From assembly GCF_000473895.1 (NCBI RefSeq), contig NZ_ASSJ01000074.1, positions 1 to 64,000 on the forward strand: a stretch of DNA of 64,000 bases, in the 5' to 3' direction. Position numbers and translations under genes: made by a program. The first letter of the stretch is position 1; every line of letters begins with the position of its first letter. This DNA comes from Rubidibacter lacunae KORDI 51-2. Lineage in GTDB: Bacteria; Cyanobacteriota; Cyanobacteriia; Cyanobacteriales; Rubidibacteraceae. Under the pieces are notes generated by a model. The model was given only the letters and a program-made list of their open reading frames with translations, was not told where the DNA came from and searched no databases. This document shows, one piece after another, positions 1 through 64,000 of this stretch.

Positions 1-1
1 G

Positions 2-277
2 GACCGCTTTGATTTATTGGTGCTCGACGACTTGGGCTACGTCCGGAAGTCGGAGGCCGAGACCTCCGTGCTGTTTGAGCTGATTGCCCACCGTTACGAG
101 CGCCGGGGTTTGGTACTGACCGCCAATCAACCCTTCAGTCGGTGGGACGAGATCTTTGCGGATTCGATGATGACGGTGGCGGCCGTGGACCGATCGATCC
201 ACCACGCAATCATTGTCGAGATTAACGCGGAGAGCTTTCGCAAGCAGGCGGCGGCGCGGAGAAACTCGTCGTCGTGA
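2..277 (+). CDS. istB: IS21-family ATP-binding protein IstB, C-terminal part (cut by window start)
   Basis: The reading frame is open from base 2 and lacks its N-terminus because the window starts inside it. The first visible residues form a Walker B strand ending in LLVLDDLGY. They are followed by a stretch with an arginine-rich LTANQPFSRWDEIF segment and a C-terminal DRSIHH...EINAESFR helix, which is the usual order at the end of IstB/DnaC-type helper ATPases of IS21 transposons. IstB assists the IstA transposase in target selection. Any istA gene would lie before the window. The end looks intact, so the element may be complete to the left. Confidence 0.85.
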   Translation, partial: DRFDLLVLDDLGYVRKSEAETSVLFELIAHRYERRGLVLTANQPFSRWDEIFADSMMTVAAVDRSIHHAIIVEINAESFRKQAAARRNSSS

Positions 278-881
278 CGGGTCGCGCGCTGGTGTGCTCT
301 GCATTGGGTGAGCACTGGTCTCTCGCCACCTGACCTCGGGCTGGCCGCAGCCACCAGGCTGGGTAGATGACTCAACGAACACCGCTGCCGATCCGGGGTT
401 GTCGTTACGATCCGGTAACCACAAAACGACAGTCACCTCGCCAATCTCTGTCGTTTTTCCCGTCTAAGCCCTTGACATCTGACAGGAAGAGACTGAATCC
501 GAATGGGTCAGCCCACCTGACTTTTCCCGTTATCTTCTGGCGAGTAAAACCAACACCACTTTCGATCGCGCGGAAGCCCTGTTGCCTCGTAACGTGCTCT
601 CAACAGCCTCGGCTTACTGAGAATTGTGGCAAGCCCCGAAACCCCTGCCGTACGGTTGCCAGAGGACTTAGCGGGAAAAGTCAGGTCAGCCCACAAGCGT
701 CCGAGAATCGCTTGTCTGAAACTATGTCGAGTATCGCTCTCGCACTTGTGGGAGTGACTAAAACGATGACTAAATTTCCCACCCCATCCAGCCCCAAATG
801 GCACCAGCGGCACCAACGAGCCCCAAACGCCAAAACGCCGGAACCCCTTTGTGTCGGGAGATTCCGGCGTAATCTTGAGGA
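278..881. mobile_element. IS21 right-end region with repeated TGTCGTT motifs and an inverted repeat
   Basis: No convincing gene lies between istB and the tRNA. TGTCGTT occurs at 400-406 and 449-455, with its complement at 425-431; multiple short terminal repeats of this kind are typical of IS21 ends, so the element probably ends near 455-460. Further on, a perfect 15-bp inverted repeat (515-529 and 672-686, core TGACTTTTCCC) encloses about 140 bp. An 11-bp direct copy GGTCAGCCCAC stands at 506-516 and 684-694. This second structure could be a small non-autonomous element or an older end. The exact boundary is inferred. Confidence 0.45.
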
Positions 882-955
882 TGGCTCAGGGGTGATTTGA
901 ACACCCGACACGAGGCTTATGAGTCCCCTGCTCTAACCAACTGAGCTACTGAGCC
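882..955 (-). tRNA. trnM: tRNA-Met (anticodon CAU)
   Basis: Read on the minus strand, the segment folds as a 74-nt cloverleaf. It has a 7-bp acceptor GGCUCAG/CUGAGCC, a D-arm GCUC...GAGC, an anticodon loop CUCAUAA with CAU at the anticodon, a 5-nt variable region, a T-arm GGGUG/CACCC with loop UUCAAAU, and discriminator A. CCA is not encoded. The A-G opposition at the end of the anticodon stem is, as far as I recall, also seen in other cyanobacterial elongator Met tRNAs. A lysidine-modified tRNA-Ile(CAU) has the same anticodon and cannot be fully excluded. Confidence 0.92.
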
Positions 956-1047
956 GCACAACCACTTATTTTGGCACCTTTGCTAGAATAGCACGTCTGA
1001 CAAATAGAAATCGAGATCGCCCTAGTTGCTGGCATGGGAGAACGCAA

Positions 1048-2223
1048 CTATGGATGGTATGGCTCGCTCTCAAGAGCTATAGATGCACTTGTTTGGTTAG
1101 CCCGATCGACCGTATTGCGAACCAGCAGCTCCAGACTGGTATCCCGAACGGCCGTCGTTTGACCGGAGATACTATAGACCAGTGCTTCACGATACACCCG
1201 CTGGGCGGGATGCTGACATGAATTTGCAGAACCTCCGGACGCAATAACTGCTGCCCGCGCGCAGGTTCCCGCTAGGTAAATTGCCTGACCGCGCAACTGC
1301 AGCCGCTTGGCAAACTCCGCTTCTGCTGGCTGCATTGCCGTATAGAAATTGTCCCGGAGGGCGTCCAACGCCCGATTCAATTGCTCCCAGGTTTGCCGAA
1401 TTGCAACGGACGGTTTCTGAAGTGCCACGCGGTCCAGTACGTCCAGACCTGCTCGCGCGCAGCCCAACGCGTAGAACCCATGGTTCAGAACGTTACGGCG
1501 ATCGCGGCTGTGGATGGCTCCCGGTTCGTCAAGCCCGACCACCTGACTCGCGTCGAGCCGCCAGGCACTCAGCTCGGCACTCACCGTCCGCGTCGAACCC
1601 ATCGCAGCTAACTCCATCGGCTCGGATAGGCGTAGCTCGCCCCCACCAGACTGCTGGTGCGATCGCAGCGGAGCCATTCCGTACACCGCGCTCCCGTCCG
1701 ACAACTCGGCACCGATAATGAAGGTTTGGAAGAATCCTGCCCCAGTGATCCAGGGTGCGGTGCCATCTAGGCAGTAACTGCCAGCTACTTCTCGGGCCTT
1801 CAGCGGCGAGCCGCCTTCTCGTCGGAGGTGCGAAAATCCAACCCCGATAAGCGCCTCCCCCGTAACCGCTCGTGCGAGGTATGCGCGCTTCAGCTCGGTA
1901 TTATGGCTACTTGCCAGCAGGGCTGAGGCACTCTGGTGCTGGTTCTGCAGAAACGACAGGGCTCCCGAATAGCGCGGCACCAGCTCTAAAAACTGGCGAA
2001 ACTCGCGATCGCCCAGCTCCGCTCCTCCCCAGGTTTTGGGTACTTTCAGACCCAGACCGCCAAGCTCGCCGAGCCCACGGAGCGCTCCGTGCAAAGCTTC
2101 GGAGTCGGTATCCAGTTGCCCGGCTTGCGGTGCAACGATCTCGCGTAAGTAGGTTTCGGCACGGAGCAGAAGTATATCGGTGGGGGAAACAGGCATAGGC
2201 GGTCGATGCTGCGACTGGAACAT
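1048..2223 (-). CDS. Acyl-CoA dehydrogenase-like flavoprotein
   Basis: This 391-residue protein has the length and layout of acyl-CoA dehydrogenases. It has an N-terminal helical domain with the LGGLGLKVPKTWGGAEL segment, a middle beta domain where the flavin sits (around GVGFSHLRREGGSPL and DGTAPWITGAGFFQTFIIGA), and a C-terminal helical bundle. Family members oxidise acyl-CoA thioesters with FAD. The usual catalytic glutamate region is not obvious, so the substrate may be unusual, as in dibenzothiophene- or nitroalkane-type relatives. A second possible start (ATG at 2196, nine codons in) is equally plausible; neither has a strong ribosome binding site. Confidence 0.7.
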   Translation of the reverse strand: MFQSQHRPPMPVSPTDILLLRAETYLREIVAPQAGQLDTDSEALHGALRGLGELGGLGLKVPKTWGGAELGDREFRQFLELVPRYSGALSFLQNQHQSASALLASSHNTELKRAYLARAVTGEALIGVGFSHLRREGGSPLKAREVAGSYCLDGTAPWITGAGFFQTFIIGAELSDGSAVYGMAPLRSHQQSGGGELRLSEPMELAAMGSTRTVSAELSAWRLDASQVVGLDEPGAIHSRDRRNVLNHGFYALGCARAGLDVLDRVALQKPSVAIRQTWEQLNRALDALRDNFYTAMQPAEAEFAKRLQLRGQAIYLAGTCARAAVIASGGSANSCQHPAQRVYREALVYSISGQTTAVRDTSLELLVRNTVDRANQTSASIALESEPYHP

Positions 2224-2481
2224 TGTGAAATGTTAAGACATATCGACATAACCCACGGAGGGAGCAGTGCATTTGCCTCTGTACTGGATGTACTTACCAG
2301 AATGCCGCGCTGAGCTGGTGCAGACGTATCAAATGCGACGGCGCTTCGCCACCGGGCGGGCGAGCGGGCGAGCGGGCGGAAGTTGCATGGTTGCAAATGC
2401 GTGCACAAATGCGTGCAATAGACTTCCTGCCGGATTGGTGTGTAGGATCCAAAAATAGACGGCGAGTCTGGAGCAAGGGTT

Positions 2482-2655
2482 GTGCCGATCGCGGTTTGTA
2501 TCCTGTTAATTTCGGTCTTTTTCTTCAGCAGCTGGACGATTACGGGGCTCCTGGTCGATCTGCCGATGCAGATCCTGAACGTGGTCATTTCTCTGCTGGG
2601 GGCAGTTACGCTCGTGGTGGTGCTCGCTTTCGCCGCTTGGGCTTTCGGCGAATAG
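2482..2655 (+). CDS. Small two-helix membrane protein (57 aa)
   Basis: A GTG-initiated frame of 57 codons begins VPIAVCILLISVFFFSSW and contains two hydrophobic segments (about residues 3-16 and 31-53). They are separated by a short loop with LLVDLPMQ, and the protein ends AWAFGE. An in-frame stop lies 37 bp upstream and GTG at 2482 is the only start codon after it. The gene converges on sdhA, with 20 bp between the two stops. The even hydrophobic pattern and charged end argue for a real protein, but its function is unknown and the start has only a weak purine-rich stretch before it. Confidence 0.5.
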   Translation: MPIAVCILLISVFFFSSWTITGLLVDLPMQILNVVISLLGAVTLVVVLAFAAWAFGE

Positions 2656-2675
2656 CCGCTAGCCGTTGCCGAGTG

Positions 2676-4403
2676 TCAGTATTTGCGCTCCTTGGGTGGG
2701 AAGCGCTTGATCGTAACGGGCATGTAGCCGATCTCGATGCCCGCCGGGGAGTAATACGCCAGCGTGTGCTGCAGAAAATTGGCATCGTCGCGCTTGGGGC
2801 AATCCTCGCGCGCGTGTGCCCCGCGACTTTCGCGCCGCGCGATCGCCGAGGCCAAGATAGTTTTCCCAACCACGATCAGGTTGCGTAATTCCAGCGCTTC
2901 GATCAGCTCCGTATTCCAACAGTCGCCTTTGTCGTCTAAGAAAACATCGTCGTACTGTTGCTCGAGCGCTTGCAAGCGCTCCAATCCCGTCTGCATCACC
3001 TCCGCAGTACGGAAGACGCCACAGTATTCGCTCGTACAATCCTGAACGGCCGTCCGCAGGGCGTTGATGCGCGTACTGCCCGACCGATTCAATAACTCCC
3101 GTACGGTGTCGCGGGCGCGATCGCGATACCGCGCTTCATCGAACTCCGGGAGCTTGCGCGTGCCAACATAGTGGGCGATCTCGGCTCCCACGCGCCGTCC
3201 GAAAACCGCACACTCTAGCAGCGAGTTGCTCCCGAGGCGATTGGCACCGTGCACCGATACGCATGCTGATTCGCCTGCAGCAAATAATCCAGCAGTCAGT
3301 CCATCCGGACCGCAGCGAACGCGCCCGTCTACGTTCACCGGAATCCCGCCCATCGAGTAGTGAGCGGTCGGGCGCACGGGAATGGGCTGCTCGACCGCAT
3401 CCACACCTGCCAGACGATGCGCTTCCTCCCAACAAAACGGAACCCGGCTCATAATCTTCTCCCGACCCATGTGGCGCAGGTCCAAGAACACGCACGGACC
3501 GCCTGCCGAGCCGTCGGGATGGACACCGCGACCGGCACGAATCTCCCGCGTAATGGCTCGCGACGTGATGTCGCGCGGCGCTAACTCCATTTGCTGCGGT
3601 GCATAGCTAGCCATGAAGCGATCGCCGGCGGCATTAATCAGATAAGCACCCTCGCCGCGGACGGCTTCGGAAATCAGCACGCCCGCCGGATACAGTCCGG
3701 TTGGATGGAACTGCACGAACTCCATATCTTCAAGTGGAATCCCGGCAAGGGCAGCCATTGCCAATCCGTCGCCCGTGGAGGCAAAGTCGTTTGACGTCGT
3801 ATTGAAGACCCGCCCGTAGCCACCCGTTGCCAACAGCAGGGCTTTGGCCGGCATCACCTCAATGCTGCCGTCGAGCAAGCTATACATTACGATGCCTTTG
3901 GCTTCGCCTTCTTCAAAGACGAGCTGCATCGCGTACCACTCGTCGTAGATTTCAACGCCGACGCGACGGATATTGTTGACCAGTTCGTGCAGGATGGCAT
4001 GCCCGGTTTTGTCTGCGGCATAGCACGTGCGGCGATGGGAATGGCCGCCAAAGGCCCGTTGGGCAACGCGCCCGTCGGGCAGGCGCGAGAACAACACGCC
4101 CATGTGTTCTAAGTCGATTACGACGTCGGGTGCGCTGCGCGTGAGGATTTCAACGGCGTCCTGATCGGCAAGGTAATCCGAGCCTTTGACGGTGTCGAAC
4201 GCGTGGGCTTCCCAAGAGTCGTCCGGGTCGACGTTTTGCAGTACGGCGGCGATCCCGCCCTGAGCGGCAACCGAGTGCGAGCGAATGGGGTGGGTTTTGG
4301 CGATCGCCGCCACGCTTAATTTCTCGTTAGTGCGGGCGATTTCCAGAGCCGCACGGCAGCCAGCCAGACCGCCGCCGACGATGACGACATCGTAAGCGCG
4401 CAT
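2676..4403 (-). CDS. sdhA: Succinate dehydrogenase/fumarate reductase flavoprotein subunit
   Basis: This is a 575-residue flavoprotein that oxidises succinate to fumarate and passes electrons to the quinone pool. Visible landmarks are the N-terminal dinucleotide-binding motif VIVGGGLAGCRAAL, the RSHSVAAQGG segment whose His43 normally carries covalent FAD, the HSHRRTCYAADKTG stretch, the VQFHPTGLYPAG motif, and HYSMGGIPV near the substrate site. Length fits the cyanobacterial enzyme. No iron-sulfur subunit gene is adjacent, which is usual in cyanobacteria where sdhA and sdhB are separate. A fumarate reductase or L-aspartate oxidase reading is less likely given the full C-terminal domain. Confidence 0.93.
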   Translation of the reverse strand: MRAYDVVIVGGGLAGCRAALEIARTNEKLSVAAIAKTHPIRSHSVAAQGGIAAVLQNVDPDDSWEAHAFDTVKGSDYLADQDAVEILTRSAPDVVIDLEHMGVLFSRLPDGRVAQRAFGGHSHRRTCYAADKTGHAILHELVNNIRRVGVEIYDEWYAMQLVFEEGEAKGIVMYSLLDGSIEVMPAKALLLATGGYGRVFNTTSNDFASTGDGLAMAALAGIPLEDMEFVQFHPTGLYPAGVLISEAVRGEGAYLINAAGDRFMASYAPQQMELAPRDITSRAITREIRAGRGVHPDGSAGGPCVFLDLRHMGREKIMSRVPFCWEEAHRLAGVDAVEQPIPVRPTAHYSMGGIPVNVDGRVRCGPDGLTAGLFAAGESACVSVHGANRLGSNSLLECAVFGRRVGAEIAHYVGTRKLPEFDEARYRDRARDTVRELLNRSGSTRINALRTAVQDCTSEYCGVFRTAEVMQTGLERLQALEQQYDDVFLDDKGDCWNTELIEALELRNLIVVGKTILASAIARRESRGAHAREDCPKRDDANFLQHTLAYYSPAGIEIGYMPVTIKRFPPKERKY

Positions 4404-5065
4404 GCAATACCTTCCGTTCGCAACAGATCGGCAAGCCGAAAGGGTGGCGGACCGAATGCCGACCCGGGACAGTTCGACTTGCTCTTATTGTTAGCTAATA
4501 CGAGCGGCAGTGGCGATCGCATGCATTAGAGCTAAACCCACAGATTCTGAAGTGAGGGAAGATCCCTGAGTCGGCGTTGCTGAATAAAGGGATGAATCGG
4601 GCTGGCGCAGGTACGTCCCAGAACTTCAGAAACTGGATCGGTAGCTCGAGCATCGACCCCTTGCTTGGCGCAAAAGTCACTGGATGATGGTCGGGTTGGA
4701 CTGAGGAGCACTGTCCAAAAACAAGTTAAGTTGCGGCCGGTTGGTTGGACCGGAGTGCTGACGCAGCTGCCCGTGATACCACCCGTGCCGAGGAGCTTCA
4801 GTCAAGAACACAGAGGCCGCGTTCGAACGGTCCTGTAAAACTTGGTGCCCCTTGTATGGCAGATTGACTGGGAGTTGTTGCCCAGAGCGATCGCGCCCGG
4901 AGCTCCTAACGCGATCGCTTGGCGCGATCGCTGTCTTTAAAAAACCATCACCGCCCCACTTCTGATGTCTGTCGAACCCGGGGAAGCCTGGGGGTTAGAG
5001 TCAGTAAGATAAGCTAAGCGCAAGCCAGAACGCGCTTGAGATATTGGCTCTAAGGCTTAAGCCTC
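4404..5065. other. Intergenic region, no gene seen
   Basis: This 660-bp gap lies between the divergent sdhA and the first polysaccharide gene, so it must contain both promoters. I see only short unsupported frames. Bases 4887-4936 carry a dense group of GCGATCG-type (HIP1-like) palindromes. A minus-strand stretch around 4560-4680 reads without stops in one frame but matches nothing I recognise. Confidence 0.4.
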
Positions 5066-6118
5066 ATGCTCTGCTTACCTCCCCTCCCTTACCCGGTTTA
5101 TTTTGTTTCCAAAGCCAAAAAGGTTTGGAGCGATCTCATGATGCCTGGGGTAGAACCGCCGCCAGTTGAAGAGGTTTACGAGCGCTTTCATAACGTGAAT
5201 GACGCTTGGTGCGTGCAGGCATACATTCACTTGCGACGGCGCGGGTTGAACGTGCACTTAACTTCACGCTACCTCCCCGGTCGAATCTGCGTGACCTCAT
5301 ACGAACATCTGGCGATTCGCGATGCTCCATTTAATAGTTATGTCGTAGTTGTTCGACACGATCGCGGACGCCCGGAGATTTGCGAACAGCGTATCGTGCA
5401 AAACGCTCTGAATTTAGTGGATTGGACCGACCACTTGATGCCGTTGTGGGCTCAGCCGAATTTGAAAGCTCGAGATGTAGGGCGCGGTCCCCGTATGGAG
5501 ATATTGGGCTTCAAAGGTCGAGACAGGAATCTGGCTGCACCATTCAAGCGACCTGAGTTTCTGCAGCAACTTGCCGAACTCGGAGTAACGCTCAAGATGA
5601 GCCCGGAGGAAGAGCGGGCACATCGCCGCGATTGGGCGGAATACACCAATGTCGATGCCATTCTAGCTATTCGCAATTGTACGGAATACGACCTGGCAAT
5701 TAAGCCGCCGAGTAAGTTAGTTAATGCTTGGTTTGCAGGCTGTCCGGCAATATTGGGACCGGAGCCGGCTTTTCAAGGACTGCGTAAATCGCCGTTAGAC
5801 TACATTGAGGTTCGCTCGCCTGCTGATGTCATATCGGCAGTCTGCCGCTTGCGCGATCGACCCGACTTGTTCCGAGCCATGGTCGAGAACGGACGGCTTC
5901 GCGCCCGAGAGTTTACTCCCGACATACTGTCTCGACGCTGGCGCGATTTGCTGGCAGGGGCGATTGCAGCGGGCTACGAGCGCTGGCAACAAGAGTCGCG
6001 ACTGAAGAAAGCATTGCGCCCCATCCAGTTTGGGTTTCGCGCGATCGCACACCGTCGCGAACGACACTTATTTCTTCGCAACATCAGGGTTGGGAAACGC
6101 ATTTTTGATGAGCCATGA
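5066..6118 (+). CDS. Glycosyltransferase-like protein of a polysaccharide cluster
   Basis: The 350-residue product has no signal peptide. Its C-terminal half contains PPSKLVNAWFAGCPAILGPEPAF followed by a region around SPADVISAVCRLRDRP, which resembles the nucleotide-sugar-binding half of GT-B glycosyltransferases, where a conserved lysine and small residues precede the donor site. It is followed by another glycosyltransferase (87 bp later) and an FkbM methyltransferase on the same strand, so the three probably form an operon for a surface glycan. The exact sugar and acceptor cannot be told. A start further inside, at the MMPGVEPPP methionines, is possible. Confidence 0.6.
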   Translation: MLCLPPLPYPVYFVSKAKKVWSDLMMPGVEPPPVEEVYERFHNVNDAWCVQAYIHLRRRGLNVHLTSRYLPGRICVTSYEHLAIRDAPFNSYVVVVRHDRGRPEICEQRIVQNALNLVDWTDHLMPLWAQPNLKARDVGRGPRMEILGFKGRDRNLAAPFKRPEFLQQLAELGVTLKMSPEEERAHRRDWAEYTNVDAILAIRNCTEYDLAIKPPSKLVNAWFAGCPAILGPEPAFQGLRKSPLDYIEVRSPADVISAVCRLRDRPDLFRAMVENGRLRAREFTPDILSRRWRDLLAGAIAAGYERWQQESRLKKALRPIQFGFRAIAHRRERHLFLRNIRVGKRIFDEP

Positions 6119-6205
6119 TTCAAGTAACATCGCCCAGTCGTTGCTTGGGAGTTACCGGACTCGTTGACCCTGCGAACTTGGGACAGTAATGGCTGAAGGG
6201 GTGAC

Positions 6206-7435
6206 ATGGAATCTACACGAGACTCTTCACGCTTGCTAGTGGTTCAATACGGGGGCGACTACCGCGAGGCTTTCAAGCGCTTTGCCGCTGGAGGAGAAGA
6301 AACTTACTACGCACAAAGGTACTCTGTCGATGCCGTTGCCAAATTGGGAGAACGATTTGATGAGGTGGCAACGTTGTGCTGCGTTTGTAGCGAGCCCTAT
6401 AACGAGCTGCTCGAAAATGGGGTGCGGGCAATTGGTGCCGGCCCCCAGCTCGCGACATCCGGGCGATCGCTAGTGAAGATCGTCAAACAGTACGAGCCGA
6501 CTCATCTAGTTATCAGAACGCCGATCCGAGCGATCTTGCAACTCGCTACTCGGAAGAAGATTAGCACCATTGCCGTCCTTGCCGATTCTTTCTCATCCGA
6601 GGGATTGAAAAGCAAAATTCGCAACCAACGGCTTGCAAGCTTATTGAACGACGAGACAGTGGCTTGGGTTGGCAACCACGGGACCAATGCATCGGAGTCG
6701 CTGGCTGGGATCAGCGTAAAACCCGAAAAGATCGTTCCTTGGGATTGGCCTCACGAGAAGACTCCAGGACTATTTTCGGCAAAAGTCTTCCCGACATCGA
6801 AGTCGGTTTGGGAGGTTTTGTATGTGGGAACAATGGTGGAGTCGAAAGGTTTCGGCGACGCATTAAGGGCTGTAGCAATCCTAAAATCTCAAGGCGATCG
6901 CGTTCTACTCAGAGCTATTGGTACGGGTGACATAGAAGCTTATACAAAACTCGCCCGCGACTTGCAAATCGAAGACTGTGTTGAATTTCTGGGGCTGCGA
7001 CCCAATCGGGAGATCGTTCCTGCTATGCGAGCCGCAGATACCATCATTATTCCCAGCAGGCATGAATATCCCGAGGGATTCCCCATGACAATCTATGAGG
7101 CGCTGTGCTCCAGAACGCCAATCGTTGCCTCAGATCATCCGATGTTCGCGCGCAAGTTAACCGATCGCGTGAGTGCCCTGATTTTCTCGTCTGGCAGTTC
7201 GGAAGGCTTGGCTGGATGTCTGCAAACACTGAAATCGTCGCCAGAGCTTTACACGCGCCTCTCGCTCGCGTCTCAGGCTACATGGGACCAGTTGCAAGTT
7301 CCGGTGAAGTGGGCAGAACTGTTGAATGCAGGGCTCTCTGACCTGCCGCGCGATCGCCAATGGTTGCGCGATCGCAGCCTAGCAGCGATCGGTGACAACC
7401 TTCCTGGCAGCTCGACATCAAATAAACTAATCTAA
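6206..7435 (+). CDS. Family 4-type glycosyltransferase
   Basis: The 409-residue protein has a GT-B layout. The C-terminal half carries VLYVGTMVESKGFGDALRAV, the loop where the donor nucleotide binds. It also has the EYPEGFPMTIYEAL motif with its two glutamates spaced as in retaining GT4 enzymes, followed by PIVASDHP. It likely adds a sugar to a lipid-linked or cell-surface glycan at the cytoplasmic face of the membrane. It sits 87 bp after the preceding glycosyltransferase-like gene and 23 bp before the FkbM gene, consistent with one transcript. Specificity is unknown. Confidence 0.82.
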   Translation: MESTRDSSRLLVVQYGGDYREAFKRFAAGGEETYYAQRYSVDAVAKLGERFDEVATLCCVCSEPYNELLENGVRAIGAGPQLATSGRSLVKIVKQYEPTHLVIRTPIRAILQLATRKKISTIAVLADSFSSEGLKSKIRNQRLASLLNDETVAWVGNHGTNASESLAGISVKPEKIVPWDWPHEKTPGLFSAKVFPTSKSVWEVLYVGTMVESKGFGDALRAVAILKSQGDRVLLRAIGTGDIEAYTKLARDLQIEDCVEFLGLRPNREIVPAMRAADTIIIPSRHEYPEGFPMTIYEALCSRTPIVASDHPMFARKLTDRVSALIFSSGSSEGLAGCLQTLKSSPELYTRLSLASQATWDQLQVPVKWAELLNAGLSDLPRDRQWLRDRSLAAIGDNLPGSSTSNKLI

Positions 7436-7458
7436 ACCTAATCCAGCTGCAGCGTGCC

Positions 7459-8418
7459 ATGGGCGTATTCGAGATCCACCCTAAACTTGCTTTTCTTGTT
7501 TTGCCCTATGCCCGCCGCGAATTGCCTGGTTGGGGGAGGTTACTGAAGTTATTTAAGGTTTCAGGAGCTGAGTTCGATCCGCTTTGGCACGAGGCCGCAA
7601 CGCGCATTGTCGAAGGCAAGTGGCACGGATATGGCATGTCGCTCGATCTGGCTAACTGGTCCGATCGCCTCATTTACTTTATCGGACGTTATTACGATTT
7701 GCCCCCACAGCTCGTGGTGCGCGCAGTGCTCGCACCCGGAGATAAGTTTGTTGATGTCGGCGCGCACAAAGGGATGTTGACGCTGATTGCGGCAGCGCGA
7801 GTTGGGACGTCTGGAAGCGTTCTGGCGGTCGAGCCGAATCCGGGCTTGTTCGCAGAACTACAACAGCTTGTGGAAACGAATTCACTGACACAGGTAAGAC
7901 TTCATCATTGCGGTCTAGCCGATACGCCTGCCGAGTTGACGTTAAACGTGCTGGCTGAAACGACAAAAGCCGGCACAGTCGAACATAGTAATTTGGGAAC
8001 GTTTGCTGAGTTGCCAGATCCTGATGACTCGCTGTCTGTAAATCGATATCGCGTTCCGGTGGTGTGTGGCGACGATTTGATTCCCGACGACTGGGATAAT
8101 GTGGCTGCAATCAAAATCGACACGGAAGGGTTTGATTCGGCAGTCATACGCGGGTTGCGCAAAACAATCGATCGCTGCCGCCCGGTCGTGATTACCGAGG
8201 TCATTGCCAAGCATCTAGAAAATGCCGGCTCGAGCATCACAGAGTTGTGCGAGATTATGCAGGACTTGGGATATATCGGTCATAACATTGAAGTTCGCAG
8301 TCGTGCGTGGCAGCATCAGCTGTATCTTCACCGTGCAAGCGAACGGATGACGCGGGAGGTGGTTTGGTTGCATCCGGATGGCATCGCCTCTCGCCGGCTA
8401 CAACCCTTTGTAAAGTAG
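7459..8418 (+). CDS. FkbM-family SAM-dependent methyltransferase
   Basis: The 319-residue protein has an S-adenosylmethionine binding core. It contains GDKFVDVGAHKGMLTLIAAARVG (motif I with the glycine loop), then VLAVEPNPGLFAELQQ (the acidic residue binding the ribose), and later AAIKIDTEGFDSAVIRGL, the characteristic FkbM segment. FkbM enzymes O-methylate sugars or polyketides. Following two glycosyltransferase genes, this one probably methylates a sugar residue of a surface polysaccharide. The first 70 residues form an extension of unknown role. Confidence 0.85.
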   Translation: MGVFEIHPKLAFLVLPYARRELPGWGRLLKLFKVSGAEFDPLWHEAATRIVEGKWHGYGMSLDLANWSDRLIYFIGRYYDLPPQLVVRAVLAPGDKFVDVGAHKGMLTLIAAARVGTSGSVLAVEPNPGLFAELQQLVETNSLTQVRLHHCGLADTPAELTLNVLAETTKAGTVEHSNLGTFAELPDPDDSLSVNRYRVPVVCGDDLIPDDWDNVAAIKIDTEGFDSAVIRGLRKTIDRCRPVVITEVIAKHLENAGSSITELCEIMQDLGYIGHNIEVRSRAWQHQLYLHRASERMTREVVWLHPDGIASRRLQPFVK

Positions 8419-8565
8419 ATGTGATGATATCGCCCAGCTCGGTGAAATGAGGCACACTAGGAAAGTCCGAGCCGTTTTTGGTGTGGCTTGGATTTTTATT
8501 GAAGTGGCTTGGAGTGTACCTCACCTATTCGAAGCCCTGCACTATTTTGTAGACCCATATTGACG

Positions 8566-9036
8566 ATGAGTGCTGAAGCTGAAAATTCCCAAGAAGCCGG
8601 GCTGCAGGTGCAGCTCTTGGAAACGAGTTTTGAGAAAGTCAAGCCGCGTGCTGAGGAGTTTGCCAGCAGTTTCTACGAAAACCTTTTTGCCGACTACCCC
8701 GATGCCAAACCGCTGTTTGCGAACGCGGATCTCAAGGCTCAGAGTAAGAAGCTCTTGGCATCCCTGGTATTCGTCGTCGAGAATCTCAAGAAGCCGGATG
8801 CCCTGACCGAAGCCCTGAAGGGGCTGGGCGCCCGCCACGTTGAGTACGGTACGCTCCCCGAGCACTATCCCCTTGTCGGCAATACGCTGTTGAAAACGTT
8901 CGCGCAATATCTCGGTGAGGGGTGGACCCCTGAGACCGAGAAGGCTTGGGCCGAGGCTTATGGTGTTATCACCGAGGTGATGCTAGATGGTGCTGACTAT
9001 TCGCAAGCCGAGGTGCAGCTTGAGTCTGCTCCTTGA
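8566..9036 (+). CDS. Single-domain globin, likely truncated and chimeric paralogue of the tandem globin
   Basis: A 156-residue globin of the flavohemoglobin/Vitreoscilla type. Tyr37 (B10), Phe51 (CD1), Gln59 (E7) and His91 (proximal F8, in GLGARHVEYG) can all be placed. The ATG at 8566 was chosen because its product aligns from the first residue with the two-globin protein encoded at 17303-18409; a longer frame adds 19 poor residues. The N-terminal part matches globin domain 1 of that protein, while the end (YLGEGWT...SQAEVQLESA) matches domain 2. The frame stops where an IS end begins, so a C-terminal tail and membrane helix present in the paralogue are missing. It probably still binds heme and O2 or NO. 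Confidence 0.85.
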   Translation: MSAEAENSQEAGLQVQLLETSFEKVKPRAEEFASSFYENLFADYPDAKPLFANADLKAQSKKLLASLVFVVENLKKPDALTEALKGLGARHVEYGTLPEHYPLVGNTLLKTFAQYLGEGWTPETEKAWAEAYGVITEVMLDGADYSQAEVQLESAP

Positions 9037-9338
9037 CTGACTGACAGGACACCTGAAAGCCCTGCAGTGCTGTCATTAACGGCATACTGAAGCGGCATTG
9101 TGAACTGAGTCGCCGATCGCTGAGAGCATATTCCCGCCACCCTCCTTCCTTACCGCCAACTCTCCGCCTGGTTTCAACAGCACTGCTAGTACCCAGACCA
9201 GCGCCCCTTCGCCACCCTGGCTTGGAGGTTCTGGGTCTCAACGGCAGCGAATGCCGTAATCTCACAGCCTGGGAAGCTCGCGTTCGCAGTCGGGCTCAGC
9301 AGGCTCAGAGCTACCAGCGAGGCTGAAAACTGCTTGAA
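9037..9338 (+). mobile_element. Degenerate IS: left end and N-terminal remnant of an IS4-like transposase
   Basis: Directly after the globin stop comes CTGACTGACTGACAGG followed by CCTGAAAGCCCTGCAG, a sequence resembling bases 26241-26270. Downstream, two reading frames together give a transposase start: PYRQLSAWFQQHC, then an in-frame stop, DQRPFATLAW, and in a shifted frame GLNGSECRNLTAWEARVRSRAQQAQSYQR. The LTAW...V.SRA..AQS pattern is that of cyanobacterial IS4-like DDE transposases. The remnant carries at least one stop and one frameshift and is cut near 9330, just before the next gene. No intact element is left. Confidence 0.55.
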
Positions 9339-10916
9339 TTAGGAATCCCAAATGACACGCTGGACGCGCAATGGAGCGCCCTTGCGATCGCGAAGCGGCA
9401 CGAGTGTCGCCCCGAACTGTTCGGAAAACACGCGCTCGTAATCGGCCGAGATGTCGCAAACAAACACGGATTCGAATGAAGGTGGCAGGGTTAACTGCGG
9501 CGGCGGCGATGTGGGTAAGAGCAAAAATTTAGTTGTTGGCGGAACGAGGTGGGCGAGCGACCCGATGTTGCCAAGCGCAGTTGAACTCCTGAAGCTGATG
9601 ACCAGCGGGCGATCGCTTTGGGCGATCGCCTCGGCGATCGTGGCGTTGTGGTAGCCGACGACCTTGTTCCACCACGTTGGAGCGCGCGCGATGAGTCCAC
9701 ACGAAAGCAACCCGGCCGCCAGGATACCGATCGCTGCAGATCGCCACAGTAACCGTTTCTTTCCAGACCGTCCGAGGTTGCTGACGAGGAAATAAGCGCA
9801 GGCAATTTGGATGGCGGTTAAGGAGTGGAGGAAGTAGCGCGTCATCGTCGAGCGACGACCGCCTAGGAGAACGTCGGGCAGGACGAGTGCGAGCGTCGGG
9901 ACGGCTGCAATCGATAACAGCACCCACTTCGCGTCGGTCGGACCCTTGCGCCACAAGTAAACGGCTGCGAACCCACAGCCGATTAGGCAGAGTGGGGGGA
10001 TGATGGCGGTGTACGGATCGTTTAACTGAAAGCCTAGGTCGATGAAGGCGCTGCTGAGGTGCAATCCCCAGAGACTAACCAAGACGCGCGCGGGGACGGG
10101 CATGGTGGTCCAGCCGGTTTTCTCTTGCAGGGCGTCCCACCCCACGATCGCTACCCACAGCCAGGGTCCGAAGCTGACTACTGCTGCCAGCAGGGCGATT
10201 CCGAACGCTTTTACGGTCGGCGTCCAGCGGAATTTTTCTAGTGCTAGCACGCTCAACCCGTGGGCAACCGCGATCGGTAGGGACAGTAATGTGATGTAGA
10301 AGTTCGCAGCTAGCGCCAGCGCGTACGCGCCCCAAGTGCGGAGCGACTGCGATCGCCGCGCCCGCACTAGCAATGCCGTTGCCACCAGCGTCGAGAAGGT
10401 CCACAGGCTGTATTCCCGTGCCTCTTGAGCGTAGAGAAGATTTACGGGCGAGACGGCCATCAGCGCCACGGCAGCGACTCCGACTGCCGGCGAGAACAGT
10501 TCCACGCACAACCAATACAGGGCCGGGAATACGAGCAGCGAGAACGCCACTGAGAGCGATCGCAGGGTGGCGACGGAGCTACCGAACCACTCGCGCCAGA
10601 GCCGCAGCAGCAGGTAATACAACGGCGGATGTTCGGGGTGGGTTTGCAATGCCTCCCAGGTGTTGCCCCACCCGCGATCGGGGCTGAGCTGTTGGTATGT
10701 CAGGAGGTCTGCTGCGGTCACGAGGCGATTTTGGAACAGCTCGGACTCGACATTGACTCCGATATAGCCGGCCGTTCGCGAGGCCGAGTAGACCTCGTCG
10801 TGCCAGAGAACTTTGCCGCCTAGATTGGTGCAGCGCAGGACGATGCTCGCAGTTAGCAACGAGATCGCGAGCCAGCGCAACCAGGTCGAGCGCGTCGGCG
10901 GTGCGGATAGTTTCAT
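9339..10916 (-). CDS. GT39-like membrane glycosyltransferase
   Basis: The 525-residue protein begins with a short cytoplasmic arm and a first membrane helix. It then has GKVLWHDEVY, the acidic HDE motif in the first periplasmic loop where GT-C enzymes of the ArnT/PMT type bind the polyprenyl-phosphate sugar donor. About ten further hydrophobic helices follow up to residue 430, and the C-terminal 90 residues are a soluble domain. It likely transfers a sugar from a lipid carrier to a glycan, lipid or protein outside the membrane, matching the polysaccharide genes upstream, though it lies on the opposite strand. Confidence 0.75.
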   Translation of the reverse strand: MKLSAPPTRSTWLRWLAISLLTASIVLRCTNLGGKVLWHDEVYSASRTAGYIGVNVESELFQNRLVTAADLLTYQQLSPDRGWGNTWEALQTHPEHPPLYYLLLRLWREWFGSSVATLRSLSVAFSLLVFPALYWLCVELFSPAVGVAAVALMAVSPVNLLYAQEAREYSLWTFSTLVATALLVRARRSQSLRTWGAYALALAANFYITLLSLPIAVAHGLSVLALEKFRWTPTVKAFGIALLAAVVSFGPWLWVAIVGWDALQEKTGWTTMPVPARVLVSLWGLHLSSAFIDLGFQLNDPYTAIIPPLCLIGCGFAAVYLWRKGPTDAKWVLLSIAAVPTLALVLPDVLLGGRRSTMTRYFLHSLTAIQIACAYFLVSNLGRSGKKRLLWRSAAIGILAAGLLSCGLIARAPTWWNKVVGYHNATIAEAIAQSDRPLVISFRSSTALGNIGSLAHLVPPTTKFLLLPTSPPPQLTLPPSFESVFVCDISADYERVFSEQFGATLVPLRDRKGAPLRVQRVIWDS

Positions 10917-11121
10917 GGAAGCGTAGCAGCTCCGAGCAATGGATTTTCCTGGATCGTTGGACCATCTGCCCGATTTCGTCTGGGTTCGCTTACTTTAGCG
11001 CCCGAAGCGATCGCGGCTGGACCGTCCGGCGATCGCTGCGTGTTGTTGCTGACCCCTCCCCTGCCCTCTTCCGATCCAGGGTCGGGGAGAGGGTGTCGGT
11101 AAGCGATCGCACCTCTCAGCA

Positions 11122-11772
11122 CTACCGTATTTGACTGAGGATGTAGCGCAAACGATCGTAGTCATCCTTGAGCAGCATCCCGATCTCGCGACCGGCGCGC
11201 ACCAACCACGGTCGATCGGCTTGGCGCAGGCGGTAGATGCCGCGCACGACGGCGGCCAGCAATGCTTCGGAGGGAACGCCCTGGGCGTCGAGCAGCCCGC
11301 GCAGGAAATCGAGGCGATCGCTGAAGGAGACGACTTCTTCGGGCTGACAGTGCCAGACGCCTTGGTGAATCTGCGGCGGTCGCGGCGGCAGATATTGAAA
11401 AATCTCTCCGGCAGTTCCGCGATCGCCGGGGGTAAGGAAGCCGACGATCGCGGCGCGGAATTCGGTTTTGAGCATGGCGAAGATCTGCGGCTGCTGATCG
11501 CGCAGTTCGCTCAGCGACAATCCCAAGGCTCGCGCCCGATGGACTGAATCGATCGGACTGGTGGTGACATAGGTCACGATCCCGTAGACCCAATTGCCCG
11601 ATTCTTCATCGAGCGCCTTAACCCAACTGGCAAAGGGCGGCATGGCCGGGAAGTCCAGTTCTTCCGGCTCCAGACATTGGGCGAGAAATTCCGTCGTTGC
11701 GGTTTCGATGACTTCCGCAAAGCAATCGGGGTCGCGCGCGTCGCTGGCAAATTGAGGCAGGGGCAAGCGCAT
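11122..11772 (-). CDS. HAS-barrel domain protein
   Basis: The 216-residue protein (ATG at 11772 chosen because upstream residues look non-conserved) resembles a conserved cyanobacterial family with a HAS-barrel-type core around SWVKALDEESGNWVYGIVTYVTTSPIDSVHR. A helical C-terminal half follows, with a possible HxxQ..WHCQPEEV segment and many arginines. HAS barrels in other proteins (HerA helicases, ATP synthase) are small beta-barrels at the N-terminus of ATPases, but no ATPase domain is present here. Its role is not established. It ends 200 bp from the divergently placed GT39 gene start. Confidence 0.6.
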   Translation of the reverse strand: MRLPLPQFASDARDPDCFAEVIETATTEFLAQCLEPEELDFPAMPPFASWVKALDEESGNWVYGIVTYVTTSPIDSVHRARALGLSLSELRDQQPQIFAMLKTEFRAAIVGFLTPGDRGTAGEIFQYLPPRPPQIHQGVWHCQPEEVVSFSDRLDFLRGLLDAQGVPSEALLAAVVRGIYRLRQADRPWLVRAGREIGMLLKDDYDRLRYILSQIR

Positions 11773-11891
11773 GGCACGTCTCGGAGCGGGCAAGGCGCGA
11801 TCGCACCTGAAAAGCAGGACAGACCGGAGCGCGCAAGCGGTTCCCCGGCGGTCGGTCTATCGGAGTTTCTGGAAGTGGGCGATCGCGCGGC

Positions 11892-12089
11892 TTATTTCTT
11901 GGCCGGTCGCTTTAGGCTGACTTCTTCAAGTTCTCCCAGCTGGAAGGTGACGAGCTTGTCCCAGTTGCCGTTTTCGAACAGAACGGCAGCGTTGCCGTCG
12001 GCAACCCGCTGGACCAGTCCTTCAAAGCGGTAGTAGGTATCCTCGGGATTGGTAACGCGCACTTTCGCGCCCGGCAAGATCAAGCTCAT
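11892..12089 (-). CDS. ndhS: NAD(P)H-quinone oxidoreductase subunit S
   Basis: A 65-residue protein starting [14 protein letters not shown] and containing [28 protein letters not shown]. This is the SH3-like fold of NdhS, the peripheral NDH-1 subunit that forms part of the ferredoxin docking site on the thylakoid complex used for cyclic electron flow. Length and the positively charged KRPAKK tail fit the family. The upstream in-frame extension to 12236 is not conserved-looking, so ATG 12089 was chosen. Other NDH-1 genes in the window (ndhC, ndhK, ndhJ) are 50 kb away, as expected since ndhS is normally unlinked. Confidence 0.88.
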
Positions 12090-12476
12090 GAGTTGTCGCG
12101 AGATAGGTAATGGACGGGGCAGATAGGCAAACTGCCAGGGGAGCTGCCAGCGGCCTATTGGGGATCGTACCGCTTGGCGGTCCGCGATCGCTGGGATCTT
12201 CCTGGCAAGTCGCGCGATCGCCACTATCGGCAACAACCGACGCTGCTAGCGGACCCTTGCCGGGGAGGGGAATACCGAGGGCTTCGAGGAGTTCGGGGCG
12301 CGGTTCGCAAGCGACGCGGGCAATTTGTCGGTTGTCGGTGAACCAAGGCTGCAGGATTTTTTGGTGGCATCGCGATCGCGGGTGCTATGTTAGGCGGCTG
12401 CTAAGGAGGTGTGGCGATCGATTTGGACGGATGGCTTGCAAGGCGGCCGCGATCGAGCCCCTCGGCAGTTCTGGGG
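12090..12476. other. Gap upstream of ndhS with a possible gene fragment
   Basis: On the minus strand about 12235-12380 there is a stop-free stretch reading QPWFTDNRQIARVACEPRPE and continuing LLEALGIPLPGKGP. It looks protein-like but has no ATG, GTG or TTG start after the preceding stop. It runs toward ndhS in a frame full of low-complexity codons. It may be the remains of a small gene. The promoter of ndhS should also lie here. Confidence 0.3.
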
Positions 12477-12956
12477 CTAAGCGCTGATGCCCATCCTCTG
12501 CAGCATCACTTCAAGGGTCTTGTAGGAGGCCTCGTAGCCTTCCTCGAAGCCGGGCTGCAGGGCTGCATCGCGCGCTTCCTGAGTCTTGTACTGGATGTGG
12601 ATGTCGATCTCGGTCCGATCGCCGATCGCGCGGAAGCTAGCAGTTAATGTACTTTGGCCCTCGGGCCAGCCTTCGTAGTTCTCGGTATGCACGATCCTCT
12701 CGCGATCTACGATTTCGAGGAACTCGGCTGTCATGCCCATCTCGAATTCGGGATTTTTCCAGACGTAGTGCCCCTGGCCGCCCACGCGGAAGTCGATCTC
12801 GCAGGTCGGCATGGAGTGATCGGGCGGGCCGGTCATCCACTGCTTCACAAGCTCGGGCTCGGTGTAGGCGCGCCAGACGAGCTCGAGCGGAGCGTCGATC
12901 TCGCGAAAAATGTGTATGGAGGTGTCGGTGGGGGTTTTGAGGGTGAGGGCTTTCAT
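12477..12956 (-). CDS. SRPBCC (START-like, AHSA1-type) domain protein
   Basis: A 159-residue protein with the AHSA1/START-like layout. It starts IHIFREIDAPLELVWRAYTEPELVKQWM, then VGGQGHYVW, GMTAEFLEIVDRERIVHTENYEG, and ends in the long C-terminal helix EEGYEASYKTLEVMLQRM. Such proteins form a deep hydrophobic pocket and often bind lipids or small aromatic ligands, or act as stress-response proteins. The ATG at 12956 has a good AGGAG seven bases upstream, which decides the start. The C-terminal helix is complete. Confidence 0.85.
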   Translation of the reverse strand: MKALTLKTPTDTSIHIFREIDAPLELVWRAYTEPELVKQWMTGPPDHSMPTCEIDFRVGGQGHYVWKNPEFEMGMTAEFLEIVDRERIVHTENYEGWPEGQSTLTASFRAIGDRTEIDIHIQYKTQEARDAALQPGFEEGYEASYKTLEVMLQRMGISA

Positions 12957-13012
12957 GTCTCTCCTGTTTTGGTGTCTTATTTCATGTCCTTTAGCACCCG
13001 ATCCCATCGCGC

Positions 13013-13180
13013 CTAGTTCTTTACGAATAATGAACGCAGGTCCTCCACCCATTGGGTGAAGAAACAGGCTAGGTTGGGTTGCAAGAGGACATTCCAGTCG
13101 AACTGCTCGGTATTGTAAGGCATTAGTTTGAGGTCGCTTTCTGGGAAGGCGACATCGCTAGGCTTTAGTTGACCGACCAT
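13013..13180 (-). CDS. Short hypothetical protein or gene fragment (55 aa)
   Basis: The frame from ATG 13180 encodes MVGQLKPSDVAFPESDLKLM and continues PYNTEQFDWNVLLQPNLACFFTQWVEDLRSLF. The amino-acid mix is protein-like, but I do not recognise a family. The longer frame upstream is arginine- and cysteine-rich and unlikely to be coding. The gene is followed within 60 bp by the start of the SRPBCC gene on the same strand. It might be the C-terminal remnant of a larger gene. Confidence 0.3.
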   Translation of the reverse strand: MVGQLKPSDVAFPESDLKLMPYNTEQFDWNVLLQPNLACFFTQWVEDLRSLFVKN

Positions 13181-13654
13181 GAGCCAGTTCGATCGCGTTG
13201 CTCTCAGTGTAGAGGAGCGGTCGGAAGGAAAGCGATCGCCTCTGGGTAAAGCGGTGGGGTTACTGTCATATCTGCAACCTAATCTGCAATTCCTGCACTT
13301 GCTTGATGAGATCCTGCACTTATGACGCCTCCCAGTATGGAACGGGTAAGCAGCTTCGTCTTCGCGCTCGACCGACACCACACATCCCTTTTCCCTTCAG
13401 TTAGGTGGGGTGCGTCGGGATCCTTAAAAAGCAGCCGCCCGAATCTCTTCGTCACTCATTACATTCACTTGTTCCCAATCGGTCTGGAAAAAACAGAGGC
13501 GACCGACTCACGAGCCTCGCTCGCGGTAACGCGCGTTGTAGTTTCGGAAGAGCGATCGCTCGTACCAGCTTGCCCGAATTCCACGAGGCGATCGCGCTGA
13601 GCGCCCGTCCTCGTTGCAAAGAGCTGCAGTCGAGCGTTCCCGATCCCTCGCACC
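13181..13654. other. Degenerate region with a BrnA-like antitoxin fragment
   Basis: On the minus strand, bases 13424-13500 read FFQTDWEQVNVMSDEEIRAAAF followed by a stop. TDW..V..MSDEEI is the typical start region of BrnA/DUF4415 antitoxins, but the rest of the protein is missing. No intact partner toxin is visible next to it. Nothing else in the gap looks like a gene. Confidence 0.25.
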
Positions 13655-14149
13655 CTAACCCGCTTCGACTAACTCGCTCAACCGCCGAGCCAGGATCGAC
13701 TGCGGCACTTTACCCACCAGCGTATCGACTGCAACGCGATCGCCATTCAACAGCGTCAACTGCGGCACGCCATTGACCCCAAACTCGCGGATTTGGGAAC
13801 TCCACTGCGGGTCGTCAATATCCAGCATCACGAAGTTCACTTGCGTGGCAAAGCGATCGCGTAACGCCATCATGTCCGGAGCGAGTGCCTGACAGGTCGT
13901 ACACCAATTGGCATAAAACTCGATCAGCGTCGGCTGCGGATTTGCCATGGCGTCGGGGTAGGGAGTTGCATCGCGGGCGAGGGTTTTGAGCGCCACCAGT
14001 CCGCTTGCCAAGGACGGACTCGTCGCCGCTAGTTGCGGTTGCGCGAGCAATAGCGTCGCGATCGCAAACAACCCGATGACGGCCAGCGCGATCGCCTGCG
14101 GGTGGATTTTCTCGAAACTGCGTTTGAGCAGGTCTATGTTGATAGCCAT
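13655..14149 (-). CDS. Membrane-anchored thioredoxin (TxlA/HCF164-like)
   Basis: The 164-residue protein has one N-terminal membrane helix (about residues 18-36) and then a thioredoxin fold with active site FYANWCTTCQALAP and the cis-proline loop GVNGVPQLTLL. Membrane-tethered thioredoxins of this type face the lumen or periplasm and reduce the haem-binding cysteines of apocytochrome c in the System II (Ccs) maturation pathway. It is last in the six-gene minus-strand series with multiheme cytochromes, 68 bp after the cytochrome b-like gene. That supports a role in keeping those cytochromes' CXXCH cysteines reduced. ATG 14149 precedes the helix directly. Confidence 0.82.
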   Translation of the reverse strand: MAINIDLLKRSFEKIHPQAIALAVIGLFAIATLLLAQPQLAATSPSLASGLVALKTLARDATPYPDAMANPQPTLIEFYANWCTTCQALAPDMMALRDRFATQVNFVMLDIDDPQWSSQIREFGVNGVPQLTLLNGDRVAVDTLVGKVPQSILARRLSELVEAG

Positions 14150-14217
14150 AATCGTGTCCGAAAGTTTGGCTCGACAAGCGATAGAGCCCCAATCGGTCTC
14201 CATCGCCGAACGGTTTC

Positions 14218-14883
14218 TTACTGGTAGTAGTAAGCAAGTGCAATATGGAAGATCGATAAAACGGAAAAGATCGAAACCAAGAAAATGTGCGCTGACAGCC
14301 AAATCGCGCGCATCCCGCGAATCAGCGGACCTTTCGTCAGCACCTGACCGCCCGGCAACCGGAGGAAGACGCGACGAGAGGACTCCAGAACGCCCGACTC
14401 AGCAACAACGCCGACCAAGGCCGAAAGCGTGACCGCAAAAAACACCCACAGGAATATCGCATTGAAGTTCAGTCCGTTGACCCCCAGAGTGTGAACCAAG
14501 ACCATCCCGACCAAGCCGACGCCCAGGAAAATGTGCAACCGGCGCCAAAACTGCAACGTACCGGGAAGCTTAACCTTCACGACCCAGCCGCGTCCGCGCT
14601 TGCGCGCCGCCAACAGAACCTCAAACAACAGGAACGCTAGGGCAATGTAACCGGTCGTCTGCTTGTAGATTTCTCCGCGCAAGAACGTGTGTAAGTCGAT
14701 CGAGCGATCGCGCAAATAATCGAGGTAGATGGCACTGAAGGCAAAGGGTGTCAGGAGTGCTGCCACAACCAGCGTCAGCACAATCAACGTCCGAAACGTC
14801 GGCTGGATGCCTCGCGACGGTTTGAGCTTAGGCGACGACGATGCCCGAGCGGGCAGGTCCACGGGAGAAGCTGAGTCGGACAT
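14218..14883 (-). CDS. Di-heme cytochrome b-like membrane protein
   Basis: The 221-residue protein has about four to five membrane helices. Two histidine pairs, His117/His131 and His199/His213, each 14 residues apart, lie in two hydrophobic helices (RRLHIFLG...VLVHTLG and LSAHIFLV...IFHIALAYY). That is the arrangement that ligates two b haems across a four-helix bundle. Such proteins take electrons from quinol or pass them across the membrane. Its place between a DUF3365 lipoprotein and a thioredoxin, in a series with multiheme c cytochromes, suggests it links the plastoquinone pool to them. It belongs to no named complex that I recognise. Confidence 0.68.
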   Translation of the reverse strand: MSDSASPVDLPARASSSPKLKPSRGIQPTFRTLIVLTLVVAALLTPFAFSAIYLDYLRDRSIDLHTFLRGEIYKQTTGYIALAFLLFEVLLAARKRGRGWVVKVKLPGTLQFWRRLHIFLGVGLVGMVLVHTLGVNGLNFNAIFLWVFFAVTLSALVGVVAESGVLESSRRVFLRLPGGQVLTKGPLIRGMRAIWLSAHIFLVSIFSVLSIFHIALAYYYQ

Positions 14884-15024
14884 GAACCTTAGGGAGAGAA
14901 AGTAAAGCTGGGTAGGAGCGCGAGCGGTTCCAAATTACGGGGAAAACTGGGAAACCGCCCGCGATTTCCCAGTTCTATCGAGAGAATGCGAGGGCGATCG
15001 CGCGCGATCGCCCGATGAGGGCAT

Positions 15025-15690
15025 TTATGCACCTGCGAGGGGGATGTTGATGATGATCCCACCCATCACTTCATCCATCTCGAACAACTTGTCGGGATAG
15101 CGCTCCAGGTGAATCGGGTGGGTATTGTGGCAAGTCACGCAGGCCTCAGCCACGGCCTTGTCAGGGTAAAGCGCCGAGAAGTACTGCTGGCCGGCAACCT
15201 CTTGGTAGCCCTTGTACGGCTCGCCCGTGGCAATCGTTTCATCCATCGCCGTCTGCTCGAAGTCACCTTTGGGAGCGTGGTTGTCGTTGATGTACCAGGG
15301 GGAAATCAGGTTGTAGGTGAAGTATCCCGACTCGTTGGCGATTTCCGAGCCAAGGCGGAACATTTGAGCGGGCAGTGGAATGCCGTCGGTTTGTTGCCAC
15401 CCTTCCGTTGCTTCAACAGTCAGGACGCCGTTGTCTTTGGCTTTCCCTTCCAGCGTCTGCGCGCGGTTGACCACGTGCTTGGTGTAAGCCGTCCGATCTG
15501 CGGCCAGTACGGTGTGGATGTAATCGGCAACCAGCTCGGGGGCAATGCCGGCGCTTGCCTGGCTGGTGTCGGCACCGCCACCGCTGCAGGATACTGCCGT
15601 AACGCAGACGGCTATGACGATCGCGATGAAGGCAACGGTCCGCGTCCGCACGCGATCGAGCCAGGTTTCCAGTTCGTTTGCAAAGTTCAT
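15025..15690 (-). CDS. DUF3365 (Tll0287-like) mono-heme c lipoprotein
   Basis: The 221-residue protein has an N-terminal hydrophobic segment ending in a lipobox-like VTAVSC, so it is probably a membrane-anchored lipoprotein. The rest matches the Tll0287-like/DUF3365 fold. It has the PAQMFRLGSEIANESGYFTYNLISPW region, QYFSALYPDKAVAEACVTCHNTHP with one CXXCH haem site, and a C-terminal GGIIINIPL strand. Tll0287 has a PAS-like shape with a haem c and is considered a redox sensor or carrier. ATG 15690 is preceded by AGGAG with 11 bases between. The 106-bp gap before it contains an 11-bp tandem repeat. Confidence 0.82.
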   Translation of the reverse strand: MNFANELETWLDRVRTRTVAFIAIVIAVCVTAVSCSGGGADTSQASAGIAPELVADYIHTVLAADRTAYTKHVVNRAQTLEGKAKDNGVLTVEATEGWQQTDGIPLPAQMFRLGSEIANESGYFTYNLISPWYINDNHAPKGDFEQTAMDETIATGEPYKGYQEVAGQQYFSALYPDKAVAEACVTCHNTHPIHLERYPDKLFEMDEVMGGIIINIPLAGA

Positions 15691-15719
15691 AAGTGAACGA
15701 TCTCCTCTTGGTCTAAGTC

Positions 15720-15750
15720 GGGTAGGGATTGGGTAGGGATTGGGTAGGGA
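15720..15750. repeat. Tandem repeat of GGGTAGGGATT
   Basis: GGGTAGGGATT is repeated head to tail at 15720-15730 and 15731-15741, and the first nine bases again at 15742-15750. It lies in the gap between the hexaheme gene and the DUF3365 gene. It may affect the message between the two genes or simply be slippage. Confidence 0.7.
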
Positions 15751-15796
15751 AACAGGACGTAGGGTTCGCAGCAGGCGAACGTTGGTGTTGACGAAG

Positions 15797-16627
15797 CTAC
15801 TCGGAAGCATCCTTCTGGTCCCGACCCGCCCGGCGCTCCTCGAGCGCGCGGATCAAGTCGAAGGTCTGCAGCGAGAGGGTTGGCGGGCGATCGAAGTTCG
15901 CCTCCACCAACTCGTCGTCAAAAATGCTGTTGTAGCCGAATTCGACACCGTGGCAGTTGGCACATACCTCGCCCACCATGCGATCGCGCGGCAGCAGCGT
16001 GTAGGTGTTGTTGTGATTGACCAGGGTGACGGCATTATCACCTTGTCCGTGCTCGTAGCGCGGGAGGTGACAGGTGGCGCAGCTCACGGCCGTGGCGCTC
16101 GGGCGCGGCAAACTCTTGGATGCTTCAAATAGCCCGGCGTGGGCGGAGTCGCGATAGTTCTGCGAGTGCGTGTCGTTGTGACAGGTCAGGCAGGAATCGA
16201 CCGACGCCACCACCGTATCGACCGAGTGCACATCGTGGCAGGTGTTGCAGGTCATCAGCAAGTCGCGCGCCTCGGCATGCATGGGAAGTCGCGCAAGGGC
16301 GGGCTTGAGCGGCGATTCACCTTCAAGCAGGCGAATGCCGTGCTTGCCCAGCAAGAACGTATCCACCGACTGCTCGTGGCAAGACCGGCAGCTTTCATAG
16401 GTCGGCTTGGCTACAAAGCTCTTGGTCTCGGCATCTTGGTGGCAGCTCGAACAATTGACCTCGCCGAGGGCATGCGCGCTGGTTTTCCAAAGCTGCGTTG
16501 CCTCTTCAACCGCTGCTGGTGCCAGGCGATCGGCAGCCGCTGGTGTCAACCAATTGCTGTACCATCCGAACGCCACGAGCAGCGCCACCAGGCAGAGTGC
16601 GAACCGGGTCGTGCGAGTCAGTATCAT
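15797..16627 (-). CDS. Hexaheme c-type cytochrome
   Basis: The 276-residue protein begins with a signal anchor (residues 6-28, ending near TPAAA) and contains six CXXCH sites: CSSCH 59, CRSCH 80, CNTCH 127, CLTCH 146, CATCH 183 and CANCH 222. Many extra histidines (HDVH, HSQNYRDSAHAG, YEHG) can serve as second ligands. The CHDVHS...SCLTCHNDTH pairing resembles the doubled-CXXCH and hydroxylamine-oxidoreductase-like multiheme cytochromes. It would carry electrons at the periplasmic or lumenal face. Its ATG overlaps the stop of the pentaheme gene (TGATG), so the two are translationally coupled. A longer upstream frame overlaps the previous gene and was rejected. Confidence 0.88.
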   Translation of the reverse strand: MILTRTTRFALCLVALLVAFGWYSNWLTPAAADRLAPAAVEEATQLWKTSAHALGEVNCSSCHQDAETKSFVAKPTYESCRSCHEQSVDTFLLGKHGIRLLEGESPLKPALARLPMHAEARDLLMTCNTCHDVHSVDTVVASVDSCLTCHNDTHSQNYRDSAHAGLFEASKSLPRPSATAVSCATCHLPRYEHGQGDNAVTLVNHNNTYTLLPRDRMVGEVCANCHGVEFGYNSIFDDELVEANFDRPPTLSLQTFDLIRALEERRAGRDQKDASE

Positions 16628-17277
16628 CACGCACCCCCTCCCCGGAACTCCTTCTGCAAGTCCGGCGCTGGAGCGACTTCCAGCGTCGGGACGATCGCGC
16701 GATCGCGCAGCTGCTGTACCGGTAGCATCGGCGGTTGGTCGATATTCTTGCGCAGGAAACCCGTCGAGATCGTGCGGTGGTCGTGAAAGTTGTGACAGCC
16801 TGCGGTCCAGCACCCATCAGGCGTAAAGCCGTTGTGGCTGATGAGGTCGCCGGTAATGATGCCCTCGTGGCAGATCGTGCATAGATCCGGCTGTAAGTGG
16901 ACCCCGCGCCCGAACATATGCACGTGCTCGTTATGGCAAGTCGTGCAGGTCAGCACCTCCAGCCTTTGCAAGCTCCCGGCCCAGCGCGGGTCCAAAAACT
17001 TCTTGCGACCGTGGACATCCGTTGCCATCTCGGCTTCGTGGCAGCGAGTGCACGTTTCGTTCGTCACGGGTTTGAAACCCTCATGACATGAATTACAAGA
17101 GGTCTCGAACAAATAGTGACCGACCGAAGTTTCGCCAGGCAAGAAGATCTGCTTCGCGTCCAATGCAAATGCCGCAGAAAGCCACGTCACCAGCACCACA
17201 CAAGCAAGAAAAACCGCACCCTTGAAACCAAACAGCGATCGCCATCGAAACCGTCTTTGCCGTGCAGTAGATGCCAT
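16627..17277 (-). CDS. Pentaheme c-type cytochrome with one CX4CH site
   Basis: The 216-residue protein has a positively charged start and one membrane helix (residues 19-38). Four standard haem sites follow (CNSCH 61, CTRCH 76, CTTCH 111, CTICH 133), plus an atypical CWTAGCH at 156-162, where four residues separate the cysteines (CX4CH) as in some cytochromes c3. The spacing resembles NapC/NrfH- or c3-like small multiheme proteins. With the retained N-terminal helix it may be membrane-bound and take electrons from quinol or from the cytochrome b-like protein. It starts 25 bp after the tandem globin gene and overlaps the hexaheme gene by one base. Confidence 0.87.
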   Translation of the reverse strand: MASTARQRRFRWRSLFGFKGAVFLACVVLVTWLSAAFALDAKQIFLPGETSVGHYLFETSCNSCHEGFKPVTNETCTRCHEAEMATDVHGRKKFLDPRWAGSLQRLEVLTCTTCHNEHVHMFGRGVHLQPDLCTICHEGIITGDLISHNGFTPDGCWTAGCHNFHDHRTISTGFLRKNIDQPPMLPVQQLRDRAIVPTLEVAPAPDLQKEFRGGGA

Positions 17278-17302
17278 ATCGCTACTATCCGAGACCCCCT
17301 TC

Positions 17303-18409
17303 CTAAAGCAACAGCAGCAGGAGAATAATTGCTGTCACGCCCCCAGCAACAATCCCCGCAACAAGTCCCACATTCGTGCCCTCATCAAACTCGTCTGAAG
17401 AGTCTGATGCGTGTAATGTCTGGGTGTCCGCCGTTGCTCCTGGTACTGATTGCGTCACGCCGTTCCCAGGACGGGCAGACTCCAGCCGTACCTCGGTTTG
17501 TGAATAGTCAGCACCATCTAGCATCACCTCGGTGATGACACCATAAGCCTCCGTCCAAGCCTTCTCGGTCTCTGAGGTCCACCCCTCACCGAGATATTGC
17601 GAGAACGTTTTCAACAGAGTATTGCCGACGAGGGGATAATGCTCGGGAAGAGCACCGTACTGAACGTGGCGCGCACCCAGCCCTTTGAGGGCTTCCGATA
17701 GTGCGACCGGATATTTAAGGTGGGCAACGACGTAATCCAACGATGACAGCAACTTCTTGCTTTGAGCCTCCATATCGGTGCCGGAGAAAAGAGGCTTGGC
17801 AGCAGGATAATCTGCAAACAAGTTGTTATAGAAACTGCGGGCAAACGCTTCGGCACGCGGCTTGACCAGCGCAAAGCTGCCTTCCAGCAATCCAACTTGC
17901 AACCCACTGTCGCCCTCAGCTTCCGCTTCCGCTTCGGTGGCCGCAACTGCTGCCAACTTCACGTTGTCTGGCGAGTAATCGGCACCGTCCAGCATCACCT
18001 CAGTGATGACGCCATAAACCTCGGTCCAAGCCTTCTCAGTTGCAGGCGTCCAAGCATCGCCAAGATACTGCGCGAACGTTTTCAACAGTGTATTGCCGAC
18101 AAGGGGATAGTGCTCGGGGAGTGCACCGTATCGAACGTGGCGTGCGCCCAGCCCCTTGAGGGCTTTAGTCAGGGCATCGGGGTTCTTGAGGTTATCGACA
18201 ACGAACACCAGGGATGCTAAGAGCTTCTTGCTCTGAGCCTTGAGATCCGCGTTCGCAAACAGTGGCTTGGCATCGGGGTAGTCGAAAAATAGGTTTTCGT
18301 AGAAACTGCTAGCAAACTCCTCAGCACGCGGCTTGACTTTCTCAAAACTCGTTTCCAAGAGCTGCACCTGCAGCCCCGGTTCTTGGGAATTTCCAGCGTC
18401 AGGACTCAT
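17303..18409 (-). CDS. Tandem two-globin protein with C-terminal membrane helix
   Basis: The 368-residue protein holds two flavohemoglobin-type globin domains: residues 10-148 with proximal His91, and 168-306 with His248. Both have Tyr at B10, Gln at E7 and a shared GLGARHV.YGALPEHYPLVGNTLLKTF stretch. An Ala/Glu linker joins them. An acidic linker (SDSSDEFDEG) leads to a C-terminal hydrophobic helix, residues 346-368, so the globins are tail-anchored to a membrane. No reductase domain is present. It heads a co-directional series with multiheme cytochromes 25 bp downstream, which could supply electrons. ATG 18409 was chosen; a TTG two codons earlier has slightly better ribosome-binding spacing. 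Confidence 0.85.
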   Translation of the reverse strand: MSPDAGNSQEPGLQVQLLETSFEKVKPRAEEFASSFYENLFFDYPDAKPLFANADLKAQSKKLLASLVFVVDNLKNPDALTKALKGLGARHVRYGALPEHYPLVGNTLLKTFAQYLGDAWTPATEKAWTEVYGVITEVMLDGADYSPDNVKLAAVAATEAEAEAEGDSGLQVGLLEGSFALVKPRAEAFARSFYNNLFADYPAAKPLFSGTDMEAQSKKLLSSLDYVVAHLKYPVALSEALKGLGARHVQYGALPEHYPLVGNTLLKTFSQYLGEGWTSETEKAWTEAYGVITEVMLDGADYSQTEVRLESARPGNGVTQSVPGATADTQTLHASDSSDEFDEGTNVGLVAGIVAGGVTAIILLLLLL

Positions 18410-18415
18410 CGCCAA

Positions 18416-19261
18416 TACGGGTCTCCAAAATAATGCGGGGGTTAAAATCCGAAACCAAATAAATCCGGAAGAAACTGTGCGAACTCTAGCCCGACCTTAC
18501 ACCACGAGGCGCAAGCGATCGCGCATGCAAAAACGGCCGCGAAGCATCAGTTCTAAAGTCCGACGTAAGCAGTTTAAGAGCGAGCAACTATTAAATCGTT
18601 TGCTCGCACGAGACTCTTACCGAAGCCGATCCAGATATTACCAGCACTTTGAGATAATATCGAGTATTCCGATTCGCGTATCACTGATTACAAACATTAG
18701 CTCGCTCGTCGGGAGTGATTTTGTCTAAAACGCTACGAAACCTCAGTGATGCGATTGCATGATGAAAGTTGTTCTTGCAATATATGCATGATGATGCGCC
18801 CCCCAAGCGCGAGCCCCTGCCAATGCAACCAGCTCTGAGAAATCTGTTTCGCTTTGCTGCGGAACTTCAGATGCAATGTCCGTGGTTCTGGCTTGGCATC
18901 CTCGTGCAAAAAGATGTCCGAATCAGTATCAGATACTACGGCATGACAAAGAACGATTCGACATGCGCATAGCTTTCATGCGGTTTTTTTTGCACGCTCT
19001 GTGGCATGACATGCTGATGCATTTCTTGCATTAAGGGGCGCGATTTTGCAATGTTTTTTACAAAAGATTGCGCACTGGATTTGCCATCCTAATAGTCGCA
19101 TATGACTCCGATCGCACTGAAGCTCGGTTTTACTTCAAATGTGGCGAGTTAGACTGGGGCACCATTGCAGCTACTGCCGGCATTGTCGGTTCGGTCAGCT
19201 GGAGTTACCAAGTAATAACTCAGCGCAAGTACTACGCGTCTCCTCCCTACGATGATGTTTC
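18416..19261. promoter_or_regulatory. Divergent control region between the globin/cytochrome series and ccs1
   Basis: This 846-bp space separates the minus-strand globin-cytochrome genes from plus-strand ccs1 and must hold both promoters. Bases 18750-19060 are unusually rich in GCATGA, TGCAT and TTGCA-type words. The 10-mer TGCATGATGA is repeated at 18756-18765 and 18785-18794, and GCATGACATGC lies near 19002-19012. They may be binding sites for a regulator. A short frame 19068-19265 ends in an ATGA overlap with ccs1. Confidence 0.35.
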
Positions 19262-19265
19262 ATGA
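19068..19265 (+). CDS. Possible short ORF overlapping the ccs1 start (65 aa)
   Basis: This frame ends TGA inside an ATGA junction, where ccs1 begins at 19262, a typical sign of translational coupling. Its second half, ELDWGTIAATAGIVGSVSWSY, could form one membrane helix. The N-terminal part looks random and the real start, if any, may lie inside. It could be a leader peptide or chance. Confidence 0.22.
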   Translation: MRTGFAILIVAYDSDRTEARFYFKCGELDWGTIAATAGIVGSVSWSYQVITQRKYYASPPYDDVS

Positions 19266-21061
19266 CTGCTAAGTTCGTTCGTTTTCTCGGGTCCGTCCGA
19301 CTAGCCGTACCTTTGCTAGTTGCGATCGCAGTTATTTCGATCGCAGCAACGTTCTATGAATCGACGGTCGGGTCGTCCGTCGTGCAGCAGGCGGTTTACA
19401 AAAGTCCCTGGTTCGGCGCGCTGATGTTCTTACTGGCGGTGAACTTGGGGGTATCTACCTTAAGTCGTTATCCTTGGCGCGGACCGCGTAAGATTGGCTT
19501 TGCCTTGACGCACTGGGGGTTGATTGCGATTATCGCTGGTTCGGCAGCTGTCATTCACCTCTGCGTTGAGGGGATGCTATTGGTTCGGACCGACAGCGAG
19601 CCGAATAACCAAGTTCGCTTGCAGGGAGAGGTGTTGGACGTCATTGACCCCGACGGCATGCAGCAACAAGCCGACATCTTCGTTCGCGCCGACGGGTCGA
19701 TATATCCCCCCCAAGTTGGCGATTTATCTGTGTCCGGCTACACCGAATCGGCGATTGCCTCAGCAACCTTTGCCAACGACGGAGCAGTTCGTAATCCAGC
19801 CGTGCGGTTGCGCTTGGAGAGCGATCGCATGGGTCAAACCCTGGAGCGCTGGTTAGCCCTGGCTCCGGCTGGCTACGTCCGCGTGACCGTCGGTCCGGCA
19901 CAGCTCGAGATCCGCCGAGCTGCCGATGAGGACGACCTGGAGCGGTTGTTGAGCCCGCCGTCCGATGAAGCGTGGGGCACGTTGGAGCTGAAGGTGGCAG
20001 GCGAAACAGCTGTCCTCGACGTGCGCGAACAGCTGGGGCAGACGGTCCGACTCGCGGACGCGATCGCAGTTCGGGTGGTGCGGGTGTTTCCAGACTTCCG
20101 CCTCGATGCGGACAACCATCCGACGACTGTATCCCAGGAGTTTCGCAATCCGGCCCTACAGCTTGAAGTATCTGCCCACGGTCAACGCGAACGCTGGTTT
20201 GTCTACGGGCGCGGGTTCGAGCCGACGCGCTCCGGTAACGATATCGCGCTAACCGCCAGCTATGCAGCCCCCCAAATCACTGCCTCCGACTACTTCCGCA
20301 TCGCGATCGCTCCCAGCGACAAACTGTTATATGCGGCGCGTTCGTCACAAGGGTTCAAACGCGGCGAGCTGAGCCTTGGCGAATCCGTAACGCCGGGCTG
20401 GGCGGACTTTCGCATCACGGCAATCGAGCGGCGCGATCGCGCCCGGTTAGTCCGACGCACGGTCCCCGTAACGCCCGTGGCAGCAGGGACGATGTCAACA
20501 GAGGCAGCGCCAGCATTGCACGTCGTCGCTTCGGATGGCAGCAACACCTGGTTGCCGTGGGGCGAACCAGCAACGCTGTCGACGGCCGGCGGCGATTACG
20601 TCGCGGCATTCAGTCCGAAGCGATTGCAGCTGCCCTTTTGGGTGAAGCTGGACGATTTTATTGTCGAGCGCAATGAGGGCAGCGACTCGGTCGCGATGTG
20701 GACGAGCCGCGTGACCTTGCTCGACCCGCAGCGCAATGAGATCGCTCGCCGCAACGTGTGGATGAACCATCCGACCTGGTTCCGGGGCTGGAAGCTGGCC
20801 CAAGCCTCTTGGAATCCCGGCGATTTACAGCAATCGACGCTCCAGCTCAAGCGCGAGCCCTGGTGGGTAACGGCCCTGACGTGGAGCGGTTCGCTACTAG
20901 TTGTCTCCGGCATTGCCACCATGTTCTACGGTCCGGCCCTCGCCAAGCAATTGCGCCGCCGCACCCAACCCAAGGCAATCGCGCCCGGGGTTGACCCTGG
21001 TATCGAGCCCGGTGGCGATCGCGTCGAGCCCGAGGCGGCACCGATTGCTGCCGGTCGGTAA
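19262..21061 (+). CDS. ccs1: Cytochrome c biogenesis protein Ccs1/ResB, enlarged form
   Basis: The 599-residue protein has three N-terminal helices (14-34, 46-63, 79-101) with SVRLAVPLLVAIAVISIAATFYES. A large periplasmic domain follows, then the family's final block LPFWVKLDDFIVERNEGSD...WMNHPTWFRGWKLAQASWNPG and a last helix SGSLLVVSGIATMFYGPAL. With CcsA it brings haem across the membrane and attaches it to apocytochrome c (System II). Typical cyanobacterial Ccs1 has, as I recall, about 440-460 residues. This longer version and its closing motif look more like the ResB of delta-proteobacteria or planctomycetes, suggesting transfer. It is followed by ccsA 95 bp later. Confidence 0.85.
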   Translation: MTAKFVRFLGSVRLAVPLLVAIAVISIAATFYESTVGSSVVQQAVYKSPWFGALMFLLAVNLGVSTLSRYPWRGPRKIGFALTHWGLIAIIAGSAAVIHLCVEGMLLVRTDSEPNNQVRLQGEVLDVIDPDGMQQQADIFVRADGSIYPPQVGDLSVSGYTESAIASATFANDGAVRNPAVRLRLESDRMGQTLERWLALAPAGYVRVTVGPAQLEIRRAADEDDLERLLSPPSDEAWGTLELKVAGETAVLDVREQLGQTVRLADAIAVRVVRVFPDFRLDADNHPTTVSQEFRNPALQLEVSAHGQRERWFVYGRGFEPTRSGNDIALTASYAAPQITASDYFRIAIAPSDKLLYAARSSQGFKRGELSLGESVTPGWADFRITAIERRDRARLVRRTVPVTPVAAGTMSTEAAPALHVVASDGSNTWLPWGEPATLSTAGGDYVAAFSPKRLQLPFWVKLDDFIVERNEGSDSVAMWTSRVTLLDPQRNEIARRNVWMNHPTWFRGWKLAQASWNPGDLQQSTLQLKREPWWVTALTWSGSLLVVSGIATMFYGPALAKQLRRRTQPKAIAPGVDPGIEPGGDRVEPEAAPIAAGR

Positions 21062-21156
21062 GCTCAGCTCGGATCGCTCGCACGCCAGCGATCCCTTTCA
21101 ACAAACCCGACCGCAATCCATTCAACCTACCGAACGCACGAACTCTACCAAACATC

Positions 21157-22884
21157 ATGAAAGTCCTGGCTGGCATCATCGGTTTTTGCTTGGGTTGCTT
21201 GCTGCTCCTGCTGCCGCTCGGGCAGTTTCAGCCCGACAACCTCGACTCGCTTCGTACCCTTGCCGTACAGCTCGACGGTCGCAAGAAACCGCTCGATACC
21301 GTTGCCAAGGAAACTGTTGCCCAAATCTACGGCGCGACGACCTACCGCCACGACGAGCGTGCCGAAGACTATTTCGACACGTACCTGTCGCTGTGGTTCA
21401 ACACGCGCAACTGGAATACCGAACCCTTCATTTTGGTCGGATATCGCCCGCTGCGCGAGGTCGTCGGTTTGGACCGCGATCGCAAGCGCTTTGCCTTCCA
21501 AGAACTCGTCAATAACAGCGAGTTGGGAGCCCTCGTGGGGCGGGCGCGACAGAAGCGCGCCGATGACCAAGACCTCGAGCGCCTGGAGCGCGAGGCGCTC
21601 GCCGTCGAAGACCGCGTGACGCTACTCTACAACGCGGTTGGCGACACCAATCTGCCGCTCGTGCCCCATCCATCCGATCTCAAAGGCACGTGGGTCGGAT
21701 TGTCGCAAGGGCAAAAGCTGTACGAGCCCGAAACGATCGCGCCGTTGCTGGCAGACTATGCGTTAATGCAGCAGACTCTGTTGAGTGGGGGTGCTCTCCA
21801 CTTAAACGCGATCGCTCCCTTGGCTGCTGCGCTGAAAGATGGCTTAACCGCCCTCAGTCCCGCAATCTATCCTGCCGACGCAGTCTTGGCGCGCGAGGTC
21901 CGCTTCAATCATTTCCATCCCTTTGCTAAAGCTTGGAAGCTTTATGGTTTGGCGTTCGCGATCGCCCTCGCCAGCATTGGGGTGCTGCGCCAGCCGCTGT
22001 ACTGGGGCGCGATCGGCCTCTTCATAACCGGAATTGGCATACAGACATACGGGTTCTGGGCGCGGATGCAAATTGCCGGTCGCCCGCCCGTCACCAACAT
22101 GTACGAGTCGGTGGTGTGGGTTGGTTTCGGGATTGCCGCGATCGCTTTAGTCTTCGAGCTATGCTCGCGCGCTCGCTACTACTTACTGGCAGCTGCTCCT
22201 CTGGCAATCGTTTGCTTGGTCCTTGCTGACAGCTTGCCTGCCGTTTTGGACCCCACGATCTCGCCGCTCGTGCCGGTTCTGCGCGATAATTTCTGGCTCA
22301 GCATCCACGTCCCGACGATTGCTCTCAGCTACGCCAGCTTTGCCCTAGCCCTCGGGGTGGGTCATGTAGCGATCGCCAATTACGTCTTTGCGCCGCAGGC
22401 GACACTGCGCCTCAAAACGCTTACGCAGCTCAACTACCGCGTCTTGCAAGTCGGCGTGCTGCTGCTGACGGCCGGCATCATCCTGGGCGGCATCTGGGCG
22501 CACTTCTCCTGGGGACGATTCTGGGGTTGGGATCCCAAAGAAACCTGGGCGCTGATCGCGCTATTGTGCTACGTCGCGCCGCTGCACGGGCGGCTCGTTG
22601 GCTGGATTGATGACTTCGGACTCAATGTCACCAGCATCGTGTCATTCAATGCCGTGTTGATGGCCTGGTACGGCGTCAACTTCGTACTCGGTTCCGGCTT
22701 GCACAGTTACGGATTCGGGACGGGCGGTTCGGAACTCGCGATCGCCAGTGTTGTCGGTGTGGATTTGTTGTTGGTTGCGATCGCGGCAGCCCGCCATGCC
22801 GGTTGGGGAAGTTCGGCGGAAACCCTAGCAGCCGAGGGAAATAATCGTAAACCGAGCGTTGAGATATCCGGTCTGGTTGACTGA
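21157..22884 (+). CDS. ccsA: Cytochrome c biogenesis protein CcsA, form with long N-terminal domain
   Basis: The 575-residue protein carries the tryptophan-rich haem-handling motif WGRFWGWDPKETWALIALL in its C-terminal part, along with about nine membrane helices from residue 265 on. Conserved histidines include SIHVPTIALS and PLHGRL. Ahead of this is a 240-residue extracytoplasmic region beginning LRTLAVQLDGRKKPLDTVAKET. That region is, as I recall, absent from the roughly 330-350-residue CcsA of most cyanobacteria but known in fused CcsBA-type systems elsewhere. It completes the haem ligase with Ccs1. Its neighbours suggest it serves the adjacent multiheme cytochromes. Confidence 0.87.
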   Translation: MKVLAGIIGFCLGCLLLLLPLGQFQPDNLDSLRTLAVQLDGRKKPLDTVAKETVAQIYGATTYRHDERAEDYFDTYLSLWFNTRNWNTEPFILVGYRPLREVVGLDRDRKRFAFQELVNNSELGALVGRARQKRADDQDLERLEREALAVEDRVTLLYNAVGDTNLPLVPHPSDLKGTWVGLSQGQKLYEPETIAPLLADYALMQQTLLSGGALHLNAIAPLAAALKDGLTALSPAIYPADAVLAREVRFNHFHPFAKAWKLYGLAFAIALASIGVLRQPLYWGAIGLFITGIGIQTYGFWARMQIAGRPPVTNMYESVVWVGFGIAAIALVFELCSRARYYLLAAAPLAIVCLVLADSLPAVLDPTISPLVPVLRDNFWLSIHVPTIALSYASFALALGVGHVAIANYVFAPQATLRLKTLTQLNYRVLQVGVLLLTAGIILGGIWAHFSWGRFWGWDPKETWALIALLCYVAPLHGRLVGWIDDFGLNVTSIVSFNAVLMAWYGVNFVLGSGLHSYGFGTGGSELAIASVVGVDLLLVAIAAARHAGWGSSAETLAAEGNNRKPSVEISGLVD

Positions 22885-22956
22885 CGGATATGTGGAGCGC
22901 GGACAACCGGCGCACCGTGTCAGTCAAGGCAAGCGATCTAGGCTGAAAAGAGGCAA

Positions 22957-22983
22957 GCGACCCGGCTGTGACAGCCGGGTCGC
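22957..22983. terminator. Perfect 12-bp hairpin after ccsA
   Basis: GCGACCCGGCTG and its complement CAGCCGGGTCGC are separated by three bases, 73 bp after the ccsA stop. The stem is very stable. No T-run follows, so it may stop transcription only partly or protect the 3' end. Confidence 0.5.
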
Positions 22984-23001
22984 TAAGCGCACGAACTATA
23001 G

Positions 23002-23104
23002 AACGTTCGGTAGTCCTGAAGTATGATGCTCGTGCAGGGTTGGGAGCATGGCTAAGTGCGAATTCTGCACCAACGCCACCCTCACTGTGCAGGACTGCCG
23101 AACG
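23002..23104. other. Structured element: long stem enclosing two smaller hairpins
   Basis: CGTTCGGTAGTCCTG (23004-23018) pairs with CAGGACTGCCGAACG (23090-23104), with one G-U or mismatch in 15. Inside, ATGCTC/GAGCAT and GTGC/GCAC form two further stems, making a three-way junction. The element ends one base before the stop codon of the protease gene on the minus strand. It could be a terminator, a structured RNA, or a folded repeat. I do not recognise a known RNA family. Confidence 0.4.
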
Positions 23105-23105
23105 A

Positions 23106-25976
23106 TCAAACCGTTGCTTCCCAATCTAAGGGTGCGCCGGTAGGTGAGAGGGGCGAATAGCCAATGCGGTTAACGCCGTCCATATACCAAACCAACGCCT
23201 CACCGTTAGCGCGGTTGCGCCAGAGCACGTCATCGTTGCCGTCGTTGTTGAAGTCGCCCGCCCCAGCAATCCGCCAAGGACTCTGAATCGGACCCGGAGA
23301 AAGCTGGGCGGAACCCGTAAGCTGAGTGTCATTCAAGAACCACACGGTGTTAAGCCCATTTTCTGAGTTGCGCCAGAGGATATCGGGGCGATCGTCGTTG
23401 TTGAAATCGCCGATACCGCTAATATCCCAGGCCAAGGTTGGGCCGGTAGGTGAGAGGGGCGAATAGCCAATGCGGTTAACGCCGTCCATATACCAAACCG
23501 TCGCCTCACCGTTCGCGCGATTGCGCCAGAGTACGTCATCCTTCCCGTCGTTGTTGAAGTCAGCCACCCCGGCAATCCGCCACGGTCCCTGAATCGGACT
23601 GGGGGTAAGCTGGGCGGAACTGACGCGTTGAGTGTCGTTCATGAACCACACGCTGTTAGTCCCGTTTTCTGAGTTGCGCCAGAGAATATCGACCTCGCCG
23701 TCGCTGTTAAAGTCGCCGAGTCCCCCAATGCTCCACTCCGTGGGAACGACATAGGGATTCAGCTGACTGACGCCGATGCGATTGGTATCGTCCATGAGCC
23801 AGACGCTGTTATTCCCGTTTTCGGTGTTGCGCCAGAGAATATCAACCTTACCGTCGTCATTGAAGTCAGCTGTGAGCCCGCCACCGCCACCACCGCTGAT
23901 GGGCGGTAGCGCCTCCAGGGCAGCATTGACATCGATCAGTCCGAAACCGCTGTTAAAGTCGTAGCCGGGTTGTCCCATATCGACGGCGGTCTCTTCGAGA
24001 ATTTGGTAAATTTGCTGAGGGCTAAGTTTGCCGGGACCGCCCTGAGCATCGAGTAATAGAGCGGCGGCGGCGGCGGCATGGGGAGCGGCCGCTGACGTTC
24101 CGAAAAAGTTAGGGAACCCGTCGCCCTCGAAGTCGCTACCGAAAAACGTTGTGTTGGTGCCGTCAGGGGCAGTAAAGCGAGGCTGATTACGGATTTCGGG
24201 TTGGGCGAGGAGATTGCCATTGGTATCGAAGAGAATTTGCGTGCCACCTGCAGATGAAAAGGACTCGAGTACAGGTGGAGTCGTCCCAAAAGCCGGCGTG
24301 TTGCCATAAAACGCTGCACCCACGCCGGCCGCGCCAGCAGCAGTCGGGTGGCCGAATGACGTAGGGCTGTTGGTGGCGTATTCGAAATTGATCCCCTCGC
24401 CAAAGTTAATGTACTTGATGCGTCCGGGATTACTGCCGCCGACCGGAACATAGCGCCCGATCGCCAAGTTTAGAGTTTGCGTGCTGCCAGAAAAGTTGGT
24501 ATAGCTCAATAGCTCGACAGCATTGTTACCGATGTTGTTATTTACACTGCCCGCAACAATGGTTGTTGCACTGCTGTTGAGTAGGAAGATGTCGAGGTCG
24601 TTGGTCGACCCAGAACCGCCAGCAGAGGCAAAGGGCGAATCCCATTGAAACGAGAGGTCGAGCGTTTTGCCAGGACCGAGTTGTAGTTGCTGGTAGATAT
24701 CAATTCCGCTGCCGGGGTTGAAATCGTGAAAAATGTAGCCTGAGCTTATAGAGTCATCGAGACCGAGACGGAAATCGCTTTCATAGGAATCGCGACCGCT
24801 GTTTCCCGCCGCAGAAAAGTAAGCTACCCCCGCCGCTGCCGCGGCATCGGCGGCTTGAGCAATAATACCGTCCTGGAAGAAGGGCTCGTTCAAGTAGCCA
24901 ATGTCATCCACAATAATGTCAGCTCCCGCAGCAACGAGTTCGCCAATGCCTTGAGCGAAGTCGGCAGAACCGAGAAAAGCGGTGCGGAACAGCAACGTCG
25001 CACCGGGGGCAACATCGTGAATGAGTTGCATCATGGCGCGGCCCTCATCGCTGCCGCCAAATGGCAAATCCCCGATGACGTTGATGTTGCTCGTGCGTCC
25101 GAACGGGTTGCCCGCGCCCGGCAGATCGCCGCTGGCTATATCGGCACCAGCTCCACTCAGATTGTTGTAGCTATCGGAGAGCACGCCGATCGTTATGCCG
25201 CTGCCATCGACTCCGAAGAATTGCTGGCTGCCCAGGTCGGCCTGAATCGCAGCAACCCCCTGACTGGTCGTTGCGCCAACGCTTTTAATGGGCTGAGCAG
25301 TGGGTAGCAAGTACTCCAAGCTAGACAAGTTTTCCACGTTCGCGATCGCGTCAGTCGGCAGCCAACCGGAAACCACGCGCCCGTACCTGCTGGCATCCTG
25401 CAAGCCCAGTTGCTCCAAATCGGCCTGCAAGGCTGTCCCTGAGCCCGAAGCGATCCCTTCCACAGCTACAAGTCCGTCGCGCACTATGGCGCTTGCATCG
25501 ATCTCCGCTTCGTCAGTTGGTGTCTGCCCGACTTCTCCCAGAGCGCTGAGGACGTAGCTCACGCGATCGGACAGGGGATTCAACCGCTGCAACCTAATCG
25601 GGAACAATAAATCTGTTTCCAGCTCAAAGGTGTTGCCGTTTTCTACGACCTCCAAAGGTCTACCGTCGAGCAAGTCATCGTTCGTTGCCAGTCCGAAGAC
25701 AACTGCACGCGAGTCCGACAAAGGTTTAACAGCAGCTCGAGGCAATAGCTCTTTAAAAGGCAGCGGCCCGACAAACACCTCGCCAATCCAAGGCTCGCTC
25801 TCGATTGTGGAGTCTGTTCCGGAGGTGTTCACAACGGCGGGACCCACAAGGCCAAAGGTTGGCGCGGAAGAAACGCGTTCGGAATCTCGGCGGAACAAGC
25901 GTGCCGTCGGAGTTGGACCGACAGCGCCTAAGACAGGCGCTATGGCAGGCAGAATTATGGAACTTGCGGTTTTCAT
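23106..25976 (-). CDS. Subtilisin/sedolisin-like extracellular protease with FG-GAP-type repeats
   Basis: The 956-residue protein has a serine-protease core from about residue 255 to 690. It shows GSGITIGVLSDSYNN (catalytic Asp strand), SDEGRAMMQLIHDVAPGA where a subtilisin would have HGTHV, AAAAGVAYFSAAGNSGRDS (oxyanion Asn), and FFGTSAAAPHAAAAAALL with the nucleophilic Ser. Glu in place of the catalytic His recalls sedolisins or a divergent S8 group. A glycine linker leads to five repeats of about 50 residues with DFN.DGK.D.LWRN, calcium-binding FG-GAP/VCBS-like blades. No classical signal peptide is seen, so export is uncertain. It may act on proteins or peptides outside the cell. Confidence 0.75.
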   Translation of the reverse strand: MKTASSIILPAIAPVLGAVGPTPTARLFRRDSERVSSAPTFGLVGPAVVNTSGTDSTIESEPWIGEVFVGPLPFKELLPRAAVKPLSDSRAVVFGLATNDDLLDGRPLEVVENGNTFELETDLLFPIRLQRLNPLSDRVSYVLSALGEVGQTPTDEAEIDASAIVRDGLVAVEGIASGSGTALQADLEQLGLQDASRYGRVVSGWLPTDAIANVENLSSLEYLLPTAQPIKSVGATTSQGVAAIQADLGSQQFFGVDGSGITIGVLSDSYNNLSGAGADIASGDLPGAGNPFGRTSNINVIGDLPFGGSDEGRAMMQLIHDVAPGATLLFRTAFLGSADFAQGIGELVAAGADIIVDDIGYLNEPFFQDGIIAQAADAAAAAGVAYFSAAGNSGRDSYESDFRLGLDDSISSGYIFHDFNPGSGIDIYQQLQLGPGKTLDLSFQWDSPFASAGGSGSTNDLDIFLLNSSATTIVAGSVNNNIGNNAVELLSYTNFSGSTQTLNLAIGRYVPVGGSNPGRIKYINFGEGINFEYATNSPTSFGHPTAAGAAGVGAAFYGNTPAFGTTPPVLESFSSAGGTQILFDTNGNLLAQPEIRNQPRFTAPDGTNTTFFGSDFEGDGFPNFFGTSAAAPHAAAAAALLLDAQGGPGKLSPQQIYQILEETAVDMGQPGYDFNSGFGLIDVNAALEALPPISGGGGGGLTADFNDDGKVDILWRNTENGNNSVWLMDDTNRIGVSQLNPYVVPTEWSIGGLGDFNSDGEVDILWRNSENGTNSVWFMNDTQRVSSAQLTPSPIQGPWRIAGVADFNNDGKDDVLWRNRANGEATVWYMDGVNRIGYSPLSPTGPTLAWDISGIGDFNNDDRPDILWRNSENGLNTVWFLNDTQLTGSAQLSPGPIQSPWRIAGAGDFNNDGNDDVLWRNRANGEALVWYMDGVNRIGYSPLSPTGAPLDWEATV
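23136..23606. repeat. Near-identical DNA repeat units within the FG-GAP region
   Basis: A block starting GCCGGTAGGTGAGAGGGGCG at 23136 recurs at 23442, 306 bp later (102 codons, two repeat units). About 55 bases are identical and similarity extends for some 150. This indicates recent duplication or gene conversion of repeat pairs inside the protease gene. Confidence 0.8.
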
Positions 25977-26098
25977 TCCTGTACGGGATTATTAGAGGTT
26001 GGAAAAGCGTCTGGAAGCCAGTGCCATGGATATTTAGACGCCCTGGGCAAGATAGCACAAGGTCTAAAAATTTCACATAAGTTTTGTCTACACGACAA

Positions 26099-26124
26099 AG
26101 CAGCAGTGCGATCGCACTGCTGCT
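26099..26124. terminator. 26-bp perfect palindrome centred on a HIP1 site
   Basis: AGCAGCAGTGCGATCGCACTGCTGCT is its own complement, with GCGATCGC in the middle, and is followed by AATTTATAT on the plus strand. It lies between the rpsA 3' end and the protease gene start, both on the minus strand. It may terminate rpsA transcription or bind a dimeric protein. The motif has been shown here in pieces of the sequence at these positions. Confidence 0.4.
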
Positions 26125-26240
26125 AATTTATATCCCCCAGGTAGGGATCTGTCGCGGATCTGTCTCGCGCTATCCAGTTCGCTGCAAAGCCCTAGGATCC
26201 GCTAAAAACAGCTTTGGGCTGAGATGGGGGTGGAGGCTAG

Positions 26241-26319
26241 CTGACTGACACATCTCCTGAAACCCCTGCAATCTCCACAGGAGCTTGCGTGGCTTGAGGC
26301 ACTGTTGTCGGTCAGTCAG
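26241..26319. mobile_element. Short MITE-like element related to the IS remnant at 9037
   Basis: The 79-bp segment begins CTGACTGACACATCTCCTGA and ends TGTCGGTCAGTCAG, giving inverted ends of CTGACTGAC. Its left 30 bases resemble the IS left end next to the single-globin gene (CTGACTGACAGG.CACCTGAAAGCCCTGCA). It codes for nothing and lies just after rpsA. It is probably a non-autonomous derivative of the same IS family. Confidence 0.4.
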
Positions 26320-26332
26320 GGTAGGAGGTCTT

Positions 26333-27358
26333 CTATGTAGCAGCCGCTGCTGCATCTACAGCTTCATCGTCGAACTCGGCGCCAGCATCGTAACCGTTAT
26401 CTGCTGACTCTGATGACTCTGATGACTCTGCTGCTGCCCGCTTCTCCTGCTCCTTTGCAAGGAGCTTCTGGCGGAATTTCTCGGCCATTTCTTCTGCTTT
26501 TTCAAAAACGAGATCGCGGTCCTTCAGCATGTCACCCGGTTCGGGTTCGAGTTGCTTCGTCGAAAGCGAAATCCGACCGCGTTCGGCATCGAGATCGATG
26601 ATCATGACTTTCAATTCGTCGTTGATGCCGAAGACACTGTGGGGCGTATCGATGTGGTCGTGGGAAATTTCGGAGATGTGTAACAGACCGCTGACGCCGC
26701 CGATATCGATGAAGGCGCCGTAAGGCTTGATACCGCGCACGGTTCCAATCACGACCTCGCCGACTTGCAAACCGCTCATCTTGCGCTCTACCAGCGCGCG
26801 CCGGTGACTCAAGACCAAACGGTTGCGGTCTTCATCTACTTCCAAAAACTTCAGCGGCAGTTCTTGCGAAACCAATTCTTCCTTCGGCTGGCGCGTACTG
26901 ATATGCGACCCCGGGATGAAGCCGCGCAAGCCTTCGATACGGACTAACGCACCACCGCGGTTGGTTGCAAACACCCCCGAACGAACGGTCGCATCCTCGG
27001 ACTGCAATTGGCGTACTCGCTCCCAAGCACGCATATACTCGATGCGTCGAATCGACAGCGTCAGCTGACCGTCCTCGTTCTCGTCGGTGAGGATAAAGAA
27101 CTCGCGCGTCTCGTCCGACTGCAGTACCTCATCCGGGCTCTCCACCCGGTTGATTGACATTTCCTGAATGGGAATGTAAGCCGCCGTCTTAGCACCGATA
27201 TCGATCAGCGCCCCACGTGGCTCCATACTGAAAACGGTCCCGGCTACGATATCGCCGGGGTTGAAGTGATAATCGTACTTATCGAGCAGAGCCGCGAAAT
27301 CTTCGTGGGTGAAGCCGATATTGGCTTGGCGATCGGTAGCTGCTTCCAAATTGACCAT
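26333..27358 (-). CDS. rpsA: 30S ribosomal protein S1
   Basis: The 341-residue protein has three S1 RNA-binding domains: GDIVAGTVFSMEPRGALIDIG (about 36-105), the second around RGGALVRIEGLRGFIPGSH (122-187), and the third GEVVIGTVRGIKPYGAFIDIGGVSGLLHISE (204-272). An acidic, alanine-rich tail follows. Three S1 domains and this length match the short cyanobacterial/chloroplast form rather than the six-domain E. coli one. It helps the 30S subunit bind mRNA. The ATG at 27358 (MVNLEAATDRQ) was chosen over a longer frame with an unlikely 79-residue extension. It is read in the same direction as the LysR gene upstream. Confidence 0.93.
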   Translation of the reverse strand: MVNLEAATDRQANIGFTHEDFAALLDKYDYHFNPGDIVAGTVFSMEPRGALIDIGAKTAAYIPIQEMSINRVESPDEVLQSDETREFFILTDENEDGQLTLSIRRIEYMRAWERVRQLQSEDATVRSGVFATNRGGALVRIEGLRGFIPGSHISTRQPKEELVSQELPLKFLEVDEDRNRLVLSHRRALVERKMSGLQVGEVVIGTVRGIKPYGAFIDIGGVSGLLHISEISHDHIDTPHSVFGINDELKVMIIDLDAERGRISLSTKQLEPEPGDMLKDRDLVFEKAEEMAEKFRQKLLAKEQEKRAAAESSESSESADNGYDAGAEFDDEAVDAAAAAT

Positions 27359-27877
27359 GTGCGCTGAAGTCCTTGGGGTTTCGCTCTCCGTTGTGGTTGT
27401 TTTCGGCAGCAAACTACACTTGCCCGTCTCTCTGCCAGCAGCAGAGGAGTCGCTGCGGTCCGGCAGCTCCTCGGTGCGTCGGTGCAATAGTTCGCGTGAC
27501 TTAACGCCGCACCAGTCAGTGTGCTCCGAGTCTAGCACTCCAGCTCGGCAAGCAAATTGGACCGGGACGGACGCCGCATACCGGAATCCAATCATAGCTT
27601 AAATAATGCTGAAGTGCAGACCTAATACTGAAGTGCAGACCTTATTTACAAAATGCCGATATGACCCTGAGGCGCATTTCGTTCCCCATAACCGAACGCC
27701 TTCGCAAGCGGAGCAGCCTTTGTGAACCCCCAGACAAATTCCTGCGCCATGTTCCTTGAGGGCAGGATGCTCGACCGCTCTTGTGCCTGTGCGTCAGAAA
27801 ATGGATGTTTGATACAGGCTCAATTCAGCAATTCTGTAGCCCTAATTTAATTAATTCTGGGTAAGTGACACCAACCT
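27359..27877. promoter_or_regulatory. rpsA upstream region with a 19-bp tandem repeat
   Basis: This 519-bp gap lies between the LysR gene stop and the rpsA start. CTGAAGTGCAGACCT occurs at 27609-27623 and again at 27628-27642, a 19-bp period close to two turns of DNA, about 250 bp ahead of the rpsA ATG. It may be a paired protein-binding site. Nothing coding is seen. Confidence 0.35.
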
Positions 27878-28807
27878 TTACGCCTCGTCGATGAGGGGAA
27901 TTGCCTTCGACAAAGGTTCGAGGGTGTCTGATTCCAGAAACTCTAGGAACGTCTTTGCTACAATTGTCGGCTGCTTACCAGCAGGATAGATTGCATACCA
28001 GTGTCGCTGGATTGGCAGCGATTCCACGTCGAGGACGACAAGCGGACCGTCTTCTTTTTCGAGGGCAAGTGTGTGCTTAGACAATACCGACACGCCGAGC
28101 CCGCCTACGATCGCCTGCTTGATTGCCTCGTTACTGCCCAGCTCAAGGCGCACGGATATTTCCAGACCGCGCTCGGAGAATAGCTCCTCGATCGCGCGAC
28201 GCGTTCCCGAACCAACCTCGCGCATAATGAATGGTTCTTGTGCCAGTCGCTCCAGCGGCACCTTCACCTGACCGGCCAGGGCATGCTCGCGCGGCGCGAT
28301 CGCCACAAGCGGATTTTCCATGATTTGTAGCGTTACGACCTCGGGAGAATCCGGAGGCAGGCTGAGGATATAGATGTCGTACTGATTCTCGAGCAAGGCG
28401 TTGAGGATGTGCTCGTGATTGGTGAACTGCAGTGCAATATCGACGCCGGGATAGCGCTGACAGAACGGTCCGATGATCCGCGGCAAAAAATATTTCGTTG
28501 TACTGACTGCTGCGATCTCGAGCTGGCCTTGTTTCAGTCCTTTAAGGTCTGCGACAACGCTTTCAAACTCCGATAGCTCGGAGAAAATGCGCTGGCAGGT
28601 AGTAGCCAGATGCTTGCCGGCATCGGTTAAATAGAGGCGCTTGCCAATCTGCTCGAACAAAGGCAGGCCGACAGCTTTAGTTAGCTGCTTCATTTGCATC
28701 GAAACCGTCGGCTGTGTTAGAAACAACTCCTCCGCCGCCCGCGTGAAGCTCAGATGGCGGGCAGCTACGGCGAAGACTTTGAGTTGGTGCAGAGTTGCAT
28801 TTTTCAT
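27878..28807 (-). CDS. LysR-type regulator of the CmpR/RbcR/NdhR group
   Basis: The 309-residue protein starts with a winged helix-turn-helix, LHQLKVFAVAARHLSFTRAAEELFLTQPTVSMQMKQLTKAVGLPLFEQIGKRLYLT, which is nearly the sequence typical of cyanobacterial carbon-regulating LysR proteins. The C-terminal effector domain (about 92-300) follows, with ISTTKYFLPRII-like and GGLGVSVLSKHTL segments. These proteins control CO2 and bicarbonate uptake or Rubisco genes in response to 2-phosphoglycolate or 2-oxoglutarate. No target operon is next to it, so CmpR, RbcR and NdhR cannot be separated here. ATG 28807 was chosen by homology to the family start. Confidence 0.88.
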   Translation of the reverse strand: MKNATLHQLKVFAVAARHLSFTRAAEELFLTQPTVSMQMKQLTKAVGLPLFEQIGKRLYLTDAGKHLATTCQRIFSELSEFESVVADLKGLKQGQLEIAAVSTTKYFLPRIIGPFCQRYPGVDIALQFTNHEHILNALLENQYDIYILSLPPDSPEVVTLQIMENPLVAIAPREHALAGQVKVPLERLAQEPFIMREVGSGTRRAIEELFSERGLEISVRLELGSNEAIKQAIVGGLGVSVLSKHTLALEKEDGPLVVLDVESLPIQRHWYAIYPAGKQPTIVAKTFLEFLESDTLEPLSKAIPLIDEA

Positions 28808-29504
28808 CGGCAAGACAATCTGAGGTACCTCCTGGGAGTGCAACCGCCGCGATCGCGCCTTTATGCACTCTCGGCAAACCGGTACGCGCTCGGGCAGACG
28901 TACTTCGGCTGCTGGCATGGACATCCAGGACATTTATAGATATTAAACTATGGAGACAGTCCTCAGGATTGAACTTCTCAAATATAAAGTCAGTTTTAAA
29001 CTGTATGTGAACGTTACTGTTGTCGGGACCGCCTTGACTTAAGCCCGCTCTTTACACCGCAAGGGAGCTACGCCTGAAATTGGATTGGGCTTCCAGCTTT
29101 TTAATACCTTACGAAAGCGTTTCAACAGCGTCTCTCAAGGGTTTGAGTCCTTCCCAGCACGAGACTCTGGGCTGTCGGTGGCAGTGAAAGGAGACTGCGC
29201 AGGCATTAAGAATAGGAAAACGAGTCGCGTCCTGAAGATCCCCCGACCTTTTCATGTAGCGAAGTAACAAGCCGCAACTTGGTTGAAACGTCCGCCGGCA
29301 GCGTCAAGTGGCATTGAGGCTCCGCCGATCCAATTTCCAGCACCGATCGCCCGCGGACCCAGGCGCGTTAACATGCACAGTTGTAATATGCGCTCGTGAA
29401 GGAAAGCCACCCAAACCCGAGCCGCTGCGAGTAACTGTTAAGATCGCAGCAGTAACGAATTTTAAAAACTAAACTACCGGTCCTGCCATTCTGGTGCCTG
29501 CCGT
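28808..29504. promoter_or_regulatory. Divergent region lysR/def with a LysR-type palindrome
   Basis: The 697-bp gap contains the 13-bp palindrome CAGTTTTAAACTG at 28991-29003, about 185 bp before the LysR start. It has the AT-centred dyad shape that LysR proteins often bind for self-regulation. The rest carries short frames without support. The def promoter should lie toward the right. Confidence 0.3.
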
Positions 29505-30065
29505 ATGACTGCCGCTCTTGCTGTCGAGAAAATAAAGCTCAAGCACCCCCCCCTCCAGTTGCATTACCTCGGCGATCGCGTCCTGCGTCAGGATACCAAG
29601 CGCATTGCGAAGGTCGATAATACCTTGCGCAATCTCATCAAAGAGATGTTGCAGACAATGTATAGCGAGGACGGCATCGGTTTGGCTGCACCGCAAGTCG
29701 GAATTAACAAGCGCCTCATCGTTGCCGATTGCGATCCGGAGAATGCCACCTCGCCACCGCTAGTCTTAGTCAACCCCGAGATCCAGGGTTTTAGTCAGGA
29801 GCTCTGCGTCGGTCAAGAAGGCTGTTTGAGCATCCCTGAAGTGTTTTTGGACGTGTTGCGCCCGCGTGCAATTGAGGTGAAGTTCAAGGATGAATCCGGG
29901 CGTCCGCGCCGCATGAAGGCATCGGGTTTGCTTGCCCGCGTCATTCAGCACGAGACCGACCATTTGAACGGCGTGCTGTTTGTGGACCGCGTTCCGAACG
30001 ACCTCGTACTTGCCGAGGCGCTCAGGAAGCAAGGGTTCTCAACCCGCGCTGTTGAGACCATTTAG
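29505..30065 (+). CDS. def: Peptide deformylase
   Basis: The 186-residue enzyme removes the formyl group from N-terminal methionine of new proteins. All three family motifs are present: GIGLAAPQVG (residues 58-67), EGCLSIP with the metal-binding Cys, and IQHETDHLNG with the two metal-binding His and the catalytic Glu. Length and the N-terminal extension fit cyanobacterial type 1B enzymes. It is followed 22 bp later by a small membrane protein on the same strand. Confidence 0.95.
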   Translation: MTAALAVEKIKLKHPPLQLHYLGDRVLRQDTKRIAKVDNTLRNLIKEMLQTMYSEDGIGLAAPQVGINKRLIVADCDPENATSPPLVLVNPEIQGFSQELCVGQEGCLSIPEVFLDVLRPRAIEVKFKDESGRPRRMKASGLLARVIQHETDHLNGVLFVDRVPNDLVLAEALRKQGFSTRAVETI

Positions 30066-30087
30066 TTAAATAGTCGAGGAAGAGAGG

Positions 30088-30291
30088 ATGGGCATGACTC
30101 CGAAGAGCGGGGTGCTCTTGCTAGTGTCTTGTGTTGCCGCGATCGCTGGGGTTGGTTCGGTATTCGAGCTGGCTTACGGCAATCCCAAGTTCGGCGAACT
30201 TGCAACCGCGCTCATCTTGATTGGTAGCATTCCGCTGACTGGATACACATTTTGGGAAGCTGTCAAAGATACTCGTGCCAATTTCAAGTAA
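30088..30291 (+). CDS. Small conserved-looking membrane protein (67 aa)
   Basis: The 67-residue protein has two hydrophobic segments (8-28, LLLVSCVAAIAGVGSVFEL; 38-58, ATALILIGSIPLTGYTFWEAV) and a charged tail. A GAGAGG purine stretch lies just before the ATG. It starts 22 bp after def and is probably co-transcribed. Its function is unknown. Confidence 0.65.
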   Translation: MGMTPKSGVLLLVSCVAAIAGVGSVFELAYGNPKFGELATALILIGSIPLTGYTFWEAVKDTRANFK

Positions 30292-30571
30292 CCAAAACGG
30301 TTGGCCTGGATTGGCACCGCTCTCATTGCTCCGTCCCCTGGACATTAGTACGCTCACTCGAACAAGCAAATGAGGTTGGGATCTTCAGACCACTCATCCA
30401 ACTTGACGCGAACTCCAGGCGATGCTCCAGCAAGGAAGTGTCTTTTTTTGCTAGGAACTTACACGTGGTTGCCTCAAGCTGCCGACCCGTTTAAGTCGCG
30501 AGCGCGGCTCGAATCGGTTACCGTGAAGGCATCTAAGGCTGACGCCGCAATTGTTCTTTTGTATCAAAACA

Positions 30572-32119
30572 ATGCAGCCACTCGATATCGTGCTGTTGGT
30601 GCTCGATACCCAGCGTGCCGATCGCCTCTCCTGCTATGGTTACGAGCGCCCTACGTCGCCGCATCTGGATGCCTTTGCGGCTGAAGCCACCCGCTTCCAG
30701 CAGGCGATCGCCCCAGCCCAATGGACTATACCGTCCCATGCTTCGATGTTCACGGGGGTCTATCCGTCTCAGCACGGTGCGGTGCAATCTTACTCGGTCC
30801 TGCCGTCAACCTTACCGACCCTCGCCGAACGCCTGCGCGAGGGCGGCTACCATACCGCGGCCTTTTGTAACAATCCGCTGGTCGGCGTTCTTGACAATGG
30901 ACTGCGACGGGGGTTCACGAGTTTTCTGAACTACAGCGGTTTGCTGACTTCGCATCCCAACCAAGCCGGGATAGCGCCCAATCTCGTCGATCGATACCGA
31001 CAGTTTTTTAAGGGCACGCTCGCACGCTTGCTCGGACGCATTCAGGATACCTTTGCTCGCTCCGAGGCCATGCTGGCCTTGTCTTTTACGCCGTTGATGG
31101 TGCCGCTGTGGCAGACCGCACTCAGTTTCAAAGGCAACACGGCTAAATCCCTCGCCGACGCAGCCGAGCTGCTCTGCGATCGACCCGGTCTGCCTAGCGA
31201 TCGCCCGGTATTTAGCTTCATCAACCTCATGGGCACTCACATGCCCTACCATCCTCCTCATCGCTACATCGAGCAATTTGCCCCGCGCTTTCTCATAGAT
31301 CGTTCGGCCCGCCGCTATCTTCACCAGTTCAACAGCGATGTCTACGGGTGGCTCGCCCCCCTAGCCGATCCTCTGTCCGACGCTCACAAAACGACGCTTG
31401 ATGGCATGTACGATGCTGAAGTTGCTGCCCAAGACGAACACCTCGGGCGCTTCTTCGCACAGCTGGCTGCTGGTGGCGTGCTCGATCGCGCGCTCGTCAT
31501 CATTTGCGCAGATCACGGCGAACATCTTGGCGAAAAGCAATTGCTCGGACATACGAATGCCCTATATAACGAACTCACCCACGTCCCGTTAATTGTTCGC
31601 GATCCGCGCGGAGGTTTTCCGGCTGGCGTCCGCTCGGAAACCGTATCTACCCGCCGCATTTTCCACACGGCTCTGGGGGCGGCCGGGCTGACGGCTCCCG
31701 ACGAAGAATCCCTCGACCTCGCCCGCTCCACCACCGAACCCGGCGTCGTCTTTGCCGAAGGCATTCCGCCAGCAAACGTACTCAGTTTACTTCGGAAGCG
31801 CCAGCCCGACCTCGTGCGCGATCGCGCCTGCGATCTGACCTCGCTAGCTGTTTGGGATGCCAATTTCAAACTCCAGACCAAGGTGGCAACCGACTCGACC
31901 GAACCGGCCGGCATTAGCACGACCGAGCTTTATCACCTCCTTGACGATCCGCGCGAGACCCTTAATCTTCGCGACGTGCTGCCCGAAGAGGTCGATCGCC
32001 TGCAATCCCACCTAACACTCTTGGGCACGCAGTCGCATAGTGCGGGGCGCGATCTTGCCAGCAATGTCGACGACCCAGACGTTATGCGCCGACTTCGAGA
32101 CTTGGGCTATCTGGAGTAA
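30572..32119 (+). CDS. Sulfatase-fold (alkaline phosphatase superfamily) enzyme with Thr at the nucleophile position
   Basis: The 515-residue protein begins DIVLLVLDTQRADRLSCYGY, with the metal-binding Asp12, and contains WTIPSHASMFTGVYPS. This fits the sulfatase signature CxPSRxxxxTG, but with Thr52 in place of the cysteine that becomes formylglycine and His56 in place of Arg. Later come ICADHGEHLGEKQLLGHTNALY with further metal ligands. Thr-type members include phosphodiesterases and phosphoethanolamine transferases, so true sulfatase activity is doubtful. No signal peptide is seen. ATG 30572 begins the conserved strand; a TTG upstream was rejected. Confidence 0.78.
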   Translation: MQPLDIVLLVLDTQRADRLSCYGYERPTSPHLDAFAAEATRFQQAIAPAQWTIPSHASMFTGVYPSQHGAVQSYSVLPSTLPTLAERLREGGYHTAAFCNNPLVGVLDNGLRRGFTSFLNYSGLLTSHPNQAGIAPNLVDRYRQFFKGTLARLLGRIQDTFARSEAMLALSFTPLMVPLWQTALSFKGNTAKSLADAAELLCDRPGLPSDRPVFSFINLMGTHMPYHPPHRYIEQFAPRFLIDRSARRYLHQFNSDVYGWLAPLADPLSDAHKTTLDGMYDAEVAAQDEHLGRFFAQLAAGGVLDRALVIICADHGEHLGEKQLLGHTNALYNELTHVPLIVRDPRGGFPAGVRSETVSTRRIFHTALGAAGLTAPDEESLDLARSTTEPGVVFAEGIPPANVLSLLRKRQPDLVRDRACDLTSLAVWDANFKLQTKVATDSTEPAGISTTELYHLLDDPRETLNLRDVLPEEVDRLQSHLTLLGTQSHSAGRDLASNVDDPDVMRRLRDLGYLE

Positions 32120-32242
32120 AGCCCGGACGGAACGCACGGTCCAGAGTCCTCCCGGCAATACTCCGTAAAACAGCAGGACCTTCTCTAAGCTTTAGGTCTG
32201 TTGGCATATCTTCAGCTCAACCCGGTTGCATTAGGAAACTTC

Positions 32243-32794
32243 TTATTGGCGGCAGGGTTTGCCATGAACACCGAGGCTGACAATCAAGTCATCGTGACTG
32301 GTGTAAGTGTAAAACCCAGGGTTTTGCTCAACCACAGTGTTTTGAGGCGTATCACGCCGGGAATTGGTACCCATGTACGTCAACTGGATGTAGCAACTAT
32401 TATTGGGAGCATCCCAACTCTCATAGTCGAAGGTCGAGCCGCATGGCGTATTGCCATTCTGAACGAGTGGGAAAAAATTAATCCCGTTCGGACGTTGGTT
32501 TCGGTTAACGTCTGCGGGGAAATAACCATTTTCTAAGTTATAGATATACAGCTCGTCCCGGACGGACGCCAACTGCGACTTTGCCTCTGCGTAGCAAGCT
32601 TTCTGGACTTGACTTAGAAAGTTCGGTAGAGACAAGGCTGCCAAGATTCCCGTAACAACAAATACAACTATTAGCTCGATCAGCGTGAAGCCGCTCTGCG
32701 TAAGCCCGATCGAACCAGTGCGCGCTTTTCCTCCGAGCAGACAGCACATTTGCCATATCAGGAGAGATCTTGGAGTGTTGGTTTCGCTTTTCAT
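32243..32794 (-). CDS. Type IV pilin-like protein
   Basis: The 183-residue protein has a 35-residue leader ending QSG, then FTLIELIVVFVVTGILAALSLPNF with Glu at mature position 5. This is the prepilin peptidase site and the hydrophobic spine of type IV pilins. The globular part (VQKACYAEAKSQLASVRDELYIYNLENGYFPA...) with four cysteines fits minor or PilA-like pilins of cyanobacteria. It would be exported, cleaved by PilD and built into a pilus used for motility or DNA uptake. No other pil gene is close. Confidence 0.88.
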   Translation of the reverse strand: MKSETNTPRSLLIWQMCCLLGGKARTGSIGLTQSGFTLIELIVVFVVTGILAALSLPNFLSQVQKACYAEAKSQLASVRDELYIYNLENGYFPADVNRNQRPNGINFFPLVQNGNTPCGSTFDYESWDAPNNSCYIQLTYMGTNSRRDTPQNTVVEQNPGFYTYTSHDDLIVSLGVHGKPCRQ

Positions 32795-33475
32795 TGGACC
32801 GATCCCTTAACAGAATCTCGGACTGGTTCACACAGGATGTCGCGATCGCCCCGATCGAGGTCAAAGGCTACCCGAAGCTACTCGCAAGCGCCCCTTAAAA
32901 CGGGGCATCGACGGATTCATCGAATGTCGATCTCCGTGAGAGTCACAACTAGAGACCGCTTGCCGTCAGCAGCAAACTGTTCTAGAGACACGGCAAAACT
33001 GTGTATATCTCACAAGTTTTTGCTGCTCTAGATCGCAGTATGCCCGTTGTCGAACAACTTTCGATCTCCGACCAGGCAGATTCAACAATTTTTGCAACAA
33101 AAAAATTGCCTCTGCGGAGGCTTGATTCCATGCGGGCAGTCGGGTTCCGATGCGCGAGAGCATGGCGTTTCTGAAGAGCTCCACCGCCTCGAACCCAGCC
33201 TGCGCTACCTTCGAACCTTTTCGCGGCGAGGCGGATATCCGCCTAGACTGACACAAAGCCAGTAAAGATCGCGATCGAGATCTTTGATTTGTGCGAACGC
33301 CGCGTGACTGTCGTTGTGCTTGGCTAGGTCCTCGGGTGCTCGATCCGATATATTGAAATTGCGCTCTATGTCAAGCGCTGGGGGCTAAAGCGGCGCTTCG
33401 ACAGGTCTCGCCTGCTCGGTATTGACATTGCGAAGCCGGAACGACACAACAAAAAATCGTTCGTGCCTTGCAAAG
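32795..33475. other. Intergenic region, no gene seen
   Basis: The 681-bp gap between the pilin start and the M20 gene stop has only short frames. A small hairpin AAAGATC...GATCTTT at 33264-33285 could act as a weak terminator. The pilin promoter lies at its left side. Confidence 0.35.
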
Positions 33476-34681
33476 CTACTGGCAAAATTGTTCGACGCAG
33501 CGAACGAACAACTCCACACCAGTTGCAAGTGCAGCTTCGTCGAAGTCGAAGCGCGGATGGTGGTGTGGGTAATCCAGTCCGCGTTCGGGGTTGGCAGAAC
33601 CGACAAAAAAGTAGCAGCCCGGGACTTCCTGCAAAAAGAACGCCATATCTTCCCCGCCCATCGTCTGGCATTCGGGGACGACGCCGGCTGGGGTCTCGAT
33701 GACGTTCGCCGCGATCGCGCGGACGAGATCGGTAGCTCCTGCATCATTCACCAGTACCGGATACAGTTGCCAGTAGTTGAGGTCGTAGTGCGCGTCTTGG
33801 CTCTGGCACGCTCCGGCTATGACTTGCTCGATTCGCTGCCCGAAATACCCGGCAAACTTCGGGTCGAAGTAGCGCACTGTCCCGCTCATGCGAACCGAGT
33901 CAGCGATCGCGTTCAAGGCCGTGCCGCCGTGAAACGTGCCGACGCTGACAACCGCCGAATCTACGGGATCGATATTGCGTGCCACGATCGTTTGCAGGGC
34001 GTTCACGACCTGCACGCCCAGCACGATCGCGTCGGTGGTTTGGTGGGGCATTGCACCGTGACCGCCTTTACCGAACAGCGTCAGCTCAAAGCATTCTACT
34101 GCTGCCATCAGCGCGCCGGTCCGCACGCCCACCGTTCCCAGCGGCAGGTTATTCCAAAGGTGCAAGCCGACGATTGAATCGACTTTGGGATTCTGCAAAA
34201 CTCCGGCCGCGATCATCGGCTTGGCCCCGCCCGGACCTTCCTCGGCAGGTTGGAAAATAATCTTGACCGTCCCGCGCAGACGATCGCGATGTTGCATCAA
34301 ATAATGTGCCGTTCCGAGCGCGATCGCCGTGTGCCCGTCGTGCCCGCAGGCGTGCATGATGCCATCGTGCTGCGAGCGGTAAGGCACCTCGTTGGCTTCT
34401 TGGATCGGGAGCGCATCCATGTCCGCGCGGATCCCAATGACCGGACCCGGCATCTCGCCTGCAATAGTGGCGACAATGCCAGTTTGTGCGATGCCGGTTT
34501 GGTGGGGAACCTGCCACTCAACGAGTTTTTGGGCGACAAATGCCGCAGTCAGATGCTCCTGAAAGCCCAGTTCGGGTCGCTGGTGCAGGTGACGCCGCCA
34601 CGCAACAAGTTGTGGTTGCAGCGCGCGGACAGCCGGTCGGATTTGAACGGTAGCAGATGTACTGACAGGCGTGGCAAACAT
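33476..34681 (-). CDS. M20-family metal-dependent amidohydrolase (hippurate/IAA-amino acid hydrolase type)
   Basis: The 401-residue protein has the M20D layout. It shows HACGHDGHTAIALG (metal-binding Cys and His), QPAEEGPGGAKPMI (catalytic Glu pair), the dimerisation domain in the middle with GKGGHGAMPHQ, and C-terminal GGEDMAFFLQEVPG with HHPRFDFDEAAL. Family members split N-acyl or amide-linked amino acids, such as hippurate or indole-acetyl amino acids. ATG 34681 (MFATPVS) was preferred; a frame nine residues longer is also open. Confidence 0.9.
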   Translation of the reverse strand: MFATPVSTSATVQIRPAVRALQPQLVAWRRHLHQRPELGFQEHLTAAFVAQKLVEWQVPHQTGIAQTGIVATIAGEMPGPVIGIRADMDALPIQEANEVPYRSQHDGIMHACGHDGHTAIALGTAHYLMQHRDRLRGTVKIIFQPAEEGPGGAKPMIAAGVLQNPKVDSIVGLHLWNNLPLGTVGVRTGALMAAVECFELTLFGKGGHGAMPHQTTDAIVLGVQVVNALQTIVARNIDPVDSAVVSVGTFHGGTALNAIADSVRMSGTVRYFDPKFAGYFGQRIEQVIAGACQSQDAHYDLNYWQLYPVLVNDAGATDLVRAIAANVIETPAGVVPECQTMGGEDMAFFLQEVPGCYFFVGSANPERGLDYPHHHPRFDFDEAALATGVELFVRCVEQFCQ

Positions 34682-34788
34682 AGTAGTGGAGGGTACTGCT
34701 AAGTGCAAACCGAGTCAATTTAAACAGTCGATGCTCGAAACAGGGGTTGAGAGTCCGGCTGGCAATCGGGACGTTCGGCCGAAACGAA

Positions 34789-35493
34789 CTAATGGATCTC
34801 TAGGAGCGGGGCGCTGACCGGCCACAAACGCTCGATCTCTAGATTAGACGCCGCTGCTGCGAGCGCGCTGCGGTCGTCTGGATCTTCTAGAAACGGCAGT
34901 ACTCCGAGTACGGGCACTTGGGTGAGGGCAGTTATCGTTTCTATTGGTGCCCAGTCAGCGAGTCGGTCGGGGGCAATCGGGGTCGAACAGTTTAAAACGA
35001 TGCCGTGGAGATCGACTTGTGTTTGTCGGGCCAGAGCAACGTTGGCAACGGCTTGAGCGATCGCGCCGAGTTTGACGGGGATAACTAGGATTGACGTCAG
35101 CCGCCACGCTGCCGCCACATCGGCAACGGTTAGCTCTGCTGTCACGGGCGAACCCAATCCGCCCAGGGCTTCGATCAAGACGAAGTCTCGCGTCTGCTGC
35201 AGGTGCGTTAGCGTCTGCCAAATCGCGCCCAGATCGACACTACGCCCGGCGCGAGTGGCCGCTATTGGCGGCGCGACGGGTGTCTCGAAGCACTGAGGTG
35301 CCAGTTCTTCGGATGTTTGCTCGAGGTCGGCGAAGAGATGCTGGTAGCGCTCGCGATCGCCCGTGCCGGTTTGGACTAGTTTCAACAGTGCGAGGCGATC
35401 GCGGCGGTGAGCTAGCCAGTAAGCTGCCAGTGCTGTCGTAACGGCTGTCTTGCCGACTTCAGTATCCGACCCGGTAACGAGCAGGGAATTCAT
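34789..35493 (-). CDS. bioD: Dethiobiotin synthase
   Basis: The 234-residue enzyme closes the ureido ring of dethiobiotin from diaminopelargonic acid, CO2 and ATP. The P-loop GSDTEVGKTAVT lies at residues 8-19, followed by LKLVQTGTGD and VLIEALGGLGSPVT (Mg and substrate loop). ILVIPVKLGAIAQAVANVALA then fits the family. It stands alone here, with no other biotin gene next to it. It ends about 110 bp before the M20 gene on the same strand. Confidence 0.9.
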   Translation of the reverse strand: MNSLLVTGSDTEVGKTAVTTALAAYWLAHRRDRLALLKLVQTGTGDRERYQHLFADLEQTSEELAPQCFETPVAPPIAATRAGRSVDLGAIWQTLTHLQQTRDFVLIEALGGLGSPVTAELTVADVAAAWRLTSILVIPVKLGAIAQAVANVALARQTQVDLHGIVLNCSTPIAPDRLADWAPIETITALTQVPVLGVLPFLEDPDDRSALAAAASNLEIERLWPVSAPLLEIH

Positions 35494-35619
35494 GTAGCTT
35501 TGTTGGCGAGTTTGAACTTATCTATCTTGTCGTAAGACACCATTAACGCGCTTGTTGTCGTCTGCAGAAGTAGGGATGATAAGGTGTAGTCGTCATATGA
35601 AATCGTTAGGGAGTTTGCC

Positions 35620-36612
35620 GTGAGTCCCTCTGCCGCCCTAGCCCTGCATCCTGCGTTGAGCTCAGCTACGGAGCAGAGCCGCTTGCGCATTTTTTCGGGC
35701 TCGGCTAATGTCGATCTTTCTCAAGAGGTCGCGCGTTACCTAGGCATTACCCTCGGTCCGATGGTCCAAAAAACCTTCGCGGACGGCGAACTCTACGTCC
35801 AAATTCAAGAGTCGATTCGCGGCCGCGATGTCTATCTCATTCAGCCCTGCTGTAAGCCGGTCAACGACCACTTTATGGAGTTGTTGATCATGATCGATGC
35901 CTGTCGGCGCGCGTCGGCCCGACAAGTGACGGCCGTATTGCCTTATTACTGCTATGCCCGCGCCGATCGCAAGACAGCCGGACGCGAGTCGATCGCGGCA
36001 AAACTCATTGCCAACCTAGTCGTAAAAGCTGGAGCCAATCGCGTTCTGGCAATGGACCTGCATTCGGCGCAAATTCAGGGCTATTTTGATATTCCCTTCG
36101 ACCACGTTTACGGCTCGCCCGTCTTGATTCGCTATCTTGCCGAGAAAGCCTTCCCCGATCTCGTCGTCGTATCGCCGGATGTCGGAGGTGTCGCCCGGGC
36201 GCGGGCATTTGCGAAGAAGCTCGACGATGCGCCCCTCGCGATTATCGACAAGCGCCGCCAAGCTCATAACAAAGCCGAAGTTCTCAACGTGATCGGCGAC
36301 GTGCGCGGCAAAACAGTCGTTCTCGTCGATGACATGATCGACACGGCGGGTACGATGCACGAAGCCTCGCGCCTGCTGCGCCGCGAAGGTGCCGAACGGA
36401 TCTATGCCTGTGCCACCCACGCCGTGCTCTCCGACCCAGCGTGCGAGCGCTTGTCAGACGGCTCGTTTGAGGAAGTCATCGTTACGAATACGATCCCGGT
36501 TCCAGAGTCACGTCGGTTTTCCCAACTGACCGTGTTATCCGTTGCCGATCTCATCGGCGAAGCCATCTCGCGCATTCACGACGATAGCTCGGTCAGCAGC
36601 ATGTTCCGATAA
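35620..36612 (+). CDS. prs: Ribose-phosphate pyrophosphokinase
   Basis: The 330-residue enzyme makes PRPP for nucleotide, His and Trp synthesis. It shows RLRIFSGSANVDLSQEVARYLG, the FADGELYVQIQESIRGRDVYLIQ segment, YYCYARADRK (ATP site), and VVLVDDMIDTAGTM, the PRPP-binding loop. The GTG start at 35620 gives the N-terminal extension common in cyanobacterial Prs. It is divergent from bioD with a 126-bp shared control region. Confidence 0.95.
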   Translation: MSPSAALALHPALSSATEQSRLRIFSGSANVDLSQEVARYLGITLGPMVQKTFADGELYVQIQESIRGRDVYLIQPCCKPVNDHFMELLIMIDACRRASARQVTAVLPYYCYARADRKTAGRESIAAKLIANLVVKAGANRVLAMDLHSAQIQGYFDIPFDHVYGSPVLIRYLAEKAFPDLVVVSPDVGGVARARAFAKKLDDAPLAIIDKRRQAHNKAEVLNVIGDVRGKTVVLVDDMIDTAGTMHEASRLLRREGAERIYACATHAVLSDPACERLSDGSFEEVIVTNTIPVPESRRFSQLTVLSVADLIGEAISRIHDDSSVSSMFR

Positions 36613-36718
36613 AGTGGGCGATCGCGTTGCCTCTATCGTCACGCGCGCTCGGGGGCGATCGCCTGACGCGAGCGCGGTCTGCTACGCTTGAGGCGCACGT
36701 TCGTCCCAATCGCCTGCC

Positions 36719-38059
36719 ATGACCGTTCTATGGACGCCCGAGCAGGTTGTTGCCCTCGCCCCCGATACAAAATCGGCGAATAACGGTCGCGCCCTTGCCG
36801 ACGCGCAACATTGGCTCGGTCTCGGACGCAGCGATCGCGCGCTGTGGGGGGAGTTCAGGGGCAGCGGCAAGCAGCCTTATCAAACGCAAATCGACTTGAG
36901 CGAACCAGCCTATCGCTGCACTTGTCCGAGTCGGAAGTTTCCATGCAAGCACGCGCTCGGTCTGTTTTTGATGTATGCCCGCGATGCCGACGCGATCGCG
37001 CGGGGCGAGCCGCCAGAGTGGGTGAGCGAGTGGCTGACGCGCCGCGATGGCGTCACAGCAACCCCAGCGGCAACGCGATCGCGTCAGGAGGTTGCCGACC
37101 CGGCTGCCCAAGCCAAACGCTTGGCTCAGCGCCAGGCAAAAGTGCGCGGCGGCATCGAAGAACTGGAGCTGTGGCTGCAGGATTTTATCCGCTCGGGTTT
37201 GGCGAATGCCCAAACGCAACCGGCGGAGTTTTGGAATATCCCAGCAGCACGTATGGTAGACGCGCAGGCGCGCGGGCTGGCCCGGCAGGTGCGCGAGCTG
37301 GCTGGCATTCCGTACGCCGTCCAGCAGTGGCCGGAGCGGTTATTGGCCCGGTTGGGCGAACTGTATTTGCTGTTGGAAGGGTATCGACACTTAGCAGCAC
37401 TGTCGCCGTCCTTGCAAGCGGACGTGAAATCGCTCGTAGGCTGGGAGCAGAGCGCTAAAGCCTTGCTAGAAGACGAGTCGGGCACGACGGATGTGGAGCG
37501 CGATCGCTGGCAGGTGTGGGGACGCAGCGTCGAAGAAGAGGACCGCTTGCAGGTGCAACGAGTGTGGTTGCGCGGAGAGCAAAGTTGCCGCTGGGCGATG
37601 TTGCTGGGTTTTGCACCCGTCGGGCAGTCACTGCCGGTCGAGTGCCTTCCCGGCAGTTGCATCGACGCCGACCTAGCTTTTTTCCCGAGTAACGTGCCGC
37701 TACGAGCAACCATCAAAACCCGTCGCGGGGCGGTCGAGCAGATCGCGCACGTCGCGCCCGGGCCGACGACGATCGCGGCGGCGATTGCGGAATGGCGAGA
37801 GGCGATCGCGCGGCAGCCTTGGCTGGAGCTGTTCCCGCTGTTATTACCGCACGCGCGCTTAGTGCGCCGCGATGAAACCCAGTGGTTCGTCCAAGACGAC
37901 AGCGGTGACTGTTTGGCGATCGCGCGTGGGTTCCCGTTTGTGTGGGAGCTGCTGGCCCTGAGCGGTGGGCAGCAGCTGGCTCTATGCGGCGAGTGGACGG
38001 GGGAGGCAATCGCGCCGGTGGGCGTGTTGGCGAACGGTCAATTCTGGGGGGCGCGATGA
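36719..38059 (+). CDS. SWIM zinc-finger protein
   Basis: The 446-residue protein has a SWIM zinc finger CTCPSRKFPCKHALGLF at residues 67-83 (CxC...CxH), preceded by a short domain with QIDLSEPAY. SWIM fingers bind DNA or proteins. The rest is helical with no known domain. Its stop overlaps the start of the DUF5691 gene by ATGA. That gene in turn overlaps a MoxR AAA ATPase, so the three are surely translated together. This SWIM/DUF5691/MoxR set recurs in many bacteria. Its biochemical task is not known; chaperone-like remodelling or a conflict system has been proposed for related sets. Confidence 0.8.
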   Translation: MTVLWTPEQVVALAPDTKSANNGRALADAQHWLGLGRSDRALWGEFRGSGKQPYQTQIDLSEPAYRCTCPSRKFPCKHALGLFLMYARDADAIARGEPPEWVSEWLTRRDGVTATPAATRSRQEVADPAAQAKRLAQRQAKVRGGIEELELWLQDFIRSGLANAQTQPAEFWNIPAARMVDAQARGLARQVRELAGIPYAVQQWPERLLARLGELYLLLEGYRHLAALSPSLQADVKSLVGWEQSAKALLEDESGTTDVERDRWQVWGRSVEEEDRLQVQRVWLRGEQSCRWAMLLGFAPVGQSLPVECLPGSCIDADLAFFPSNVPLRATIKTRRGAVEQIAHVAPGPTTIAAAIAEWREAIARQPWLELFPLLLPHARLVRRDETQWFVQDDSGDCLAIARGFPFVWELLALSGGQQLALCGEWTGEAIAPVGVLANGQFWGAR

Positions 38060-39615
38060 GCGCGACGCACCTCTGGCAGCAACTCGTGAAGACGGCGCTG
38101 GTGGGCTGCGATCGCCAGTCGCCCGCACTACCGTCGACGGACGGACCGCTGGCGGAGCTGCTCGGACAGCTCGATCCGGACGAGCCGGAACGATATGTGT
38201 TGGGGGCAGCCGGCGCGCTGTCGTTCTACCGCAAAGCGGGGTTTCAGCCGGGGCGGCGAGCGCTACCGGCTCCGGAACCGTGCCCAGCCGACGAGCTGCC
38301 GCGTTGCAGCCTGCTGGCTCGGGAGTTGCTCGTTCGATGCGTCGAGAGTTCTCCCGAATTACTTCCCGAGTGGCTGGCGCTGGCAACAGCTCGGGGACAG
38401 CGCGTTGCCGAGGTGCTGTTGCCGACCTTGCTCAACTTCGGGCGGACGCGCGGGAACCTGCGTGCGGCGATCGCCCCGGTGTTAGGCGCGCGCGGTCGCT
38501 GGCTGGCTGCACAAAATCCGCACTGGCATTACGCCGCATTTGTTGCTGACAAGCTGGTCGACTGGCGATCGCGCTGGCAGACCGGCAAACAAGCCGAGCG
38601 GGTTCAGATCCTGCGACGGTTGCGTGCGACTGACTCAGAGCTTGCTCGCGACTTGCTGACGGCGACCTGGAAAACCGAAAAAGCCGACGCCCGCGCCTCC
38701 CTACTGGAAACCCTGGCTATCGGGCTCGATCTCGCTGACGAAGCCTGGTTGGAAAGTGCCCTCAGCGACCGCAGCAAGCAAGTACGCCAAGTGTCCGCCG
38801 CACTGCTGGCTAAACTGCGCGGTTCGAACTATGGCGAGCGGATGCGATCGCGTCTCGACCCACTGCTGCAACTCGATGACCGACAGATTCGGGTTGTGCT
38901 TCCCGACACCCTGACACCCGAGATGGAGCGCGACGGCGTGCTAGCTCAAGCCCCGCGCGGCATCGGACAAAAAACCTGGTGGCTGGTGCAGATGTTGGGA
39001 GCGGTGCCGCCGGGCTACTGGAACGAGCGCTGGGGGATGACGCCAGATGCGATCGCGCGGGCGGTGTTGCCGCAGTGGCGCGACGATGTTTATGCCGGAT
39101 GGGCGGCAGCGACAACGAATCAACCCGATCCAGCTTGGGCGCAGGCGCTGCTCTTCACGGTCGTTCGCGACTGGCAGACCCAAGGCGATCGGGCCGTAAA
39201 ACCATCTTGGCTTCAGGCAATCGCGTCGGTGATGCCGTCGGAGCAGCAACAGGCGATCGCGCTCGATTTAGTGGCGGACGCACGAGGGCTCGACAATCCG
39301 GTCGTCATAACACTGCTCGGGCAATGTCAATTTCCCTGGAGCCGCGAGCTGAGTGTGGCATTTGTAGCTCGCTTGGCTGGTGGACTGACCGGCAGCCGCC
39401 GCCAGCGTAACGATCGCTGGTGGGAACTGCAAGCGGCCTTCGTGCAAGCCGCACTGTACGTGTCGCCGGACGCGATCGCCGCAATAGACCCACACTTGAA
39501 CGCGATCGCGGACGCTCATCCCTTCTGGCAGCGCAGCTGCGAAACCGTCCGCGAACGCCTAAAATTGCGGCAGCAACTGCATCGCGCCTTCGCTGCCGCC
39601 GCCGCTCATGACTGA
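38056..39615 (+). CDS. DUF5691 family protein
   Basis: The 519-residue protein is largely alpha-helical, with many short paired helices such as ARASLLETLAIGLDLADEAWLESAL and SKQVRQVSAALLAKLRG that suggest HEAT-type repeats. It has no catalytic motif that I can name. ATG 38056 was chosen because it overlaps the previous stop (ATGA) and starts MSATHLWQQLVKTALVG, the usual start for this family; the longer frame is a shadow. Its last eight bases overlap the MoxR start. It likely acts as a scaffold for the SWIM and MoxR proteins. Confidence 0.75.
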   Translation: MSATHLWQQLVKTALVGCDRQSPALPSTDGPLAELLGQLDPDEPERYVLGAAGALSFYRKAGFQPGRRALPAPEPCPADELPRCSLLARELLVRCVESSPELLPEWLALATARGQRVAEVLLPTLLNFGRTRGNLRAAIAPVLGARGRWLAAQNPHWHYAAFVADKLVDWRSRWQTGKQAERVQILRRLRATDSELARDLLTATWKTEKADARASLLETLAIGLDLADEAWLESALSDRSKQVRQVSAALLAKLRGSNYGERMRSRLDPLLQLDDRQIRVVLPDTLTPEMERDGVLAQAPRGIGQKTWWLVQMLGAVPPGYWNERWGMTPDAIARAVLPQWRDDVYAGWAAATTNQPDPAWAQALLFTVVRDWQTQGDRAVKPSWLQAIASVMPSEQQQAIALDLVADARGLDNPVVITLLGQCQFPWSRELSVAFVARLAGGLTGSRRQRNDRWWELQAAFVQAALYVSPDAIAAIDPHLNAIADAHPFWQRSCETVRERLKLRQQLHRAFAAAAAHD

Positions 39616-40714
39616 CGCTACTGCATCCCCCAACACTCGCTCGCTACTGCGCCTGCCGGCAGAGCAGCAGTTTGTCGAAGAATTTGCCGAACTCGACGCG
39701 ATCGACGATCGGCAGCGACCGCCCAATTGGCGGCTCTCGCCTTGGGCGGTGTCGGTGTACTTGCTCGGCGGTACGCTCGACAACGGCTTCGAGATCGCAC
39801 CCAAATATTTCGGTAACCGGCGGTTGATTGAAATTGCGATCGCCACCCTCGCGACCGATCGCGCGCTTTTGCTATTCGGCATTCCGGGTACGGCAAAATC
39901 CTGGGTGTCGGAACATTTAGCGGCTGCGATTTCGGGCGATTCGACGCTGTTAGTGCAGGGTACGGCCGGGACGAGCGAGGAGTCGATTCGCTACGGTTGG
40001 AACTACGCGCGCCTACTTGCTGAGGGTCCGTCGCGAGCGGCGTTGGTGCCTAGTCCCCTCGGAATCGCAATGGAAGCGGGCAAGATCGCCCGCGTGGAAG
40101 AACTCACTCGCATTCCTTCAGATGTTCAAGACACGCTGATTACGATTCTTTCGGAAAAAGCCCTGCCGGTGCCCGAACTCGGACAAGAGATCCGCGCGAC
40201 CCGGGGATTCAACGTCATCGCCACGGCTAATAACCGCGATCGCGGTGTCAACGACCTCTCAAGCGCGCTCAAGCGGCGCTTCAACACGGTGGTATTGCCG
40301 GTTCCTGCCGACATCGAAGAGGAAGTGGAAATCGTGCAGCAGCGCGTCGCTAGCCTCGGTCTTGCCTTGGAGCTTCCGGCCGAAACACCTGCCCTGGAGG
40401 AGATCCGTCGCGTCGTCACGATCTTCCGCGAACTGCGCGGTGGAGCAACCCTGGACGGTCGCACGAAGTTAAAGGCTCCTAGTGCAACCCTCAGTCCTGC
40501 CGAGGCTATCTCCGTGGTCAACAGCGGCCTCTCGCTGGCTGCCCACTTCGGCGACGGCACCCTCAACGCAGCCGAACTCGCAGCCGGAATCGTCGGCGCG
40601 ATCGTCAAAGATCCGGTTCAGGACAGCGTGGTGTGGCGCGAGTATCTGGAAACCGTCGTCAAAGAGCGCAACGGCTGGCAGGACCTCTACCGCGCCTGCC
40701 GCGAGATTTTGTAA
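39608..40714 (+). CDS. MoxR-type AAA+ ATPase
   Basis: The 368-residue protein carries Walker A GIPGTAKSW at about residues 97-105, Walker B ARVEELTRIPSDVQDTLI, sensor 1 FNVIATANNRDRGVND, and arginine-rich ALKRRFNTVVLPVP, all as in MoxR ATPases. Such proteins normally work with a VWA-domain partner to insert cofactors or remodel complexes. No VWA gene is seen after this one; instead a Uma2 gene comes on the other strand. So the partner must be elsewhere, or the SWIM/DUF5691 proteins take that place. Confidence 0.87.
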   Translation: MTDATASPNTRSLLRLPAEQQFVEEFAELDAIDDRQRPPNWRLSPWAVSVYLLGGTLDNGFEIAPKYFGNRRLIEIAIATLATDRALLLFGIPGTAKSWVSEHLAAAISGDSTLLVQGTAGTSEESIRYGWNYARLLAEGPSRAALVPSPLGIAMEAGKIARVEELTRIPSDVQDTLITILSEKALPVPELGQEIRATRGFNVIATANNRDRGVNDLSSALKRRFNTVVLPVPADIEEEVEIVQQRVASLGLALELPAETPALEEIRRVVTIFRELRGGATLDGRTKLKAPSATLSPAEAISVVNSGLSLAAHFGDGTLNAAELAAGIVGAIVKDPVQDSVVWREYLETVVKERNGWQDLYRACREIL

Positions 40715-40751
40715 GCACGAGCCGTTGAGTGATGGTTGCCCCGAAACTTTT

Positions 40752-41345
40752 TTACGACTCCAAGCTCGCGAGAACCACCTCGGCCGCCAGCAATTGGCAA
40801 TTGGGGAACGCCAACGGTGTCAGCGTATCCCCCGCCTGCAGGGTTTGCTTTGTCTGGTAGCCTGCCGTACTCGGGTCGCGATAGATTTCCACGCAGCTCC
40901 GCGTCAGATCTACCAACCACATTTCCACGAGTCCTGCCAACGCATAGAGCGGTCCCTTCACGTCGCGATCGAACTGTACTGTGCTGTCTGCAACTTCCAC
41001 GACCAATAGCACATCGCCTGGTCGCGGATAGCGATCGCGGTAGAAGTCGTCCCGAGGCTTCAGCAGGACCAAATCAGGTTGTGGCTGCGAGCGATCGTCC
41101 AGCTCGATCGCGTTCTGCGGCCAAACAATCGCGCGATTGCTCAGTGCTTTCACAAAAGTCTGAGTCAATCGTGCCAAGCATGCTTGATGCTTGGTTCCAA
41201 TCGGCGACATCTCTAAAATCGTTCCCCGAATCAGTTCCATACGGAGATCGAACTCCAGGATGCCTGCCTCAGCTAACTGCCGATAAGCAGTCACGTTGAA
41301 GCGATAGGCTTCTGGGTACGTTGCAGGAGGAGCTTGGGGCATCAT
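40752..41345 (-). CDS. Uma2-family (PD-(D/E)XK-like) nuclease
   Basis: The 197-residue protein has the Uma2 order. It shows RQLAEAGILEFDLRMELIRGTILEMSPIGTKHQ, then QPQPDLVLLKP (the acidic PDL active-site strand), DVLLVVEVADSTVQFDRDVKGPLYALAGLVEMWLVDL (E.x.K-type strand and helix), and EIYRDP. These proteins are widespread in cyanobacteria, often in many copies, with unknown targets. Two adjacent ATG codons (41345, 41342) are possible starts. The gene converges on the MoxR gene, 37 bp apart. Confidence 0.83.
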   Translation of the reverse strand: MMPQAPPATYPEAYRFNVTAYRQLAEAGILEFDLRMELIRGTILEMSPIGTKHQACLARLTQTFVKALSNRAIVWPQNAIELDDRSQPQPDLVLLKPRDDFYRDRYPRPGDVLLVVEVADSTVQFDRDVKGPLYALAGLVEMWLVDLTRSCVEIYRDPSTAGYQTKQTLQAGDTLTPLAFPNCQLLAAEVVLASLES

Positions 41346-41517
41346 CAGGTAACGGTCGGCCGTGAATTGAGGGCTCGCTCGCGCAGCCGAATATGGGGCG
41401 AAACGAGCGGTAGGTGCTGTCGGTAGCAGCTCGCTGAACGTGCAAACCTTAACCAAAGCCTACCCTACCGATCGCGGACGGATCGGGTAGGAGCGATCGC
41501 TGCTCGAGGGCGCTAAC

Positions 41518-42885
41518 ATGCCGATCGAACCCCTACCGCTCACTGCTCGGTTTATGAATACTACGACATCTGCTGCCTCGCTGCCGCCGGGAACCCTCGG
41601 GTTGCCCTTTATCGGGGAAACACTTGCTTTTTTGCGCGATCGCAACTTCGCGCGCGATCGTGCTGCGCGCTATGGTCCAATTTTTAAAACACACTTGCTC
41701 GGTCGCCCAACCGTATTCGTTTGTAGCGAGGAGGGCTGCCGCTTCGTGCTCGCCAATGAGTCGAAGTATTTTGTCGTGAGCTGGCCGCCGAGCACCCGCA
41801 AACTGCTTGGATCGCTGTCCCTGGCGTTGCAGACTGGCGGCGTTCACTACCAACGCCGCCGCATTCTGGCTCAAGCCTTCCAGCCACGTGCCCTCGCCGG
41901 TTACATCGAGACCATGGATGCCATCTGCTGTTCCTTTATCGAACGTTGGTTGCAGGTGCGATCCCTCGCCTGGTATCCAGAGTTGCGTCAACTGACATTC
42001 GACATTGCCTGCAAGCTATTTGTCGGGATGGATAGCGGCTCGCACAACGAACTTGGAGAGCAATTCGAGTTGTGGTGCCAAGGGCTGTTTACACTGCCGC
42101 TGAACTTCCCGTGGACGCGTTTCGGTCGCGCCCGCCGCAACCGCGACTGGCTCTTGCAGCAACTGGAGGAGATTATTCGCAAGCGCCAAGAGTCCGACGA
42201 TCCGGGCGACGATGCCTTAGGGTTGCTGGTTCGCTCCCGCGATGAAGATGGCAGCCAGCTCGGCTTGGACGAGCTTAAAGATCAAGTGCTGCTGTTGCTT
42301 TTTGCCGGCCACGAAACGCTAACCTCTTCGTTGGTGTCCTTTTGCTTGCTGGTCGGGCAGCATCCGGACGTACGCGATCGCCTGCTCGCAGAATTAGATC
42401 GATTACCTGACGACGCGCCGCTGACGCTGGAGTCTTTGCAGCAGTTGACTTACTTGGAACAGGTGTTGCAAGAAGTGATGCGCTGCATTCCCCCCGTAGG
42501 AGGCGGTTTTCGTACCGTCATCCAAGAGTGCGAGCTGGATGGCTACCGACTGCCGGAAGGGTGGGGGGTGATTTACCAAATCGCCCAGCTTCACATGAAC
42601 CCCGATCGCTATCCCGACCCCGATCGCTTCGACCCCGATCGCTTTGCGCCCGGCAGCGACAACCCGAGCCAAACCTACAGCTACGCGCCGTTTGGCGGCG
42701 GCCTACGAGAGTGTTTGGGGAAAGAGTTCGCGCGGCTGGAAATGAAAATTGTCGCCGTACGCGTCCTGCAAGCCTGCGATTGGACTATCACCCCCGATCA
42801 AGATTTGTCGCTGGTAGTCATTCCCTCACCGCGTCCCCGCGATGGTTTGCGCGTGGTGATGCGCGATCGCCGCTCGGCCGGTTAG
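41518..42885 (+). CDS. Cytochrome P450, CYP120-like
   Basis: The 455-residue protein has LLLLFAGHETLTSSL (oxygen-binding helix I, AGHET), the EVMR ExxR motif in LQEVMRC, and the haem-binding loop FGGGLRECLGKEFARLEMK with the cysteine ligand. The N-terminal LPPGTLGLPFIGETLAFLRD proline-rich part and overall match resemble CYP120A1 of Synechocystis, a retinoic-acid hydroxylase. It probably oxidises an apocarotenoid or a similar terpenoid. No electron partner is adjacent. A start at residue 12 (MNTTTSA) is also possible. Confidence 0.87.
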   Translation: MPIEPLPLTARFMNTTTSAASLPPGTLGLPFIGETLAFLRDRNFARDRAARYGPIFKTHLLGRPTVFVCSEEGCRFVLANESKYFVVSWPPSTRKLLGSLSLALQTGGVHYQRRRILAQAFQPRALAGYIETMDAICCSFIERWLQVRSLAWYPELRQLTFDIACKLFVGMDSGSHNELGEQFELWCQGLFTLPLNFPWTRFGRARRNRDWLLQQLEEIIRKRQESDDPGDDALGLLVRSRDEDGSQLGLDELKDQVLLLLFAGHETLTSSLVSFCLLVGQHPDVRDRLLAELDRLPDDAPLTLESLQQLTYLEQVLQEVMRCIPPVGGGFRTVIQECELDGYRLPEGWGVIYQIAQLHMNPDRYPDPDRFDPDRFAPGSDNPSQTYSYAPFGGGLRECLGKEFARLEMKIVAVRVLQACDWTITPDQDLSLVVIPSPRPRDGLRVVMRDRRSAG

Positions 42886-43010
42886 GCTCGCCGAGTACGC
42901 GCGGGCGATCCGTTTGCTTATTGCTCGCGATCGCCCGAACATTATCTGGGACGGATCTAGCTATCATCGCTCACAAGGATGGAGAGAGGATCGAAGCGAG
43001 GTGAGTCGCG

Positions 43011-43280
43011 ATGAGTGGCAAGTGCATTGTCTGCGCTTCGAGCCGTATGCTCCGGAGGAAAAAATCCTGTGGAGAATGTGTGGGGTCAGGCGAGGGATGT
43101 CTGAAGCGAATGCATCAAAAATGTGAGAAGTTTGGCTTAGCCCGACGAACCTTTGAATGTTTTGTCAAAGAGAAGCTGTACGCGTCCCCAGACCCGAGCA
43201 AGTATGCTGCCTTCGCGGGAATTATTGCGGATTTTAAAGGAGAACTAGGTCTGGGGCACCGCGAAAAATTTACGGATTAA
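43011..43280 (+). CDS. Hypothetical Cys-rich small protein (89 aa)
   Basis: The frame begins MSGKCIVCASSRMLRRKKSC and continues GECVGSGEGCLKRM. CxxC and CxxC pairs about 12 residues apart could hold a zinc ion. A GAGGTGAG purine stretch lies seven bases before the ATG. The second half (SPDPSKYAAFAGIIADFKGELGLGH) is protein-like. No family is recognised. Confidence 0.35.
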   Translation: MSGKCIVCASSRMLRRKKSCGECVGSGEGCLKRMHQKCEKFGLARRTFECFVKEKLYASPDPSKYAAFAGIIADFKGELGLGHREKFTD

Positions 43281-43353
43281 GGCGTGACGGGGTCTGAAAT
43301 GCTCGTGCTGCCCCCTGTCGACCTACGGTCTTGAGCGAATTGATCGAGGTGAC

Positions 43354-44214
43354 CTAACCTTTAAGCAACCAGAATCCAGCAAAAGCTTCCGGCGAATCTT
43401 CTGATTGAATGGCGAGGAAATGTACTCCCGCAGCGGCGGTTTTAGCAGTAGCAAACTTTCGGGCTTCGGAACGAAAGCGATCGCGTCCCAAGTCAGCAAA
43501 AATCCAGCGATCGCCGATGCCGGTTTCGAGTAACAAACGGGCGGGGCTAATGTCCTGTGCGTGCAGCGCAACCAGTTCCAGTCCCGACAACCAACCTGCC
43601 AGCGGCAGCGCCCTCGGCGAGTAAACGATCGTGCCGGGCACGATCGTCTCCGGGTCGATCTCGAGCGGGAAACTTTCACCGAAAGCAATGTCCCACTCGT
43701 CCATCTCATCGAACTCGGCGGCTGCCAAACTAGCAAAGGTCCAGCGATCGCCGCGATCGCCGCGCACGGCATCCGGTAACGGGCGCGCGTCACCCATTGG
43801 GTACTGCACGGACGCCGACGCAACTGCGTCGGCACTATAGCCAGGTTCTTGAGGATACACCTCACTCAGGCGGTGCTCCAGCCATGCATCTAGGGTGTAA
43901 GTTCGGCGGCTGGGCGCAACCGGAATGCCCAGATCGTCGCAGGCCTTGACGATCATGTTATTCATCTGGCGGCGAAAGAATCGAATGCGCTTGGGCGGAG
44001 CGGGGGCTTGCGCGATCGCTTCCAATATTGCCTCGCGCAGAAAGACGGAGTTGACCGTTTGCGCCGGGCAGTACTTGGCGAAGTAGAAAAGCGTTTCCGG
44101 CGTTCGGTTCGCCGACAGTGGACTTTCGCAAATTGCGACTTCCCAGACTTTTTTGCCGGCTGCATCCACAATCGGACGCGAGTAAAAATCTAGCTCCCAG
44201 ACGGTCGTTCCCAT
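43354..44214 (-). CDS. Tab2/Atab2-family RNA-binding protein
   Basis: The 286-residue protein starts WELDFYSRPIVDAAGKKVWEVAICE and ends EDSPEAFAGFWLLKG. Conserved inner parts include LREAILEAIAQAPAPPKRIRFFRRQMNNMI and PDAVRGDRGDRWTFASLAAAE. This is the cyanobacterial homologue of chloroplast Tab2/Atab2, which bind mRNAs for photosystem I subunits and help their translation and light-dependent assembly. No haem or metal site is seen. Confidence 0.88.
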   Translation of the reverse strand: MGTTVWELDFYSRPIVDAAGKKVWEVAICESPLSANRTPETLFYFAKYCPAQTVNSVFLREAILEAIAQAPAPPKRIRFFRRQMNNMIVKACDDLGIPVAPSRRTYTLDAWLEHRLSEVYPQEPGYSADAVASASVQYPMGDARPLPDAVRGDRGDRWTFASLAAAEFDEMDEWDIAFGESFPLEIDPETIVPGTIVYSPRALPLAGWLSGLELVALHAQDISPARLLLETGIGDRWIFADLGRDRFRSEARKFATAKTAAAGVHFLAIQSEDSPEAFAGFWLLKG

Positions 44215-44543
44215 GCTCGCACCCTCGCTTCACTCTCCACTGTAGATCTTGCACCAACAGATCTCACGTCAAAGCCCGCACTCAGAACCTGCGATCGCCT
44301 TACCACCCAGTAGCCATCGGTTGGGCATTCCAGCCTCACGCTATTGGATCGAGCCAGCGTTCGGTTCGGGCGCTCTGCAAAGCACTTGACAATCATCAGA
44401 CGCCCCCGCGGTTTGTAAGGCAGGCTCGCGGTTCCGCGTCGTACCTCGCTTCCGGTGTGATAATTGACTGAGTAACAGCACCTGCAATCGCAAGCCAAAC
44501 CTTTAAAAATTCGGGTAACAATTTTGAAATCTAGGGAACCATC
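44215..44543. promoter_or_regulatory. Divergent control region Tab2/TerB
   Basis: The 329-bp gap holds an extended minus-10 box TGTGATAAT at 44456-44464 on the plus strand, about 80 bases before the TerB-like ATG. A TTGAC-like box lies farther upstream, though not at ideal spacing. No gene is seen. Confidence 0.3.
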
Positions 44544-44954
44544 ATGGCAAAACCGGCAGCAAGCAACAAACAACTCTTGAAGATCTTGATCGGTGCAGCA
44601 TGGCTCGACGGTCAAATCCAGCCCGAAGAGCGCAACCACCTCAACACCATCGCGCAGCAGCAGGGCCTTGCTGACGATCCGGAGATCGCCCCACTCCTCA
44701 GCGAGCAGCGCGTCGTATCTGCTGGGGAATGCCATCGCTGGTTGGAGGATTATCTGGGCGCGCAGCCCAGTTCCGAGGATCGCGACCAACTGCTCGAATC
44801 TCTAAGTGCCCTGATTTATTGCGACAACAACGTCGACATTAGCGAGGCCCAACTGCTGTCGCGCATCCAGTCGATGGAGCTCCCCGGCCAGTCGCCGATT
44901 GACAAAGCCCTACGTGCCGTTCAAAGGCTTTATCGCAGCGTCGTCTCCGATTAG
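44544..44954 (+). CDS. TerB-like protein
   Basis: The 136-residue protein has the helical TerB layout. LLKILIGAAWLDGQIQPEERNHLNTIAQQQGL and LLESLSALIYCDNNVDISEAQLLSRI form two similar halves, each with an acidic DGQIQPEE or DNNVDISE segment that may bind metal. TerB-like proteins are linked to tellurite resistance and membrane-stress systems, but single copies like this are common in cyanobacteria and have no proven role. The DUF1537 gene follows 151 bp later. Confidence 0.8.
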   Translation: MAKPAASNKQLLKILIGAAWLDGQIQPEERNHLNTIAQQQGLADDPEIAPLLSEQRVVSAGECHRWLEDYLGAQPSSEDRDQLLESLSALIYCDNNVDISEAQLLSRIQSMELPGQSPIDKALRAVQRLYRSVVSD

Positions 44955-45105
44955 CGCCCCCAGCCTCACCGAGATCGTCCGAGCGGCGTTTCCCATCGAG
45001 CGAGCTGCCGAAGGGTGCCCCGCTGTTAGTAGCTGGGCGTTCGGTCCTAGTTGCATGCCTCTTTACCGCTCGTTTTTCACGATTGCTCCCGTTCCCGAGT
45101 TGCCC

Positions 45106-46431
45106 ATGACCTCGTCCGCAAAAGCAAAAATTGTCGTCCTCGACGACGACCCCACCGGCTCCCAAACCGTACACAGTTGTTTGCTGTTAATGCGCTGGGA
45201 TGTAGAGACACTGCGTCTCGGCCTCGCCGATGCCGCACCGATATTCTTCGTATTGACCAATACCCGTGCCCTGACACCCGATCGCGCTTCAGAACGCACC
45301 CGCGACGTTTGCCGCAACCTCCGCACGGCGATCGCTGCTGAGGGCGTCGAAGAGTTTTTGGTGGTCAGCCGTTCGGATTCGACGCTCCGCGGTCATTACC
45401 CCCTAGAAACTGACGCGATCGCCGACGAACTCGGTCCGTTTGACGCGCATTTTCTCACCCCGGCGTTTTTCGAAGGCGGGCGCGTTACTCGCGACAGCAT
45501 CCACTACCTGCACGTCGACGGCCAGCCCGTCCCAGTTCACGAAACCGAGTTCGCTCGCGACTCGGTCTTCAGCTATCGCCACAGCTATTTACCCGACTAC
45601 GTGGAAGAAAAAACCAACGGCCGCATCCGCGCGGCAGATGTGGAGCGCTTCGTGTTGGCTGACGTGCGCGGGGGCTGCAAAGAGCGCTTGCGGAAGCTGC
45701 AAGACAATAGTTGCGGAGTAGTAGATGCCGAAACTCAAGCCGACCTAGATCGCTTTGCCACCGACGTGCTGGCTGCAGCGGATGCCGGGAAACGCTTCTT
45801 GTTCCGCTCGGCCGCCAGCCTGTTGACGTCGCTAGCACAATTGGGACCCCAGCCCGTCCCACCCGCACAAATGTCGCAATACCGACCGAGCGAACGCCCT
45901 GGCGTCGTCCTCGTCGGTTCCCACGTCAAAAAATCGACGGAGCAACTCGCAGAACTGCTGCAATTACCCGACGTCGAGGGCTTGGAAGTCGATGTAGTGC
46001 GTTTGCGCGATTGCCCGGGCGAGCGTGACGCACTACTCCAAGATATCCGCGACCGCCTGACTGGCGTCCGCGATACAGGCAGCACCCCCGTTGTTTATAC
46101 CAGCCGCGAGGAATTGACGTTCGCAAGCGTTCGGGAGCGCTTGGATTTTGGCGAACGCGTTTCGACGTTTTTGATGGATGTGGTGCGAGCTTTACCGGCC
46201 GACATTGGCTTCTTGATTAGTAAAGGCGGCATCACCTCGAACGATACGCTCAGCACCGGACTGAGCTTGCGATCGGCGCGCTTGCTCGGTCAGATCCTGC
46301 CGGGTTGCTCTCTCGTCCGCACGCCGGGCGATCACCCGCAGCTCCCAAATTTGCCCGTCGTGTTATTCCCCGGCAACGTCGGCGATGCGCGCGGTCTAGT
46401 CGATGCCTACCAGCGCTTGCAGCCAAACTGA
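45106..46431 (+). CDS. Four-carbon acid sugar kinase family protein (DUF1537)
   Basis: The 441-residue protein begins KIVVLDDDPTGSQTVHSC, the acidic N-terminal site of DUF1537 kinases. It has RSDSTLRGHYPLE, then FEGGRVTRDSIHYL, and a C-terminal ATP-binding part with ISKGGITSNDTLSTGL and PVVLFPGNVGD. Family members (OtnK, DtnK and related) phosphorylate four-carbon acid sugars such as erythronate or threonate. Neighbouring aldolase and dehydrogenase genes of those pathways are absent here, so the substrate is open. ATG 45106 was taken because upstream residues overlap the TerB gene. Confidence 0.85.
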   Translation: MTSSAKAKIVVLDDDPTGSQTVHSCLLLMRWDVETLRLGLADAAPIFFVLTNTRALTPDRASERTRDVCRNLRTAIAAEGVEEFLVVSRSDSTLRGHYPLETDAIADELGPFDAHFLTPAFFEGGRVTRDSIHYLHVDGQPVPVHETEFARDSVFSYRHSYLPDYVEEKTNGRIRAADVERFVLADVRGGCKERLRKLQDNSCGVVDAETQADLDRFATDVLAAADAGKRFLFRSAASLLTSLAQLGPQPVPPAQMSQYRPSERPGVVLVGSHVKKSTEQLAELLQLPDVEGLEVDVVRLRDCPGERDALLQDIRDRLTGVRDTGSTPVVYTSREELTFASVRERLDFGERVSTFLMDVVRALPADIGFLISKGGITSNDTLSTGLSLRSARLLGQILPGCSLVRTPGDHPQLPNLPVVLFPGNVGDARGLVDAYQRLQPN

Positions 46432-47370
46432 AACGCCCCGCGCTGATAGGAACCTATAAACCGGACGCGGTGTAATTGTCTGCCCGGCGACGATCTGAGG
46501 CGATCGCGCAGCCGAGTCCGGCAACCTTCTTTACAGGTATTATCCCAACTGTTATCCACCCAACTGTTCGATCAGGCAAGCGCTCAAGTGCTGCGGGTAA
46601 GCCAAAACGTCAGGAATGGATTGACAGGGAACTGGACGCGAAGAAACTGCCGTCCACGTCCAATAGTTTGTGGGTTGAGTGAAAGCCGCAGTAGCGATCG
46701 AGCAAAGATGGTTGTGGATCCTCACTAAAGCAGTTGGTTCTGACTTGGCGTAAAAAACCATAGCTGGATGCGCTTTAGAACTTACAGCAAGCGAAGAAAG
46801 ATGCGAACGCTGCATTCTATTGACTTATGGGCATAAGCCCAGCTATTCAGCAGGGGATCGAAGGCTATCGAGCCAGGGAAATCGTTTTTCCTTCTTGAGG
46901 AACCATAGTTAATTAGAGGAAGCCACGCTATATCTCGTGAGGTAGTAGTCGGCTCAAGTGATGATTAAGCGCGACCAAAGCGAGGCGAACCTTGCCCAAA
47001 GGAAATCATATTCGACTCAAGGGCAAGAGGTTCCCGACTCAAACTTGCCCGGGTTTACCCTAAAATTTTCCAAGCCCGAACCAAGATAGTCTGTAAGTTC
47101 CATACAGAACACTTGCAGACTGAAGCGTTGCGAATGCAATCTACACCACTGAAAACCCGGTTAGATTGAAAATCAATGCAGATGGTGCTGAAGCCTATAT
47201 GCCTAATTTTTCGGTATTGACGCTCGAATACTGTCATGCTACTTTCGAATTAGGAATGACATGGCTGAGATCCCGGAAAGCAACAACGATCGATTTTCCT
47301 GGTGCATCAGCCAAGAAGATGTGTCTCACACACATTCGGACAGCAAAACACACAAATTAAGCAATTGTAA
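46432..47370. other. Long intergenic stretch at the edge of an AT-richer islet
   Basis: These 939 bases contain only short frames without recognisable families. Around 46990-47050, CCTTGCCC and GGGCAAGAGG form an inverted repeat. From about 46840 the base composition becomes visibly poorer in G and C and HIP1 sites almost disappear, up to about 48400. This marks probable acquired DNA. Confidence 0.4.
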
Positions 47371-47721
47371 ATGATTGTAATTTACCATAACCCAGCATGT
47401 GGGACTTCAAGAAATGTTCTCAAGCTTATTGAAGCAGCCGGGTATAAACCGGTTGTGATTGAGTATTTGAAAGAGGGTTGGAGCCGGGCTCAATTACTGG
47501 GACTTTTTGCCGCAGCAGATTTGACGCCGCTCATGGCACTTAGAGCGACCAAATCACCGGCTAAAGAACTCGGTTTACTCGATGAAAATGCATCTGATGA
47601 AACAATTATCAGTGCCATGATAGATCGTCCCATATTGGTCAACAGACCAATAGTATGCACACCCAAGGGAGTAAAGCTTTGTCGACCGAGCGAAGTTGTA
47701 CTCGAACTATTGGATGGTTAG
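47371..47721 (+). CDS. arsC: Arsenate reductase, glutaredoxin-dependent
   Basis: The 116-residue protein begins IYHNPACGTSRNVLKLIEAAGY, the ArsC signature with catalytic Cys10. Arginines follow in MALRATKSPAKELGL and in RPILVNRPIVCTPKGVKLCRPSE, matching the anion-binding residues of the E. coli type enzyme. It reduces arsenate to arsenite using glutathione and glutaredoxin. No arsB, acr3 or arsR gene is adjacent. Its AT-richer surroundings suggest it came by transfer. Confidence 0.93.
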   Translation: MIVIYHNPACGTSRNVLKLIEAAGYKPVVIEYLKEGWSRAQLLGLFAAADLTPLMALRATKSPAKELGLLDENASDETIISAMIDRPILVNRPIVCTPKGVKLCRPSEVVLELLDG

Positions 47722-47808
47722 CAATCAGGAAAACGTGCAAATGAGGATGAAGAAATGGCGATCGCTAACGAAAGCAAACGCCCAATCGCTAGCCCCGAAT
47801 AAGGAACC

Positions 47809-48185
47809 ATGAAAGATCTTGAAAAGGAAGACTAATTTGAAACTACATTGCTTCCTACAACAATTTTGACGTCGAAGGAATGGCAGCCCTGGTTCGTCCT
47901 TAGATTGTTTTTGAAAACATCTCTGGAAGTAAGCCGAATGCTCGGTCGCTGGTGATTGAAGCCTTTCGAAAGCTTGCAAATCAGTCAAAGGATCTATTTT
48001 CTTCCAGATATCAGGAAGTGCGAGCCCTTGAGTTCAAAGCAAATACTGTCAAAATAGAAATTACTTTTAGGGGAGTCCTTGCCCGGGATATTCTTGACGG
48101 TGCAAGGAAAGGAGAAACTCCAGAAATCTCGGAGAAATCCGAATTCAAGCTTCGAGAGTCGAGCTTATTTTGCGTGATTTGGCTG
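47809..48185 (+). pseudogene. Broken SnoaL/NTF2-like gene
   Basis: Reading frames together give MKDLEKED, a shift, YIASYNNFDVEGMAALVRP, an in-frame TAG, IVFENISGSKPNARSLVIEAFRKLANQSK, then VKIEITFRGVLARDILDGARKGE and SEFKLRE. A second shift then gives VELILRDLA. This order is that of SnoaL/NTF2-like proteins (nuclear transport factor 2 fold). With two frameshifts and one stop it cannot make a normal protein. An AAGGA site precedes the ATG at 47809. It is a neighbour of arsC in the AT-richer islet. Confidence 0.6.
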
Positions 48186-48412
48186 TAGCTACTGTTGCCG
48201 TCGTTCTCTTAGTCTCGCTTCATTCTGTCATTCCGATCGTGTTGTTAGAAAGTAACTTTCCTGATTTTGAAAAGATGCCTAGCTACGAGCATAAGCTGAC
48301 ACTCCTTAAGAGAAAATATCATCTATCCGACGTAACTATAAGCCAGTTCTTTAAATGCTGTCAGTCAAAGGGAACGCATGAATTAATTTCCCACTAAACT
48401 TAAGCATCCATA

Positions 48413-48874
48413 TCAACTGGATGGCAATCGCGTCGCTTTTGACCTTGCCTCCGCTTCGGCGGTTTCTATCGCCTGTAAGAGGTCCCTCAAAATCAAAGTT
48501 ACCCCGCCATCGGAGCGAGGTTGGCGGTCCCATGCCAACACGGACTCCCTCAGCTCTGGAGAAGCAAAAGCGTCCGCTAGCGATCGCTCAATTTGTTCGT
48601 CAAGTTGATACTCACCTAGCGTGGGACCGACAACATCACGCCACATCAGCTCTACAAAAGTGCTCTTCGAGTCAGCATCTAAGCATTGAAAAAACAGCAT
48701 CAGAATGTCGAACACGCCAACGGACTGTTTCGTCTGCTGCGGCAAAAGGTAATCGCACCCCTGTCGGCACTGACAGTAAAAGTCGATGAATGTCGCAGAT
48801 GCTAGATCTTTAAATTGAGACTTCAAGCGTTGTACTTGGGAAATGAGTTCTTTAGTCGAGTCGGTAATATCCAT
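48413..48874 (-). CDS. Hypothetical protein (153 aa)
   Basis: The frame encodes MDITDSTKELISQVQRLKSQFKD and a helical, cysteine-containing middle (FYCQCRQGCDYLLPQQ). It ends in an acidic coiled tail LLQAIETAEAEARSK. Composition and codon use look like a real gene. No family is recognised and no membrane segment is present. The ATG at 48874 has no strong ribosome site. Confidence 0.5.
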   Translation of the reverse strand: MDITDSTKELISQVQRLKSQFKDLASATFIDFYCQCRQGCDYLLPQQTKQSVGVFDILMLFFQCLDADSKSTFVELMWRDVVGPTLGEYQLDEQIERSLADAFASPELRESVLAWDRQPRSDGGVTLILRDLLQAIETAEAEARSKATRLPSS

Positions 48875-49247
48875 TGGCTTGAGTGAGGATCTCTTAGGAC
48901 TGAGGTTTCACCGAACGCGATCGCACTCTAAACGCGGGTCACCCGAACGCTCCAAATCTTTAACGATCTTTTCCCATCCAGGCTGCCCCTAGTTTGGAAA
49001 GTGGCGGGCGACCGATTCGAAGCCTTTTGCAGCACATCTCGGTTGGAGTCTGCATCGTAATCAAGTTGTTCTCACCAGTTGGACCTGACATCACATCAGC
49101 CCAATTTGCGATTGCTTGCTGAGTTACAAGCTCTTAGCGGCCGATAGCCTGCACTGCCGACAGCACTGACTTCTGCACCCGGTCCCGAACTATCCGAGCC
49201 TCACAGTGCGGTCTAAAATGAGGCTCGGTATACCTTGCGAGTGCCCC
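48875..49247. other. Gap before purL
   Basis: The 373-bp space between the divergent hypothetical gene and purL must hold the purL promoter. I see no gene and no clear promoter box. Confidence 0.35.
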
Positions 49248-51545
49248 ATGCCTGCTCCCTTCACTGCTGACGAGATTGCATCCGAGGGTATCAATCCCGA
49301 GGAGTACGAGGAAATCGTGCGCCGCCTCGGCCGCCATCCCAATCGGGCCGAACTCGGAATGTTCGGGGTGATGTGGTCCGAGCATTGTTGCTACAAGAAC
49401 TCGCGCCCGCTGCTGAAGCAGTTCCCCACAACAGGCGATCGCATCTTGGTCGGCCCCGGCGAAAATGCGGGTGTCGTCGATCTCGGCGACGGGCTGAGGC
49501 TGGCATTCAAAATCGAGTCACACAACCATCCTTCGGCGATCGAGCCTTACCAAGGAGCCGCAACCGGTGTTGGCGGTATCCTCCGCGACATCTTCACAAT
49601 GGGAGCGCGACCGATTGCCGTGCTGAACTCGCTGCGATTCGGATCGTTGGCATCGGCGCGATCGCAGCGTATCTTCTCTGGCGTGGTCGCGGGCATAGCC
49701 GGCTACGGTAATTCCGTCGGCGTGCCGACAGTGGGCGGGGAAATCTATTTCGACGAAGCTTACTCCGGCAATCCACTCGTAAATGCCATGGCGCTGGGGC
49801 TGATGGAAACCCCGGACATCGTCAAGTCGGGTGCATCGGGTATCGGCAATCCGGTTGTCTATGTAGGTTCGACGACGGGACGCGACGGCATGGGCGGCGC
49901 GAGCTTCGCCAGCGCGGAATTGAGCGAGGAATCGGAACGCGATCGCCCTGCCGTCCAAGTCGGCGATCCGTTCCTAGAAAAGTCATTGATCGAAGCGTGT
50001 CTGGAGGCGTTTAAAACTGGCGCGGTGCTGGCAGCACAGGATATGGGTGCTGCGGGGCTGACCTGTTCGACCGCGGAGATGGCGGCAAAAGGTGGCATTG
50101 GCATCGAGCTGGACTTGGATAAAATCCCGGCACGGGAAACGGGGATGGTACCTTACGAGTTTCTGCTCTCGGAATCCCAGGAACGAATGCTGTTCGTGGC
50201 TGCAGTCGGTCGCGAAGGGGAACTGATCGAAATTTTCCACCGCTGGGGATTGCACGCTGTCGTCGCGGGACAAACGATCGCCGAGCCGATCGTGCGGATT
50301 TTCTTCCAGAACGAGGTGGCTGCCGAAATAGCAGCAGCAGCCCTCGCGGAAGATACACCGATCTACCACCGCGAACTCCTGAACGAGCCGCCGGCTTATG
50401 CGCGGCAGGCGTGGGAATGGACGGCAGACGAATTGCCTTCTTGCAACGCGGCGGGAATCGCGATCGCAGATGCAATCTACGCGTGGACGGACGTGTTGCT
50501 GCAGTTACTGGATGTGCCGAACCTGGCATCCAAGCAGTGGGTGTACCGCCAGTACGACCATCAGGTGCAGAACAACACCGTGGTATTGCCGGGAGCCGCG
50601 GATGCAGCAGTAATTCGACTGCGAGCAGCAGATGCGACGGGCACACCAACCCTTCGAGGGGTTGCGGCAACGGTGGACTGCAACGGACGTTACGTGTATC
50701 TCGATCCCTACGAAGGGGCAAAAGCAGCTGTTGCCGAAGCTGCACGCAACCTGAGTTGTGTTGGTGCCGAACCGCTCGCCGTGACAGATAACCTCAATTT
50801 CGGCAATCCCGAGACACCCGTAGGGTATTGGCAACTTGCTTCTGCTTGTCGCGGCATTGCCGATGCCTGTCGCGCGCTCGACACCCCGGTGACAGGCGGC
50901 AACGTTTCGCTTTACAACGAAACCCTCGACTCTCGGGGTAACCCACAGGCGATCTATCCAACCCCCGTCATCGGGATGGTGGGTGTCGTTGAAGACATAA
51001 CTCGAACTTGCTCCCAAGGCTGGAAAGCAGCGGATGACTGTATTTATCTCCTCGGTGACAGTACGCCAACTCTCGGTAGCTCCGAGTATCTCACGGTGCT
51101 GCACGGCACCGTAGCCGGCCGCCCGCCGCAGGTGGACTGCGATCGCGAACGGACTGTTCAAGCTGCTTGTCGCGAGGGCATCCGACGCAGTTGGGTGCGT
51201 TCCGCCCATGACTGCGCGGAAGGCGGCATCGCGATCGCGCTAGCCGAGTGCTGCATTGCAGGCGATCTCGGTGCAGCAGTGACGATCGAGGTAGCCGAGC
51301 GCGTCGACGCGGCCCTGTTTGGAGAAGCAGGTGCGCGCATTCTCGTGTCGGTCGCGGCCGGCGATCGTTTGGATTGGGAAGCTTACCTGCAGGAGGTTCT
51401 TGGCGATCGCTGGCAGGCAATCGGTACGGTGCAGCCGTCGGATGCCGGGCTGCAAATGAGCGCGGGCAAGGCAGTACTCGTCAACGCAAGTCTGGAGGCG
51501 ATGCGCGATCGCTGGTCGGCGGCCATTCCCCGCCGTCTCGGTTAA
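49248..51545 (+). CDS. purL: Phosphoribosylformylglycinamidine synthase, PurL subunit
   Basis: The 765-residue enzyme turns FGAR into FGAM in purine synthesis. Landmarks are [36 protein letters not shown] at the start, [28 protein letters not shown], the ATP-site [17 protein letters not shown]-like segment ([11 protein letters not shown]), and [11 protein letters not shown] in the second half. The length is that of the short PurL that works with separate PurQ and PurS. ATG 49248 (MPAPFTADE) was preferred to one 14 codons earlier. No purF or purQ gene is adjacent. Confidence 0.95.
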
Positions 51546-51967
51546 ACAATCGCGCTGCGATCGCGCGTTGCGATCGGGGTCGAACCAGTTGGGGTGAGCT
51601 CAGAACGCGCTCTTGACCGAGCCGCCGCCGACTCACAGTTCGCAGGTGTGGCAGTAGAGGAGAGCGAACTGACAACGAATACGACTAGCGAAACTAATGC
51701 TCCGGACTAGCGAAGCGCGTCAGGTGCGATGTCGGTCTGACGTTCTCGAAGAAGTGTTGCTCGATCCTTAGAAAGGAGCATTTAGAATTAGACACCCTTG
51801 CGCTCGGGCTTCCTACTGGTTGATGGAAAAGCCAGCCTTTCCATTGCGGTTAAGCATTACTGCGCGATGCTCTAAAAGCATGTCAACTGCGGAGCCGCTG
51901 CATGGCAATGCAGATTACGCCTCGTTGCAAGCCCCCTCGAGCGTCATGTGAGTTGTCACGCAGATCC
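51546..51967. other. Gap between purL and a convergent gene
   Basis: The 422-bp region has no supported gene. I see no strong terminator hairpin. Confidence 0.35.
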
Positions 51968-52612
51968 CTAGTTATCGAGCGCGCCGTTATAGAGCACGTC
52001 GATGTCTCCCGAGTCGATATCAATCGCCACAACGCTCTGGTACGAATAAGGAGGCTCGTACGCGAAGGAAGGCTGACTGGTATCGCCCACGTCAGGACGA
52101 TAGTCGCTCGGATGGTAACCCTTAAAAACAAAGACGATTAGATCCTGTTCCTCGCTAATCGTGAACGGCGACTCAAAGACGTTGCCATGCATGGCGGGTT
52201 CGGCGCGGTAGTAACTCAAACCGCCATTGACCCGCTCGGCAGCTTGCCGGGCCAGATTCTTCGCTCGGTTGAGTGCAATGCCATCCAGACCGGCTTTAGT
52301 AGTGATGGTCCTGCGATACTGAACCGTTTGGCCCCGAACATAGTCGATAGGAATCACTTCCTCATTGATAGTGACAGTGTCTCCGTCCGGGCTGTTCTGG
52401 ATGACGGTGCTGTCGCCAGTGGTCGTATCAGTCGGAGCTGGGGCAGCTGATTCGTCCGGGCTGCCTTGGATAATGGTGGTTTCGTCAGCAGTTGCACCGC
52501 TGACCTGGGCGATCCACTGCTGGCTGGAATCGGATCGTGCTGGTGGTGCCACCACAAACACAAGCAATTCGGTGGCAAACAGTACCAGTCCAGTTGTACG
52601 TCGTATCTGCAT
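51968..52612 (-). CDS. Secreted hypothetical protein
   Basis: The 214-residue protein has an N-terminal signal peptide (MQIRRTTGLVLFATELLVFVVAPPARS, cut near S-D) and a Thr/Ser/Asp-rich linker (residues 30-72). A folded part follows with RGQTVQYRRTITTKAGLDGIALNRAKNLARQAAERVNGGL and FESPFTISEEQDLIVFVFKGY. It is probably in the periplasm. I do not recognise the family. A start five codons earlier is possible. Confidence 0.6.
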   Translation of the reverse strand: MQIRRTTGLVLFATELLVFVVAPPARSDSSQQWIAQVSGATADETTIIQGSPDESAAPAPTDTTTGDSTVIQNSPDGDTVTINEEVIPIDYVRGQTVQYRRTITTKAGLDGIALNRAKNLARQAAERVNGGLSYYRAEPAMHGNVFESPFTISEEQDLIVFVFKGYHPSDYRPDVGDTSQPSFAYEPPYSYQSVVAIDIDSGDIDVLYNGALDN

Positions 52613-53147
52613 GAATTTATATCTCAACTCAATCTGAGCCGATCGCTTTCCTCAAGCAGGCGCGATCGCGAGGTTCCTCAAGCGGCATCACGTCCCAGGT
52701 GGAAATGAAGAATCGGGGAACTACAGTAGCTGTAACGCCAGGATTGCCGTCACCACAGGGGGCTGAAATGCTTCGCCGGCAGTGAATCCGCATCTATCCT
52801 CCGTCGATCCTTCGCCAGGCACCCGTCCCCATCTCTCGAATCGACTGCCGGTATTGCCTGAGACACTTGCTACAACTCCGGCTCAGGTTAGCACGACTCG
52901 GACGCCCTATTTGGATTAGGTGCGCCGACTTTAAAACGTGCACACATCCGATTGCAGTGCAAACGGTCAATCGGTCCCCGCGTGTAGATCCGAGGAGAGC
53001 GGCGATCGCTACCAGCTTTTATGCCTAAATCCAAAATCCGCGGCAAATGGTAAACACTTAGTGGGCAAATTCGTTGCCATCGCGGCACGTTCCTGCACGC
53101 GCTCGAACTTCAATCCCGTATCCTAAACGTCAAGGAACCCGAAACCG
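52613..53147. other. Control region before the PhoX-like gene
   Basis: The 535-bp gap is shared with the divergent secreted-protein gene. I looked for PHO-box-like direct repeats (CTTAAC-type) ahead of the phosphatase and found none I can defend. An AAGGA site lies 11 bases before ATG 53148. Confidence 0.35.
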
Positions 53148-55352
53148 ATGTCTTTGAAACGTCGAGAATTCCTACTTTTCCTGGGAGCTGGCGCCAGCAC
53201 CTACGCGATCGGTTCGCAATTCGGAGTAGATCGCTTCGGAAACGCTGCCGCTGCCGAATCGGGTACACAGTTGGCTGCCGCTGCCGAGCGCATCGGCTTC
53301 GAGCCAGTAAAAGTCCCGCTACCACTGGAGTTTGAAGGACTCTCTGCAGCCGAACAGATGCAAGCCTACAGCTCCTTCGAAGTCATCGACGGTCCCGTCA
53401 TCCCCGATGGGTATACCGCCGATTTCATCGGTGCCTGGGGTGACGTTATCGGCGATTCCCGCTTCGGGTACAACAACGATTTTCTCTCCTTCGTGGAAAC
53501 CGGACCCGATGAAGGACTCTTGACCATCAACTTCGAATACATCAGCGGTGGCGCGTGGATGCAATCTTACCAACGCGTCCTGGGCAAATCCCTGCCATTC
53601 CAAGAAGTTATCGATATCGCTGCCCTTAATGACGGAGAAATAAACGCCTTCGCGCTACCAGACAGCAATCCGCTCAAACAGCAAATCGTCGCGATCGCCA
53701 AAGAAGCGTTTACCGATCAAGGCATTGGTGTCGTCTCTGTAGAGCGAAACGCCAACGGCAACTGGGTCCGAACCAACTCCAAGTTCGATCGCCGAATCAC
53801 CGGCATCAGCGGTCTCGACGACGGTCGTTATCTGCGCGCCACCGGTCCGTCCGTCGCCATCTTCCTAAAGTCCGATAAACTCGGCTACGACGACGGACTC
53901 GGCAACCGCATCATCGGTACGTTCCAAAACTGTGCGGGCGGGACTACTCCCTGGGGCACCATCCTCAGCGCCGAAGAAAACTTCCAAGATCAGGTTCACG
54001 AGCCGGTTAAAGCCGACGGGTCCGCCTTCGACCCCAGCGAGACGCCTTTCGTCATGACCGCAGGCAGCGTCGACGGTCGTGGAAATGTCTTTGGGTTGTC
54101 CGGCAATAAATATGGCTGGATGGTGGAAGTCGATCCCGCCAATGCCAATGACTACGGCGTCAAGCACACTTGGCTCGGACGCTATCGCCACGAAGCCGTG
54201 GGGGTTCGCGCTGTTGCCGGCAAACCGCTGGCCGTTTACTCTGGCTGCGATCGCCGCGGCGGCCACCTTTACAAATTCGTCAGCACCGATTGCGTTAAGG
54301 ACGTTACCGACAAAGCCAACTCCCTTTTAATGGAAGCGGGCATGCTTTACGGTGCCAAGTTCGAAGCCGACGGCACCGGTCGCTGGATCGCCCTCACCCC
54401 CGATACGCCCGTCGACCCAGTACTGCCCTCTACCGTCGTTCCGCGCAACGGCACTCCACTCGTGAAGCTGCCCAATCGCGATCGTGCGGCTGGCGGCATC
54501 GAGAACACTACTACCGACGACGAGGCGCGCTCGTTCGCCAGGAAGTTTTCCACTCTTGGCGACCTCTATATCGGGAATAATCGTGCCGAGAAGCAGGGTG
54601 CGATTCTCATCGACGCTCACTACGCAGCCAGTGCTGCCGGCGTGACCTGCACTGCACGCCCCGAAGACACCGACGTGGCTGCTGACGGCACGCTGTACAT
54701 CGCGTTCACCTCAGGCTCTCCGGGGGGCGACGGCGGTCCCGACCAACGCATCTTCCAGGGTCCGAACGGCGAAACGCCTTACGAGTTCGGCTGGATTATG
54801 AAGCTCCAGGAAGACGGCAATGACCCTGCTTCCGTAACCTTCCGCTGGGAGATGTTCGCCCTCGGCGGCACGCCTGCTGAAGGCGGGCTGGGTTTCTCCA
54901 ACCCAGACAACTTGGAAATCGATCGCAACGGCAACCTCTGGATGGTCACGGATATGTCTACCAGCAAGCACAACAGCACTCAAGACCCCCGTGGCGTATT
55001 CGGCAACAACTCCGTCTGGTTTATTCCCACCTCCGGACCTGAAGCCGGACAGGCCTTCCCGTTCGCGATCGGACCGATGGAATGCGAGGTCTGCGGCCCC
55101 ACCCTCACTCGGGACTCCACGACACTATTCCTAGCCTTTCAGCATCCGGGCGAGCGCAACGGCATCCGCAAAGACATGGCTGCCACAACCCTAGAGATTA
55201 AGATGCAGACCACTAACGGGCAAGACTTTGTCCAAGCACGCGTGGTGCCTACCGGCTCGAACTGGCCCGGCAAACAGCCTAACGATCCGCCCCGTCCTGG
55301 GGTTATCGCTGTGCGTCGCATCGATGGCAATCCCTTATCCTCCCTTACATAA
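53148..55352 (+). CDS. PhoX/DUF839-family alkaline phosphatase-like protein
   Basis: The 734-residue protein begins with a twin-arginine signal, KRREFLLFLGAGASTYAIG, so it is exported folded by the Tat system. Family stretches include TPWGTILSAEENFQDQVHEP, DRRGGHLYKFVS, and YIAFTSGSPGG. PhoX-type enzymes are calcium- and iron-dependent phosphatases that release phosphate from organic esters outside the cell. Several acidic NADG- and D-rich loops fit metal binding. The related DUF839 proteins without proven activity are hard to separate, so the gene symbol is withheld. Confidence 0.83.
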   Translation: MSLKRREFLLFLGAGASTYAIGSQFGVDRFGNAAAAESGTQLAAAAERIGFEPVKVPLPLEFEGLSAAEQMQAYSSFEVIDGPVIPDGYTADFIGAWGDVIGDSRFGYNNDFLSFVETGPDEGLLTINFEYISGGAWMQSYQRVLGKSLPFQEVIDIAALNDGEINAFALPDSNPLKQQIVAIAKEAFTDQGIGVVSVERNANGNWVRTNSKFDRRITGISGLDDGRYLRATGPSVAIFLKSDKLGYDDGLGNRIIGTFQNCAGGTTPWGTILSAEENFQDQVHEPVKADGSAFDPSETPFVMTAGSVDGRGNVFGLSGNKYGWMVEVDPANANDYGVKHTWLGRYRHEAVGVRAVAGKPLAVYSGCDRRGGHLYKFVSTDCVKDVTDKANSLLMEAGMLYGAKFEADGTGRWIALTPDTPVDPVLPSTVVPRNGTPLVKLPNRDRAAGGIENTTTDDEARSFARKFSTLGDLYIGNNRAEKQGAILIDAHYAASAAGVTCTARPEDTDVAADGTLYIAFTSGSPGGDGGPDQRIFQGPNGETPYEFGWIMKLQEDGNDPASVTFRWEMFALGGTPAEGGLGFSNPDNLEIDRNGNLWMVTDMSTSKHNSTQDPRGVFGNNSVWFIPTSGPEAGQAFPFAIGPMECEVCGPTLTRDSTTLFLAFQHPGERNGIRKDMAATTLEIKMQTTNGQDFVQARVVPTGSNWPGKQPNDPPRPGVIAVRRIDGNPLSSLT

Positions 55353-55851
55353 GAGCGCATCCGCATCAATATTGGGGACCATCTGTTCGGGCAAACGCAC
55401 AATGGTTTCCGATCCACAACCGAATTAGGATTTCAGCGATCTGAAGTGCTTGAACTTAGCTCGCTCTCTCAACAAGCCTCGATCGAGGCGCGCTTATTGC
55501 GAAAATTGAGCTGAGTTTCCGAGCAAGCGTTTGCCCTTTTCTCCTGTTTGATGCCATGACGGGGTAACACCGTGCGGGTGCTGCCCCGTTTGCGCTGCTG
55601 GGTCCTTGCTGTAATAAGCAAATCCCAACCCCTCCGATGTGCTGGATTAGAAAAAGCAATGTCCTTACCGCCTGGAGATCTTGGCAGCCTAATGGATTTT
55701 TGCTGTAGAATCGTTTGCGTAAAACGCAACTATAAGGTGGATCGTCTCGTCATCGAGCATGAGGGGAGTAAAACTACTTCCTCCCACCCCAAAGGCGATG
55801 TACAATTCTGTGTGTGGACCTTTCCATATCAAGGTGTGAGGCTTGAAAGTC
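55353..55851. promoter_or_regulatory. Porin upstream region with a hairpin
   Basis: A 31-base hairpin (55559-55589, ACGGGG...CCCCGT, 12 of 13 pairs formed) could end the PhoX transcript. A TACAAT box at 55801-55806 lies about 45 bases before the porin ATG. The porin, usually one of the most abundant outer-membrane proteins, must have its promoter here. Confidence 0.4.
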
Positions 55852-57510
55852 ATGTCTAAAGCATTCTGGAACATTTTCAAAGCCGCTCCAGCGGTAGTAG
55901 GTGCCTCGCTGTTGGCTGCCAATGGCGCGATGGCTTCTGAGGCAGTCGCTCAGAGTAACAGCGACGTACTCGACCAGATCAATACCTATGGTCAAGGTGG
56001 TGCTTCTGTCGACCAGATCAATAGCGTTTTCCAGTTGAGCGATGTTTCTCCGGGAGACTGGGAATTTGAGGCTCTTCGCAGCTTGGTCGAGCGCTACGGT
56101 TGTATCGTCGGCTACCCCGATGGCACTTTCCGTCGCAACCAAGCCCTGAAGCGCTCCGAGTTCGCTGCCGGTCTGAATGCTTGCTTGCAGCAAATCGAGC
56201 GCCTGATTGCAGCTCAGACTGCTGATTTCCTGCGTAAAGAAGACTTGGAAGCGCTCCAACGCTTGATGGCTGAGTTCGAAGCCGAGCTTGCGGCTCTGGG
56301 CACCCGCGTCGACGGTTTGGAAGCTCGCGTAACCTTCCTGGAAGAGCACCAGTTTTCCACCACCACCAAGTTGAACGGTGAAGTCCTCTTCGTTCTGGCT
56401 GAAGCTTTCGGCGACTTTGCCGACGGCAGCGGCGACAACGCTGACGATACCCAAGCCACCATCGGCTACCGGGTTCGTTTGAACTTCGACACCAGCTTCA
56501 CGGGCACGGACCGCTTGCGGACTCGCTTGGAAGCTCGCGAAGTCGATGGTACCGACGCGGGCGACACGGGAACCGACATGACCCGACTGAACCTGCGCGG
56601 CTCGACCGGCGACAACAACATCGAGCTAAACCTCTTGGCGTATCGCTTCCCGGTTGGTGACAACCTGACCTTCCACGTCGCGCCCGTGGGTTACGACATT
56701 GATGATGTCTTCGATCCCAACAACCCGCTGGCAAGCAGCGGTGGCGGCGCATTGGCTCGCTTCTTCGACCGCAACCCGCTCACCCTGCGTTCTGCAGCTG
56801 CCGACGTTGGTTTTGGTGCAAACTTCGATGTTAACGACGACATCCGCATCGACGTAGGTTACTGGACGGATGAAGGTCGCGACCCCGACGAAGGAGCCGG
56901 CCTGTTCGATGGCAACTACAGCGCCGGTGTTCAAGGTAGCGTGGACCTCGGTTCTGAAGACCGTGCCACCATCTCGCTGAACTACGTTCGTAAGTACTTC
57001 GGCGAAGGCGACACCAACATCTCTAGCAGCACGGGTAGCGAGCTCTCTACCGAGCCATTCGGCGATGCTGCAACGACCTCCGACAACTTCGGTTTGCAGT
57101 TCTCGTTTGACGCGAGCGATCGCCTGATCTTCGGCGGCTTCTTTGGCTACGGGTTTGTTAACAACCGCCAAGACGATCCGTTTGGCTCCTTGACCGGCGG
57201 CGTGCCGATCAGCGATGACGACAGTGCCGAGGTCATTACGGGCAGCGCCAACATTTCCTACCTCGACCTCTTTAAGGAAGGAAGCATCTTGAGCCTGGCT
57301 GCTGGCGTCCCGCCCAAGGTCATCAACAACGATGCAGGCGAACTAGAAGAAAACGATGGTACCTCCATTCTCGTTGAGGCTGCCTACCGTTTCCCGGTTA
57401 ACGACAACATCGAGCTGACTCCTGGCGCATACGTCGTTATCAACCCCGAGCACAACAGCGACAACGACCCGATCGTGGTCGGTGTGGTCCGCACCCGCTT
57501 CCGCTTCTAA
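55852..57510 (+). CDS. SLH-domain outer-membrane porin (iron-uptake porin/SomA type)
   Basis: The 552-residue protein has a signal peptide (AAPAVVGASLLAANGAMA, cut near 28) and an S-layer homology domain at about 63-118 (ALRSLVERYGCIVGYPDGTFRRNQALKRSEFAAGLNACL). A coiled coil follows at 119-166, then a 16- or 18-strand barrel to the last residue Phe in RTRFRF. The SLH part anchors it to peptidoglycan-linked polysaccharide; the barrel lets small solutes and iron in. ATG 55852 was chosen because it starts MSKAFWNIF like other family members. A strong terminator follows. Confidence 0.92.
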   Translation: MSKAFWNIFKAAPAVVGASLLAANGAMASEAVAQSNSDVLDQINTYGQGGASVDQINSVFQLSDVSPGDWEFEALRSLVERYGCIVGYPDGTFRRNQALKRSEFAAGLNACLQQIERLIAAQTADFLRKEDLEALQRLMAEFEAELAALGTRVDGLEARVTFLEEHQFSTTTKLNGEVLFVLAEAFGDFADGSGDNADDTQATIGYRVRLNFDTSFTGTDRLRTRLEAREVDGTDAGDTGTDMTRLNLRGSTGDNNIELNLLAYRFPVGDNLTFHVAPVGYDIDDVFDPNNPLASSGGGALARFFDRNPLTLRSAAADVGFGANFDVNDDIRIDVGYWTDEGRDPDEGAGLFDGNYSAGVQGSVDLGSEDRATISLNYVRKYFGEGDTNISSSTGSELSTEPFGDAATTSDNFGLQFSFDASDRLIFGGFFGYGFVNNRQDDPFGSLTGGVPISDDDSAEVITGSANISYLDLFKEGSILSLAAGVPPKVINNDAGELEENDGTSILVEAAYRFPVNDNIELTPGAYVVINPEHNSDNDPIVVGVVRTRFRF

Positions 57511-57555
57511 GTTAGAGGCTGCGGTTTTCGGTCCGACCGGGCCGATTTGAACTTC

Positions 57556-57589
57556 AAAGGCGAGGGAGCCATTGCTCCTTCGCCTTTTC
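57556..57589 (+). terminator. Rho-independent terminator of the porin gene
   Basis: AAAGGCGAGGGAGC pairs with GCTCCTTCGCCTTT (one G-U), with a four-base loop and TTTTCT after it, 45 bp behind the stop codon. This is the clearest terminator in the window. Confidence 0.85.
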
Positions 57590-57604
57590 TCATGCGGAAC
57601 ATTT

Positions 57605-57835
57605 TTAGGTGAAGGTATATAAGTAGCGCGATCTCCAGCACCCACGCTTTTCCAGATCGCAAAGATCCAGTTCGCCCAGATATACTAGCCGACGAACAAC
57701 TTCGGATATTTCAGGATGGAAATGACCGTGCATCAGGACTTCCATCCTAAAGCTTTTCCAAAAGCTACCTTGCTGACATGCAATAGACTTGCCCGCCTCA
57801 GGCAGCAACATGTTGCAGCCACCATCTCCTCGCAT
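57605..57835 (-). CDS. Possible small protein (76 aa)
   Basis: The frame reads through MLLPEAGKSIACQQGSFWKS and EVLMHGHFHPEISEVVRRLV to a stop near the porin terminator. The composition is protein-like, but no family is known and start sites are weak. The rest of the 57590-58077 gap shows nothing else. Confidence 0.28.
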   Translation of the reverse strand: MRGDGGCNMLLPEAGKSIACQQGSFWKSFRMEVLMHGHFHPEISEVVRRLVYLGELDLCDLEKRGCWRSRYLYTFT

Positions 57836-58077
57836 CTTCAGTCGGTAAGAATGCTTAAAAAACGGTACTAGCTAACGGTGAGACTAACTACAAACAACTC
57901 AATACATCCGAAACCAGAGCTTGGGACGACACTTTACTAATGTTTAATCGTCAATCACAGCGAAGTACTCGACGCAAAGAAAGCTACAGCTACCAGTGCC
58001 CCTAGCAACTCCGCCGCCGGGGCGATGCAATAGGTAGCAAGGGGAAGTTAATGTGCTCGTGAAACCGGGCGATCGGT

Positions 58078-58482
58078 TTGCGGTCGTCCATTGCTGTAAT
58101 GGGAGAACGATTCGTGGTTGGTTTTCTAATAGGTGCCGTCGTAACAGCAATCGCACTGTTGATTATTTCCAAGGTCCGCCCGATCGGTGTCGAGATCGAC
58201 AGTCCAATTAAGGCCCTGATCGGCGGAGCAGTTATCGGCGCGCTCAGCAATCTTTGGGATTTTTTGCCGTCAGGACTCCGCTCGCTGGCAGCGGTGCTGA
58301 GCCTGGGGCTGGTCCCCTTATTCGTAAGCATTATCATCTTTGGATTGGCTGCTTGGGCAGTTGAAGGCTTCCGCCTTCGCCACGGTATTTGGAGTGCGGT
58401 CCTCGGAGCGTTTTCGTTGGCGATTGTGAACTCGGTCTTGACGCTTATCTTGCGACAATTCGGTCTCGTGTCGGCTGACTAA
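58078..58482 (+). CDS. Holin-like/YvlD-type four-helix membrane protein
   Basis: The 134-residue protein has four hydrophobic helices (about 12-31, 45-60, 70-92, 104-125) with FVVGFLIGAVVTAIALLIISKV, and IFGLAAWAVEGFRLRHGIWSAVLGAFSLAIVNSVL at the end. The last part is typical of the phage-holin-IV/DUF360 family, common in chromosomes and not proof of a phage. Its role is unknown. ATG 58099 (MGERFVVG) is a likely alternative start. Confidence 0.72.
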   Translation: MRSSIAVMGERFVVGFLIGAVVTAIALLIISKVRPIGVEIDSPIKALIGGAVIGALSNLWDFLPSGLRSLAAVLSLGLVPLFVSIIIFGLAAWAVEGFRLRHGIWSAVLGAFSLAIVNSVLTLILRQFGLVSAD

Positions 58483-59624
58483 GCATTGCGCAGAGAAACC
58501 AGCCATCTTTCATCGAGTTCGATAGGTCAATAGGTCTAGCGATGACTTTTCGCATCCATACATTCCGCTACCGCCCGCGACCCCCGTTGCTTGTGGCATG
58601 AATTTTGATATGGACTGCGGAACCGCGGGCAACGATCGCGCTGAAAATTTAAAACGCGATCGTTGTCAGTTCTCGGCAAAGACCGCAGGGAAGTGTCAGG
58701 CTTGCTCCGCCGTAAACCGCACGATAATCCAGATACACGATTGCGGGGCTGCATGTCGCTCGCGCTGACCCGCCTGTTCGAAACGTGAATCGGTTTGTCT
58801 CGCCTGTTATGGGGCGCTTCGATGTCCACGGCAACGTAAGGAGTTTAGTCGTAATCGAGGAGACAAATAATGGCTAGAAGGTCTGCTTATCGGCTCGCAT
58901 GACCAACCCCTACTCGGATGCGTCCGCCGCATCACCCTTGGAGATACGCGAGAAACGACCGGGTTGTCGCCTCTTGACGACCCAAGTGGCAGACTCAGTC
59001 GGTGAGGTTGCCAGCAGCAATCGCTGGCGAGCTAGTCGGTGGCGATGGAATAACTGCGCGTCCAAGTGCAAATCTTACTTCTGAGGGCAGCCGCTCGTAC
59101 GGTACCAATGCTCCCTGATATACTTTCTAATCGCGATCGTAAAGTCGATGGCTGCCCGGGTAGGAGCGAATTTGCAACGTCGCTAGCAGTGAGACTGACT
59201 TGCCGCCCAACAGCATCGGCAAAGCTAGTGGTGCCGAACCGGGATGGAATAAACACTTGCAGAAAAGTCAGTAACAAATCCTCACAGCTCTTATCGGCGA
59301 CAGGGAATTGCGTCGGATAGGGGTTTGGCTAGGGTGGGTAGTTGGGGTTCGGGAAAACGGAACTCGCTCATTATGTCATCAAGTGCGAGCTGAACAGATC
59401 TGTGAATCCCAACCGCTGGGGAAGAACTCGGGCCCATTGCATCTGTGAAGTTCTTAGTCGTGCAGCGAGGCGCTCTGGTATGAAGCAAGACTGGCTGATT
59501 GCTTCTCAAGCAGGACCGATGCCCTTATCCTGACCGATGTAACCGCAGCCCGCTCGCAGCTGCCACCGTTACCGAAATAATTTCGGCGTCAAGAAACTAG
59601 AACGGCATCCGGAGCAAGACCCTG
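58483..59624. other. Long stretch without a recognised gene
   Basis: In 1142 bases I find only short frames with mixed composition on both strands (for example 58649-58834 minus, 59032-59277 minus). None is recognised, and several seem decayed. It could be remains of lost genes next to the solitary ureB, which normally has neighbours. No RNA gene was seen. Confidence 0.4.
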
Positions 59625-59933
59625 TTAGTCAAGCGAACCCTCAACCGCTGCATTGAACCCGTACACCTCTCTTCGGCCCGAATAAGCTACCAATCCGACC
59701 TCGCGCTCGTCTCCCGGCTCGAAGCGGACTGCTGTCCCTGCCGGAATATCCAACCGCATACCTCTAGCACGAACGCGGTCGAACTGAAGCGCAGAATTGG
59801 CTTCGAAAAAATGAAAATGTGAGCCGACTTGAATCGGGCGATCGCCCGTGTTTGCAACACTCAAGCGCGTGGTATCTCGCCCGGCATTGAGCTCGATCTC
59901 GCCCTCAGCTGGTATTAATTCACCCGGTGTCAC
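59625..59933 (-). CDS. ureB: Urease subunit beta, solitary
   Basis: The 102-residue protein begins [53 protein letters not shown], the complete beta subunit of urease, and ends [13 protein letters not shown] 59933 matches the usual family start; the longer frame adds 18 poor residues. Urease splits urea to ammonia and CO2 and needs UreA and UreC, which are not adjacent here. Scattered ure genes occur in cyanobacteria, so it may still be functional. Confidence 0.9.
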
Positions 59934-60242
59934 AGTAAAACCTCTAATTGACCGAATTGACAGTCCAAACAATCGTCCCTTGTTCAACCCACCGCTCTAA
60001 ATCTGTTGGTGCGGCAGCACCGCAAGGTTTTTGACAACTTTGGAAGGCTAGGCTGCCGATAGAAAGGGTCTTCGGAACAGATTTTTTAATAGCACAGAAG
60101 GGCTAATCGCAAGAGAGCTTGGTTTGTAAGGGAACGATTTGTAAAGGACCGCCAGGATAACCCTGGCGGTCCCTCTTCCTCTTTTGCAAGTATGAAAAAC
60201 CCTAGAATTAGGTTTTCTATCGATCGCGAGGCAAGTCGGGCC
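59934..60242. other. Gap between psbJ and ureB
   Basis: The 309-bp space carries the psb operon terminator (60146-60172) and presumably the ureB promoter. No gene is seen. Confidence 0.5.
60146..60172 (-). terminator. Terminator of psbEFLJ
   Basis: GGACCGCCAGG and CCTGGCGGTCC form a perfect 11-bp stem with a five-base loop. On the minus strand it is followed by TTTAC, 70 bp after the psbJ stop. Confidence 0.75.
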
Positions 60243-60359
60243 TTATACGGCAGAGCCAAGACCTGCATATGCGCCGTAGAAGAATATCGCCAGTAGGGCT
60301 AGCACGCCCATACCAGCAACTAAACCCACGATCCAAATCGGAATGCGTCCGCCACTCAT
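60243..60359 (-). CDS. psbJ: Photosystem II protein J
   Basis: The 38-residue protein is [20 protein letters not shown] followed by [18 protein letters not shown]. It has one membrane helix and the usual GLGSA end. PsbJ lies near cytochrome b559 in photosystem II and affects electron flow at the plastoquinone sites and assembly. It is last in the psbE-psbF-psbL-psbJ operon. An AGGAG site precedes it. Confidence 0.97.
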
Positions 60360-60469
60360 TTCTCTACTCCTTAGAAACAGCAAACTCGAAGAAACTCACG
60401 CACAGATCGCCCATCGGACAGACGAGCTAGTAAAAACTTAAGGCTTCAGGTCAAGCAAAGCCCAACAGC

Positions 60470-60595
60470 CTAGTTGAAGAAGTAGCTGGAGAATAGGATG
60501 CCCAGCACGAACACCAGCAACAACCCGAGGAAGAGTGACGTTCGGTTCAGTTCGACGGGTTGCTTGTTCGGATTATTTTTCCGTTCCATTGACAT
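60470..60595 (-). CDS. psbL: Photosystem II protein L
   Basis: The 41-residue protein contains [20 protein letters not shown] and [14 protein letters not shown], the complete PsbL sequence with one helix. PsbL sits at the dimer interface of photosystem II near Tyr-Z and Q sites. AGGAG lies eight bases before the ATG at 60595 (MSMERK); the second ATG at 60589 (MERK) is the start usually annotated for this protein. Both are possible. Confidence 0.97.
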
Positions 60596-60606
60596 CTTGG
60601 AAACTC

Positions 60607-60738
60607 CTAGCGCTGAATGAACTGCATTGCCGCGATCGCGCCCAAAAAGAACACGCTCGGCACGGCCAGCGTATGAACGGCCAGCCAACGCACTGTAAAA
60701 ATGGGATAACTGACGGGTTGATTTGGGGAGTTAGCCAT
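60607..60738 (-). CDS. psbF: Cytochrome b559 subunit beta
   Basis: The 43-residue protein is [20 protein letters not shown] and so on, with His22 as haem ligand in [27 protein letters not shown]. With PsbE it forms cytochrome b559 of photosystem II, which protects against light damage and is needed for assembly. It starts 37 bp after psbE and psbL follows 11 bp later. Confidence 0.98.
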
Positions 60739-60775
60739 TGAGAAAATCTCCTTTTTCTATGCCTTAGCTTTCGCC

Positions 60776-61021
60776 TTACTTGTCAAATGTGCCAATTTGT
60801 TGGCGCGCTTCGAAACGATCTGAAACAATCGGTATTTCTTGGCGTTCCTGCGTAAAATACTCGTCTGGGCGAGGCGTACCGAAGGCATCATATGCCAGTC
60901 CAGTACTGACAAATAGCCAGCCCGCAATGAACAGCATCGGGATCGTGATGCTGTGGATCACCCAGTAACGAATGCTAGTAACGATATCGCCAAACGGACG
61001 CTCGCCAGTGGAACCGGACAT
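60776..61021 (-). CDS. psbE: Cytochrome b559 subunit alpha
   Basis: The 81-residue protein starts [20 protein letters not shown], with His23 ([10 protein letters not shown]) as haem ligand. It has one membrane helix and a lumenal tail ending QQIGTFDK. With PsbF it makes the b559 haem of photosystem II. AGGAG stands seven bases before the ATG. The operon promoter likely lies in the 81 bases between this gene and ycf48, or transcription runs on from rubA-ycf48. Confidence 0.98.
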
Positions 61022-61102
61022 CTCACAACTCCTGAACAAAAAACACGGGATCAACTAACATGATAAAGATTTTGTTACAGCTCGCAAGGGCGCCTGCAAC
61101 CT

Positions 61103-62116
61103 TCATCCAGCTTCCGCAACGGATTCGACCGCGGAGTCGTACTTGAGCAAAACGCCATCGTTGCCAAGAATGAAGCCGCGGTCGGGATTGAGGAAAACAA
61201 TGCGATATAGATTGGCGGGTGTGTTCTCGATTGCGCGGTCTTTTTGCCACGTCTGACCGCCGTCAAAACTGGCAAGCAAGTTCCCACTGCCGCCTGCAAC
61301 CCAGACTTCCTCCGGGGTCCGGTAAGCAACGTCGAGCAGTCCCCAGCTCGTCGATAGTTCGGGATACAGCGGGTCCTCCCAACTATCGGGATCGTCAGAC
61401 GCCGTGAACTGAATCTGACCGCCCCGCGCCAGCATCCACAGGCGACCGTCCAGGCCGAACCCCATTGCCTGGACACGCCGCGAACTATTGCGTTCGTGCG
61501 GTTCCCAGGCCTCCATACCAGGCTCCCAAGTCGAGTAAAAGTTTCCGCGTGCCGACACTGCCACATAGCGACCGTCGTCCGAGCGGGCAATCGTTCGGGC
61601 AACGCCAACTGCTTCTTGAACCTGTGCTTGCCACGTGCGACCGCCGTCATCGGTTTGGTAAATAGCGCCGATGTCCGTCGCCATCTCTGTCGAGTTCGGT
61701 CCGAGCGCCTTGACGGATACAGGCACGCCGGGAAGCTTCTCGCTGAGACGGACGCGCTCCCAGGTGTCGCCGCTGTCGGTCGTATGCAGCAATAGCGAAG
61801 GTTGACCGGCGATCCAACCCTCACTACCGGCGAAGCTAACGCTCGTGAGCTTGAGCTTGGGATCCAAGCCGAGGTCGCGTTCCTGCCAATCAGTCCCGCC
61901 ATCGTGTGTTTCCAAGATCGTCGCGCGGTTGCCAACAATCCAGCCGCGCTCTCCATCGCCCGAAAAGCCGATGTCGAGAAGCGTTGCATCGGTTGGCAGC
62001 ACTGTCGGCGTCCAAGGATTGAGTTGTGTGGACGGAACGCTACTGCATCCGAAGCAAACCAGGGCAACTGCCAGTAGCAAGGCGACTGGCTTGAACTTGT
62101 CGAACAAGGCGCTCAT
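61103..62116 (-). CDS. ycf48: Photosystem II assembly factor Ycf48
   Basis: The 337-residue protein has a lipobox ending at Cys24 (LVCFGC), so it is a lipoprotein on the lumenal side. Seven repeats of the WD-like propeller follow, with GWIVGNRATILETHDGGTDW and later GNLLASFDGGQTWQ as typical blades. Ycf48 (HCF136 in plants) binds newly made D1 and helps attach it to the D2-cytochrome b559 module. It stands between rubA and psbEFLJ, the usual order in cyanobacteria. Confidence 0.95.
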   Translation of the reverse strand: MSALFDKFKPVALLLAVALVCFGCSSVPSTQLNPWTPTVLPTDATLLDIGFSGDGERGWIVGNRATILETHDGGTDWQERDLGLDPKLKLTSVSFAGSEGWIAGQPSLLLHTTDSGDTWERVRLSEKLPGVPVSVKALGPNSTEMATDIGAIYQTDDGGRTWQAQVQEAVGVARTIARSDDGRYVAVSARGNFYSTWEPGMEAWEPHERNSSRRVQAMGFGLDGRLWMLARGGQIQFTASDDPDSWEDPLYPELSTSWGLLDVAYRTPEEVWVAGGSGNLLASFDGGQTWQKDRAIENTPANLYRIVFLNPDRGFILGNDGVLLKYDSAVESVAEAG

Positions 62117-62220
62117 CAGTTTCCTCAGTCAATCCAAATAACGCAATGACATTCTCGACCTAGAAGCAGACATAGCAGTGAGGGTCGAGATAGACCGGTT
62201 ACACGAGATAACTACTCGCG

Positions 62221-62598
62221 CTACCGCAAACTATAAAGGCTCATAAATGCTAAAAAAGCCAGCACCAACCCGCCAAAAATGAGCGCGTTCTTCTGCCCGG
62301 GCGTCAGCTGGTTTACACCAAGCCCGTAGTTCAGGTTGGAAGCGAACCCCGATGGCGCGCCAGCCGCTCCGATGTTGCTGAACTTCGTCTGGCGGGCACC
62401 ACATACCGGGCAACGCCAGTCGAACGGCAAGTCTTCAAAAGACGTGCCAGCCGGAATATTGCGGTTGCTGTCGCCCTTATTGGGCTCGTAAACATAGCCG
62501 CAACTACGACACTCGAAGCGGGCGGGGGCAAGTTCGGCTAGCGTCAGCTCTTCCTGCGAGTTCTGCGACTCAGCTGGTGAAGGTTGCGGCTCGTTCAT
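62221..62598 (-). CDS. rubA: Membrane-anchored rubredoxin RubA
   Basis: The 125-residue protein has an acidic N-terminal arm and a rubredoxin domain with Cys30, Cys33 (CRSCGYVYEP) and Cys63, Cys66 (CPVCGA) that hold one iron. A C-terminal membrane helix lies at 105-122. It is bound to the thylakoid membrane and needed for assembly of photosystems. It is followed by ycf48 and psbEFLJ on the same strand, 104 bp apart. Confidence 0.96.
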   Translation of the reverse strand: MNEPQPSPAESQNSQEELTLAELAPARFECRSCGYVYEPNKGDSNRNIPAGTSFEDLPFDWRCPVCGARQTKFSNIGAAGAPSGFASNLNYGLGVNQLTPGQKNALIFGGLVLAFLAFMSLYSLR

Positions 62599-62810
62599 GG
62601 CGCTGGCTCGGGCATTACTGAGAGCGATCGTTACAAATTATCGCACATTGTGAATGCCACACGACGAACCGTTACATCATTAGCATTCGCAACCATCGGC
62701 CGCACAATCCCGAGCCGAATGCTTAGCATTGTAGGGAAGTAATACAAGGCGATCGCCGACGGGAGGGTTGCAAATCTGCCAGTCGAGCGTGGAGCAGGCA
62801 ACAGCAACCC

Positions 62811-62816
62811 TATAAT
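62811..62816 (+). promoter_or_regulatory. Likely minus-10 box of the ndhCKJ operon
   Basis: TATAAT lies 60 bases before the ndhC start in the 277-bp region shared with the divergent rubA. No clear minus-35 box is at the ideal distance. A purine-rich GAGAGAGGAAG stretch then precedes the start codon. Confidence 0.45.
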
Positions 62817-62875
62817 GTTGACTTGTAAAGAAGTGCTACAACCGGTGGCGCATAGCGAGGGAGAGAGGAAGCGAC

Positions 62876-63238
62876 GTGTTTGTTCTCGGCGGCTACGAGT
62901 ATTTCCTGGGTTTTTTAATCCTGTGTAGCTTGATTCCGGCTTTGGGATTGCTGGCGTCGAAGCTACTGCGTCCGCGCGACGGCGGTCCGGAACGACGCAC
63001 GAGCTACGAGTCCGGGATGGAGCCGATCGGGGGCGCGTGGATTCAGTTCAACATCCGTTACTACATGTTTGCCCTCGTATTCGTGGTGTTTGACGTCGAG
63101 ACAGTGTTTCTCTACCCCTGGGCAGTGGCGTTCCACCAACTGGGGCTACTGGCCTTTGTTGAGGCGTTAATCTTTATCGCAATTCTCATCGTGGCGTTGG
63201 CGTATGCATGGCGAAAAGGAGCCCTGGAGTGGTCATGA
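62876..63238 (+). CDS. ndhC: NAD(P)H-quinone oxidoreductase subunit 3
   Basis: The 120-residue membrane protein starts at GTG and has three helices (about 5-26, 64-83, 89-110). It has the conserved [43 protein letters not shown] loop. It is part of the membrane arm of thylakoid NDH-1, near the quinone channel. Its stop overlaps the ndhK start (ATGA). AGGA lies just ahead of the GTG. Confidence 0.97.
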
Positions 63239-63984
63239 CTTCCAACATTGCAGCAGAGCAAACAGCTTACGAGCAGCAGCAGCGAGACAAGCTGCTCAAT
63301 CCTGCCAGTCGGACTCAGGTGACGAAAGACCTCTCGGAAAACGTCATCTTGACGACGGTAGACGACCTTTATAACTGGGCGCGCCTCTCGAGCTTGTGGC
63401 CGATGCTTTACGGCACGGCGTGTTGCTTTATTGAGTTCGCCGCGCTGATCGGTTCGCGCTTTGACTTCGATCGCTTCGGTTTGGTCCCGCGATCGAGCCC
63501 CCGCCAGTCCGATTTGATCATTACGGCTGGCACGATCAATATGAAGATGGCACCGGCTTTGGTCCGACTCTATGAAGAGATGACCGAGCCGAAATACGTT
63601 ATAGCCATGGGTGCCTGCACGATTACCGGCGGCATGTTCAGCGCGGATTCGACGACGACCGTTAAAGGTGTTGACAAGCTGATTCCTGTAGACGTCTATA
63701 TTCCTGGCTGCCCGCCGCGTCCTGAAGCGATCGTTGACGCGATTGTCAAGTTGCGCAAGAAGGTGGCTAACGAGTCGATGCAAGAGCGCGTAATGTTGCA
63801 GCAAACGCACCGCTATTACAGCACGACTCACAAGATGAAGATGGTCGAGTCGATTCACGATGGCGTTTATCTACGTGCGGAAAACCGCCAAGCAGGGGCG
63901 CGCGAGCTGGCAGCCGGAGCTGACATGCCGCTACCGCAAGTACTGCAGCAACAACAACCCTTAGGAGAGACAGTCGATGGCTGA
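63235..63984 (+). CDS. ndhK: NAD(P)H-quinone oxidoreductase subunit K
   Basis: The 249-residue protein carries the N2 iron-sulfur cluster of NDH-1: [15 protein letters not shown] with the two adjacent cysteines, [10 protein letters not shown], and [19 protein letters not shown] 63235 overlaps the ndhC stop. The C-terminal 45 residues are a cyanobacteria-typical extension. Its last eight bases overlap ndhJ. Confidence 0.97.
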
Positions 63985-64000
63985 AGCAGAAAACCAGCAG
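63977..64000 (+). CDS. ndhJ: NAD(P)H-quinone oxidoreductase subunit J, start only
   Basis: The window ends after eight codons (MAEAENQQ) that begin inside ndhK. AGGAGAG lies 8-14 bases upstream. Identity is inferred from the ndhC-ndhK-ndhJ order that is conserved in cyanobacteria and chloroplasts. Confidence 0.8.

Follow-up and report, generated by a model that had tools for sequence, protein, structure and literature searches.

What might a cyanobacterium do with a locus in which a tandem globin, two multihaem c-type cytochromes, a haem lipoprotein and a predicted di-haem cytochrome b lie beside genes for cytochrome c maturation? The question is raised by the window, meaning the whole 64,000-nucleotide stretch of Rubidibacter lacunae KORDI 51-2 DNA analyzed here. 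We know of no multihaem electron wires from cyanobacteria, and no description of a system with this gene set was found in the open-access literature searched.

The locus and its conserved core

An earlier note, made from the letters of the window, placed eight genes between positions 13655 and 22884. All eight open reading frames (ORFs) were found there, and Pfam matches back seven of the proteins (Table 1). Relatives indicate that the mechanically called ORFs of c6, the DUF3365 lipoprotein, the thioredoxin and the globin begin too early, and place the likely starts at about 16627, 15690, 14149 and 18409, respectively. The stop codon of c5 overlaps the start of c6 in the sequence TGATG, and the other gaps are short (25 bp between the globin and c5, 106 bp between c6 and DUF3365, and 141 bp between DUF3365 and cytochrome b). 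No terminator-like match was seen on the minus strand between the core genes, and the one weak match on that strand falls within the cytochrome b gene. A separate single-domain globin gene lies outside the eight-gene set as first drawn.

Table 1. Features of the locus, with positions in the window
Feature	Position	Strand	Evidence
Tandem globin, C-terminal hydrophobic tail	17303..18409	-	two Globin domains (Pfam)
c5 pentahaem cytochrome c, N-terminal hydrophobic stretch	16627..17277	-	cytochrome c3/c7-type Pfam match; 4 CXXCH + 1 CX4CH
c6 hexahaem cytochrome c, weakly HAO/NrfA-like	15797..16627	-	cytochrome c3/c7-type Pfam match; 6 CXXCH
DUF3365/Tll0287-like (sCache_heme) mono-haem lipoprotein without axial Cys	15025..15690	-	PF11845 E 3.8e-18
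Di-haem membrane cytochrome b (predicted)	14218..14883	-	four invariant His; no Pfam family above cut-off
Membrane-anchored thioredoxin; maturation role inferred	13655..14149	-	PF00085 E 1e-16
Second Ccs1/ResB	19262..21061	+	ResB E 3.9e-14
Second, divergent CcsA/CcsB	21157..22884	+	PF01578 (Cytochrom_C_asm) E 1.6e-29
NtcA-type site GTA-N8-TAC, upstream of globin	18678..18691	.	pattern match
Second GTA-N8-TAC, same divergent intergenic region	18926..18939	.	pattern match
Separate single-domain globin, close paralogue of tandem globin; membership uncertain	8566..9036	+	ORF, Pfam

Judged by gene content and order, the globin, c5, c6, the DUF3365 lipoprotein and cytochrome b are a conserved core unit. 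Order and strand are the same in all 48 cyanobacterial loci that have the five genes, as the earlier proposal of a single unit would have it, and a check of co-occurrence across related genomes did not find the genes separated at random. No cyanobacterial locus judged to be of sufficient length lacks c5, DUF3365 or the b protein, and the thioredoxin was found in 40 of the 51 loci whose flank is long enough. The same comparisons show the core as a block in scattered cyanobacteria; c6 occurs in 28 of 291 sampled genomes of the class. The view that the system is cyanobacterial did not survive, since the module is also found in at least five other phyla (among the best 80 of 143 relatives). In the non-cyanobacterial version, c5 and c6 are fused into a single 11-haem protein and, in most cases, cytochrome b is fused to a NirB-like flavoprotein. 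The flavoprotein domain was present in all four non-cyanobacterial b fusions scanned by Pfam, and in the fusion of locus L126 NirB residues 1-465 were matched at E 7e-123; no flavoprotein part was found in the window b protein or in any of 10 aligned cyanobacterial b proteins. Because the b protein of most relatives is joined to an NAD(P)H flavoprotein, these architectures suggest that the electron donor there differs from plastoquinol.

The linked Ccs1 and CcsA are, on sequence comparison, a divergent second System II set beside general copies. A stronger CcsA copy lies elsewhere in the genome (contig C53), as does a stronger ResB copy (contig C17), and two CcsA were found in 21 of 22 carriers tested, compared with one in 18 of 20 non-carriers, which disposes of the possibility, raised in the earlier note, that the copies here are the only general ones. 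The carriers in this test, as in the nifD and PF00384 tests below, are 22 of the 27 others, five genomes of 62-83% completeness being left out; the window's own genome is outside that set and was added in the latter two tests (n = 23). The 20 non-carriers are those listed in the c6 survey, not a random draw. Among cyanobacterial loci judged long enough, 30 of 45 have ccs1 and 21 of 28 have ccsA. In a Mantel test with 12 genomes, c6 correlated with both the linked CcsA (r 0.90) and the general one (r 0.81), the c5 values being spoilt by a truncated row; because c6 correlates with both, the test does not separate the linked from the general copy. A ChaN-type haem-binding gene recurs near 12 of 62 loci.

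A predicted chain of haem proteins

Cytochrome b has exactly four invariant His (117, 131, 199 and 213), in two pairs 14 residues apart, in all 23 aligned rows; in an AF2 model (pLDDT 80) these pairs lie on helices 110-132 and 184-219. These residues support the prediction that the protein binds two haems with the four His as ligands. A Pfam match to DUF4405 was below threshold (E 0.018). In a fold search the best match of the protein, cytochrome b561, was not significant (E 0.17).

The binding motifs of the two multihaem proteins are fully conserved. The four CXXCH and single CX4CH of c5 recur in 22 of 22 aligned rows (of 27 available) along with 11 invariant His, and the six CXXCH of c6 recur in 23 of 23 rows (of 28) along with 12 His columns at 90% or more. 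In the fused proteins (aligned for 16 of 19 non-cyanobacterial loci, with L133 cut to its tblastn match where a longer range held a stop), the 11 c-haems are accompanied by 11 conserved further His in all 16 rows. Because a second conserved His is available for all 11 c-haems, no open haem is evident, and the pattern suggests that c5 and c6 are an electron wire rather than an obvious enzyme. An AF2 model of the fused protein has a pLDDT of 59 and is unreliable in its c5 half. With the b protein and the lipoprotein, the predicted number of haems in the whole membrane chain is about 14.

The DUF3365 lipoprotein has an invariant lipobox Cys and, beyond it, no Cys except those of its CXXCH, in 25 of 25 rows; a profile search with DUF3365 rows against the PDB gave no match at E 0.01. 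Family members without the axial Cys do exist, according to a study of DUF3365 proteins (PMC12889525), in which a signalling-type haem protein binds NO tightly and a stand-alone protein binds it weakly even after removal of its Cys; redox roles are assigned there to the stand-alone forms. NO binding by the lipoprotein of the window is thus a guess, given the weak binding and the redox roles described there. A text search found neither "globin" nor "multiheme" in the main text of the study.

The globins are of the flavohaemoglobin type without a reductase domain, tandem in the window and single-domain in the non-cyanobacterial relatives, in several of which no globin was matched near the core. 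At the pocket positions that we take to be B10, E7 and F8, an alignment of 102 cyanobacterial globin domains has Tyr in 99, Gln in 101 and His in 102. Judged by a simple rule, 43 of 61 globin proteins from cyanobacteria, among them that of the window, end in a hydrophobic C-terminal tail.

Apparent nitrogen control and nitrate neighborhoods

Promoter patterns point to the cyanobacterial nitrogen regulator NtcA, which appears to control the module. NtcA-activated (class II) promoters, as described in PMC3898017, combine GTA-N8-TAC with a -10 box about 22 nt downstream. Counted over the 51 of 62 loci that have c5, a globin and at least 300 bp upstream, with near-identical strains (e.g. four Moorena) counted separately, GTA-N8-TAC stands upstream of the globin in 37, the window included, compared with a mean of 2.8 and a maximum of 8 in 1000 shuffles. 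Only the 8-nt spacing is enriched, with 0-4 loci at each other spacing from 2 to 15. A -10 box of the form TAN3T follows at 20-24 nt in 24 of the 51 loci, at exactly 22 nt in 17 of them (shuffle mean 0.33, maximum 4). The site in the window begins 282 bp ahead of the globin ATG and has a -10-like box, TATTAT, at 18 nt rather than the canonical 22. CRP-, FNR- and NsrR-like patterns, found upstream of the globin in 1, 3 and 3 of the 51 loci against 0.2, 0.8 and 6.4 expected, make no case for those regulators. NtcA targets many genes, and not nitrate genes alone.

Outside the cyanobacteria, NrtA-like, NarK-like, NirA or NasA-like genes lie within about 9 kb of the module in 12 of 29 genomes by raw tally; no such gene is nearby in the other 17, which include all Poribacteria and Dadabacteria. 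In two loci (L140 and L141) the module is flanked on one side by NasA-like, Fe-S/DmsC, NirA and flavodoxin-reductase genes and on the other by a porin gene and NrtC/B/A-like genes. Among recurrent cyanobacterial neighbors no nrt, nir or nar gene was recognized by eye; ORFs rich in Arg, Pro or His had been dropped from this neighbor clustering and from the non-cyanobacterial one. The window's own genome has four Rieske genes, one of which (C79) is 30% alike to the Rieske of other loci. An Rrf2 gene at L115 fits RirA and NsrR equally, below both cut-offs, and identifies no NO-sensing regulator. A PF00384 molybdopterin oxidoreductase, presumably NarB in the carriers, was present in 23 of 23 carriers tested (best E 1e-65 or better) and also in 19 of 20 non-carriers.

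What the module may do, and how it compares with known systems

Because NtcA seems to control the module, which in some unrelated bacteria lies within nitrate-assimilation clusters, it probably deals with NO or related nitrogen oxides, a link that the earlier note had proposed and that the NtcA sites and nitrate-assimilation neighbors now strengthen. Our preferred reading, for and against which we find the case evenly balanced, is a nitrogen-controlled membrane redox module that keeps these compounds in check during nitrate assimilation. On the cytoplasmic side, the b protein would accept electrons from NAD(P)H in the relatives and from ferredoxin or plastoquinol in the cyanobacteria, where the flavoprotein domain is absent. 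The electrons would cross the membrane through the b protein and pass along the c5-c6 wire to the haem of the lipoprotein, which would bind and reduce NO or a related nitrogen oxide on the outer or lumenal side. NO on the cytoplasmic side would be treated by the globin, by dioxygenation to nitrate or by reduction at low O2, with the b protein or a flavoprotein as reductant, and Ccs1, CcsA and the thioredoxin would mature the 12 c-haems.

The best placed of the alternatives, though we consider it unlikely, is an electron outlet that passes surplus photosynthetic or respiratory electrons to an outside or periplasmic acceptor, as extracellular electron transfer or a safety valve, with nitrogen control merely setting the timing. 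The membrane di-haem b, the 11 possibly bis-His c-haems without an evident open catalytic haem, and the outward lipoprotein would all suit such an outlet; NtcA sites and nitrate clusters would be unexpected for a general valve, no porin-cytochrome conduit was seen by eye among the recurrent cyanobacterial neighbors, and the globin is left unexplained. Somewhat less probable is a true enzyme, an outward nitrite, NO or hydroxylamine reductase in which c6, as a member of the HAO/NrfA fold group, is catalytic and c5 is an NrfH-like feeder. The nitrate-linked setting agrees with this, as do the profile matches of c6 (6h5l at E 1e-7, NrfA at E 3e-5) and its fold matches to HAO-like proteins and NrfA, but the fold matches are of middling score (Z 7-8; Foldseek E 4.5e-3 on the pLDDT-59 model), the 11 conserved distal His leave no open haem evident, and NIR_SIR-family reductases, a family that does not tell nitrite from sulfite, are retained in 19 of 19 non-cyanobacterial carriers. 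We think it improbable that the module serves redox or NO sensing and haem handling, with a sensory lipoprotein, globins that store haem for the linked cytochrome c assembly genes, and electron transfer secondary. Joined to signalling modules, DUF3365 does act as a sensor domain (PMC12889525), and both the ccs1 gene upstream and divergent in 20 of 61 loci and the recurrent ChaN-type gene would fit; the core genes, however, have no signalling output, ccs genes occur in only one (L123) of 19 non-cyanobacterial loci and the core is kept regardless, and the redox proteins c5, DUF3365 and b are constant in the cyanobacterial loci of sufficient length. Least probable, by a narrow margin, is O2 removal for nitrogenase or other O2-sensitive nitrogen metabolism, with O2 bound by the globin and reduced by the chain: NtcA-type sites, the globin and nifD in some carriers would accord with it, but relatives in other phyla adjoin nitrate genes, nifD was above cut-off in 11 of 23 carriers versus 13 of 20 non-carriers, so that nitrogenase protection found no association with the module, and the nifD match in the window's own genome is weak (E 1e-11).

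If the nitrogen-oxide reading is right, the module would draw attention to a neglected part of nitrate assimilation, the way in which phototrophs and several little-studied phyla cope at the membrane with NO and other by-products. In cyanobacteria the putative multihaem wire comes as one conserved block, mostly accompanied by assembly genes of its own, and it looks nitrogen-regulated. The block also provides DUF3365, whose role as a stand-alone haem lipoprotein is uncertain, with a fixed set of partners. More tentatively, and with doubts that outweigh our confidence, the module may represent a new class of membrane-spanning nitrogen-oxide complex, in which a cytoplasmic reductant feeds the di-haem b, an 11-haem wire with bis-His ligation follows, and the chain ends outside at a mono-haem lipoprotein that binds NO; a membrane globin would work with it, so that NO is removed on both membrane faces. 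Such a class would extend over at least six phyla and, in cyanobacteria, would be nitrogen-controlled with its own cytochrome c assembly line.

Several parts of the module resemble known systems, with differences. With System II maturation (CcsBA and a thiol-disulfide protein) it shares the ResB, Cytochrom_C_asm and thioredoxin genes, although the set here is divergent and module-linked, and its CcsA scores 159 bits, under the NCBIfam CcsB cut-off of 187.6 bits. To the HAO/NrfA superfamily c6 can be aligned weakly in profile and fold, whereas there are six haems here (c6) or eleven (fused), each with a second conserved His available, and no catalytic haem was identified among them. The lipoprotein has in common with the sCache_heme (DUF3365/Tll0287) group a stand-alone protein and PF11845 with CXXCH, but lacks the axial Cys of Tll0287-type Cys/His ligation in all 25 rows. 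The FAD and BFD [2Fe-2S] part of NirB, about residues 1-465, is common to the L126 fusion, in which the di-haem b domain stands where NirB has its sirohaem part. A precedent for the nitrogen-oxide reading is the narK-bjgb-flp-nasC operon of Bradyrhizobium, where a single-domain haemoglobin, together with an NAD(P)H flavoprotein, mitigates NO arising from nitrate assimilation (PMC4724949). As described there, that operon has four genes, without cytochrome b, multihaem c, DUF3365 or System II genes, and its flavoprotein is of a typical cytoplasmic oxidoreductase type; the cyanobacterial module has no flavoprotein domain, and because the NAD(P)H/FAD reductase is absent the module of the window is not filed as a member of the Bradyrhizobium type. 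What the two share is a flavohaemoglobin-type globin without its own reductase domain, and the non-cyanobacterial relatives share in addition the NAD(P)H/FAD protein and, in some cases, nearby genes for nitrate transport or reduction.

Layout, conservation and maturation genes

All eight genes that the earlier note had placed at 13655-22884 were found there, seven of them with Pfam support and the b protein with a below-threshold DUF4405 match only. The minus-strand order is globin, pentahaem cytochrome c (c5), hexahaem cytochrome c (c6), DUF3365 lipoprotein, cytochrome b and thioredoxin, with ccs1 and ccsA divergent on the plus strand. The c5 and c6 genes overlap in a TGATG junction, the other core genes are 25-141 bp apart, and no terminator-like match on the minus strand was found between the genes; the single weak match falls within the cytochrome b gene.

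The GTDB contig collection was scanned and the best 80 of 143 relatives were kept, 61 of them cyanobacterial loci and 19 non-cyanobacterial. Among the cyanobacterial loci on contigs of sufficient length, c5 was present in 56/56, the globin in 49/49 (with one to five domains), DUF3365 in 58/58, cytochrome b in 55/55 and the thioredoxin in 40/51. The co-occurrence expected of this gene set was borne out, with core order and strand the same in all 48 cyanobacterial loci holding the five genes. By a crude flank rule, ccs1 was scored in 30/45 loci and ccsA in 21/28, and neither lies within 9 kb in loci L078, L095, L101, L108 and L111. These counts argue for a tightly kept core and for a maturation pair that is frequent, not invariable.

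In a sample of 291 genomes of the class, c6 occurs in 28 (16 of 131 genera), and the 27 other than the window's all lie outside its order. Since the other sampled genomes of that order lack c6, transfer within the cyanobacteria or loss in the window's relatives must be assumed. In the c6 tree a branch with support 100/100 sets the 60 cyanobacterial rows apart, and the window falls in a five-row group (97/85) that also has rows of Leptolyngbya, Nodosilinea and Limnothrix; long branches weaken the remainder.

Had the ccs1 and ccsA genes of the locus been the sole general copies, this would have counted against a dedicated set. They are not: on contig C53 the same genome has a CcsA with a stronger match (E 8.5e-72 vs 3.7e-30), and on C17 a ResB that is likewise stronger. 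Of 22 genomes carrying c6, 21 have a pair of CcsA genes that score about 240-255 and about 100-120 bits; the exception (G217) has its module at a contig end. A single CcsA was found in 18 of 20 non-carriers. In non-carrier G136 two copies with equal scores share a contig, and non-carrier G150, which belongs to the same family as the window, has a CcsA of the divergent type. The neighbourhood of the latter, L179, has the look of this locus in decay: it retains ccs1 minus its middle, ccsA, the thioredoxin and a shortened cytochrome b, together with Rieske-like, ChaN-like and pentapeptide-repeat genes amid transposase-like ORFs (named by eye, save for tblastn matches), and tblastn gave no match there to the globin, c5, c6 or DUF3365.

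Several other genes recur near the module. A Rieske [2Fe-2S] protein, twin-arginine-like and lipoprotein-like at its start, was seen at 25/62 cyanobacterial loci, usually next to ccsA, and may be a ninth part of the module; none was seen beside the window locus. A ChaN-type haem-binding protein occurs at 12/62 loci and a pentapeptide-repeat protein at 39/62.

Coordinates of sites, neighbours and related features (G, genome; C, contig; L, locus; plain numbers, the window)
Feature	Location	Strand	Remarks
Single-domain globin, close relative of the tandem globin	8566-9036	+	~4.6 kb past module end, opposite strand
GTA-N8-TAC site	18678-18691		Divergent intergenic region; then TATTAT at 18 nt
Second GTA-N8-TAC site	18926-18939		Same region; pattern match
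Strong 13-pair hairpin, T-rich tail	22956-22984	-	Directly past ccsA; possibly terminator of gene 23106-25976
L179	G150:C1:1387500-1407400		Neighbourhood of divergent-type CcsA
Second, different globin	L054:11597-12127		Extended at the C terminus; close to cytochrome b and thioredoxin
Second, different globin	L058:4072-4599		As L054
Second, different globin	L072:7066-7608		As L054
Rieske protein (example)	L066:2496-2960	-	
ChaN-type protein (example)	L054:13135-14013	+	
Pentapeptide-repeat protein (example)	L055:5070-5993	-	
Rrf2-family regulator, Cerasicoccus	L115:4229-4666	+	By the module; NsrR and RirA models equally close, both cut-offs missed
Truncated-haemoglobin-like gene	L115:5900-6277	+	By eye; would stand in for the usual globin

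Relatives in other phyla and protein anatomy

Non-cyanobacterial carriers of the core belong to Poribacteria, Dadabacteria, Verrucomicrobiota, Planctomycetota and Pseudomonadota, and it is rare (3/398 sampled genomes of Pseudomonadota, 4/246 of Planctomycetota and 6/240 of Verrucomicrobiota, the seed genome being counted each time). An automatic ORF pick found c5 and c6 fused in 25 of 30 non-cyanobacterial loci, and direct translation found the fusion also in L128, L129 and L133; L144 is the same genome as L128, and gaps in L131 prevent its scoring. Judged by ORF length, cytochrome b makes up the C-terminal end of a protein of 650-700 residues in most of these loci; it stands alone in both Dadabacteria. 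In the four proteins scanned (L116, L126, L129, L130) the front of the fusion consists of Pyr_redox_2 and Fer2_BFD, and that of L126 matches NirB residues 1-465 at E 7e-123.

In the b protein four histidines, and no more, are invariant. They form two pairs with a spacing of 14, lie on two predicted helices and are predicted to ligate two stacked membrane haems. In 16/16 rows the fused c5-c6 protein shows 22 His columns along with its 11 haem motifs; the cyanobacterial proteins conserve 11 such columns in c5 and 12 in c6 (one of them in 22/23 rows). This number suffices for bis-His ligation at every haem, so that an electron wire seems more likely than an enzyme. The c6 protein is weakly similar to HAO, hydrazine dehydrogenase and NrfA. 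In the relatives, electrons would pass from NAD(P)H through FAD and [2Fe-2S] to the b haems, all within one polypeptide, with the 11 c-haems and the outside DUF3365 haem as next carriers; the cyanobacterial version would use the same chain with a different electron entry.

The globins, whose closest solved structures are single-domain flavohaemoglobin-like globins, retain Tyr, Gln and His at positions that we take to be B10, E7 and F8. Three globin domains of the whole set, including ones in L054 and L058, have His for Tyr at B10. Unlike Tll0287, which is of the Cys-ligand type, the DUF3365 lipoprotein has no Cys able to act in that way (25/25 rows). One study describes tight NO binding by a signalling-type Cys-less relative and weak binding by a stand-alone DUF3365 protein, even with its Cys removed, and assigns putative redox functions to the stand-alone forms (PMC12889525). 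Given that weak binding and those putative functions, NO binding by the lipoprotein here is only possible.

Probable nitrogen control and candidate function

The inverted repeat GTA-N8-TAC lies within 500 bp upstream of the operon globin in 37 of the 51 loci (among 62) with c5, a globin and at least 300 bp of upstream sequence; in 1000 dinucleotide shuffles the mean was 2.8 loci and the highest count 8. Among spacings of 2-15, 8 alone is enriched (37 vs 0-4 loci), and at this spacing GTA ranks first of 64 three-letter inverted repeats, followed by TTT (31) and AAA (28), whose high counts reflect AT-rich upstream sequence (38% GC). A -10 box, TAN3T, follows 20-24 nt past the site in 24 loci, at exactly 22 in 17 (shuffles: mean 0.33, maximum 4). 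Other genes of these loci served as control: of their upstream regions, 51/312 have the site and 5/312 the site with its box. This arrangement is that of the canonical promoter activated by NtcA, the cyanobacterial nitrogen regulator, as set out in PMC3898017. The whole window has 10 matches to the site vs 3.9 expected.

In other phyla, 12 of 29 genomes have at least one NrtA-like, NarK-like, NirA or NasA-like gene within about 9 kb, a raw hand tally in which L128 and L144 are taken as one genome. L140 and L141 (Verrucomicrobiota) have NasA-like, Fe-S/DmsC, NirA and flavodoxin-reductase genes on one flank and, on the other, an Alginate_exp-type porin (scanned in L140) and NrtC-, NrtB- and NrtA-like genes. 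Against NCBIfam cut-offs, NirA of L140 lies above (725 vs 523 bits), NrtB of L141 slightly below (205 vs 209) and NarK of L128 below (285 vs 312); for the NasA-like genes the assimilatory nitrate reductase model is best or second-best, yet far under its cut-off. The NrtA label is based on context, since the matches are confined to the broad NMT1_2/SsuA families.

Together, the nitrate clusters, the NtcA-type sites and the globin point to NO or a related nitrogen oxide as what the module would handle; electron direction, substrate and complex formation are what we infer. The main rivals are that the module is an electron outlet, or that it is a true outward nitrogen-oxide reductase. Protection of nitrogenase is disfavoured: nifD scores above cut-off in 11 of 23 carriers and not in the window's genome. 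No earlier description of the locus was found in the open-access literature searched, PMC3820574 included; subscription papers fell mostly outside this scope, so that this is no proof of novelty. For the handling of NO or a related nitrogen oxide, the module may be likened to the bjgb-flp system of Bradyrhizobium, the globin and flavoprotein of a nitrate-assimilation operon, as presented in PMC4724949.
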